Assembly: GCA_938084675.1 (NCBI GenBank)
Contig: CALKGM010000024.1
Coordinates: 1-37,796 of the forward strand
Length of the DNA: 37,796 nucleotides
From: Candidatus Poseidoniaceae archaeon
GTDB lineage: Archaea; Thermoplasmatota; Poseidoniia; Poseidoniales; Poseidoniaceae
Reading direction: 5' to 3'
In this document: positions 1-37,796 of the stretch, in pieces
Position numbering within the stretch: position 1 is the stretch's first letter
How the letters are laid out: each line of letters begins with the position of its first letter
Translations under genes and position numbers: made by a program
The notes under the pieces: model-generated
The model's input: the letters and a program-made list of their open reading frames with translations, nothing else
Databases searched by the model: none
What the model was told of the DNA's origin: nothing

Positions 1-69
1 ATAGAGAGGTCCCAACGTCTCAACAAAACGATCAAAATCGTCCCATTCAGCATCTGAAAGCACCTCCAT
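1..69 (-). CDS. N-terminal fragment of an unidentified protein (cut by the left edge)
   Basis: An ATG at 69 on the minus strand opens a frame that stays open to the window edge and gives 23 residues beginning MEVLSDAEWDDFDRF. A GGAGGGG ribosome binding site lies about 5 nt upstream of the ATG, which is stronger evidence than the short frame itself. It follows the CHAT protein stop by 36 nt on the same strand and so is probably the last visible member of that operon. The fragment is acidic and probably helical. Too little is present to assign a family. Confidence 0.55.
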   Translation of the reverse strand, partial: MEVLSDAEWDDFDRFVETLGPLY

Positions 70-105
70 GTTGCCCCTCCGGAGTTTTCACGGAGGCATG
101 GATGC

Positions 106-3100
106 CTATGAATGTGAGGGTGGTGGTCGGAACCGCTCAGCGTCCTTTCTTTCTTGTTCTGTTAGCAATTCCGGAAAAGTCGCAGCGATTTGACCGAACG
201 GCTTCGCAAGGTGATCCATATTGCTTGTTCCTCTCCACATCAAGGCTGCAACCCTGCTCACACAATGCGCACTTTGAGCACCAAGATAACGGTCCATCTC
301 CTGATCTGTGGCAGAATCATGCCGGAGAATGTGAGTGAAGTTCAAGGTCTCGTTACCCTTAGTCCGTGTTACCTGTCCGAATGCGCTGTCAATCGTTTTA
401 ATCCACGTATCCTCTGGTATTTGTTTCCAGAGGTGTTTTGGGATTTTCTCTCTGATGAATGGTGGCAAGGGGAAAGTTGGATCAAAGGAACGGACCAAAT
501 GAGGTGCAAGTTCTTCTGTTATCCACTTCGGAGGAGATTCAATGTCATTCCAAACACGATCCCTCAATTTCCTCAATTGTCTCGCACGAATTCTCAGGTC
601 TAGATCAGTCCACGTAATGTCATTTCGTCGATGGAGCGCGATGCTACGACTCGCGGCTTCCGACATCAAGGCCTTTCTGAGGTCTAGATTCCTTTTCATT
701 TGGCCCATTTGCACCGCCGTCTCCATGAGGTCTCGAATCCATGACAGTTCAGTTTTGGCGTCACTCTCTTGTTCTAACTCCGCTCGCTGCTGAATCAGCA
801 GTTGGCAGAGGCGGAAGAATTGGAAAAATCGCTCGAAGTCAGGTATTCTGCCACTGTCATCGAATCCTCTGCTGGGAGGTCTCGATAATTGTTCACCTAA
901 CTTTTCCACATGACAGCAAAATGCATGGTATGTGTAGTCCTTGCTCGAGAAAAGTATGTGTCGAAGAAGAATTTGGCCAAAATCGTAGTGCAAGAGCATC
1001 AATTCATGTCTTGACTCTGATTCGATTGAGAGTGCCTCTTTTGAAGCGATTAGGAGGTCGATTTCTCGTTCAGCATGTGATTTAAACATCAACAAATGGT
1101 TTGCTTGGTAATTAATTTCTTTCATTCTCCAAATGATTTCGGATTCTGCGTCATTTTTGAGAAACGTATTTTTTGACTCCTCTTTGAGTTGATTCCATTT
1201 ATCTGTTTTCCAGAATTCATCCATGCTTAGGTATGACCCTTTCAACCATAACTGATAGATGAGGGCCGCTTTGGCTGGATTGGATGTTTGGAATTTGTCC
1301 ATGTGTGCGATGATAAATTCGCCGAGAAATTTGCAAGTTGATATTGAGAGGCTTGGAATCCTGCATCTCAATTCAAACAAGATTGGATCTGGTATTTCTT
1401 CGATTGCGTCCATCATTTTCTTGGGGTTTTTGAACCATATTTTCAATTCATTATCCAGGACGTTGGTTTTTTGGTTGGTTCCTGCCCGAAGGATTGAGAG
1501 TAAGTGTTGGCCAGTGAACTTACGCTTTTCATTCTCAATAGGCTGATTAATTCTAATTTCCATCTCAGGGTTATCGTACCCGTCGGAAAGGTAGGGCATT
1601 TGACCTGTTGGATCGATGGCTAAGAGGGCGTTCATTGCAAAGCGCATTGCTAAAGCAAGATCTTTGTGTTTCTCCCAACGCTTCACCACTTCTGCAACGT
1701 AGGTGTTGATTGTGAAGGCAGTGAACAGTTTTGTGAAGATAGGGTGCTTTGGTAGCGCAGGGTTTTTTGGGTCGTCTAAGTCGATCAGGGCTTGCATATC
1801 CTCATCTGGGATTGTGATGTCTTTCAGGAATGTAGGAATTTTTTCCAGGACTTCGTGAAATTCATCCTCGTTTGGGATTTCATCTGTATCAAACCAATCT
1901 TGTAGGATGTCAAGCGAGCATAGTGTTTCAAAAACACCGCTTTGGGTTTGAACAACACCTTCCTTGGCCAGTTTATCCCAAGCAACCATGCATCGGAGTT
2001 TGCACGCAATCGGTGTTGTGAGTTCAGAAATCATCTGTATGGCAAGGATTTCTTCATCTGAAATGGTTGATAATCGATTCAACAATGGGGCATCTCTGGG
2101 ACATTCCAGCAGGTTCAGATTGGTTTCCGAGTTGACAAAAGAGTCAACAAATTTTGGCATTCCAAAGAATGTGCTGTTCATGCGCACACAAAGGTTCAAA
2201 GCTTCTTCCATGCCAAGTTGAACACCAAAATGAGTTTCCATGTAAACTGCTAAACTAACCGGAGTCATGGTGTGTGGTTTGAGATGAATCAATTCATCCG
2301 GGTCCAAACCATATTTCTCGAAAGGAAACATATACAGACCCATGTGTTCTTGTCTCTCTCTGGTTATGAGGAGTAGAGGAACAACTCTTGAGATTTGCAG
2401 TAATGTTTGAAAAATACCAGTCCCAAAGTGATTGATTAGCACCTCTGTATCGTCGATGATCAATGGTAAGAGCGGGGCTTGGTCAATTCTCTCCAGTTGG
2501 TTTTTGATGGTCTCCACAGTCTTCAGGAGGGGGTCATGTCGTGCTGAATGATAGCAAATTTCAATCAATTCGGCGTCGAAACCAAGAGTTTGAAGCGCGA
2601 GTTTACTGATTGAGGTTTTTCCAGCACAGGCGGGAGCTGACATCAAATACAGTCCCGCGGCTCCCGGCGAAAGGTGCTCACAAATCATGGTATGATTGCG
2701 AATGTCAATGTATGGCGGGTGACGTTCTCCGGGCATGGTTTCGGGGATAATCATGGCTTGAGACGGAATTACACATCCATCCTCTCTGGACTCAAACAGA
2801 GCGTATGCTAACCAACAGGCATCGCGATTTGGATGGAGTGACTTCAAGCCTCGTCGTGCAAAAAGCAAGGCTGAACGAACATCGATTGGAACTGCTTTTT
2901 CGATTGAGATTTGGGGTGTGGCCTGAGTCACATGCTTCCAAAAACCGATGCTGAAATCTCTTGCTGCCACGTCCCAAATCTCCCAACGTGTAGCAACCAC
3001 GGCATCAACGCCTCGAATACAGAATTGTTCTGCGATAGGTCCACTTATGCCGGCAATGTCTGTTTCAACCGAAGTATCTCCACTTTTGCAAGCATTGAGG

Positions 3101-3708
3101 ATGACAAGCCGGGGAGGCCCAGCACGGCAACATGAAGCAACAAATTCTGTTGCTGTTAGTCCTCCTGAGTGACCAATGTATTGCCCGTCTTCGACACTCA
3201 TGTGGCCACAGAAGTGAATAATGTCCCAATGATTGGATGCAAGGATGGATCTGAGATTTTTCGGGTCATCATCTTCACGTGCACAAACAACTGTTGTGTC
3301 AAAGCCTCGTGATTCCATCAGTTGTTGAATTGTGTTTGCCTCTTCTTGCGCTTTTGATAGTTCAATTGAAGACTCCAGATTAATGATCAAAGCCTTCTGG
3401 CTACCCCAGGGCAATCTGGGAATCCTTGTTTCAACCTTGAGGGGAATAACCTCGTACAGCCCTCGGTGGGTGTCTTCGTGCGGTTGAGATTCTTCGATAT
3501 CCTGGTTTGGAATTAATGGATGCATCTCGGGATTTTTTTGATTTCTGACGGCCCAATTCACCCAAAACTTTGCATTTCCACGGAAATCAAGCTCTGAGGC
3601 CACCATCTCACCAAAGGCTTCGTTGAACTGTTCCGCATTGAACTTGTTGGCCCGAATGGATTCTGGTGATCTCCTGTTTGGAGTCGTCCAAATCGAGTTT
3701 ATGAGCAT
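106..3708 (-). CDS. CHAT-domain protease fused to a STAND-like P-loop NTPase
   Basis: A large protein of 1200 residues. An N-terminal region of about 100 residues precedes a CHAT (caspase-like) peptidase domain at roughly 105-310. The catalytic dyad is visible: the His of IIHFCGH near residue 169 and the Cys of VILNACKSG near residue 207. An NTPase module follows, with a Walker A-like SAPACAGKTS at about 357-366 (Ser replaces the usual first Gly) and a Walker B-like LLPLIIDD at about 413-420. The remaining 700 residues look helical with no motif I recognise. The ATG at 3708 lies 2 nt after the upstream stop; a TTG at 3738 would add 10 residues but has no clear ribosome binding site. CHAT proteins joined to NTPase and repeat regions occur in prokaryotic conflict systems (Craspase-type and STAND-coupled), so a sensor-protease role is plausible. 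Substrate and trigger cannot be read from sequence. Confidence 0.8.
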   Translation of the reverse strand: MLINSIWTTPNRRSPESIRANKFNAEQFNEAFGEMVASELDFRGNAKFWVNWAVRNQKNPEMHPLIPNQDIEESQPHEDTHRGLYEVIPLKVETRIPRLPWGSQKALIINLESSIELSKAQEEANTIQQLMESRGFDTTVVCAREDDDPKNLRSILASNHWDIIHFCGHMSVEDGQYIGHSGGLTATEFVASCCRAGPPRLVILNACKSGDTSVETDIAGISGPIAEQFCIRGVDAVVATRWEIWDVAARDFSIGFWKHVTQATPQISIEKAVPIDVRSALLFARRGLKSLHPNRDACWLAYALFESREDGCVIPSQAMIIPETMPGERHPPYIDIRNHTMICEHLSPGAAGLYLMSAPACAGKTSISKLALQTLGFDAELIEICYHSARHDPLLKTVETIKNQLERIDQAPLLPLIIDDTEVLINHFGTGIFQTLLQISRVVPLLLITRERQEHMGLYMFPFEKYGLDPDELIHLKPHTMTPVSLAVYMETHFGVQLGMEEALNLCVRMNSTFFGMPKFVDSFVNSETNLNLLECPRDAPLLNRLSTISDEEILAIQMISELTTPIACKLRCMVAWDKLAKEGVVQTQSGVFETLCSLDILQDWFDTDEIPNEDEFHEVLEKIPTFLKDITIPDEDMQALIDLDDPKNPALPKHPIFTKLFTAFTINTYVAEVVKRWEKHKDLALAMRFAMNALLAIDPTGQMPYLSDGYDNPEMEIRINQPIENEKRKFTGQHLLSILRAGTNQKTNVLDNELKIWFKNPKKMMDAIEEIPDPILFELRCRIPSLSISTCKFLGEFIIAHMDKFQTSNPAKAALIYQLWLKGSYLSMDEFWKTDKWNQLKEESKNTFLKNDAESEIIWRMKEINYQANHLLMFKSHAEREIDLLIASKEALSIESESRHELMLLHYDFGQILLRHILFSSKDYTYHAFCCHVEKLGEQLSRPPSRGFDDSGRIPDFERFFQFFRLCQLLIQQRAELEQESDAKTELSWIRDLMETAVQMGQMKRNLDLRKALMSEAASRSIALHRRNDITWTDLDLRIRARQLRKLRDRVWNDIESPPKWITEELAPHLVRSFDPTFPLPPFIREKIPKHLWKQIPEDTWIKTIDSAFGQVTRTKGNETLNFTHILRHDSATDQEMDRYLGAQSAHCVSRVAALMWRGTSNMDHLAKPFGQIAATFPELLTEQERKDAERFRPPPSHS

Positions 3709-3710
3709 CC

Positions 3711-4163
3711 TCAACGGAATCTGCCCGATTTCATCCAACCAATCAATCGGGGGATAACACTCTCTCGAATTGAACGTCGAACGAGTTTTCTCAAGGCGAT
3801 TGCGATGTTTGTGGTCCTTTTGTGGTAGGAATGGGATTCTTCGGAGGCAATCTTGAACATCATCAAGATAGCGTCGGTTGTACCAAACGTTTCTTCATCC
3901 ATTTTGAGGTAGACTTCGCCTTCATCTGAAATCAAAATACGCTCATCTTCGCTGATGTATCCCCAGGCACGATAGTTGAGGTATGAAGAATCTCGAACGC
4001 CAACTCTCAATGCTGGTTCAGGTGGGCGGAATGTGCCGATGTCGTCCTCGTTCAACGAGACCAGTGGACGTGTATCAGCATCGTAGTCATCGGGTTGCTC
4101 GTTGAGGAGCTTCAGTTTGTCAATCAGGTCATCGGGCAATTCGTCGTTTCTGTTTCTGCTCAT
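3711..4163 (-). CDS. Uncharacterised 150-residue protein of the HNH/CHAT operon
   Basis: The ATG at 4163 overlaps the stop of the upstream HNH gene in an ATGA arrangement, and a GGAGG lies about 8 nt upstream, so the start is well supported. The stop is only 2 nt from the ATG of the CHAT gene, so all three are probably translated as a coupled set. The first half is acidic and polar. A central segment (around SSYLNYRAWGYISEDERIL) could form a small beta domain, and the last 50 residues are basic. There is no signal peptide or membrane segment. I do not recognise the family; position suggests an adaptor or regulator for the neighbouring protease or nuclease, which is inference only. Confidence 0.75.
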   Translation of the reverse strand: MSRNRNDELPDDLIDKLKLLNEQPDDYDADTRPLVSLNEDDIGTFRPPEPALRVGVRDSSYLNYRAWGYISEDERILISDEGEVYLKMDEETFGTTDAILMMFKIASEESHSYHKRTTNIAIALRKLVRRSIRESVIPRLIGWMKSGRFR

Positions 4164-4906
4164 GGTAGCAATCCTCCAAAGAATTCAACCAGCGCTTTGG
4201 CGAAATCCACTTGGTCGCTTTTCGCCTGATTGTGGGTTTCGCAATACAGCGTGAGGTTCCAGATGCGTTGCGGCCCTCCCAAAGAGAAGGGAATGAAACG
4301 GTGGTCGTACTGCAACCTGGTCGTTGCCGTGCATCGTTGCCTGAAGTTGTCGATGTGGGTGCAGCGCCCCCGATCTCGCAAGGCTACGGCAATCTTCACA
4401 TCCTGTGGAATGTGTCTTGAAATCTCTTGATGGAGGATGTTGCGTTGGACGAATCGCATCGCCGTCAAGTAAGCCTCTTCACCTGCTTTGGCGATGATAC
4501 TCACTTCATCACCCTCATCTCTGAGCACGCTTTGTTCGACGGCATGCAACACCTGGTCAAACCGTACATTCCCTAAATTCAGCGACATTGGAGGAGATGG
4601 TTGAGTTGGCGGAACGACCGGTGCAGGAAGTGGTCGTGGTTGCTGAATCAGCAACAAACAATCTTGCATTCCTTCCCAAGCCTTCAGTCGAAATCCGAGT
4701 CCACGAACGAGGTAAATCTGCGAAGAAGGGCGTTTCGGCTTTGGATTCAGTGGGACCATGGCGGCCATGGATTGACTGACCATGGCAGACCATTCCGCAA
4801 CGTGCATACTACGGCGAAATTTCCCTGATTTGACCGTCACTTTGCTGGCGTTGGTGCTGATGTTGAGCGATGCGAATTTGGCCAAAACATCACCACCTCT
4901 CTGCAT
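4160..4906 (-). CDS. HNH endonuclease-domain protein
   Basis: About 248 residues from the ATG at 4906. The last 70 residues form an HNH nuclease module: a region with RDRGRC and a later Cys, then LQYDHRFIPFSLGG carrying the Asp-His pair, then NLTLYCETHNQAKSD carrying the Asn and final His. This order matches HNH families. The first 170 residues are unassigned and may recognise DNA or a partner. A TTG at 4885 has a GAGGTGGTGA ribosome binding site overlapping the upstream stop and is a credible alternative start; a TTG at 4924 is less likely. The stop overlaps the next gene as ATGA. A nuclease operonic with a CHAT protease suggests a defence or selfish-element role, but a stand-alone restriction-like HNH protein is also possible. 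Confidence 0.75.
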   Translation of the reverse strand: MQRGGDVLAKFASLNISTNASKVTVKSGKFRRSMHVAEWSAMVSQSMAAMVPLNPKPKRPSSQIYLVRGLGFRLKAWEGMQDCLLLIQQPRPLPAPVVPPTQPSPPMSLNLGNVRFDQVLHAVEQSVLRDEGDEVSIIAKAGEEAYLTAMRFVQRNILHQEISRHIPQDVKIAVALRDRGRCTHIDNFRQRCTATTRLQYDHRFIPFSLGGPQRIWNLTLYCETHNQAKSDQVDFAKALVEFFGGLLP

Positions 4907-5105
4907 TGGGCAATGTTCGGTCAACCTTCGACCGAACTTTGGTCAACTCTTGGTCAATCTTCGGTCGAACTTCGGTCGAAAAGGCGGCGAGGAGGCCGGT
5001 TGCCTCGTCGATGAGTCCTGCTTGGAGCAAAGCGTGAGCCGACCTGATGGTTGCTTCGAGTTGAGCCACTAGGGTTTGGGGAGTGGAGACTGGTACGTCC
5101 GCCAC
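4890..5105 (-). CDS. Small helical protein at the head of the HNH/CHAT operon
   Basis: About 71 residues if the GTG at 5105 is used; an upstream GTG at 5141 or TTG at 5219 would lengthen it. The body reads as amphipathic helix (STPQTLVAQLEATIRSAHAL) followed by a charged repeat-like tail in which Lys-Val/Ile-Asp units recur. That tail matches a run of short GGTCAA/TTCGGTCGAA direct repeats at about 4919-4980. The stop lies inside the ribosome binding site of the HNH gene, which suggests coupled translation. The start has no clear Shine-Dalgarno sequence, so the N-terminus is uncertain. No family recognised. Confidence 0.5.
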   Translation of the reverse strand: MADVPVSTPQTLVAQLEATIRSAHALLQAGLIDEATGLLAAFSTEVRPKIDQELTKVRSKVDRTLPNAERW

Positions 5106-5173
5106 CAATCTGGAGTCCGTACAGACGCGTGAGTTTCTCACGTAAGGGTGTAGAAGGGTTGCAACGAGTTTTT

Positions 5174-5193
5174 CCGGACAACAGGGTGTCCGG
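5174..5193. repeat. Perfect 7-bp inverted repeat downstream of the transporter gene
   Basis: CCGGACA and TGTCCGG flank a 6-nt loop, 23 nt beyond the stop of the minus-strand transporter gene. A run of five T precedes it on the plus strand. It could be a transcript-end hairpin for the transporter or an operator for the HNH/CHAT operon; the sequence does not decide between these. Confidence 0.4.
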
Positions 5194-5215
5194 ATTTCAC
5201 ATTTTAGAAGATAAC

Positions 5216-7327
5216 TCAAACCCCGGTATTGAGCGTCCGTTCGGTCTCCTCAGGATCGATGAACAAGGCGGTGAGAATCACGAATGTTTCAAGCACGGCA
5301 GCGATGTAGAAGATGGACTGATAGTCGTACTGTGCGGCAAAGATAGGTGCCAGCTGGTAGCCGATGATGGCGGAGAGGTTCATCATTGCCATGTAGCCCG
5401 TGAATTGGGTTCCACCCACTTCGGCCCAGGTGACCCGCATCATCAGAGAATAAGCACAGATGGAGACGATGGCCCAGAGGAAGGTGTGAATGATCCACAC
5501 CAACATCATGAACCAACCTTCGCCCCACATGGAATCAAGCATGCCCCAAGTTAAGGTTGTTAACGAAGCACTGAGGGCCGCAAACATCAGCGCTGATTTC
5601 CCCCCAAAGCGCCGACCAAGTTCGCCACCGGCCATGGCCCCCAACATCGTCACCACAAGGATGATGCCGCCCTTGGTGGCGTTGAACTCTTCTTGTGTCC
5701 ACCCCAATTCTTGGAGGAAGAGCAACGGAAGAATGGGAATGAGAATGAAAGCGAGGGAAATGACGAGGCTGACCACGATACCGAGTTGGGCTGAACGAAC
5801 CGAGAAGGCCGTTCGTATGTTCTTCAAAATGACGCTGAAGTCTCGAACTTCCTCACCGCCTTCCTCGGCCTTTATGACCTTCTCAGCAGCATCAACATCC
5901 TCCCACGGGAAGCGCTTCTCACCAGGACGTTCACGCATAAACAACGGCACCATCATGATGACCACCAAAACCGGAATCTGAATCAAAAAGGCGCCACGAA
6001 TACCCACAACGCCAATGATGGTGCCGAGCCCTGCGCCCCCGATGATCCCACCCAAAGACTTGGCCGTGAACATGTAACTGTTGACACGCTCAAATTCATG
6101 AGATTGGAGCACATCAACAGCAAGGGCGTCGGTTGAAACATCTTGCAGGGCCGTGAACACGTTATAGACAAAAAACAGCGCTCCGAGGAGTGAGATGTTA
6201 TTGGTCAAATCGGGAACCAGCAGCATGGTCACGAGCAGCGCCACCATGCCCGTTTGGGCAATGAGAATCCATGGACGACGGCGTCCAAGAGACGGTACTT
6301 GGAAGCGGTCAATGATGGGGCCCCAAAGGAACTTGAATGACCATGGTAAGGTGCCGAGGGTCAAGAGGTAGGCGAGGTCTCCGGCGTCAGCACCCTCTGC
6401 AGCGAGGAAAGTGACCATCGTCACGGTGATGAAGCCCCATGGGACACCTTGAGCGACGTAGAGGGCTGACAGCGTGATGACACGGGCACGGTAGCTGTCA
6501 ACCAGCGTCTCGCCGTCCGAGGTGGATTCGCCCTCAACGACCTCGGTTTCGGGTTCACCAAAATCAAGGTCAAGATGGAATCGGTCGCGCTGCTTGGTGG
6601 AAATATAAACGACGAGGAAGACAACGGAGAAGATCCATCCTGCAAACAAGAAGACTGGGAGAGAGCCGTCACCGACTGCCATGCTCGTCAACGCTTCACC
6701 ATCTTCGTCGAGAATAGTGAAATCCAAAACGAGCAAACTGACCACGGTGGCCACTTCTTCACCGTCGTCGTTGTGTGAACACAGCGCGCCGTTGAAGGCC
6801 TCCGCATCAACCGTTACAGCCAGATTGTAGGCACCCAAAGCCTCCGCACCAAAGGCCAACTGATCTTCGATTTCACTCATTGTCAATCCTTCGATCACAT
6901 CGGTGAGAAGGGAAGCGTTGTGCCAAGTTAGGTTCACCTCATGGGACCCGGGATTTTCTCCAGACCCCGTAAGGGTCCATTCACCCTTGGTAGCAGTTCC
7001 TGTAATCGTGTCGGGGGCATTGGCCTCGCCACCCGTACAAAGCGGACCTCCGGAGGTCTCGTCTTCACCGTAGGTAAGGGAGAAGAGAACACCCACGACG
7101 TTGCCGCCGGCCGCATCGATGGCTTCGGAGAACGCCGAGGAATCAAGGCTCCACTCAACGGTTGATTCGTCCTGATAATCAGCGGATTTCGTCTCCAATT
7201 CAATGGAGGTCATCGACGACTCTACGGTGTAGGAACCCGTGGATTCGGCATCACCTCCACCGCCGCCAAGGCATCCGGTAAGCGGTGCGAGAACGACCAG
7301 CATCAACAGAAGATGAACCGGTCGCAT
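5216..7327 (-). CDS. Lipoprotein-domain/MFS fusion transporter (AmpG/PAT-like)
   Basis: About 703 residues from the ATG at 7327, chosen because MRPVHLLLMLVVLAPLTGC is a lipoprotein signal with an LTGC lipobox followed by a Gly run. Next comes an extracytoplasmic domain of about 200 residues with few strong motifs, a first membrane segment (around PVFLFAGWIFSVVFLVVYI), a charged cytoplasmic linker, and a 12-helix MFS transporter from about residue 280. The segment containing GTLPWSFKFLWGPIIDRF and GRRRPWI is typical of the AmpG/PAT branch of MFS carriers, whose known members carry muropeptides or acetyl-CoA. The substrate here is unknown. Fusion of a secreted lipidated domain to the carrier is unusual and suggests a tethered substrate-binding or sensing module. 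Confidence 0.85.
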   Translation of the reverse strand: MRPVHLLLMLVVLAPLTGCLGGGGGDAESTGSYTVESSMTSIELETKSADYQDESTVEWSLDSSAFSEAIDAAGGNVVGVLFSLTYGEDETSGGPLCTGGEANAPDTITGTATKGEWTLTGSGENPGSHEVNLTWHNASLLTDVIEGLTMSEIEDQLAFGAEALGAYNLAVTVDAEAFNGALCSHNDDGEEVATVVSLLVLDFTILDEDGEALTSMAVGDGSLPVFLFAGWIFSVVFLVVYISTKQRDRFHLDLDFGEPETEVVEGESTSDGETLVDSYRARVITLSALYVAQGVPWGFITVTMVTFLAAEGADAGDLAYLLTLGTLPWSFKFLWGPIIDRFQVPSLGRRRPWILIAQTGMVALLVTMLLVPDLTNNISLLGALFFVYNVFTALQDVSTDALAVDVLQSHEFERVNSYMFTAKSLGGIIGGAGLGTIIGVVGIRGAFLIQIPVLVVIMMVPLFMRERPGEKRFPWEDVDAAEKVIKAEEGGEEVRDFSVILKNIRTAFSVRSAQLGIVVSLVISLAFILIPILPLLFLQELGWTQEEFNATKGGIILVVTMLGAMAGGELGRRFGGKSALMFAALSASLTTLTWGMLDSMWGEGWFMMLVWIIHTFLWAIVSICAYSLMMRVTWAEVGGTQFTGYMAMMNLSAIIGYQLAPIFAAQYDYQSIFYIAAVLETFVILTALFIDPEETERTLNTGV

Positions 7328-7388
7328 GGACGGAGGGTGAACCTGTTCAACTTCAAGATTGTTCACGCCTGTTTGAGGCGTTCCGCTA

Positions 7389-8330
7389 TCAGTCCGAAGT
7401 TGAAGTGTTGTTGAAGGGATGGTCTTTTGGGCGTTCTCTCCATCCTGTTGGACCGACAATGAAGACGGTGTTTTTGGTTTCAACCCGTGCAGTTGCACGC
7501 TCATCGTAGGTAATGTTGAGGATAGATGAGGAGTTGAGGCGCCCTTCGCCGAGTTTGGGGTGTTCATAGGCATAACCGGAAAGCACATTTCCATCAATTG
7601 AGGCGTCGTTCATCACAACCTCCTCCTTGCTAACATGGCCGGTTTCGTATTGCTCGGAAGCCACCATGTATTTTGCAAGTGCTCGGTAGTCAATCTCAGA
7701 ATCAAGTTCAATTCCAAGGTCAATAAATTCATTCAAAACATCCTCAATGGGGAGGGTTTCGTCTCCAATTTCAGTTAGGATTCGAAGGTACTCACTAGCA
7801 GGAATCGTTCCTGTTCCCGTTGTGTCAAAGACTTGGAACGCCTCGATCAACTCTCTTTCAGCTTCGTTGTCGTGCTCAATATACGCTTGAACATCCTCGG
7901 AAGACTCGTCAAGCGGCTTGATGCGTCCCATGTTGACATGGTCTTCCACATCCCCGTCATCAAAATGGATGAGGCAAGTCCCATCGGGGTTGCTACGAGC
8001 AACTTTACCGGCATAGAAGTGACCGTAATTCTTCCAGTTAACAAAGACCCTTGCACCCTTTTCAAGCGTACGTGGCAGTTCAATTTCTGGCGATGGTGGT
8101 GGGGCTTGCTCAACCACATGACCGAGCATGCCCATCTGCCGGAGGGCAGTGATGACGGCTTCTGTAACCACTGACGGATCATTATGGATCGTCGTGTTGC
8201 TTATTACGTCCCCAGCAATTACGGAGTCCTGCATATTGAGTTGCTGTGAACTCTGGTTTGGAGGGGCGGGAATCCATTCACTTCCGGACCACATCCATTT
8301 GCCATCAGGGCTGATTACTGCGTCGGCCAT
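7389..8330 (-). CDS. Tudor-like and EF-hand domain protein
   Basis: 313 residues from the ATG at 8330; a TTG two codons upstream is not preferred. The N-terminus has a WMWSGSEWIPAPP motif resembling the Trp-rich DUF2510-type repeat. A Tudor/Agenet-like barrel lies near residues 90-145 (KGARVFVNWKNYGHFYAGK and a following FDDGDVEDHV). An EF-hand-like pair covers about 160-225: the first loop, DTTGTGTIPASE, has plausible calcium ligands, while the second is degenerate. The C-terminal 70 residues are unassigned. There is no membrane segment. The protein lies 61 nt upstream of the lipoprotein-MFS gene on the same strand and may be co-transcribed with it. It could be a calcium-responsive adaptor; partner and ligand are unknown. 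Confidence 0.7.
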   Translation of the reverse strand: MADAVISPDGKWMWSGSEWIPAPPNQSSQQLNMQDSVIAGDVISNTTIHNDPSVVTEAVITALRQMGMLGHVVEQAPPPSPEIELPRTLEKGARVFVNWKNYGHFYAGKVARSNPDGTCLIHFDDGDVEDHVNMGRIKPLDESSEDVQAYIEHDNEAERELIEAFQVFDTTGTGTIPASEYLRILTEIGDETLPIEDVLNEFIDLGIELDSEIDYRALAKYMVASEQYETGHVSKEEVVMNDASIDGNVLSGYAYEHPKLGEGRLNSSSILNITYDERATARVETKNTVFIVGPTGWRERPKDHPFNNTSTSD

Positions 8331-8428
8331 AGGCAATGGAAGCGAAACAACCTAACCAAATCTTCGGTATCCGAATTTGTAGAAACGGAAAGATTCGGAA
8401 ATTACGCTAAACACAACGGTGTTTCCAA

Positions 8429-8740
8429 TTACTTCTTGAGTTTACGACCAATAAGGAATCCAAGAACAAGACTGCTTCCAAATACCCCCATTTCAATGAG
8501 ACTGTCCGCCAAATCCTGAGCCTGTCCAACAATAATTTCTGGCGTTTCCAACAAGCCAAAGGTCAATCGGTCCCAGTCGACGATGATGATACTACGTGCC
8601 TCAAGCCACTTAAAAAGAACGATTTGTACAACTAAAAACAATTGAATTAACTTCGTGGCGAGTTGAAGAAGAACACCGAGTATAACTCCAAGAATAACGC
8701 CTTGAAGTATGTTTTCTGCTAGCAATGCACTTATGTCCAT
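8429..8740 (-). CDS. FUN14-family small membrane protein
   Basis: 103 residues from the ATG at 8740. Two hydrophobic stretches (about 12-45 and 80-98) flank a conserved-looking IIIVDWDRL segment. This order, with the VDW motif before the second helix pair and a C-terminal Gly-rich membrane segment ending in basic residues (GRKLKK), matches FUN14-domain proteins found in archaea and in mitochondria. The function in archaea is unknown. A TATA-like AATTATTTTAA is centred about 28 nt upstream of the ATG, which suggests a leaderless transcript and separate control from the photolyase gene upstream. Confidence 0.7.
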   Translation of the reverse strand: MDISALLAENILQGVILGVILGVLLQLATKLIQLFLVVQIVLFKWLEARSIIIVDWDRLTFGLLETPEIIVGQAQDLADSLIEMGVFGSSLVLGFLIGRKLKK

Positions 8741-8763
8741 AATCAATTGGGCAACTCACAGTC

Positions 8764-8774
8764 TTAAAATAATT
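8764..8774 (-). promoter_or_regulatory. TATA-like promoter element of the FUN14 gene
   Basis: AATTATTTTAA on the minus strand, centred about 28 nt before the ATG at 8740. This is the archaeal TATA-to-start distance, so the transcript could begin at or next to the start codon. No ribosome binding site is seen, which fits a leaderless mRNA. Confidence 0.45.
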
Positions 8775-8815
8775 CTTGACAGAAAGAGAACTTTTATTTC
8801 ATCTGATGCAGAACA

Positions 8816-10786
8816 TCAAATCAACTTCATTTGGATGGAGTGGGATGGGGGTTGTTCTGGAATGTTCTTGAACCACAAATATTCGCTAAGATTCCAAACT
8901 GCAGTTTCAATTTCCGAGCCGTAAGTTCCTTGTTTTTGGCCGATGGCATGAGAACCAAGATGACACAAGAGTGAACCATCATCATGTTCTCCGAGCGCTT
9001 GGAGAGAAGAGTTCAACGAGGACGGGTCGAACGTCACAATGCATTCAATCTGTTGTCGATGTTCATTCATGATTAGTGAAGGTGATGTCTCCGGATGTTC
9101 ATCTGAAATGTGTACTTCTCCCGTATTCAAAACAGGTATACCGTGAGCCAAGTATGACGCAACTTCTTGAGAAGATGAGGTCCCAATGCAATCATAAATT
9201 GATTCTAGTCGTTCCGTGAGCCACTCGGAAATTCCATCTTCTTGCAGTTCATATTCTGGTGAATATTGCTCTGGTTGGACGATGTATACGTTGAATCCAT
9301 GGCTGTGAAGAATCTGCGCAATGAGGCATTCCAATACGCCATATCCAACGACAAGAAAAACCCCGTTGGATTTTGCTTGCATTCTGTTGACGTGAGATTC
9401 ATACCGTTCGTAATCAAGTCGAGAAGAATGTGTGAGAAGGTCTCTCTTACGGACCACACCCATTACTTGCATTGACGGGAAAAAGGGTCGATCAAATAAT
9501 CCGTGACACCACTGGATTCCAACAACCGAAGAGGGGTCCCTCCCATCAAGGGCATATTTATCGTTCAACTTTTGACTTAATTCAAGGGAGGTTTCCAAAT
9601 TAGAAGTCCACAGCGGTAGAGCCTTTCCCCATGTCATCCGCAAGTTGTTGTGAAGTTCACCATGACGGAACAAGGAACGCTGGCATAGGTTCCATAGGTC
9701 CGATGAGGATTTTGCGTGTTCCAACTTTTCAGGATTGATCAGTAGTGTCCGTGGATCTTCCGATGTACTGCGCCAAGATTCTTTTGCCCAATCAGGTAGA
9801 TTTGAGGGCGAATAGGGGTCGATAACACTGTAAATGTGGTGCCATGCATGTTCCCTAAAAACAAGAAGTTCATCCAGGTATTTGTCCGCTGACTTTGTCC
9901 CGACTGCGGCGGCTTCCCGAGCCACCCTCATTGGAGAAAGAAAACCATAGTGGAACGCATAGGAAAGGCGAGAGACGCCAGATGGATCTGCAGCATTGTT
10001 CCTCCTACGTGCATACCCGTTCAGACCGTTGGAGAGGAAATTCTGCCATTTGCTGAGAGCAACACTTTCACCACCATGTTCCTGCCAGACTGGATGAATT
10101 GTAGGGTTGATGTTGCAGGTTCGGAGCAACCGAAAGCGTTCCTTTCGATTCCTTAGTTGGGATTGTACATCTACGGGCTCAAACGGCAAGGGGCCATTGT
10201 AAGAACGAGTTTTCACGTCACATATTGGCCAAGCGGCCTGCACTCTTCGCTTTCGCATTTTTTTGGTAGCGTTACGGAATTTGAACGGCCGATCAACAGA
10301 TTTCCCAAACAGCGGCATAGGTATAACACAATGGCAGTCCACATCAATAACTGGGCAAAGGGCCATCTGAGCAATAGTTTGGACCCATTTCGTCCAAGGA
10401 GGAAGCGGGAACATGTCAGTGACGATACAACTTGCATGTTCTGAAAAAGAGCGCATCACAGACGGGCGATGCCCGTCTCTTGCGAGGTGGAACGTGTAGC
10501 GCAAACCGAGTTTAGAACATCTATCGTCCATGTCAACTGCTGCATCAAGAATCATGTTGTGATGGCGCAAGGATGCGAACGGGTACCTCTCATCAAGTCC
10601 GTGATAGATGACCAACGGAAGGTCGTAGATTGCAGCGATATGTCGCCCGATATCAATTGCAGGATTCTCATCTACCCGAAACGATGATTTGAGCCAAACA
10701 ACGACTGGTCCCTGCCCTGTTGGTTGATCTTTGTCATTGAGCCTTCGCACTCGGTCGGCCAGGTGCTCGGGTAATCGGCCGATCAT
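8816..10786 (-). CDS. Class II photolyase/cryptochrome-like protein with a C-terminal extension
   Basis: About 656 residues. The N-terminal antenna-type domain begins near VVVWLKSSFRVDENPAI. The FAD-binding helical domain shows class II CPD photolyase features: LSYAFHYGFLSP, DLWNLCQRSLFRHGELHNN followed by LRMTWGKALPLWT, and LNDKYALDGRDPSSVVGIQW. Class II enzymes are usually about 450-500 residues; here about 190 more follow, with a Rossmann-like start (VFLVVGYGVLECLIAQIL) and no recognised catalytic motif. The enzyme class repairs UV dimers using light, consistent with life in surface water. The start at 10786 is chosen because a TATATA lies about 27 nt upstream, predicting a leaderless mRNA; the ATG at 10801 would lie too close to that box but cannot be excluded. 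Repair versus sensory function is open. Confidence 0.8.
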   Translation of the reverse strand: MIGRLPEHLADRVRRLNDKDQPTGQGPVVVWLKSSFRVDENPAIDIGRHIAAIYDLPLVIYHGLDERYPFASLRHHNMILDAAVDMDDRCSKLGLRYTFHLARDGHRPSVMRSFSEHASCIVTDMFPLPPWTKWVQTIAQMALCPVIDVDCHCVIPMPLFGKSVDRPFKFRNATKKMRKRRVQAAWPICDVKTRSYNGPLPFEPVDVQSQLRNRKERFRLLRTCNINPTIHPVWQEHGGESVALSKWQNFLSNGLNGYARRRNNAADPSGVSRLSYAFHYGFLSPMRVAREAAAVGTKSADKYLDELLVFREHAWHHIYSVIDPYSPSNLPDWAKESWRSTSEDPRTLLINPEKLEHAKSSSDLWNLCQRSLFRHGELHNNLRMTWGKALPLWTSNLETSLELSQKLNDKYALDGRDPSSVVGIQWCHGLFDRPFFPSMQVMGVVRKRDLLTHSSRLDYERYESHVNRMQAKSNGVFLVVGYGVLECLIAQILHSHGFNVYIVQPEQYSPEYELQEDGISEWLTERLESIYDCIGTSSSQEVASYLAHGIPVLNTGEVHISDEHPETSPSLIMNEHRQQIECIVTFDPSSLNSSLQALGEHDDGSLLCHLGSHAIGQKQGTYGSEIETAVWNLSEYLWFKNIPEQPPSHSIQMKLI

Positions 10787-10810
10787 GACCAAGCCTCGCA
10801 TTCTATTGGA

Positions 10811-10816
10811 TATATA
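10811..10816 (-). promoter_or_regulatory. TATA box of the photolyase-like gene
   Basis: TATATA within GGTATATATCC on the minus strand, about 27 nt upstream of the ATG at 10786 and only 12 nt from the ATG at 10801. The spacing favours initiation at 10786 on a leaderless transcript. An AT-rich stretch at about 10847-10857 is a weaker alternative box. Confidence 0.5.
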
Positions 10817-10892
10817 CCGGTGTTTTCAAACGCCGTATGTTCGCTAAAAAATAAAGAACTCATCGTCTGCTTTAAATGAGAACTATAGTGAA

Positions 10893-12548
10893 TCACTCTT
10901 CAGCAGATTCTACGAAGTGGGCAAAGAATTCATCAATATCAATAACACCGTTCTCATCCTCATCGGATTTATGGAAAATTGCTCTGGACTCATCAACGGA
11001 ATAGGTGAATCCGAGGGCACGAAGGGCACTTTGGAACTCACTCACATTGAGGTGCCCTTTACCACCGAGATCAGCCGCATGGAAGGCGGCAAGCCTACGC
11101 TGATGTTCGGATGGTGATGTTCTGCCAAATTGTTCCCTAAACGTCGCAATTGGAGTTTTATCCGAGGCAATGTAGTGCTCTCGGCCATACAAGTAGTAGG
11201 TGACCAGACCGGCAACGACTGCAGCACCGCCTCCGATGAAGGCTTTAGAGCCCATGAGAATGATAAGAAAAGCTCCAGCAATGATTCCCCAGAGTTGCAT
11301 CATCGGGTAGAGTGGTCCCTTGTAGGCAGGGTTCCAATCATGTCGATCACTTGTCTGGCGAAGAACGATGACACAGGAATTGATCATCATGAAAATCATG
11401 ATTTTGAATCCTGATGCTAATTTTACAACATCTTTCAAGGGTACAAACAAGATTGCTAGACCCATGGCAAGGCCAGTAATGATAATCGGTATGTGGGGTG
11501 TTTCATACCTCACTCCTACGTTTTCAAGCGGTTGAGGCAAAAGATTGTCTCGAGCCATTGCAAACAAGAACCGTGAGGAGGCCAGAATTCCTGCTAAGGC
11601 CATAGAAATCATGGTGAGAACTGAAAGTATCGCAGCAACGATTCCAAACTTCGTATTGACCACATGTTCAGCAAAGACGTAGATGGGGTCCTCAACGACT
11701 TTTCCATCGGTTCCAATCCACCATTCTCCGGGTATACTTGCCATCATCAAGAAAGTAATGACCGAATAAAGAACAGTAGCGATGAGGAGAGAAAGCATGA
11801 TGCCTGCTGGGAGGTTCTTTTCAGGCTCCTTGACTTCTCCCCCTATTGCGGCTACTTTGGTCACTCCCGCATAAGCAACAAATACGAATGCAGCGGTCTC
11901 AGCCAACGTCCAAACATCAGTGTTAAACGCCCCATCTAAGGGAATGCTGGCATCAAAGTCCGGGGAAAATAAGGCTGCGAGACAGATGACAAGCAGAAGT
12001 AGAACCGTCATAACAACAATCGGAGTTTGAATTGCTTTGACCTTGCTAACTCCCATAATGTTGACGACGGTTATCAACAATAAAGCCGATAAGGAAAGGG
12101 CCATGATATTGATTTCTACATCAAAATAATTTGTGACGGCGAGAAAGTATGCGGAAAAGCCAATCAAAGCAAATGCTGATTTCAGTAGAAATGAGGCCCA
12201 TAGGCCTAAACCGCTTACTGTACCAATCATCGGCCCGTAGGTTCGTTCCAAAAACACGTACGAGCCGCCGCTGGTAGGCATTCCTGATGCTAATTCGGAT
12301 TTTGATAACGCCCCTGGTAAGACTACAGAGGCTGCGAGAAGAAACGCCAGCCAGATTCCAGGCCCCATGATTTGTGCTGCAAATGTTGGAGTGACGAAGA
12401 TCCCTGGAAGCATTGCAGACAGTGAGATAATCACGACACCGGCTAAACCGATGGTTCGAGCGAGTGTGCCCTTGATTTCATCGGTAACACCTTTGATATC
12501 GCCCTTGACGACGCCTGATATTATGTTCTCAACAGTCCTTTTTGCCAT
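10893..12548 (-). CDS. APC-family amino acid permease with C-terminal EF-hand pair
   Basis: 551 residues from the ATG at 12548, which is preceded 4 nt upstream by GGGGGGAG. The first 450 residues contain about 12 membrane helices and APC-superfamily signatures, including ASGMPTSGGSYVFLERTYG in the helix 2-3 region and GGEVKEPEKNLPAGI after helix 6. The family moves amino acids or polyamines by proton- or sodium-coupled transport or exchange. The last 70 residues form an EF-hand pair: DLGGKGHLNVSE, and the canonical DEDENGVIDIDEF. Calcium control of transport from the cytoplasmic tail is a reasonable inference. EF-hand tails on APC carriers are rare. Substrate cannot be set from sequence. Confidence 0.85.
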   Translation of the reverse strand: MAKRTVENIISGVVKGDIKGVTDEIKGTLARTIGLAGVVIISLSAMLPGIFVTPTFAAQIMGPGIWLAFLLAASVVLPGALSKSELASGMPTSGGSYVFLERTYGPMIGTVSGLGLWASFLLKSAFALIGFSAYFLAVTNYFDVEINIMALSLSALLLITVVNIMGVSKVKAIQTPIVVMTVLLLLVICLAALFSPDFDASIPLDGAFNTDVWTLAETAAFVFVAYAGVTKVAAIGGEVKEPEKNLPAGIMLSLLIATVLYSVITFLMMASIPGEWWIGTDGKVVEDPIYVFAEHVVNTKFGIVAAILSVLTMISMALAGILASSRFLFAMARDNLLPQPLENVGVRYETPHIPIIITGLAMGLAILFVPLKDVVKLASGFKIMIFMMINSCVIVLRQTSDRHDWNPAYKGPLYPMMQLWGIIAGAFLIILMGSKAFIGGGAAVVAGLVTYYLYGREHYIASDKTPIATFREQFGRTSPSEHQRRLAAFHAADLGGKGHLNVSEFQSALRALGFTYSVDESRAIFHKSDEDENGVIDIDEFFAHFVESAEE

Positions 12549-12608
12549 TTTACTCCCCCCGATATCCAACATCAAAAAACTGAGTAATGAGTGTTAAAAA
12601 CTAATACG

Positions 12609-12620
12609 ATATATTATATT
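12609..12620 (-). promoter_or_regulatory. TATA box of the APC permease gene
   Basis: AATATAATATAT on the minus strand, 60-70 nt upstream of the permease ATG. It predicts a transcript with a leader of about 40 nt that includes the GGGGGGAG ribosome binding site. It separates the permease from the sdh genes as its own transcription unit. Confidence 0.45.
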
Positions 12621-12715
12621 GCCTCAAGTGTGAAAACATTTGTCCGTAATCCGGTAATTCGTTCTTCGCCAAAGATGACTAACATCTTGCAAGAAAGGTT
12701 AGGATGAAAATACCA

Positions 12716-13483
12716 TCAGTACCTTACCTTCTTTCGGGTGATGGTTCTCCATATTCGCTGAAGAGGGTCGTAGTAGCGATCCACAACGCGCTCTTTGAGT
12801 TGAATGATGGCGTCGTCTGTGATTTGAATGCCGGCTGGACAAACTTCAGTACAGCAACGGGTGATGTTGCAATACTCAACGCCAAATTCCTTTTTGATTT
12901 CTGGAATTCGGTCTTCTGTGTCAAGCGGATGCATCTCATATTGGGCCAATCGGACAAGGTTGCGTGGTCCTGCGAACCCGTCAAACAATGCATGGTCTCG
13001 CAACACGTGACATGTGTTGACGCACAGGAAGCACTCAATACATTCTCGGAATTGTTGGACACGGTCTGCTTCCATTTGATTGAACTCCCAGTTCATCTCA
13101 TCTGGCCCGTTAATCGGCTTGATACGCTGAGCAACTTCGTAATTCCAACTCACGTCGGTAACCAAGTCTTTGACGTGAGGGAAGGCTTTCATTGGGCGCA
13201 CTTCAATAGGTTGCCCTTCGGGAGTTTCGGCAACGACATCGCTCATTCTTGTCATGCACATTAAGCGCGGTCGTCCGTTGATTTCAGCAGAACAAGAGCC
13301 ACATTTCCCAGCCTTGCAGTTCCAGCGAACGGAAAGGTCTGGTTCCTGCTCGTGTTGAATTCGGTGAAGGCAGTCAAGAACGACCATTCCCTCGTCGAGT
13401 TCAACATTGTATGATTCAAGACTCGCTTCTTCGCCTTCGCCTCGTAGAATATTGAACGCTTGCTTCTTTCCTTTGAGTGACAT
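12716..13483 (-). CDS. sdhB: Succinate dehydrogenase iron-sulfur subunit
   Basis: 255 residues. The [2Fe-2S] ligands are in CKAGKCGSCSAEINGRPRLMC near residues 60-80, the [4Fe-4S] ligands in CIECFLCVNTC and the [3Fe-4S] ligands in CNITRCCTEVCPAG, the usual order for SdhB/FrdB. It passes electrons from the flavoprotein to the membrane subunit in complex II. The ATG overlaps the sdhA stop (TGATG) and has GGAGGTGA 6-7 nt upstream, so the start is firm. The order here is membrane subunit, sdhA, sdhB. Confidence 0.95.
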   Translation of the reverse strand: MSLKGKKQAFNILRGEGEEASLESYNVELDEGMVVLDCLHRIQHEQEPDLSVRWNCKAGKCGSCSAEINGRPRLMCMTRMSDVVAETPEGQPIEVRPMKAFPHVKDLVTDVSWNYEVAQRIKPINGPDEMNWEFNQMEADRVQQFRECIECFLCVNTCHVLRDHALFDGFAGPRNLVRLAQYEMHPLDTEDRIPEIKKEFGVEYCNITRCCTEVCPAGIQITDDAIIQLKERVVDRYYDPLQRIWRTITRKKVRY

Positions 13484-15336
13484 CACTTCTCACCTCCAGC
13501 TTCGGCGGCTCTCTCAGCAATCATAGCTTTGACCTCGTTGAGGGCCTCCTCAAGGTCGTCGCGTATGGCTTCAACCGGTTCCTGTCGAATCTTCATCTCA
13601 CCGTCTTCCATCCAAATGATGTTGAGGGTTTTGCCCCAATAATCATCCTCTGGTGTCGGGAAATCATCTCTTGTGTGACCGCCACGGCTTTCTTCCCGAG
13701 TCACTGCAGCAAGTGTTGCTGCGTGGGAAACATCAACCATGTTGAGCAAATCAAGGGCTTGATGCCAGCCAGAATTGTACTTGCGTGAAGTTCCAGAGGA
13801 ACATGCCATTGCTCGCGCCTTGTAGGATTTCAAATCATCAAGGGCTTCCTCAAGTTCAGCCTTGGTGCGAATGATGCCAACCTTCGCTTGCATCATATCC
13901 CGCATTTCGTCGTAAATCGCACCAGGGTTTTCTCCACCTTCTCGCATGAGAGGCGCAAGCATGTCGTCGATGGCGTTACCGACTTGTTCGTCATCAATAG
14001 TCGGTTGCGCCAAATCTTTGGCTCGTTTTGCAGCGAATTCACCTGCACGCTTCCCGAACACAATGAGGTCTGAAAGTGAGTTCCCTCCGAGACGGTTTGC
14101 TCCGTGAAGGCCAGAAGCGACTTCACCACAGGCAAAGAGTCCAGGAACGGTTGTTTCCTGAGTTTCAGCATTTACACGAACTCCGCCCATGACATAGTGT
14201 GCAGTTGGCCCGACTTCCATAGGTTCCTTTGAGATGTCAACACCGGCAAGTTCCTTGAACTGATGATGCATGCTCGGTAATTTCTTCAAAATAGCTTCTT
14301 CACCACGGTGAGAAATATCGAGGAATGCCCCGCCGTGGGGTGAACCGCGCCCTGCTTTGACTTCAGAATTGATGGCCTTTGCAACAACGTCACGAGTGAG
14401 GAGTTCAGGTGGTCGGCGAACGGTAGCAAGTTTTCCACTCACAACTTCTTCAACCCACTGGTCCGACTCTTCAATAGTGTCGGCGTGGTCGCCTGCAAAC
14501 ATCTCAGGGACGTAATCAAACATGAATCGCTTTCCTTCAGAATTGGTTAAGCGTCCACCCTCACCACGAACACCTTCTGTTACGAGAATACCTCGTACGG
14601 AGGGCGGCCAAACCATGCCGGTTGGATGAAATTGAACGAATTCCATGTCGCGTAGTTCTGCGCCGGCCCAAAGGGCAAGAGCATGTCCGTCTCCGGTGTA
14701 CTCCCAAGATCCAGAACATACAGACCAGCAACGGGTGATACCGCCAGTGGCCAAAACAACGGATTTGGCTGAAAACGCATGAACGTCTCCATCAACTCTG
14801 GTGTAAGCAACGCACCCTGTGACGCGGTCTCCTTCCTTGAGCAGGGTTCGGACGGTATATTCCATGAAAATGTCAATCCCTTCGTGAATGCCTCGCTCTT
14901 GGAGCGTACGAATCAATTCGAGGCCAGTTGCATCGCCAACGTGGGCGAGACGAGGGAAGGTGTGTCCACCAAAATTACGTTGATTGATCAAGTTGTTTGG
15001 TGTTCGGTCGAAGACAGCGCCCCATTGCTCCAGTTCCCTAACTCGGTCAGGGGCTTCTTTGGCATGGAATTCAGCCATTCGCCAGTTTGCTAGCCACTTA
15101 CTTCCTTTCATGGTGTCGTGGAAGTGAACCTTCCACCCATCACGAGGGTCGGCATTCTGGAGTGCAGCAGCACATCCGCCTTCGGCCATAACCGTGTGGG
15201 CTTTTCCGAGGAGAGATTTCGTGATCATAGCAGTCTTTGCTCCGCTTCGAGCAGCCTCAATAGCAGCCCTTAGCCCGGCGCCTCCGGCGCCGATGACAAT
15301 AACATCATATTCGTGGTTGGTTATCTGTTCAGTCAT
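13483..15336 (-). CDS. sdhA: Succinate dehydrogenase flavoprotein subunit
   Basis: About 617 residues. VIVIGAGGAGLRAAIEAARS is the N-terminal FAD-binding fold, and the His in KAHTVMAEGG is at the position used for covalent FAD attachment in SdhA/FrdA. EFVQFHPTGM, TEGVRGEGGRL and CGEVASGLHGANRLGGNSL are family signatures for the dicarboxylate site and FAD binding. The enzyme oxidises succinate to fumarate in the TCA cycle and feeds the quinone pool. Two consecutive ATGs occur (15339 and 15336); the second has better spacing from GAGGTGA. It starts 9 nt after the membrane-subunit stop. Fumarate reductase activity cannot be excluded. Confidence 0.95.
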   Translation of the reverse strand: MTEQITNHEYDVIVIGAGGAGLRAAIEAARSGAKTAMITKSLLGKAHTVMAEGGCAAALQNADPRDGWKVHFHDTMKGSKWLANWRMAEFHAKEAPDRVRELEQWGAVFDRTPNNLINQRNFGGHTFPRLAHVGDATGLELIRTLQERGIHEGIDIFMEYTVRTLLKEGDRVTGCVAYTRVDGDVHAFSAKSVVLATGGITRCWSVCSGSWEYTGDGHALALWAGAELRDMEFVQFHPTGMVWPPSVRGILVTEGVRGEGGRLTNSEGKRFMFDYVPEMFAGDHADTIEESDQWVEEVVSGKLATVRRPPELLTRDVVAKAINSEVKAGRGSPHGGAFLDISHRGEEAILKKLPSMHHQFKELAGVDISKEPMEVGPTAHYVMGGVRVNAETQETTVPGLFACGEVASGLHGANRLGGNSLSDLIVFGKRAGEFAAKRAKDLAQPTIDDEQVGNAIDDMLAPLMREGGENPGAIYDEMRDMMQAKVGIIRTKAELEEALDDLKSYKARAMACSSGTSRKYNSGWHQALDLLNMVDVSHAATLAAVTREESRGGHTRDDFPTPEDDYWGKTLNIIWMEDGEMKIRQEPVEAIRDDLEEALNEVKAMIAERAAEAGGEK

Positions 15337-15345
15337 CATCTCACC

Positions 15346-16161
15346 TCAAATTACAAACAATGCGACGTCGTTAACGTACCCTTCACAAACGGCTAGAACC
15401 CAAAGGTCTCCAAGGAAAACGAAGGTTAAGGATGTCCAAAACCAAAACCCGTGGGAACGGTTCAAGATACTGATTTTTCCGAAAAGTTTCCCTCGGATTT
15501 GACTCAATCCTGTTGTCCAACGGTCTAACATTCCACCGGCGAGATGGCGCAGTGCGTGACAGGAAGTGACATACATGGTGAGCAAGAATGCCTCAATGCC
15601 CATCACGAGGGTTCCAAACGAAAGACCAATACCGTCATCAAACGTCATGGCGTGGGTCACATCCCACCATTTTATGACAAGAATGACCATTGCAGCATAG
15701 AGAAAATATCGGTGCAAATTGTTGAAGATGAACAAGCGCTTTTCTCCCTGGTAACCGAGTTTCTTGTTGATATCAGGCTCGTCGACCCAGCAAGCAACGG
15801 GGCTTGCGAAGAAGGTGCGGTAGTAAACTCGGCGCATGTAATAGCAAGTACCTCGGAACCCAAATGGAATCCAAAGAATTAGCACTGCTGCGTTAACCCA
15901 GGTTGGATGGTCCCACGATGAAAGCCCAAACAAGTCCCATTCCAACACGTTCGGGGAAAAGATGGGCGACATCACCGTGTGATGGCTGTCTAGACCGTAG
16001 GAAATTGTCCCTTCAGTGGTGTAGATGAACAAGCGCCAAAACGTGTAAATCATAGCCGCAGTCAAGCCAATACCCATGGTAAGAGGCTGACTCCACCAGT
16101 TGTCTATTCGGTTCGTTCGACCCAAGCCATTGATGACTGGGAGTTTGATGCCGTCGCCCAT
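15346..16161 (-). CDS. Succinate dehydrogenase membrane-anchor subunit (single-gene cytochrome b type)
   Basis: 271 residues with about five membrane helices. Candidate heme or quinone-site histidines lie in NNLHRYFLYAAMVI and TSCHALRHLAGGMLD. Length, helix number and gene position before sdhA and sdhB resemble the single large anchor of the mycobacterial Sdh1 complex (Rv0249c type) rather than the paired SdhC/SdhD of many bacteria. It ties complex II to the membrane and passes electrons to quinone. GAGGGTG lies about 5 nt upstream of the ATG at 16161. The family match is from memory of architecture; heme number cannot be read. Confidence 0.75.
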   Translation of the reverse strand: MGDGIKLPVINGLGRTNRIDNWWSQPLTMGIGLTAAMIYTFWRLFIYTTEGTISYGLDSHHTVMSPIFSPNVLEWDLFGLSSWDHPTWVNAAVLILWIPFGFRGTCYYMRRVYYRTFFASPVACWVDEPDINKKLGYQGEKRLFIFNNLHRYFLYAAMVILVIKWWDVTHAMTFDDGIGLSFGTLVMGIEAFLLTMYVTSCHALRHLAGGMLDRWTTGLSQIRGKLFGKISILNRSHGFWFWTSLTFVFLGDLWVLAVCEGYVNDVALFVI

Positions 16162-16256
16162 GGTTACACCCTCATTTCCCCTAAGGGAACATGTTACCCA
16201 ATGCCGCAGGGTCTTTGAGGTTCACCATTGGACCACAGGGATTTTGGAGGTGAATT

Positions 16257-17885
16257 TCAAGCCAATTGAGTCCAGTCAACATCAGCTTCTGCCATCTCAA
16301 CTTCTTCAACATCCATCTGAGCAAGTTGGAGTTTTCCTGACAGTTCGTCGTTGACTGCATGCCAGTAAGAATAGGCTTCAATAACCCAGATTCCAGATTC
16401 TCTCGTTCCGTTTCCAGAGCCTTTTACTCCACCGAATGGAAGGTGGGCTTCAGCACCTGTGGTGGAGTTGTTGATTCCTGTCATTCCAGCCTTGATGCCG
16501 GTCTTGTACCTGTATGCTTCCAAACGGTCGTTGGTGTAGATTGCGGAAGACAAACCGTAGGGACTTGCATTCGCCAGATGAAGGGCGTGGTCAAAATCAT
16601 CTGCCTTGCAGATGGTAACTGCAGGCCCGAAGACTTCCTCATGGAAGCACTTCATGTCTTCAGTGACTTCGGTAAAGATGTGAGGCCACATGAACACACC
16701 ATCTTCTGCAGTTCCGAGGAAATTGGCGGGTTGGTTATCGCTGGTAATACGGCCTTTGCCGAACAGATGGTTAGCACCCGATTCCTTACACATTTCTACT
16801 CCTGTGAGGAAGTCCTTAGCGTATTTTTCAGACAACATTGGGCCGTACAATACGCCGTCGTGTGCAAGTGAGTCCCCTATGGTTGTGGATTCAACTTTAG
16901 CCATGAACTTGGTCATGAATTCGTCGTAGATATCTTTGTGGAGAATCAAGTTTCCGAGCGAAGTGCAGCGTTGACCTGCAGTTCCGAAGGCACCCCAATA
17001 TGCACCCTCAACAGCGTTGTCAAGGTTCGCACTTGGCATAACGACAAGTGGATTCTTCCCCCCGAGTTCAAGCGAACACGATACGAGGTTGCGGCCACAT
17101 ACTTCTCCGATCATCTTACCGACTTCAGTGGAACCTGTGAAGGAAATTTTGTTGACGCGTCCTTCATCGACTGCGTCAACAAGATATTGTCCTGCGCCGC
17201 TTCCTTTCCCATGAACCAGATTGATAACTCCGTTCGGGACTCCAGCCTCGTGCATGATACGTGCAAGTGCAAAGGAGAGAAGCGGTGCATCTTGTGGACT
17301 CTTCCACACACATGTGTTTCCGCACATGATTGCTGGAATCATCTTCCAGAAAGGAACCGCTGCTGGGAAGTTGCAGGCGTTGATAATACCGCAGACTCCA
17401 AGTGGGCGGCGGTAGGTGAACAGTTCTTTATCTGGCAGTTCTGAGTTAACGGTTTGTCCGTACAGGCGTCGGCCTTCGGATTGGAAAAAGAGACAGGTGT
17501 CGATTGCTTCTTGTACTGAGCCAGCCGATTCTTTCAGAGTCTTGCCTATTTCGCGGGTTTCAAGTGCGACGATGGCGTCCTTGTGCTCCATCAACAACCG
17601 GCCCATGTTTCCGATGATCTGACCGCGAGTTGGAGCGGGGGTTGCTGCCCATCCAGGGAATGCAGCATGTGCGGCATCAAGAGCAGAGTGAACGTCCTCT
17701 CGAGTTGAGAGAGGGAATTCGCCGAGGGTGTCGTTGAGGATGGCCGGATTAATGGAAGTGAATGTGGCTCCATCGCTTGCCAGTGTCAACTGACCGTTGA
17801 TGATGTTGTAACCCTTAACACTAGGCTTACCGTTCGGGTTGTTTGAAGTCAAAAATTCGAGGCCGGTTTCTAAGACGTGAACCAT
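16257..17885 (-). CDS. NAD(P)-dependent aldehyde dehydrogenase
   Basis: About 542 residues from the ATG at 17885; in-frame upstream codons would add 29 residues unlike the family. It has the full ALDH fold: NACNFPAAVPFWKMIPAI in the cofactor domain, ISFTGSTEVGKMIG, the general-base Glu in SLELGGKNP and the catalytic Cys in GTAGQRCTSLG. The GTAGQRC context recalls the ALDH7-type (antiquitin/aminoadipic semialdehyde) branch, but succinate-semialdehyde or other substrates are possible. It lies 95 nt upstream of the succinate dehydrogenase genes on the same strand, so product entry to the TCA cycle is an attractive but unproven link. Divergent from cdc48. Confidence 0.9.
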   Translation of the reverse strand: MVHVLETGLEFLTSNNPNGKPSVKGYNIINGQLTLASDGATFTSINPAILNDTLGEFPLSTREDVHSALDAAHAAFPGWAATPAPTRGQIIGNMGRLLMEHKDAIVALETREIGKTLKESAGSVQEAIDTCLFFQSEGRRLYGQTVNSELPDKELFTYRRPLGVCGIINACNFPAAVPFWKMIPAIMCGNTCVWKSPQDAPLLSFALARIMHEAGVPNGVINLVHGKGSGAGQYLVDAVDEGRVNKISFTGSTEVGKMIGEVCGRNLVSCSLELGGKNPLVVMPSANLDNAVEGAYWGAFGTAGQRCTSLGNLILHKDIYDEFMTKFMAKVESTTIGDSLAHDGVLYGPMLSEKYAKDFLTGVEMCKESGANHLFGKGRITSDNQPANFLGTAEDGVFMWPHIFTEVTEDMKCFHEEVFGPAVTICKADDFDHALHLANASPYGLSSAIYTNDRLEAYRYKTGIKAGMTGINNSTTGAEAHLPFGGVKGSGNGTRESGIWVIEAYSYWHAVNDELSGKLQLAQMDVEEVEMAEADVDWTQLA

Positions 17886-18060
17886 GAGCAAAGCGAACAA
17901 CACTCGTCTCTTGAATGTGATGGAACGAATAACATGGTCAATACAAGGCGTGGATTTAAGTGACTCCTGCACTTTTGGCCTTTGTAAACTGACCTGAATG
18001 GCGTGGTGGAGTCTTCATATACCGTCGTATGCCAATAGGAAATGTTGAGGAGCGAGTGTT

Positions 18061-20289
18061 ATGTCTGACAAAGAGGAATCTATTTCATTGCGAGTATCAA
18101 AAGCCATACCGTCCGACGTAGGACACGGACGTGCCCGAATATCAGCAGACATGGGATTGGACTTGAAGCCCGGTGACATCGTCGAAATCAGCGGCGATAA
18201 CCGCTCAACGGCTGCCATCTATTGGCGAAGTCGCCCCGAAGATGCAAAGATGGACATCATTCGTGTAGACGGAATCATCCGTAAGAATGCGGGAGTCAGT
18301 CTTGGCGACCGAGTTACCGTCACCAAAGTCGAAGCAAAAGACTGCACAAAACTCACCATTTCCCCGGTCATGGCTAACAAACAGAAAGTAAAGTTTGGGC
18401 CAGGAATTGAAGGATTTGCCCGCAGAGGCCTGGCAAAGCGACCGGTTGTTGCCGGAGACCGAATCTTCATTCCAGGAATGACCTTGTTTGCAGAGGCCCT
18501 CCCGTTTGCCGTAGTACAAACAACTCCCAAAGGCATTGTCAAAGTTACAACTGACACAGAGATTGTCATCAAGGACGAAGCCGTTGCCGAGGAAGACGTT
18601 GGTCAATCTGAAGGAATCACCTACGAGGATGTTGGTGGAATCGGACAGCAGTTGCTCAAAGTTCGGGAAATGATTGAGTTGCCGCTTAAGCATCCAGAGT
18701 TGTTCCGAAGACTCGGTATTGACCCGCCAAAGGGTGTGCTGCTTCACGGACCACCTGGAACTGGAAAAACAATGATCGCAAAGGCAGTTGCAACCGAAGT
18801 CAACGCCCATTTCAAGAGCATTAACGGCCCTGAAATCATCTCGAAGTACTACGGTGAATCCGAAAAACAATTGCGAGAAATTTTTGATGAAGCAGCTGAC
18901 AACGCTCCGGCAATTATTTTCATTGACGAAATTGATTCGATTTGTCCAAAGCGAGAAGATGTTTCTGGAGAAGTTGAACGACGTGTTGTTGCTCAAATGC
19001 TGACCCTGATGGATGGAATGCAAGGCCGCGACAATGTCGTGGTGATCGGTGCAACCAATCGTCGTGACGCACTTGACCCAGCACTCCGACGACCAGGTCG
19101 TTTTGACAGGGAAATTGAAATCGGGGTCCCAGACCGTGAAGGTCGAAGTGAAATCATGGATGTTCACACGCGACAAATGCCGATTGCAGAAGATTTTGAC
19201 ATCTCTTGGGTACTTGACAACACCTACGGATTTGTAGGGGCAGATTTGGCTGCGCTCGTTCGTGAAGCAGCAATGCGTGCTCTACGAAGATACCTTCCCG
19301 AGATAGACTTGGAAGAGGAAACTATCCCTCCAGAAGTCCTTGAAAAGATGGAAGTATGCATGGATGACTTCAAGGAAGCTATACGCGACATTGAACCGTC
19401 TGCACTGAGAGAGATTTATGTTGAAGTCCCTGAAGTTTCATGGGACGAAGTCGGCGGACTCAACGAAGTCAAGGACCGTCTCAAGGAATCGGTGGAATGG
19501 CCACTTACCAAACCTGAACTCTTTGAGCACTTTGGGATTAAACCACCACGAGGAATTGTGCTCTTTGGAGCACCTGGAACGGGAAAAACCCTTCTTGCGA
19601 AGGCAATTGCCAACGAAGCCCAGGCTAATTTCATCAGTATCAAGGGCCCCGAACTCATCTCGAAGTGGGTTGGAGAATCTGAACGAGCAATCCGGGAGAT
19701 TTTCAAGAAGGCAAAGCAATCAGCGCCCTCCATTATTTTCCTTGATGAGTTTGAATCCATCGCATCCATGAGAAGCGGCGGTTCTGCTTCAGAGGGTAGC
19801 GATGTCTCAAACCGAGTCGTAAACCAACTCCTTGCGAGCATGGACGGCGTGGAATCACTTGACGGCGTCATCATTGTTGCTGCAACCAATCGCCCGGAAA
19901 TGATTGACCCTGCTCTTCTACGAAGCGGTCGCTTTGAGCGAGTCCTCCACGTACCTCCACCCGACACCGGTGCTCGAGAAGTCATCTTCAACATCCACAG
20001 TGAAGGTATGCCATTGAGCAAGTTCTCGTTCAAGGATATTCTCACAGGCATGGATGGATTCACAGGAGCTGACATTGAGGCTGTTTGCCGAGAAGCAGCA
20101 CTTATCTGCATGCGTGCTGGTAAGAAGCGTGTCACTAAGACGCACTTTGAGGAAGCAATCTCCCGCGTACGGCCAACGGTTACACCAGACATGCTGGATT
20201 ACTATCAGAAGATGGAAACCCGATTGACATCAGGATTAAGCAATATCAAGCGAAATCGTGACTTCAGTCGTGGCATGGAAACCATGTGA
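18061..20289 (+). CDS. cdc48: Cdc48/VAT-type AAA+ ATPase
   Basis: 742 residues, the usual length for archaeal Cdc48/VAT. An N-terminal Cdc48-N double-psi barrel (about 1-180) is followed by two AAA+ modules. D1 has Walker A GPPGTGKT and Walker [10 protein letters not shown]2 has Walker A GAPGTGKT and Walker [10 protein letters not shown]. Both keep the catalytic Glu. [20 protein letters not shown] and [20 protein letters not shown] hold sensor and arginine-finger residues. Family members unfold tagged proteins and hand them to the proteasome. GAGGAG lies 8 nt before the ATG. It heads a plus-strand run with the PRC-barrel gene 68 nt downstream. Confidence 0.97.
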
Positions 20290-20357
20290 TTTGGCCTCAC
20301 CGTACCGACGCATTCATTTGGCTTCGCTGAGACGGAAGGTCCACAGAGGTAGATGGC

Positions 20358-20597
20358 ATGGCAATCTTCGGCAGGGAAGTCATAGGACGCTTGGTCGTCG
20401 ACCGAACGGGAACCGATCTCGGTAGTTTGACAGACATCCACTTTGACCTCAAAACAGGAGCAATTAGCGAACTTGTCGTGACTGTTGAAGCGACGGTAAG
20501 CGCAGCAGCACTTCCTTTTGAAAGCCGTGAAAACATCGTAATGATTCCCGTAGACGCTGTCTCAAGAGTAGCAACAAAAATACATCTGAACCGCTGA
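20358..20597 (+). CDS. PRC-barrel domain protein
   Basis: 79 residues forming one PRC-barrel: REVIGRLVVDRTGTDLGSL is the opening strand pair and VMIPVDAVSRVATKI the closing strands. Stand-alone archaeal PRC-barrel proteins are linked to RNA processing and to cell division (CdpB-like), but this copy shows no feature that decides its role. GAGGT lies 8-9 nt before the ATG. It follows cdc48 on the same strand. Confidence 0.85.
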   Translation: MAIFGREVIGRLVVDRTGTDLGSLTDIHFDLKTGAISELVVTVEATVSAAALPFESRENIVMIPVDAVSRVATKIHLNR

Positions 20598-20705
20598 AAC
20601 AACCAGGTTTTTTGTGATACAATGGATGAGCATTTTCTGTCCTTGTTTGGACAACCTTCTAAAGATAGGTGAAACCGTGGAAGATTGGGTAGTTTCTCCC
20701 AAGTG

Positions 20706-22325
20706 ATGTCTATGGTCGGCCTGCCTGCTAATTTTAACGCGAGAAGGATTGCCCTTCAAGCGTCATTTTGGCTCGTTATGCTCATCCTCTTGATGACAAT
20801 CTTGCTCAATTTCATCAACTTGAGCGCCACAAACCAACTCTCGGCCTATGATGATGATTGGAACGATATGTCTGCGTTCCGACAGGATATCAAAGACATG
20901 GGGATTCAAACCAACTCACTCGTGAGCAGTCCGTTGCTGCTTGGCGACATCGAAGACCCCCGTAACACAACATACATCCTTGCAGGCGTAGAGCGGGACA
21001 CCCTCACACTTCCACAATTTGATGAGGACGGTTTCATTACGATTGCCTCGGACAGTGGATATTCACCCTCAGAAATCAACGCTATCGTTGAATTTGTAGA
21101 AGCCGGCGGAACGGCGCTTGTCTTGGAGGATTATGGCTACGGAAGTTCTGTTGCAGAGGCGTTCGGAGTGAGTTACATGGGCGAGCAAGTATACGATACC
21201 AACTACGTCGCTGAACTTGATTTCAATTACATTTGGATGTGCATTCAGGAGAACCCATGTGGCATGAACGGTACTAAGATTGACCCGAGCACCCTGTCAT
21301 CTCACGAGCGCTGGGCCAATGTCGGTGAACAAGGGGAACACCCTTGCTCACTCTTGAATGGAGAAAGCATGACCGAGGCTGAAGCTGGCCTTTGTACTCA
21401 ACATTGGAACGGTGGCGTCATTGAATACAACGGCACCTATCAGATGCTACTCAACAATGTCACGGGACTTGAGAAAATCCCAGGCGTTCGGGGCCCGCTT
21501 AGTGAAGTTGCAGTTCGTGCTATGACCAGCAACGGGGCAACCGTGGATGTAAACGGAGATGGCGAAATACAATTTGGAAGCGAAATAACCCCGGCAACAC
21601 CAGACCGATGGGGCCAATTCAATCTCACTATCGAAGCATGTGCACGAACCAGTTGCGACCCGTCCGATGGTGGAAGAATTGTCTTCATGGCTGATGGGTC
21701 TGCACTCATTAACGCCATGTACGATTACGAAGGCTTCAACGAAGGAAAATACGGTGAAACCGCAACGCTCATGCCCGCAAATGACAATCGCAAGTGGGCC
21801 ATGGATTTCATCGCTGAAGCCTTGATGAGTCAACTGGAAGGCGAAGAAGGTGAACCTGCTGAGAACGCAATGGTCATTTTTGATGAATCACGACACCCCC
21901 AAAGTGCCCTTGCGGCTGATTCTTACAACACGGTTTACTTCCTTCTTGTCTACTTCACTGGAGAGGGTTTGGCCATGCTTCTTCTCTTCCTCATCCTGTT
22001 CGTGACCTTTGAAGCAGTCCTCATCAAGAAACGTGACCCAGAACCTTGGCGCCATGTATTCAGCATCATCTACTACGGGTTTGGTGATGCCAACAGATAT
22101 GCTTACTATTCCAAAGTGGAGAAAATCCGCCAAGTGTTCCTATCCAAGGTTCGAAATCAAAACGGACTCAATCGTGAAGAATTCCAAGGTATGCAAGCCA
22201 ATGAACTCGTTTCAATGATCAACGACCCTGTTCTCGCTAAATTTGCGGTTGAATCAAACAACCGATACACGCTTGAACAAACGGTTGCTCTGGTCAAACG
22301 GATCAAGGCGTGGGGACGTCAGTGA
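20706..22325 (+). CDS. DUF4350-like membrane-anchored protein
   Basis: About 539 residues from the ATG at 20706; a TTG at 20685 would add seven. One N-terminal membrane helix (about 18-42) leads to an extracytoplasmic domain containing a DUF4350-like segment (SPSEINAIVEFVEAGGTALV then LEDYGYGSS). A Cys-containing insertion with DVNGDGEI, an EF-hand-like calcium loop, follows. A second helix near residue 430 precedes a basic cytoplasmic tail of about 95 residues. The insertion is large for DUF4350. It starts a three-gene unit with DUF58 and a membrane protein; in other prokaryotes these families sit beside MoxR ATPases in membrane-stress or envelope operons. No MoxR gene is present here. Confidence 0.75.
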   Translation: MSMVGLPANFNARRIALQASFWLVMLILLMTILLNFINLSATNQLSAYDDDWNDMSAFRQDIKDMGIQTNSLVSSPLLLGDIEDPRNTTYILAGVERDTLTLPQFDEDGFITIASDSGYSPSEINAIVEFVEAGGTALVLEDYGYGSSVAEAFGVSYMGEQVYDTNYVAELDFNYIWMCIQENPCGMNGTKIDPSTLSSHERWANVGEQGEHPCSLLNGESMTEAEAGLCTQHWNGGVIEYNGTYQMLLNNVTGLEKIPGVRGPLSEVAVRAMTSNGATVDVNGDGEIQFGSEITPATPDRWGQFNLTIEACARTSCDPSDGGRIVFMADGSALINAMYDYEGFNEGKYGETATLMPANDNRKWAMDFIAEALMSQLEGEEGEPAENAMVIFDESRHPQSALAADSYNTVYFLLVYFTGEGLAMLLLFLILFVTFEAVLIKKRDPEPWRHVFSIIYYGFGDANRYAYYSKVEKIRQVFLSKVRNQNGLNREEFQGMQANELVSMINDPVLAKFAVESNNRYTLEQTVALVKRIKAWGRQ

Positions 22326-22335
22326 GGTGAGATGA

Positions 22336-23589
22336 ATGTGGACACGTAAGGCTGCTTTCACCTTCACTGGAGGAATCGCTCTGGTATTGATCGGGATGAT
22401 GATTTCCAATCAACAGATGATGATCTTGGGCCTCAGTTTGGTGGCCTTTATCGTCGTCAATTCGTGGATTTCAGGCCATGGTGATGTTGAAGTTCAGCGA
22501 ACACTTTCTGCTGACAACCTGTACAAAGGCGATGATTTGTACGTTGAACTCCTTGTCACGAACCGTAGTAACAGGAAAACACAGATGTTAGACATCTACG
22601 ATAACATCCCGCACGAGATGAAGTTGCGAAGCGGTTTGAATCAAATGCAGCTCAATCTCAAACCTGGCGAGTCCGCTCGTATTCGCTATGTACTCCGTTG
22701 CCCGTTAAGAGGTCATTATTCCATCGGACCTGTGTCACTGCGTGCACGGAACACATTCAATCTAGGTGTTGAGGACATGTATGTTGACCATCACAGTGAC
22801 ATTGTCATCTTCCCGCAAATTAAGGACATTGAGGAAGCGTTCTTGCGAAGCCGCACGCCCAAGATGTACACGGGAGCTACAACGTTGCGAACACCAGGCC
22901 AAGGGTCTGAATTTTATTCACTGCGAGAGTATGTTCCTGGAGACCCATTCAAGAACATCAATTGGAAAGCATTTGCCCGAACTGGTGAACTGATGGTGAA
23001 CGAAAAATGTCGAGATGCGGTAACCGACCTCTATCTCATCCTTGACAGCAGAGACCTCGCCCGCATCGGAACCGTTCTCAAAAATCCGCTCGAGATGGGG
23101 ACCGTGTCCGCAGCAAGTCTTGCAGCCTTCTTTTTGAAACGCCGAGATTCTGTCGCTCTTGCAATTTATGATGAGAAATTGTCATACCTTCCACCAGACA
23201 CGGGTGACAAGCAGTACTTCAAGATTCTAAGCGCACTAGCAGGAGTTACCCCGAAGGGAACTATGCCGCTTCAAGCGGTTACGAACTCGCTCAGTGGAAG
23301 ATTTAGTCGGGGCAGTCCAGTATTCATCATCTCCTCATGCGAGGGTGACGGAACCGTTCCTGCTGCTGTTCGCGACCTGGTTGGACGAGGACACGAAGTA
23401 ACGGTCCTATCTCCTTCTAGCGTTGACTTTGAACGCCTCGTAAGCAGAATTCCACGTATGTCGTACGAAGTCCTGAAACTAGAACGACAGAATCGACTCA
23501 CAACGCTCGCAGGTTCAGGAGCACAAGTCATTGATTGGATGCCAGACATGGATCTATCACAGGCGTTAATGCAGGTAAGGGGGTACTGA
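22336..23589 (+). CDS. DUF58 domain protein
   Basis: 417 residues. Two adjoining N-terminal helices (about 8-45) are followed by a beta-rich extracytoplasmic region and the DUF58 core with its hallmark REYVPGDPFKNINWKAFART, then a vWA-like fold with DLYLILDSRD as a degenerate MIDAS strand. DUF58 proteins usually partner MoxR AAA+ ATPases and DUF4350 or transglutaminase-like proteins. The ATG at 22336 has GAGGTGA about 4 nt upstream and lies 10 nt after the DUF4350 stop, so the two are coupled. Confidence 0.9.
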   Translation: MWTRKAAFTFTGGIALVLIGMMISNQQMMILGLSLVAFIVVNSWISGHGDVEVQRTLSADNLYKGDDLYVELLVTNRSNRKTQMLDIYDNIPHEMKLRSGLNQMQLNLKPGESARIRYVLRCPLRGHYSIGPVSLRARNTFNLGVEDMYVDHHSDIVIFPQIKDIEEAFLRSRTPKMYTGATTLRTPGQGSEFYSLREYVPGDPFKNINWKAFARTGELMVNEKCRDAVTDLYLILDSRDLARIGTVLKNPLEMGTVSAASLAAFFLKRRDSVALAIYDEKLSYLPPDTGDKQYFKILSALAGVTPKGTMPLQAVTNSLSGRFSRGSPVFIISSCEGDGTVPAAVRDLVGRGHEVTVLSPSSVDFERLVSRIPRMSYEVLKLERQNRLTTLAGSGAQVIDWMPDMDLSQALMQVRGY

Positions 23590-23591
23590 GG

Positions 23592-24809
23592 ATGGCAGGT
23601 GAAGTAGGTCTCCAATCAGATGTTCTCATGGAAGGCACTGCCCGTCCAAGAACACTCCATCTGAAGAATTTGAGACGTCAATGGCAAATTCTTAGCCTTC
23701 AAATCGTTGCAACAATTGCGCTCATCACCATGTATGTCCAAGTGGTCCAAACTTACGTCGTTGGCTCCATTGACCACACCATCTTGTTTGACTCCATTGA
23801 ATTGCTGATCTCAGACCAGCTCCCTCTTGGCGATTGGTTAACTGGAGAAGGAAGAGATGGCCTTTCGAGATTCTTTGTTCCAATGGTCATGGGACTCGGC
23901 TTAGGCGGAATTATGGCGTTCATCGCATTCCAAAGCCCCAAGGTCCAGCAGAGGATTAAGTTGGGATTCATCATCGGATTGATTGTTCTTCTCGTCGGTC
24001 GCCTTCTTCTTTCTTGGTTCGCAGGAATGTTGTTTGAATTCAATCTCCGACTACCCGACGAAAGTGAATTGGAAACCCTTCAGTGGCCTCTGCTCATGAT
24101 TTTGTCGCTCATCATCCTCTTCATCTATCTCTTGCCCGTAATCATGGGCACTCGGGGCATATGGGGCCTATCACGCCGTTCAATCGCATGGGCAATCGGC
24201 TTCACACTCCTTTTCCTAGGAATTCACGCAATTCTTACCTTCCCACTCATCAAAGGACAACTTGGGTCTTACGGTGGCGTTCTATCCACACTTGAAAGTC
24301 AAACATCCGACCCTACAATCGGACTGTTTGGTCTTAATTTGGTCACAAAAGAACAGTTTGACCTCATCCTCATAGCAGTACTCATCATGGTATTCCAAGA
24401 AGCAAGTTATGGCGTAATTCGCAACCTCGAATATGCATTCCGACTACCTGAGTCGTGTAAGCGCGACCCAGAATATGTGCGCCAAATGGATAACGTCCTC
24501 AACACTCACTTGCGACACACCTTCTTTTTCTTAGGTTTGACAGGTCTAGCGACGATGGTCGCATTAGGTTTCCACAAAGTTCTCTTAACCGTGGTATCAG
24601 ACACAACTGGTAGTCAATGGGCAGGACAAGTCTCTGAATCAATTGAATTAACTCTCACCTACGGGTTAGTCATCTCTGCTTTACTGTTCCTTAGCATCAT
24701 GGCAGTGCTGAGATTCTTTATCCCGTGGCAGCGTGTCATAGGGCTGATTCAGTCGCGTGGAGTCAAGGATGATACGAAGCCCGCAATCAATGACTTCACA
24801 CAACTTTGA
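23592..24809 (+). CDS. Multi-pass membrane protein of the DUF58 operon
   Basis: 405 residues from the ATG at 23592, 2 nt after the DUF58 stop. About eight membrane helices are visible, starting with LQIVATIALITMYVQVVQTYVV. A long cytoplasmic loop near residues 265-315 contains GVIRNLEYAFRLPESCKRD. I do not recognise the family. Tight spacing implies it acts with the DUF4350 and DUF58 proteins in the membrane. Its stop lies in TGATCA, shared with the opposing gene. Confidence 0.7.
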   Translation: MAGEVGLQSDVLMEGTARPRTLHLKNLRRQWQILSLQIVATIALITMYVQVVQTYVVGSIDHTILFDSIELLISDQLPLGDWLTGEGRDGLSRFFVPMVMGLGLGGIMAFIAFQSPKVQQRIKLGFIIGLIVLLVGRLLLSWFAGMLFEFNLRLPDESELETLQWPLLMILSLIILFIYLLPVIMGTRGIWGLSRRSIAWAIGFTLLFLGIHAILTFPLIKGQLGSYGGVLSTLESQTSDPTIGLFGLNLVTKEQFDLILIAVLIMVFQEASYGVIRNLEYAFRLPESCKRDPEYVRQMDNVLNTHLRHTFFFLGLTGLATMVALGFHKVLLTVVSDTTGSQWAGQVSESIELTLTYGLVISALLFLSIMAVLRFFIPWQRVIGLIQSRGVKDDTKPAINDFTQL

Positions 24810-25049
24810 TCACTGGTTGGACTGAATGAATCGCCCAATCATCTCACTCGTTGCTAGCAACAGCAATGGGAAGGCAATAAACCCAATCGTAAACCCAATC
24901 CAATTCGCATCGAATTGGTCCCTAATGTCACCTCCATAAACGAGGGTTATGACAACGACTGCAACCAGCATGAATCGTTCAAGAAACAGGGGATATGGTC
25001 GCCCTTTCCCTTCTTCCCGCCCAAGGAGTGTTGTCGATTCACTTGACAA
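24810..25049 (-). CDS. Small two-helix membrane protein
   Basis: About 79 residues if the TTG at 25049 is used; it is chosen because GAGGTG sits 6 nt upstream. GTG 25058 or TTG 25070 are alternatives. Two membrane helices are clear (RFMLVAVVVITLVYGGDI and IGFTIGFIAFPLLLLATSEM). It begins 10 nt after the stop of the large roadblock/coiled-coil gene and probably belongs to that operon. It could be its membrane anchor. No family recognised. Confidence 0.6.
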   Translation of the reverse strand: MSSESTTLLGREEGKGRPYPLFLERFMLVAVVVITLVYGGDIRDQFDANWIGFTIGFIAFPLLLLATSEMIGRFIQSNQ

Positions 25050-25059
25050 CTTTAGCACC

Positions 25060-28000
25060 TCAGAAATCAATATTAGAAAGACGAGATTCGAGGTCGGCTA
25101 AGGCAGCATCTGGAGGGGAACTTGTAGCGGTAGGCGTCGTATCCCTATGCCCCCATTCAGCGTCGATTCGAGCCAATTCAGCCTCAAGTTGGGCTCGTTC
25201 ATCATCAAGGTCGACCTTCGTTTGCTGGGGCGTATCTTGGGAAATTGAAGTCGCAGGCAGGGAGTCGCTTGGTGCGGGTAAATCGGACCATCCATCGTTA
25301 TCGGTAGCCAAGGATTCGGCCGGACCCATATCGATGTCTTCTTCATGAAGTAAGGCTGGCTCAAGGTCAACCAGCATGTCTTCATCAACCGGAAGACGTT
25401 GGCCCGAAGGAATAGATTCTCTTTCAAAAGGAAGAAGACCGTCACGTTGGAATTCCCATAGCATACCTCTTGGGATACCATCGGTTAGTCCAGATGCATC
25501 AAGTTGAGTAATGAGTTCTTCAAGAACACGGGCAGTCTCCTCTAATCCGATGGCTTCACCGGCATCTCGTTGATCTGCTTCAAGGTAGATGTCGTCCAAA
25601 GCAACCTGAATCAATTTCCGAGTGCCTTGGGCGAGACTTGGAAGCGCCTCAGGACGTTGACAGTTGGTCATCAATGCGTGTACTTCGTGACTTGGCGCAC
25701 CTAACCGCTCAATCTGCTCAAGTACATTTCTGATTCTGCGGAGCATGGTAATGGAACGATCATAATCTTCTAGCAGATGTTCCAAATCAAGGACAACATG
25801 GTTCACGGTTTCTCCAAGTTGATGTTCTAACCGTTGTTGAACAGACCAACGAGCGAGTCCTCGAACCGCACCTGCTGTTTGTGGCACCTGACGCTCAAGC
25901 AGCGTCATTACCTCTGATGAAAGAAGATGGCGTGGGGTGGCAGCGACATGGTCAACGGTTGATTGGATGACCTGGAGTGCCCGCTCAACAGCACGGTCGA
26001 GCATGGTGACTGAATAGCCAAGTTCCCGAGCATGTTCAAGCCGTTCAAGTACAGGACCCAACCCCTCGAAGGTGTTGTTGTCGTCAAGAAGAGCTTGTGC
26101 AAGTGGTTCTTCTGCAAGACGGGCTCGCAGGCGTTCTGCCTCCTGAATATCTGCTAAGGCTTCTTCATGGGCTTGAGAAAGAGTTGTTGCCTTCTCAACA
26201 AGAGAGGAAAGTTCTGCTTCTGCATGACCGCGACGAGCCCCCATATCTCCAAGTTCACGAAGAAGTGTACGGCGTTCATCCATTAACTCTCGGAGTTCAG
26301 CTTGGACGTTTGAGCGGCGTGACTCGTCCTCTGCACGACGAAGACGGTCTTCTTCCATACGATTCTTTGACATGGATTCCTCAGTTTTGATGGCTTCGAG
26401 TTCAAGTTGATGCACGTGAACTTGTTCCTGAAGCGTGAGCACGTCTGATTGGCTTCGTGCGTGGCGCTCCCTCGTAGTACTCACTTGTTCGGTGAGGACA
26501 CGCAAACGGCGCTCTTCGTCCTCGCTTTGTTGCCGTATTGTATTGAGGCGCTTGCTCCCTTCTGTCAAGTTCGCCTGAAGTTCGGCTTCCTTGAGCGCAA
26601 GTGTTTCAATCATCTCCTTGAGTTCACTACTTGCCTCTGCGTCACCCAAAGCCTTCGCCAATTCTGCAGCACGCTCGCTGACTTGATGTTCAAGTTCATT
26701 CACCCGACGTACGAGACGTTCAGCTCGGTGTTCAGCATCTTCCGACTGATTACGAGATTCAGCGAGGTCCACTTGCAAACTGTTGAGGCGGGCATGTGCT
26801 TCTTCAAGGGCTACGGTATGGTTTTGGCGTGTTTCACTCGCTTCACGAGCAACAATTTGAGCAGCAGTTTTCTTCGTCTCCAATTCCTTGTTCTTACCTT
26901 CAAGGATGGCCTTAGCCTTGGTCATTTCATCCAGTGATCGCTCAGCCGCCTCAAGTTTCCGGCGTAATCCGGCGTCAACAGCAGCCACTGCATCCCCTTG
27001 CATTACCGGTAGCCCGTCTCCAACTTCCATACCGGCGGTTGAAAAATTGACTTTTCCTCGTTGAAGTCGCAATTCCTCCAGACCCGCTTCAAAACCGAGC
27101 ATTTCTTCCAAAGAAGCCCTGATTGAAGCCTGTCGAGCTTCTGAACGGGTTCGTACGGTTGATAGCTGGTCACAGAAAGATTTCAGTTTGAAGGTTTCAA
27201 AGGAGCCTGAATTTGAGGAAACGACCGTTCCTGCCGCAAAGCGAATCAATTGCAATTTTCGCTTTGGTTCGGTGAACATAGTCATGGCTGCGCTTTCATC
27301 ATCTGCGTTCGGAGCCCATAGAGCAACAGGAACACCACGGGAAAGAATGAGTGATACGGACTTTGAGGAAGCTCCTGATTGAATGTGGCCAGTAACCTCC
27401 TCTTCCATTCCCGCTTTGAGCATAGAAAGGATGGCATCAGGCCCACCTCGTCCTTCACGAAGAGGAAATCCATCAGGCAGGCTTGTGCCGTGCTCTCCAA
27501 TCGAAGCAACATCGCCCTCAAGCATGAGGGAGGCAGATGAGAGGAGGCGGGCGTGATTTGCTTCCCGTTCTGTCCAAATAGCAAGAGCGATTTCACCACT
27601 TTGAGCCAAGAGTAGTGCACCATCCGAGGTGTGGAGGGTCCAATGGCCCGAAGGCCCCAATCCCAATCCTAAGTTGATATCTTCCACGCGGATATCAGAA
27701 AGAATACTATGAATCTGAGTGGATAAAGACTCTGCTTCTCGTGGGAGGTCACCTGCTTCATCGATGAGCATACCCGAATCAATAGCGATCGCTCCTCGTA
27801 CGGTGTCATTTTCAACAAGGTGGTTTAGAACTTTTGACAGGTCTCTCGCAAGGAGACGTTCAACGAAATTCGTCATTGAGCGAAGCCCTTGTCGGTCTGC
27901 TTGATGGACAAACGCTTCTGGAATGAGTTCGGCGACATCACCAAGTCCTGCGATTGTATATTCCGAAGCCGTGAAGCGTACTTTCTGCTCTGATTCCAAT

Positions 28001-28233
28001 GCCAGCAACGCATGCTGGGCCTCTTCTCCAGCGAGCAAATCCCGCTTTTGAGTGTATTTACTCCCTTCAGCCAACCATCCAACAACACGCCCTGCTCGGA
28101 TAAGACGATGTCCCGCTGGAGTTTTTCGCCGCCCCACCCATGTTGAAATAACGCCGTGTGCAAAAGGTTGCAGCGTTCCAGCGGTCAAATCTATGTCTTC
28201 ATCAACTGGAGTTCCAAATGGCATTTCAAACAT
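25060..28233 (-). CDS. Large coiled-coil protein with an N-terminal roadblock-like domain
   Basis: 1057 residues. The first 110 resemble the PATAN/DUF4388 type of regulatory module (HRLIRAGRVVGWL and EAQHALLALES). A roadblock/LC7-like fold follows at about 125-240 (VRGAIAIDSGMLIDEAGDLP and GHWTLHTSDGALLLAQSGEI). A second similar unit may lie at 280-350. A Glu/Arg-rich coiled coil fills about 420-720, then a helical bundle, then an acidic Ser/Pro-rich tail. Roadblock proteins serve as GTPase or motility platforms; the coiled coil suggests a scaffold. AGGTGA lies 6-7 nt before the ATG, and the gene starts 10 nt after the stand-alone roadblock gene. No GTPase gene is visible nearby. Confidence 0.7.
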   Translation of the reverse strand: MFEMPFGTPVDEDIDLTAGTLQPFAHGVISTWVGRRKTPAGHRLIRAGRVVGWLAEGSKYTQKRDLLAGEEAQHALLALESEQKVRFTASEYTIAGLGDVAELIPEAFVHQADRQGLRSMTNFVERLLARDLSKVLNHLVENDTVRGAIAIDSGMLIDEAGDLPREAESLSTQIHSILSDIRVEDINLGLGLGPSGHWTLHTSDGALLLAQSGEIALAIWTEREANHARLLSSASLMLEGDVASIGEHGTSLPDGFPLREGRGGPDAILSMLKAGMEEEVTGHIQSGASSKSVSLILSRGVPVALWAPNADDESAAMTMFTEPKRKLQLIRFAAGTVVSSNSGSFETFKLKSFCDQLSTVRTRSEARQASIRASLEEMLGFEAGLEELRLQRGKVNFSTAGMEVGDGLPVMQGDAVAAVDAGLRRKLEAAERSLDEMTKAKAILEGKNKELETKKTAAQIVAREASETRQNHTVALEEAHARLNSLQVDLAESRNQSEDAEHRAERLVRRVNELEHQVSERAAELAKALGDAEASSELKEMIETLALKEAELQANLTEGSKRLNTIRQQSEDEERRLRVLTEQVSTTRERHARSQSDVLTLQEQVHVHQLELEAIKTEESMSKNRMEEDRLRRAEDESRRSNVQAELRELMDERRTLLRELGDMGARRGHAEAELSSLVEKATTLSQAHEEALADIQEAERLRARLAEEPLAQALLDDNNTFEGLGPVLERLEHARELGYSVTMLDRAVERALQVIQSTVDHVAATPRHLLSSEVMTLLERQVPQTAGAVRGLARWSVQQRLEHQLGETVNHVVLDLEHLLEDYDRSITMLRRIRNVLEQIERLGAPSHEVHALMTNCQRPEALPSLAQGTRKLIQVALDDIYLEADQRDAGEAIGLEETARVLEELITQLDASGLTDGIPRGMLWEFQRDGLLPFERESIPSGQRLPVDEDMLVDLEPALLHEEDIDMGPAESLATDNDGWSDLPAPSDSLPATSISQDTPQQTKVDLDDERAQLEAELARIDAEWGHRDTTPTATSSPPDAALADLESRLSNIDF

Positions 28234-28243
28234 GTTAGTTCAC

Positions 28244-28585
28244 CTACATTTCAGGGGTTGTTGCTAGAGACTTGCGATTGAGGTCCACACTGTGTCTCCA
28301 CCTCGCAAGTTTTCCGCCTTTTCCGTGCAGCATCAGAATGCGGTACGGAGTGACGATGTCGATCATAGTCCTGGTGTCACTCTCTTCCCAAATCTCGTAA
28401 AGTTCACCGAGACCAAGATTTTGAGTTGCTTCCAGAGCAACAGATGTCATCATGACAGTACGTCCAACGTCAGGAAATGACCCGGATTGTCCAACACTGG
28501 CCATGAGTCGTCCTCGGTCGTCAATCATCAGAGCTTGTTCGACACCGTTTTGGGTCGTCAAAGCGGATAATAGCCGTTGTAGCAT
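28244..28585 (-). CDS. Roadblock/LC7 domain protein
   Basis: 113 residues. GVEQALMIDDRGRLMASVGQ is the roadblock core strand-turn-strand, followed by a helix and strands RTMIDIVTPYRILMLHG. Archaeal roadblock/LC7 (MglB-like) proteins often dimerise and regulate small GTPases. It lies 10 nt upstream of the large protein that carries a similar fold, so a heterocomplex is likely. GAGGT occurs about 9-10 nt before the ATG. Confidence 0.75.
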   Translation of the reverse strand: MLQRLLSALTTQNGVEQALMIDDRGRLMASVGQSGSFPDVGRTVMMTSVALEATQNLGLGELYEIWEESDTRTMIDIVTPYRILMLHGKGGKLARWRHSVDLNRKSLATTPEM

Positions 28586-28917
28586 GGTCGCTCAACCTCA
28601 GTGACACCGCTGTAGCCTTCAAGAAGTTTTGCGCTCAAGAATGGTTTTCTGTTGATTTGGAGACCCTATTGGAATTTCCAACTGGAAAATATGTTTGATG
28701 TCCTAGAAATCAAGGCGATGTACCTTGATTCGGAAATTTTGAGCAATGAAACAATCCAATCAACCACCAAAAGACCGAATGTACAGACTTTTCTTCGCTG
28801 TAAAATTTTCAATATAAAAATCAAATTCCCAATTAGAATATTAACATCCGCACCTGTCCTGGGAATCGCAATTCTGAAGCCGTTGATTTGAAACACTCCA
28901 GCGACGCGCCACATGTT
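28586..28917. promoter_or_regulatory. Divergent intergenic region (332 nt)
   Basis: AT-rich DNA between the minus-strand roadblock operon and the plus-strand tRNA thiolase gene. A TATA-like AATATAAAAAT lies at 28811-28821, about 100 nt before the thiolase ATG. I see no credible gene, tRNA or long hairpin. It probably holds both promoters. Confidence 0.4.
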
Positions 28918-29931
28918 ATGGCCGAGGCAGAAACGGAGGGACCATTTCAAATCCCTACGTGCGATTCTTGCAACAAGCCTGCCGTTGTTGAACAGGCATA
29001 CTCGGGGCGCATTCTGTGTGGAAAACACCTCGCAAAGTCTGTTCGGAAGAAGATCGGGAAAGAACTCCGAATGCAACTTCCACTGAAGCGAGGTGAGCAT
29101 ACAACCATCCTAGTGGCAGTTTCTGGCGGCAAGGATTCCGCCGTTTTGCTGCACTCTCTCGTGGATTTACTTGGAGAACGCAGAGATGTAACGATCGTTG
29201 CAGGAACCGTTGACGAGGGCATAGAGGGATACCGCCCTCCGTCCATTGTGTGTGCGAAAGACCTCTGTGAACAGCTGGATATCCGCCATGAGGTCGTATC
29301 ATATCCTGAACTTTCGTTCATAGAAATGGACGAAGTAGTTCGCAGGCTACCAATGGCGATGAAGAAAGACAGCAATGCCCCAAGAATGCCTTGTGCGTAC
29401 TGCGGGGTGTTCCGAAGGCAAGGAATCAACCATCTAGCAGAGCGAATTGGTGCTGATTACATCGCATTGGGGCATAATTTAGACGATATGGCTCAAACGG
29501 TGTTGATGAATGTATCAAACGGCGACATGGAGCGCACACTCAGGCTTGCGCCACACACTACGAATCGAGTGGATGGTTTAGCACCACGAATTGTCCCCTT
29601 GCGCTGGGTCCCCGAGCAGGAGATTCACCTCTATGCAACCCACAAAAATCTCCCCATTCATCATGAAGAATGCCCGAATGCAAAAGGCGCACTACGGTGG
29701 AGGCATCGAGAATTAGTTGCAACTATGGAAGCCGATGTCCCAGGTACTCGGCACGGCCTCGTTCGGATGGCTGACCAAGTCAAAGCACTGCGAGACCAGG
29801 TTGTAGAATTGGGCGGTGGATCAACCCGACCTGCCCCCCCTCAACCTTGTGAACGGTGTGGAAGTATGACGTCGGGCTTGCAATGCAAAGCCTGCGACAT
29901 GCGAGACCTGTTATCGATTGATGAAGTGTGA
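28918..29931 (+). CDS. Ncs6/TtuA-family tRNA 2-thiolation enzyme
   Basis: 337 residues from the ATG at 28918; the TTG at 28888 is less likely. An N-terminal zinc knuckle (CDSC and later CGKH) precedes the ATP-binding PP-loop ILVAVSGGKDSAVLL. PCAYCGVFRR and the Cys of HHEECPNAKG supply the three [4Fe-4S] ligands seen in TtuA/Ncs6 enzymes, and GADYIALGHNLDDMAQT is the second signature. A C-terminal zinc ribbon (CERCG and CKAC) closes the protein. These enzymes adenylate and thiolate tRNA uridine (position 34 in NcsA/Ncs6 or 54 in TtuA). The tRNA position cannot be set here. Its stop shares TGATCA with pyrI. Confidence 0.9.
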   Translation: MAEAETEGPFQIPTCDSCNKPAVVEQAYSGRILCGKHLAKSVRKKIGKELRMQLPLKRGEHTTILVAVSGGKDSAVLLHSLVDLLGERRDVTIVAGTVDEGIEGYRPPSIVCAKDLCEQLDIRHEVVSYPELSFIEMDEVVRRLPMAMKKDSNAPRMPCAYCGVFRRQGINHLAERIGADYIALGHNLDDMAQTVLMNVSNGDMERTLRLAPHTTNRVDGLAPRIVPLRWVPEQEIHLYATHKNLPIHHEECPNAKGALRWRHRELVATMEADVPGTRHGLVRMADQVKALRDQVVELGGGSTRPAPPQPCERCGSMTSGLQCKACDMRDLLSIDEV

Positions 29932-30408
29932 TCACAGCAGATTGCCGATCAACTTCTCTAAGTCTTGAGGTCGGCCACAATAGTGGCACCGCAGAACAAG
30001 AGGCTCTCTACCCATGACACGCAAGCGGTGGGCTAACGGTTCGCGTGGGTTTGTGGTGATGCAGTTTGAGAAGGTACACCGAACAACATTCGTAACTTCT
30101 TCCCCGATTTGAATGGTCATCTTTTCAGCCACGCTGTAAGCACGAATGATGGCCACATGGGCTTCAGGTGCAACAAGAGCAAGACGATTGAGTTCATCTT
30201 GAGTCAATTCTCGGTCTTCAACCTTGATGATATCCTTCGTGCCCATTTTCTTAGATGGGACATTCATGACCATAGAAACCGGAACTGATGTGGTTTTATT
30301 CATGTTGAGCATTTCAAGCACACGCATTGCCTGCCCGGATGGGATGTGGTCAATGACTGTCCCGTTTCGGATTGCAGTTACACGTCGCATGTTATGTTCT
30401 TGTGACAT
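29932..30408 (-). CDS. pyrI: Aspartate carbamoyltransferase regulatory chain
   Basis: 158 residues. The N-terminal effector-binding domain contains VTAIRNGTVIDHIPSGQAMRVL with the usual nucleotide-site pattern, and the C-terminal zinc domain has VRCTFSNC and LRCHYCGR, the four Cys ligands. PyrI binds CTP/ATP and gives allosteric control of PyrB. The ATG overlaps the pyrB stop (TGATG), with GGAGGTGA upstream, as at the sdhA/sdhB junction. Confidence 0.95.
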   Translation of the reverse strand: MSQEHNMRRVTAIRNGTVIDHIPSGQAMRVLEMLNMNKTTSVPVSMVMNVPSKKMGTKDIIKVEDRELTQDELNRLALVAPEAHVAIIRAYSVAEKMTIQIGEEVTNVVRCTFSNCITTNPREPLAHRLRVMGREPLVLRCHYCGRPQDLEKLIGNLL

Positions 30409-31358
30409 CACAACTCACCTCCAGCTGGAGAAATATCTTCGGGAACCTTCACGCCGAGTAAGCGGCACAAAAGTGCCATTCTTGCCACAACTCCATTGAA
30501 TGCTTGCTCGAAGTACCGAGCATGCCGTGTTTTATCCACAGAGGGATGAATTTCATCTACACGAGGAAGAGGATGCATGATAATCATGTCTTCTTTGGTA
30601 CCTTCAAGATTGGAAGCGTGCAATTTGTACGCTCCGGCCACTTTGGTATATTCATCTTCATCTGCAAAGCGCTCTTTCTGAATTCGTGTCATGTAAACAA
30701 CATCCGCCTCTTCCAATGATGAGAAGAGGTCTTCGGTTTCGACCACATTAGCACCGTGAGCCGTCAAGTCCTCAACGATTTCAGCAGGCATTCTGAGTAG
30801 TTTTGGACTTGCAAAAATCAATTCGCAACCAAAGCGGGTCAAAGCATGGCTTAGTGAGTGTACGGTTCGGCCATATCGTAGGTCTCCTGCAAGAATTACC
30901 TTCAACCCGTCGAGGCGCCCGTGAGCTTGTTTGATGGTAAACAAATCAAGCATGGTTTGCGTTGGGTGATGGCCTGCTCCATCTCCACCGTTCAGAATAG
31001 GGACTCTAGCCGCATCTTGAGCGTACTGAGCAGCTCCTTGACGAGGATGGCGCATGGCGATGATATCGGTATATCCATCCACCATCTGAATTGTGTCAAA
31101 AAGGGTCTCCCCCTTTACGACTGATGATGTTTTAACATCACCTAGATTAACAACATCTCCACCCAAACGCTTCATTGCTGTTTCAAAGGACATTCTCGTT
31201 CGCGTACTTGGTTCAAAGAACAGATTTCCAAGTATTTTCCCTTGGAGTAACGGCAGGTAAATCTTACCTTCCGCCACAGGAAGTAGGCGTTCTGCGTCTT
31301 CTAGAATGCTCTGAATTTCGTCATTGGATAAATCATCCATCGTAATGAGACCGGCCAT
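30408..31358 (-). CDS. pyrB: Aspartate carbamoyltransferase catalytic chain
   Basis: 316 residues. FFEPSTRTRMSFETA is the carbamoyl-phosphate site, HPTQTMLDL and MHPLPRVDEI are substrate-site motifs. It catalyses the committed step of pyrimidine synthesis. The ATG at 31358 has GGGAG 5 nt upstream; the frame extends 31 codons further but that part is unlike the family. Translationally coupled to pyrI, and divergent from the gene at 31490. Confidence 0.97.
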   Translation of the reverse strand: MAGLITMDDLSNDEIQSILEDAERLLPVAEGKIYLPLLQGKILGNLFFEPSTRTRMSFETAMKRLGGDVVNLGDVKTSSVVKGETLFDTIQMVDGYTDIIAMRHPRQGAAQYAQDAARVPILNGGDGAGHHPTQTMLDLFTIKQAHGRLDGLKVILAGDLRYGRTVHSLSHALTRFGCELIFASPKLLRMPAEIVEDLTAHGANVVETEDLFSSLEEADVVYMTRIQKERFADEDEYTKVAGAYKLHASNLEGTKEDMIIMHPLPRVDEIHPSVDKTRHARYFEQAFNGVVARMALLCRLLGVKVPEDISPAGGEL

Positions 31359-31489
31359 ATTACTCCCTCGCTTTTCTACAACGGGTGAAAGACACCCATG
31401 AACATTGCCGACATCAACGATGACAGCCCAAGCGTATTTTCCGGCCAACAAAGCGGAGTGGTTATGGGTAAAACTGCTGTCGGAACCTC

Positions 31490-33250
31490 ATGGTCACTTG
31501 GGCTGATGTGGATTCTGCTATTGAATCCGAGCGTCAACGAAGGGCCAAACGCGTCGATACAGTAACAATGGCCGCTGCACTTCTAATTCTTCTCTGTGCA
31601 ATATGGCTTGCTTGGCCGACATTATCTAGCTTGTTCAGCGATAAAGGAGTTGCACTTGCTGGATTTGGTGCCCCAATGCTTCTGTTATTTTGGGGGATTA
31701 TACTGCAGGACCTGGCATTGGATGACCCTGCTGCACGAAGCCGGATCGGTGCGTCAACAACCATTGCTTGGCCAGTCCTCATGGTGATTGGAGCGCTTGG
31801 CTTGGAGGCTGAATTGAACGGTTCCCTCGTAGGAAGTATCCTTGTGATGTCCGTTGGGTGGTTCTGCCGTGCTCAGTCCAGAGCGCTCCTAAGAGGTGGT
31901 TTTGACGTCCTTCGCTTCCGTTCCATTCTCACTGGAATCGGATGCGCCTCCGCAACAACCTTACTCTTCTCACAATCTGCAGATTACACAGAAGTTCTCT
32001 CCTTCATTGCCCCGCTCATCGTTCTGCTGTCCGTTGTTGACACAGTTTATGCATGGATGGTGGGAGACGACCAAAAAGTGCTACGCAAGGCATTCAAGAA
32101 GCGCCTCGATGAATTAGAACTACGACTCTTAGAACTCAAATCTCAAGGAGCTGCTGTTGACCAGGCTGCTAGTCTTCTTACAACTGCCCGAGAAGAAGGG
32201 CATTTGGACCCGAAATACGGCATGAGACTTTTGGATGAGGGTGAAGAAGATATGGAGCGGTCTCTATCTCTTGCAGATGATGTAGAAATCATTCGTAATG
32301 ATGCATTGGAGGCTGTTAACCAAGCATCAGATATTGCTCCAACTGCAAAGCGTCCGCAAAAAGCGTTTGACATGGGTGAGCGCGAGGTCCAACTCGGTTC
32401 TCTACGAGAGGGTGAACTTCTTTTCCGTGAAGCCAAAAAGAGGGCCTCTGAAATTATCGAATGGTGGGGGCAAGCTGAAGAAGCCATTACCGAAGCATCT
32501 CGCCTTCTTGACGGGAAAAAGGGAGATGGAATCAAGCGGTTGCACGAGATGTTGAGTGAAGCCAAGGAATTCCTTGCTTCTGAAAAACCGCATGAAGCGT
32601 TCGAATATGCCTCAGTAATCCCCACGCAATTACTTGCAGATGGAGACGCTCAAGAACGCGCCCTCGTATCCCTCAAAGAAGCCCATCGGCAACTCAAGCA
32701 GGCTGACGGCTTGGATACTTCTGAATTGGAAGGCCGGCTCAAGCAAGCCGAAGAAGCCGTAGACCAGGGTCATGCCAGCCAGGCAATTGGGTTAGCAGAC
32801 GGAGTTGTTCGCACCATAGAGAAAGAACGGGCCGCAATGGATGATGTCCTTAGGTCTCTCAAACAACGCAAAAAGCTCATTCAGCGTTTCAAGGGCCGAG
32901 ATGATGAAGAATCATGGGCGAAGGCCTTGGAAGAAATTGATCAGGCAGCACAGGCCAAATCATGGTCCCATGCTGGTATGCTCCTCGAACGTATGACTGC
33001 TGGATTGGATAAGGAAGGGAAAGCCAGTGATGATGCACTGGAACTTTACGACTTTGTTATTGATGAATGGCGGACCTTGAGAAATCAGTGTGATGCCTCT
33101 CAAATCACAGTTGAAGACGAAGATAGAAGGGAATGTGAACAAGCGATCGCTCTCGCTGAAGAAATGCTTGGAGTCAGTCGTATTGAAGATTGTTTGATTC
33201 ATTTATCAGAAGCAGATGCAGCAATGGAACGCCTGCGAAGGCGAATTTGA
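31490..33250 (+). CDS. Membrane protein with long cytoplasmic coiled-coil domain
   Basis: 586 residues. Six membrane helices cover about residues 25-195 (first AAALLILLCAIWLAWPTL). The remaining 390 residues are charged helix, rich in Leu, Glu, Ala and Lys, with repeated helical-hairpin units such as EGRLKQAEEAVDQGHASQAI that resemble TPR-like or bundle repeats. There is no catalytic motif. It could be a membrane-tethered scaffold. The family is not recognised. Codon and base use match the core genes; the accessory island begins after its stop. Confidence 0.7.
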   Translation: MVTWADVDSAIESERQRRAKRVDTVTMAAALLILLCAIWLAWPTLSSLFSDKGVALAGFGAPMLLLFWGIILQDLALDDPAARSRIGASTTIAWPVLMVIGALGLEAELNGSLVGSILVMSVGWFCRAQSRALLRGGFDVLRFRSILTGIGCASATTLLFSQSADYTEVLSFIAPLIVLLSVVDTVYAWMVGDDQKVLRKAFKKRLDELELRLLELKSQGAAVDQAASLLTTAREEGHLDPKYGMRLLDEGEEDMERSLSLADDVEIIRNDALEAVNQASDIAPTAKRPQKAFDMGEREVQLGSLREGELLFREAKKRASEIIEWWGQAEEAITEASRLLDGKKGDGIKRLHEMLSEAKEFLASEKPHEAFEYASVIPTQLLADGDAQERALVSLKEAHRQLKQADGLDTSELEGRLKQAEEAVDQGHASQAIGLADGVVRTIEKERAAMDDVLRSLKQRKKLIQRFKGRDDEESWAKALEEIDQAAQAKSWSHAGMLLERMTAGLDKEGKASDDALELYDFVIDEWRTLRNQCDASQITVEDEDRRECEQAIALAEEMLGVSRIEDCLIHLSEADAAMERLRRRI

Positions 33251-33394
33251 GTTATTCAGGTTTTCAAAGGATACTATTCCCTGAGACCCTCACTTGTTTA
33301 GGAATCCTGCATTAGTGCTCCCGAGTGCCTCGTTTACTTTCTTATGAAGCCATCATCCTGGGCCCTAATTAGAACCCCAGTGTAGTTGCATTTT

Positions 33395-33628
33395 TCATGC
33401 ACGTGGGTAGGGACGAATAGGGCGGACTGCAACCCGTTGTGAATACTTAATTTGTTTACAAGGGTGTTTAGCATAACCCCTCGTGAACATATGCGATTCA
33501 TTTATCCACTTCACTAGATCACTAAATCTTGTTGCGTACGATTCAATAGAGGCCACTGCGAACCCCTGCAGACACTTATTTTGAAGGCATGGGAGATTAT
33601 AGGGAATCCCTTGTAAAAAGGAATTCAT
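33395..33628 (-). CDS. Small repeat protein coupled to the upstream unknown gene
   Basis: 77 residues. The ATG at 33628 overlaps the stop of the upstream gene as ATGA, the main support for it being real. Two 20-residue units (about 12-31 and 55-74) share the pattern PCxQxKxxQxxAVxxIxxY with a 43-residue period. The matching DNA copies near 33421-33465 and 33550-33595 are also visibly related. It may be a remnant of a longer tandem-repeat gene. Function unknown, and a non-coding repeat cannot be excluded. Confidence 0.4.
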   Translation of the reverse strand: MNSFLQGIPYNLPCLQNKCLQGFAVASIESYATRFSDLVKWINESHMFTRGYAKHPCKQIKYSQRVAVRPIRPYPRA

Positions 33629-34263
33629 GATTTGCCTTGATTCATTAACTCGTGATAAACGCGATATAAAGGGGCACGCGCCTCTTCATAATGCTTATCG
33701 CTTGGGTTTGAGCCGTTAAACCATTTTTCATCAATGGTTGATTTCTCAAAAAACCTTGGTTTGTTTTCGAAGAGGAACAAGAGAGCGAGGTCAACTGCTC
33801 TGGTGCCTCCTATGTTCGATGCAACATAGTGAGTAATCTTAAGTGAATGCTTATCACTAAAAGATGTGAATATCTTCTGGAAAAAAATACTGCAGTGATT
33901 CACAAGTTGGCTGTAATCATAAACACCTAAAACACTGAATGGAAATACAGAAAGAAACTTTTTTCCACGTGTATTCGAGGGATAGTCTTCGTCATGACGT
34001 AACGTTGTGGTTATGTGTAACTCAACATCATCATAGTCGGAATAAGATTCAGCGAGTCTTTCAATCATGGGGTTAGCAAATTCATTCATCCACCATTTCA
34101 GTTGATCTTGGGTTGTTTTGTCCCTAGCCTTCCAATATTGGAATTTGCTTTTTTCACAATCCGTAGGCCCCTTTGCGCAACACTCACAAAAAATATCCAC
34201 CCAAGAAATTACGACTTTATCCATAGGATTGCTATAACGGTAGAGTCTATAAACGGTTGCCAT
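33625..34263 (-). CDS. Uncharacterised 212-residue protein
   Basis: The ATG at 34263 opens a soluble protein rich in aromatic residues. A Cys group near residues 27-40 (CECCAKGPTDC) might bind metal. No signal, membrane helix or known motif is present. It is AT-richer than the core genes and lies at the edge of the accessory island, divergent from the RNA/Cys-rich cluster. It overlaps the next small gene by 4 nt. Confidence 0.6.
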   Translation of the reverse strand: MATVYRLYRYSNPMDKVVISWVDIFCECCAKGPTDCEKSKFQYWKARDKTTQDQLKWWMNEFANPMIERLAESYSDYDDVELHITTTLRHDEDYPSNTRGKKFLSVFPFSVLGVYDYSQLVNHCSIFFQKIFTSFSDKHSLKITHYVASNIGGTRAVDLALLFLFENKPRFFEKSTIDEKWFNGSNPSDKHYEEARAPLYRVYHELMNQGKS

Positions 34264-34409
34264 CTAGTTAGAAATGCCCGGCAACGGGCCGAAGACCGCA
34301 AGGGACCCTGAGAGTAACTTCTTGGGGCACATACGCAGAGTTCAATGAAATGGCCAATTTTAACGATGGACATATTGAAGAAATTCAGAGAATCTTAGAT
34401 TCTCTAAAA
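34264..34409. other. Upstream hairpin region before the first structured RNA
   Basis: It holds a GNRA-type hairpin (GCCCG, loop GCAA, CGGGC) at 34276-34289 and an inverted repeat of two 9-nt arms, AGAGAATCT and AGATTCTCT, at 34387-34405. Neither has an equivalent before the second RNA copy. They may belong to the 5' end of the transcript, to an operator, or to the divergent gene's leader. Confidence 0.35.
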
Positions 34410-34647
34410 GCCACATTGGACGCCTGCGTCTGAATGTACTGTGGCAGAAGAGCATCCGGTGGAGTAAAATCCACCGGATGAAACTGAACCACAGCGTTGC
34501 TGGTAGTTTCTTTTCGAAACTACCGGCGACAATTACCCTTCAGATCTGAAGACAAGGCCGCTCTTCCAGAGCATTACTGGTCCTTTACCTACCACTCTGC
34601 AGAGAAAAGGTGAGCGTTGATGAGAGCCTAATCAACGCTTCATAACT
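34410..34647 (+). ncRNA. Candidate structured RNA, copy 1
   Basis: Helices in order: P1 34410-34415/34440-34445 enclosing a small hairpin; P2 34453-34463/34470-34480 (11 bp, perfect); P3 34499-34510/34516-34527 (12 bp with one G.U); P4 CTTCA/TGAAG at 34538-34551; P5 GCTCT/AGAGC at 34560-34572; P6 CCTTT/AAAGG at 34582-34586/34606-34610; P7 34613-34621/34631-34639 (9 bp). Single-stranded CTGAACCA (34484), TACCC (34534), CAAGGCC (34553), loop GAGAGCCTA (34622) and CATAACT (34641) are shared with copy 2. AGGC of CAAGGCC could pair with GCCT of the P7 loop as a pseudoknot. I do not recognise it as tRNA, RNase P, SRP or a common riboswitch. It lies in the leader of a Cys-rich gene. Confidence 0.7.
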
Positions 34648-34650
34648 CCA

Positions 34651-34749
34651 GTTTCGTATAGAAAAAATGTTACGAAACATTACCCCCCACGAGAGGGCGC
34701 ACTCATTTGCGCCAACACATCAAGACCGAGCGAATGCTACGCATGTAGC
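34651..34749 (+). other. Three further leader hairpins after RNA copy 1
   Basis: GTTTCGTA/TACGAAAC (34651-34678, 8 bp), GGCGCA/TGCGCC (34696-34713, 6 bp) and GCTAC/GTAGC with loop GCAT (34736-34749). They connect the conserved core to the ribosome-binding-site hairpin and are absent from copy 2, so they look like copy-specific linker or expression-platform structure. Confidence 0.45.
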
Positions 34750-34769
34750 GGCAAACTGGGTTGCTAAAT

Positions 34770-34792
34770 TGAACACCAAAGAGAGGTGTTCA
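34770..34792 (+). promoter_or_regulatory. Shine-Dalgarno-sequestering hairpin
   Basis: TGAACACC (34770-34777) pairs with GGTGTTCA (34785-34792), an 8-bp stem with a 7-nt loop. The GAGGTG ribosome binding site of the Cys-rich gene lies in the loop and 3' arm, 5-6 nt before its ATG at 34795. The fold would block initiation. This is the layout of a translational switch downstream of the structured leader. Confidence 0.55.
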
Positions 34793-34794
34793 TA

Positions 34795-35151
34795 ATGGCA
34801 AAATGCGGTTTGAATGGTTGTAAAAACCCTGTTCCTAATGATTGCGACAAGTCCTTGTGCGGAGCTTGTTGTGACGGGATTGGTTGTTCTCGACACCTGC
34901 CTGAATGTGGGCGCTGTGGAGAAAAAACCGAAGAGGACTTCTGCGAAGAATGTGAGCAATGCGAGTCGTGCTGTGATTGTACCCGATGTCCGAATTGTAA
35001 TCGCAAAGATTTCGATAGCCTCTGTGATCATTCGCAGGACTATTGCGATATTTGTGATGGACTTGAGAATGTAGTTACTGGCGTGGGTCATGTTTGCGAC
35101 AGTTGTGCAGATGGTCTTTATCACGGCGGACAGGACAACTCTGGATATTAG
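34795..35151 (+). CDS. Cysteine-rich small protein A
   Basis: 118 residues with 22 Cys, mostly in CxxC or CxC pairs (for example LPECGRCGE, EECEQCESCCDCTRCPNC), spread from residue 4 to about 103. Such spacing suits several zinc ribbons or knuckles, or metal-cluster binding. The tail (CDSCADGLYHGG) is Gly/Asp/His-rich and matches the paralogue at 36126 (CESCDVGLYGS). There is no signal peptide or membrane helix. GAGGTG precedes the ATG and is covered by a hairpin. The NrtS-like gene begins 9 nt downstream. It could sense metal or redox state, or bind RNA or protein; function unknown. Confidence 0.8.
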   Translation: MAKCGLNGCKNPVPNDCDKSLCGACCDGIGCSRHLPECGRCGEKTEEDFCEECEQCESCCDCTRCPNCNRKDFDSLCDHSQDYCDICDGLENVVTGVGHVCDSCADGLYHGGQDNSGY

Positions 35152-35160
35152 GTGATTTTT

Positions 35161-35442
35161 ATGATGAAAGATTGGATGGTTTTGTGTTTGTCGGATGATA
35201 TCCCGATTATGGCGGTTAAGACTTCCTTGATTGTAGGAACCATTCTAGTCTTGATTAACCACTGTGATGCGCTGCTCGAAGGAAATTACCCTCCAGTTTG
35301 GAAGGTTCTTTGCACTTACATCGTGCCTTACTGTGTTTCCACATTTGGAGCAGTCTCACAAAAACAATTCACACAACAGAACACTTCCCCAGGTGGGGAT
35401 TATTTTCCAATTGCGAGTAAGGGTGATGAGCAATGGAACTAG
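35161..35442 (+). CDS. nrtS: NrtS-like nitrate/nitrite transporter
   Basis: About 93 residues. MKDWMVLCLSDDIPIMAVKTS leads into helix VGTILVLINHCDALLEG, then WKVLCTYIVPYCVSTFGAV. The LIN-x-x-DALL and VPYCVSTxGAV motifs and two-helix layout match the NrtS family, known from marine cyanobacteria and other bacteria as low-molecular-weight nitrate/nitrite transport proteins. ATGs at 35161 and 35164 are both possible; GGTG lies 6 nt before the first. It is operonic with Cys-rich protein A. The assignment is from motif memory. Confidence 0.65.
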   Translation: MMKDWMVLCLSDDIPIMAVKTSLIVGTILVLINHCDALLEGNYPPVWKVLCTYIVPYCVSTFGAVSQKQFTQQNTSPGGDYFPIASKGDEQWN

Positions 35443-35456
35443 GAGATATAGGGTTT

Positions 35457-35689
35457 GAGTTGGGACCTACACGGTTGATCACCGTTCACCAATCCCCAAC
35501 TCCCCGGGGTCTTCGGACCCCGGGCCCGCTGAACCATGACTCCGTCGGCAGGTCTTTCGGGACCTGTCGGCGGCCTACCCATAGTCGTTTTACGGCAAGG
35601 CCATCCCTCTCCGGGATTTTGGATAGTTTGCCTTTCCAACCTAGGAAAAAGGTATGTGCTGAGGAGAGCCTACTCAGTGCAGCATAACT
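35457..35689 (+). ncRNA. Candidate structured RNA, copy 2
   Basis: Same helix order as copy 1 with different paired bases: P1 35457-35464/35495-35502 enclosing hairpin ACGGT/ACCGT (35471-35485); P2 35503-35511/35516-35524 with a C(UUCG)G loop; P3 35542-35554/35561-35573 (13 bp, two G.U); P4 GTCG/CGGC between TACCC and CAAGGCC; P5 ATCCC/GGGAT at 35603-35617; P6 CCTTT/AAAGG at 35631-35635/35648-35652; P7 35656-35663/35673-35680 (8 bp, two G.U) with loop GAGAGCCTA. CTGAACCA (35529), TACCC (35576), CAAGGCC (35596) and CATAACT (35683) are invariant. The wobbles and tetraloop fix the plus strand. It ends 13 nt before the next Cys-rich gene. Confidence 0.7.
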
Positions 35690-35702
35690 TGCATTAGAAA
35701 AT

Positions 35703-36119
35703 ATGAAACAATGTAACGATTGCAACAAAAAGGAATGTACAAACGGAAGGGAATGCAAATGGAAACATAGTGATACGTGCTGGTTTTGTCATTGTAATGA
35801 TAAGAACCCAATCAGTTGTCATTGTTATGATGATTGCTCAGACACGGTTGTCAATAATTGTGAAATATGCAAAGAGCCAGTATGCGAAAGTCACGCCTCT
35901 GAATGCGAACTCTGTTCAAAGAATTCGTGCATATATTGTGCACAAAACTGTGAAAATTGTGGTGATTGGTTCTGTAATATCCACATGGTTCACGTGCCAA
36001 ATTTCGAGATACAAGACTTATGCACTGAGTGTTATGCATCTATGAGTGATATTGTTCATGGAGATTATTCTGATGCAGATGGGCATGACCATGGAGAGGA
36101 TTTTTATTTTGGATATTGA
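35703..36119 (+). CDS. Cysteine-rich small protein B
   Basis: 138 residues with 22 Cys, mostly CxxC or CxC (MKQCNDCNKKEC, TCWFCHC, NCEICKEPVC, ECELCSKNSC, NCENCGDWFC) plus several His. The treble-clef or zinc-knuckle pattern and an acidic His/Gly tail ending FYFGY relate it to proteins A and C. No Shine-Dalgarno sequence is visible before the ATG; the structured RNA copy 2 ends 13 nt upstream. Its stop lies within the ribosome binding site of protein C. Confidence 0.75.
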   Translation: MKQCNDCNKKECTNGRECKWKHSDTCWFCHCNDKNPISCHCYDDCSDTVVNNCEICKEPVCESHASECELCSKNSCIYCAQNCENCGDWFCNIHMVHVPNFEIQDLCTECYASMSDIVHGDYSDADGHDHGEDFYFGY

Positions 36120-36125
36120 GGTGAT

Positions 36126-36503
36126 ATGATGTCGGATTGTGAACATTGCGGAGAGGAATTATGCGTACATTTTCATTTCAGGGGAGGGTGTAAATGGGGT
36201 TCAGACTGCAGAAAATGCCATTGCTCAGATTGTGAATACTGCGGTGAAGAAATTGATGAATCTTGCCCAGATCATGAAGACATTTGTCATTCATGTTGTG
36301 AATGCAATTACCCCTCATGCTCATGTTGTGGCAATGTCACAAATGATTTCACAAGATGTGAAAATTGCGGAACTGCATATTGTAACGCAGATGAGTGTGG
36401 AGGAGATGGTCTCGAATTGTGTGAATCCTGTGATGTGGGGTTGTATGGAAGTTATGCAGATTCAGACCATCATCCGAGTAACCCAAATCATTGGAAAAGA
36501 TAG
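36126..36503 (+). CDS. Cysteine-rich small protein C
   Basis: 125 residues with 23 Cys (SDCEHCGEELC, CRKCHCSDCEYCGEE, CHSCCECNYPSCSCCG, RCENCGTAYC, LCESCDVGLYG). It is a paralogue of proteins A and B, closest to A in the CxxCxxGLYG tail. ATGs at 36126 and 36129 both follow GAGGTGA; the second has the better spacing. It starts 6 nt after protein B, so B and C are co-translated. Confidence 0.75.
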   Translation: MMSDCEHCGEELCVHFHFRGGCKWGSDCRKCHCSDCEYCGEEIDESCPDHEDICHSCCECNYPSCSCCGNVTNDFTRCENCGTAYCNADECGGDGLELCESCDVGLYGSYADSDHHPSNPNHWKR

Positions 36504-36537
36504 TTAGTTCTTGAATTAAGTTGATTTTCTTATACAC

Positions 36538-36611
36538 AAGGGCTCCCGTTGTATCCCCATACGAACACAACGGTACCGTTCGTATGACCATCCATACGAA
36601 GGGGGGCCCTT
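36538..36611 (+). other. RNA-like element with two exclusive folds
   Basis: An outer 10-bp stem (36538-36547/36602-36611, one G.U on the plus strand) encloses either hairpin CATACGAAC/GTTCGTATG (36558-36566/36578-36586), or two hairpins: CCGTTGT/ACAACGG (36546-36552/36567-36573) and TTCGTATG/CATACGAA (36579-36586/36593-36600). The second state is a near-gapless three-way junction. It sits between convergent genes, 34 nt after Cys-rich protein C and 4 nt beyond the radical SAM stop, so it could be a shared 3' end structure. Confidence 0.5.
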
Positions 36612-36615
36612 TGAA

Positions 36616-37796
36616 TTAGTAAATCTCGGCTTCTTTTGTAACTGGGCTCAAAATCTTCTTTGCAAATGGTTGGAAGCGTTCAAATTGAATTATAGACTCA
36701 TCACCCAATTTCAGTAAGTCTTCAAGGAATAATGGATGATTATTCTCTGTATCTTTTAGTGATTGGGAAATTTTACTCATCTTCAACCAATCTTCATGTG
36801 AAAATGTATCTGATTTTATGACTACTGGCATTGAATCTTCTGATTCAACAAGACCCCAGTTCTGCTTATTCTTTTCGGTATCAGTGCCCCTAAGTAACAT
36901 CAAAGGGAAAGCCTTGATTACAGGAATTTTCATGAAAAGACACCACTCTATTGTCTTAATGAATGAGGTTAAGGTTTGTTCAGGCAAGCCGTATATCACA
37001 GATACTTCGTGTCCTATTCCAGCATCTCTGACCTTGATTATGTTCTCTTGCACCTTTTTCATGTTGTTCTTTCGATTAACTGCTGCACCCTCTGTTTGAT
37101 GAATGGTCTGCAAGCCGAATTCTAAACGAACATTGAGCATTGAAGCATAATGAATGAATTCGTCGGTAATCATTTCTGCACGGCATTGTAACGATAGACG
37201 TCCTTTGAATTCTCTTTTATGAAACTGCTTTAGAATCTCAACCGCTTGCTTGCCAGAATTAAAAATTGGATCCAATACCGCAATATCTTCAACATTATTT
37301 TTACAAAATAAATCAATCTCTTTTTCAATTCGGCCGAAATGAAATTTATGTTTTGGGAGTCGAGCTCCAGCTTCTTTGTGTTGACAAAAGCCGCAATTAA
37401 ATTGGCATCCGCGCTGGGTTTCCCAACGAACAAAGGGTTGGTTCTCTAAATTAATCACCCCCTCAAGCCAGGGGGATGGGCAAAGGTCGAGGTCTACAAC
37501 TGTCTGTAGTTCTAAGTCATAATCTCCTGCAAAATGGACTCCTGTGTGACTTATTTTACCAGATTTCGTCAGAAGTTCAGCTAAGGCGAATTCACCATAA
37601 CCTCGAACAAAAATATCTGCCTCCGGATAAAAACTCTCAAGGCCACTTTCAGAATATGAAATTTGAGGCCCTCCTAGAATTATCCGCCCCCCGAAATTGT
37701 TAGAGCGAAGTGATGTTAAGATTGATTTGATTACATCTTCGCACCAAACATAAACACCAATTGCAATATCTGTGTTTTCACCGAGTTTAGATAACT
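36616..37796 (-). CDS. B12-binding radical SAM protein (5' end cut by the right edge)
   Basis: The frame is open from its stop at 36616 to the window end, giving about 393 residues. The first GTG often taken as a start (37458) lies inside the gene. Upstream residues read as a cobalamin-binding-type Rossmann domain (IILGGPQISYSESG, ADIFVRGYGEFALAELL). The radical SAM motif follows as RGCQFNCGFCQ (CxxxCxxC for the [4Fe-4S] cluster), then a TIM-barrel with FGLQTIHQTEG. This layout matches B12-dependent radical SAM enzymes, which methylate or rearrange unactivated carbons; there is no visible B12 His motif in the fragment, so cobalamin use is inferred. Substrate unknown. AT-rich like the rest of the island. 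Confidence 0.85.
   Translation of the reverse strand, partial: LSKLGENTDIAIGVYVWCEDVIKSILTSLRSNNFGGRIILGGPQISYSESGLESFYPEADIFVRGYGEFALAELLTKSGKISHTGVHFAGDYDLELQTVVDLDLCPSPWLEGVINLENQPFVRWETQRGCQFNCGFCQHKEAGARLPKHKFHFGRIEKEIDLFCKNNVEDIAVLDPIFNSGKQAVEILKQFHKREFKGRLSLQCRAEMITDEFIHYASMLNVRLEFGLQTIHQTEGAAVNRKNNMKKVQENIIKVRDAGIGHEVSVIYGLPEQTLTSFIKTIEWCLFMKIPVIKAFPLMLLRGTDTEKNKQNWGLVESEDSMPVVIKSDTFSHEDWLKMSKISQSLKDTENNHPLFLEDLLKLGDESIIQFERFQPFAKKILSPVTKEAEIY

Follow-up and report, generated by a model that had tools for sequence, protein, structure and literature searches.

Two stretches of DNA towards the end of a contig from a Candidatus Poseidoniaceae archaeon raise two questions: are they copies of one structured RNA that belongs to no known class, and what might such an RNA do in front of the cysteine-rich (Cys-rich) genes that follow it? 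The window, by which we mean the whole stretch of 37,796 nucleotides that was analysed (contig CALKGM010000024.1, assembly GCA_938084675.1), had been interpreted earlier from its letters alone, and this sequence-only reading proposed two covarying copies of an RNA with seven helices.

Two copies of one structured RNA

Both copies lie on the plus strand, each ~235 nt long and ~1 kb apart, and the coordinates proposed for them are correct:

34409-34647, plus strand: RNA copy A, from P1 to CATAACT (fold z-score; match of covariance model R1, described below)
35457-35689, plus strand: RNA copy B, from P1 to CATAACT (matches of R1 and of the A-only model R2)
A 34484-34491, B 35529-35536, plus strand: identical block CTGAACCA
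A 34534-34538, B 35576-35580, plus strand: identical block TACCC
A 34553-34559, B 35596-35602, plus strand: identical block CAAGGCC
A 34622-34630, B 35664-35672, plus strand: identical block GAGAGCCTA, the loop of helix P7
A 34641-34647, B 35683-35689, plus strand: identical block CATAACT

As had been claimed for these loops and linkers, all five blocks are identical and near-equally spaced in A and B, while the sequence between them differs; conservation between the copies is concentrated in the blocks. In a MAFFT alignment, 120 of the 239 ungapped columns are identical. The further claim that the single strands are the conserved part holds for the five blocks but not overall, since the share of identical columns is much the same at paired (36/64) and at unpaired positions (54/93).

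Folding energies set both copies apart from shuffled sequence, with a z-score of -8.96 for copy A (34400-34680; none of 200 shuffles equally good) and -3.80 for copy B (35440-35710; one of 200). The minimum-energy fold of the A core (34484-34647) includes P3, P4, P5, P6 and P7. A covariance model made from copy A alone and the minimum-energy fold of A alone (R2) detects copy B over 35529-35689 with 55.9 bits (E 3.2e-20). The A sequence without structure detects it with 26.8 bits (E 1.2e-7), and the resulting structure gain of 29 bits is approximate because the two kinds of model are weighted differently.

Compensatory change was assessed on a hand-fitted alignment of A and B with N spacers, which leans towards structure and comprises 44 pairs in helices P2, P3, P5, P6 and P7. 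Here, all 85 testable cells pair, 14 of the 44 pairs are changed on both sides, and none of 500 shuffles did as well; when the partners were slid by 1-3 columns, only 36-45% of cells paired. P2 and P5 align only after shifts of a few columns. Simulations of neutral drift on single segments gave p values of 0.0005-0.021 for P2, P3, P5 and P7 in both directions, the one for P5 being weakened by an offset of one base in the B segment. When the fold of each copy was mapped onto the other through the structure-blind MAFFT alignment, only the B-to-A direction reached significance (p = 0.004, against p = 0.26 for A to B). We therefore confirm, on covariation between two sequences of one genome, that A and B are homologous structured RNAs with compensatory changes. 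The A-only model and the hand-fitted alignment, together with the Rfam search described below, support the proposal that this is a structured RNA with a function, that its stems are compensated and that it falls outside Rfam. Pair counts favour the plus strand (8 G.U against 0 A.C), although the minus strand reaches a folding energy nearly as low.

Architecture of the RNA

Seven helices had been proposed. P2, P3, P5 and P7 are well supported, as they differ in sequence and pair in both copies, whereas P1, P4 and P6 are weaker. All helices listed are on the plus strand:

34410-34445, plus strand: A P1, outer stem 34410-34415/34440-34445, inner stem 34419-34423/34426-34430; -14.8 kcal/mol when folded alone
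35457-35502, plus strand: B P1, outer stem 35457-35464/35495-35502, inner stem 35471-35475/35481-35485; pairing probability 0.93 and 0.94
34453-34480, plus strand: A P2, hairpin, covaries with B; probability 1.00
35503-35524, plus strand: B P2, hairpin with UUCG loop; probability 0.95
34496-34530, plus strand: A P3, long hairpin; probability 1.00
35542-35573, plus strand: B P3, long hairpin; probability 0.99
34560-34572, plus strand: A P5, hairpin; probability 0.40
35603-35617, plus strand: B P5, hairpin, present in B-only minimum-energy folds
34586-34612, plus strand: A P6 (34586-34590/34608-34612), weak; probability 0.20
35629-35654, plus strand: B P6 (35629-35633/35650-35654); probability 0.81
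34613-34639, plus strand: A P7, 9 pairs, loop GAGAGCCTA
35655-35681, plus strand: B P7, 9 pairs, loop GAGAGCCTA; probability 0.89

In both copies P1 is a hairpin whose stem is opened by a large internal loop; the architecture is alike, but the sequences cannot be aligned. The outer stem of A P1 has a pairing probability of 0.07 and is outcompeted within the whole copy, in which 34439-34447 pairs with the CTGAACCACAG block instead. In A, P4 forms a short hairpin (probability 0.75). When B is folded by itself, the matching stretch has other pairing partners, and the comparison of the two folds did not show P4 to be common to both. In the hand-fitted alignment, the 14 pairs of P3 include three two-sided and four one-sided changes, and P5 has four of its five pairs changed on both sides. 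P6 is kept in both copies with one-sided changes only, and P7 keeps every pair through three two-sided and two one-sided changes. A candidate pseudoknot would join AGGC of CAAGGCC to GCCU in the loop of P7, and both sides of this contact are invariant between A and B.

Search for relatives

The statement that the RNA belongs to no known class is upheld by Rfam 15, of which none of the 4227 families matched the window at the gathering cut-off; over 34250-35760, nine matches up to E 10 were at chance level and all far below cut-off. ARAGORN found no tRNA or tmRNA gene in the window. A covariance model built from both copies (R1) scores 170.7 bits on A (over 34484-34647) and 155.4 bits on B. Beyond these, R1 found nothing in 318 genomes of the order (next best 15.8 bits) and no further relative in a sample of 389 genomes of the phylum (the same 15.8-bit match); the two sets overlap, the searches used Infernal's stricter filters, and a model of two sequences could miss distant relatives. 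This search for homologues had been suggested as a check on the sequence-only reading. As it returned none in the genomes searched, a wider family is not shown.

Five weak R1 matches in other genomes of the order (13.1-15.8 bits) were rejected, since four span about one helix and one is spread but gapped. Three of them are near-identical copies (97%) of one place within a single genus, and in the two of these three for which ORFs were examined, the match precedes, on the opposite strand, a putative gene for ribosomal protein S13. Five pattern scans were run on viral contigs and one on genome contigs. The pattern GAGAGCCTA..CATAACT occurs in 86 viral and at least 119 genome-contig stretches, which, besides the window's own copies, form at most five pairs around the loop among the matches listed. 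Among the matches listed for CAAGGCC..GAGAGCCTA (at least 120 viral stretches), the best stem around the P7 loop has four pairs. CTGAACC..TACCC..AAGGCC also occurs in at least 120 viral stretches, and among the matches listed the hairpins after AAGGCC have up to seven pairs and are, by eye, unrelated. AAAAGGT..GAGAGCCTA gave 88 viral stretches with a best stem of five, and CTGAACCA..TACCC..CAAGGCC gave 28, none of which matches R1. When R1 was applied to the 445 loci listed for the first three of these patterns, the best score was 20.3 bits (E 0.0015) and the next 12.5. The best locus (L427) matches P3, CAAGGCC and P5 only, skips P6-P7 and lies inside a 430-aa frame, and was taken as a chance match. 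A DNA search of phages and plasmids found no relative. Within the collections searched, the RNA is supported as an orphan, that is, a new structured family of two members.

The insert and its Cys-rich genes

The genes around the two copies are the following:

34667-34795, plus strand: 42-codon frame, starting 19 nt after copy A, its stop overlapping the next ATG (TAATG)
34795-35151, plus strand: Cys-rich ORF 1, 118 aa
35161-35442, plus strand: NrtS-like small protein, 93 aa (NF038050, E 7e-13, 48.3 bits, cut-off 25)
35703-36119, plus strand: Cys-rich ORF 2, 138 aa, starting 13 nt after copy B
36126-36503, plus strand: Cys-rich ORF 3, 125 aa

The position upstream of Cys-rich genes had been noted correctly: copy B directly precedes ORF 2, and copy A reaches ORF 1 via the 42-codon frame, whose stop overlaps the ORF 1 start. 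The three Cys-rich proteins are alike, the other two being 22% and 39% identical to ORF 1, and have no Pfam or NCBIfam family match. A profile of them, run at E 1e-4 on the 318 genomes of the order, retrieved only the three ORFs themselves. Their own genome holds two RNA and three Cys-rich ORF matches, and the other 317 hold no such ORF and RNA scores below 16 bits. Protein searches, each in some collections only, found no relatives. For the five ORFs of the insert, a single Pfam match stayed below cut-off, NrtS was the sole NCBIfam match, PHROGs gave one match at E 0.2 and PADLOC none. An AlphaFold model of ORF 1 is uninformative (pLDDT 34), and the best match of the Cys-rich profile to solved structures, a FYVE-type zinc finger at E 0.012, is only a lead.

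The RNAs and Cys-rich genes lie on a strain- or lineage-specific insert that starts near 33408, because a near relative, 98% identical in the 586-aa gene left of the insert, matches the window to 33407 and then diverges, because the divergent 212-aa ORF at 33625-34263 was found in its own genome only among the 29 searched for the genus, and because GC content is lower in the insert (0.43 over 33408-36536, against 0.49 over 1-33407). The contig ends 1.3 kb past the last Cys-rich ORF.

Several other features were observed nearby. The homologue of the NrtS nitrate/nitrite transporter sits between the RNA copies and is an unexpected partner for Cys-rich genes. Between the 212-aa ORF and copy A, 34265-34350 has a modest fold (z -2.08 on the plus and -1.70 on the minus strand), and a perfect 8-pair hairpin, AGAGAATC-tta-GATTCTCT, stands just 5' of copy A (34387-34405), none being seen before copy B. 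The stretch between copy A and ORF 1 (34648-34797) folds strongly (z -3.92), and part of a Shine-Dalgarno-like site, GAGGTG, lies within its hairpin GAACACC..GGTGTTC (34771-34791) just before the ORF 1 ATG. At 36537-36613 there is a possible dispersed structured element of ~80 nt (AAGGG..CCC.TTG - GGGTACCG(T/A)T - hairpin - AAGGGGGGCCC), found also at loci L586-L589 and L591-L594, with its right half only in L590. Nine aligned stretches of it have GGTACCG and GGGG in common and, by eye, also a 5' GGG..CCC arm. The pattern GGGTACCG..GGGGSCC occurs in 8 of the 29 genus genomes, and a reversed control is at least as frequent, so the pattern alone proves nothing. At 36616-37794 follows a radical SAM protein, for which a B12-binding match stayed below cut-off. 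Matches to it occur in two other of the 29 genus genomes: in G097 as a 31-aa tail at a contig end (90% identical) and in G116 as a weak match (20% identity). The match of G097 to the window starts at the palindrome of the ~80-nt element (36569), as a recombination boundary might.

Discussion

What could such an RNA do? The reading that we prefer, though we put it a little below an even chance, is that both copies represent a new family of large structured RNAs acting in cis as 5' leaders that control translation. An mRNA encoding a Cys-rich protein, which probably binds metal, would start with each of the copies, on an insert that is mobile or strain-specific. The P7 loop and the conserved linkers would fold into a core, which the AGGC/GCCU contact might close, and this core would bind something: most likely the Cys-rich product, in a feedback comparable to that of ribosomal-protein leaders, or else a small ligand or metal ion. 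Binding at the core would then alter access to the start codon and, with it, translation. That the RNA is transcribed as a leader, that it governs translation and what it binds are inferred from the arrangement of sequence and genes; its position before the ATGs and its co-occurrence with the Cys-rich genes are observed.

We lean towards the leader because both copies end shortly before an ATG in a TAGAAAA context, because copy B lies next to a Cys-rich ORF and the TAATG overlap connects copy A with another, and because the RNA and the Cys-rich family co-occur, among the genomes of the order only in their own. From the end of CATAACT to the ATG there are 19 nt in A and 13 nt in B, with an alignable, A-rich context (TAGAAAA-ATG). 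Moreover, the predicted pairing of 34439-34447 in copy A with either the 5' end (34410-34415) or the CTGAACCACAG block might be a switch, which we count in favour of a leader. Several points count against it: no counterpart of this alternative pairing was found by eye in B, ORF 1 begins 147 nt beyond copy A, the 42-codon frame in between may be a chance frame, and no Shine-Dalgarno-like sequence was seen just before the ORF of copy B. The association with genes, coming from two copies in one genome, is not independent evidence.

Less probable than the leader are, in descending order, an RNA acting in trans, a ribozyme and a recombination element made of DNA. A trans-acting noncoding RNA, possibly part of an RNP with the Cys-rich proteins, would merely lie upstream of them, the second copy being a tandem duplicate. 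The large size and many helices would suit this, as would the conserved blocks, which stand in linkers all along the RNA and not only near the start codon, and the 147 nt that separate copy A from ORF 1. A highly expressed noncoding RNA of 229 nt, Tan1, has also been reported from Marine Group II (PMC5069720). We consider such a role unlikely, if well worth keeping in mind, given that the spacing and context of the ATG are kept in both copies and that a conserved host RNA would be expected in other genomes of the order, where it was not found. Somewhat less likely again is a more ambitious proposal: the RNA would represent a new class of large RNAs in archaea, with a core that is knotted, and would be carried on an insert together with a zinc-finger-like protein family of its own. 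RNA and protein would then make up an RNP module, regulatory or catalytic and self-contained, tandem-duplicated and co-diverging.

Ribozymes, too, can combine variable helices with single-strand blocks that are strictly conserved, and the RNA might be self-cleaving or otherwise catalytic and process transcripts of the insert. This strikes us as improbable, as no Rfam family, ribozymes included, matched at the gathering score and only chance-level matches appeared up to E 10 in 34250-35760. Alternatively, the copies could act not as RNA but as folded single-stranded DNA belonging to a mobile element, for instance as a recombination site that marks gene cassettes; they are directly oriented and stand between genes of a strain-specific insert. 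Integron attC sites carry the boxes R' GTTRRRY and R'' RYYYAAC, but both boxes are absent from both copies. Moreover, the only Phage_integrase match (PF00589) of the assembly, which is 92% complete, is on contig C9 and not on that of the window (C24), and a simple palindrome is not expected to hold long conserved single-strand blocks. We regard a DNA element as slightly more doubtful than a ribozyme. Finally, a coding origin of the conserved 3' part is rejected as most improbable: copy B does lie within an open 84-aa frame (35433-35687), and A and B share a frame from GAG AGC CTA through the TAA of CATAACT, but a TGA breaks this frame in copy A and the changes track base pairing, with 14 pairs altered on both sides.

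Large multi-helix RNAs are rare in archaea, and orphan ones have often been identified later as riboswitches, as ribozymes or as the cores of RNPs. The present case is limited to two copies, both from a single genome. As they form a natural pair whose helices are compensated, the fold is already constrained in part, and the equally orphan protein family that adjoins the RNA offers a concrete candidate for a binding partner. This suggests that inserts of uncultured marine archaea may carry RNA families missing from current catalogues.

Comparison with known RNAs

No paper on structured RNA under the name Poseidoniales was found in the literature searched; the relevant one there concerns Tan1 of Marine Group II (PMC5069720). 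Another source is described as a survey of 104 motifs (PMC2864571). Riboswitches and autoregulatory leaders of the ribosomal-protein type resemble the present RNA as large structured RNAs directly upstream of start codons, whereas the latter has no Rfam match and no known ligand and exists in two copies only. A riboswitch is recognised as a conserved aptamer that precedes functionally linked genes in many genomes; here, the upstream position was found, in one genome. Large orphan noncoding RNAs, among them OLE, GOLLD and ROOL, are similar in size, complexity and orphan function. They differ from the present RNA in that the latter has no Rfam match, and it is smaller than GOLLD or OLE.

The 318 genomes of the order presumably include Thalassoarchaea, and the other 317 gave no R1 match above 16 bits. 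This silence across the order would argue against identity with Tan1 (Thalassoarchaea ncRNA 1), within the limits of a two-sequence model that could miss distant relatives. As described, Tan1 is an RNA of marine group II Euryarchaeota with unknown function and, in contrast to ours, is reported with five homologues of 75-79% identity in Candidatus Thalassoarchaea metagenomes (PMC5069720). Compared by description rather than by sequence, the present RNA and Tan1 are nonetheless alike in length, in their complex proposed structure and in host group (PMC5069720).
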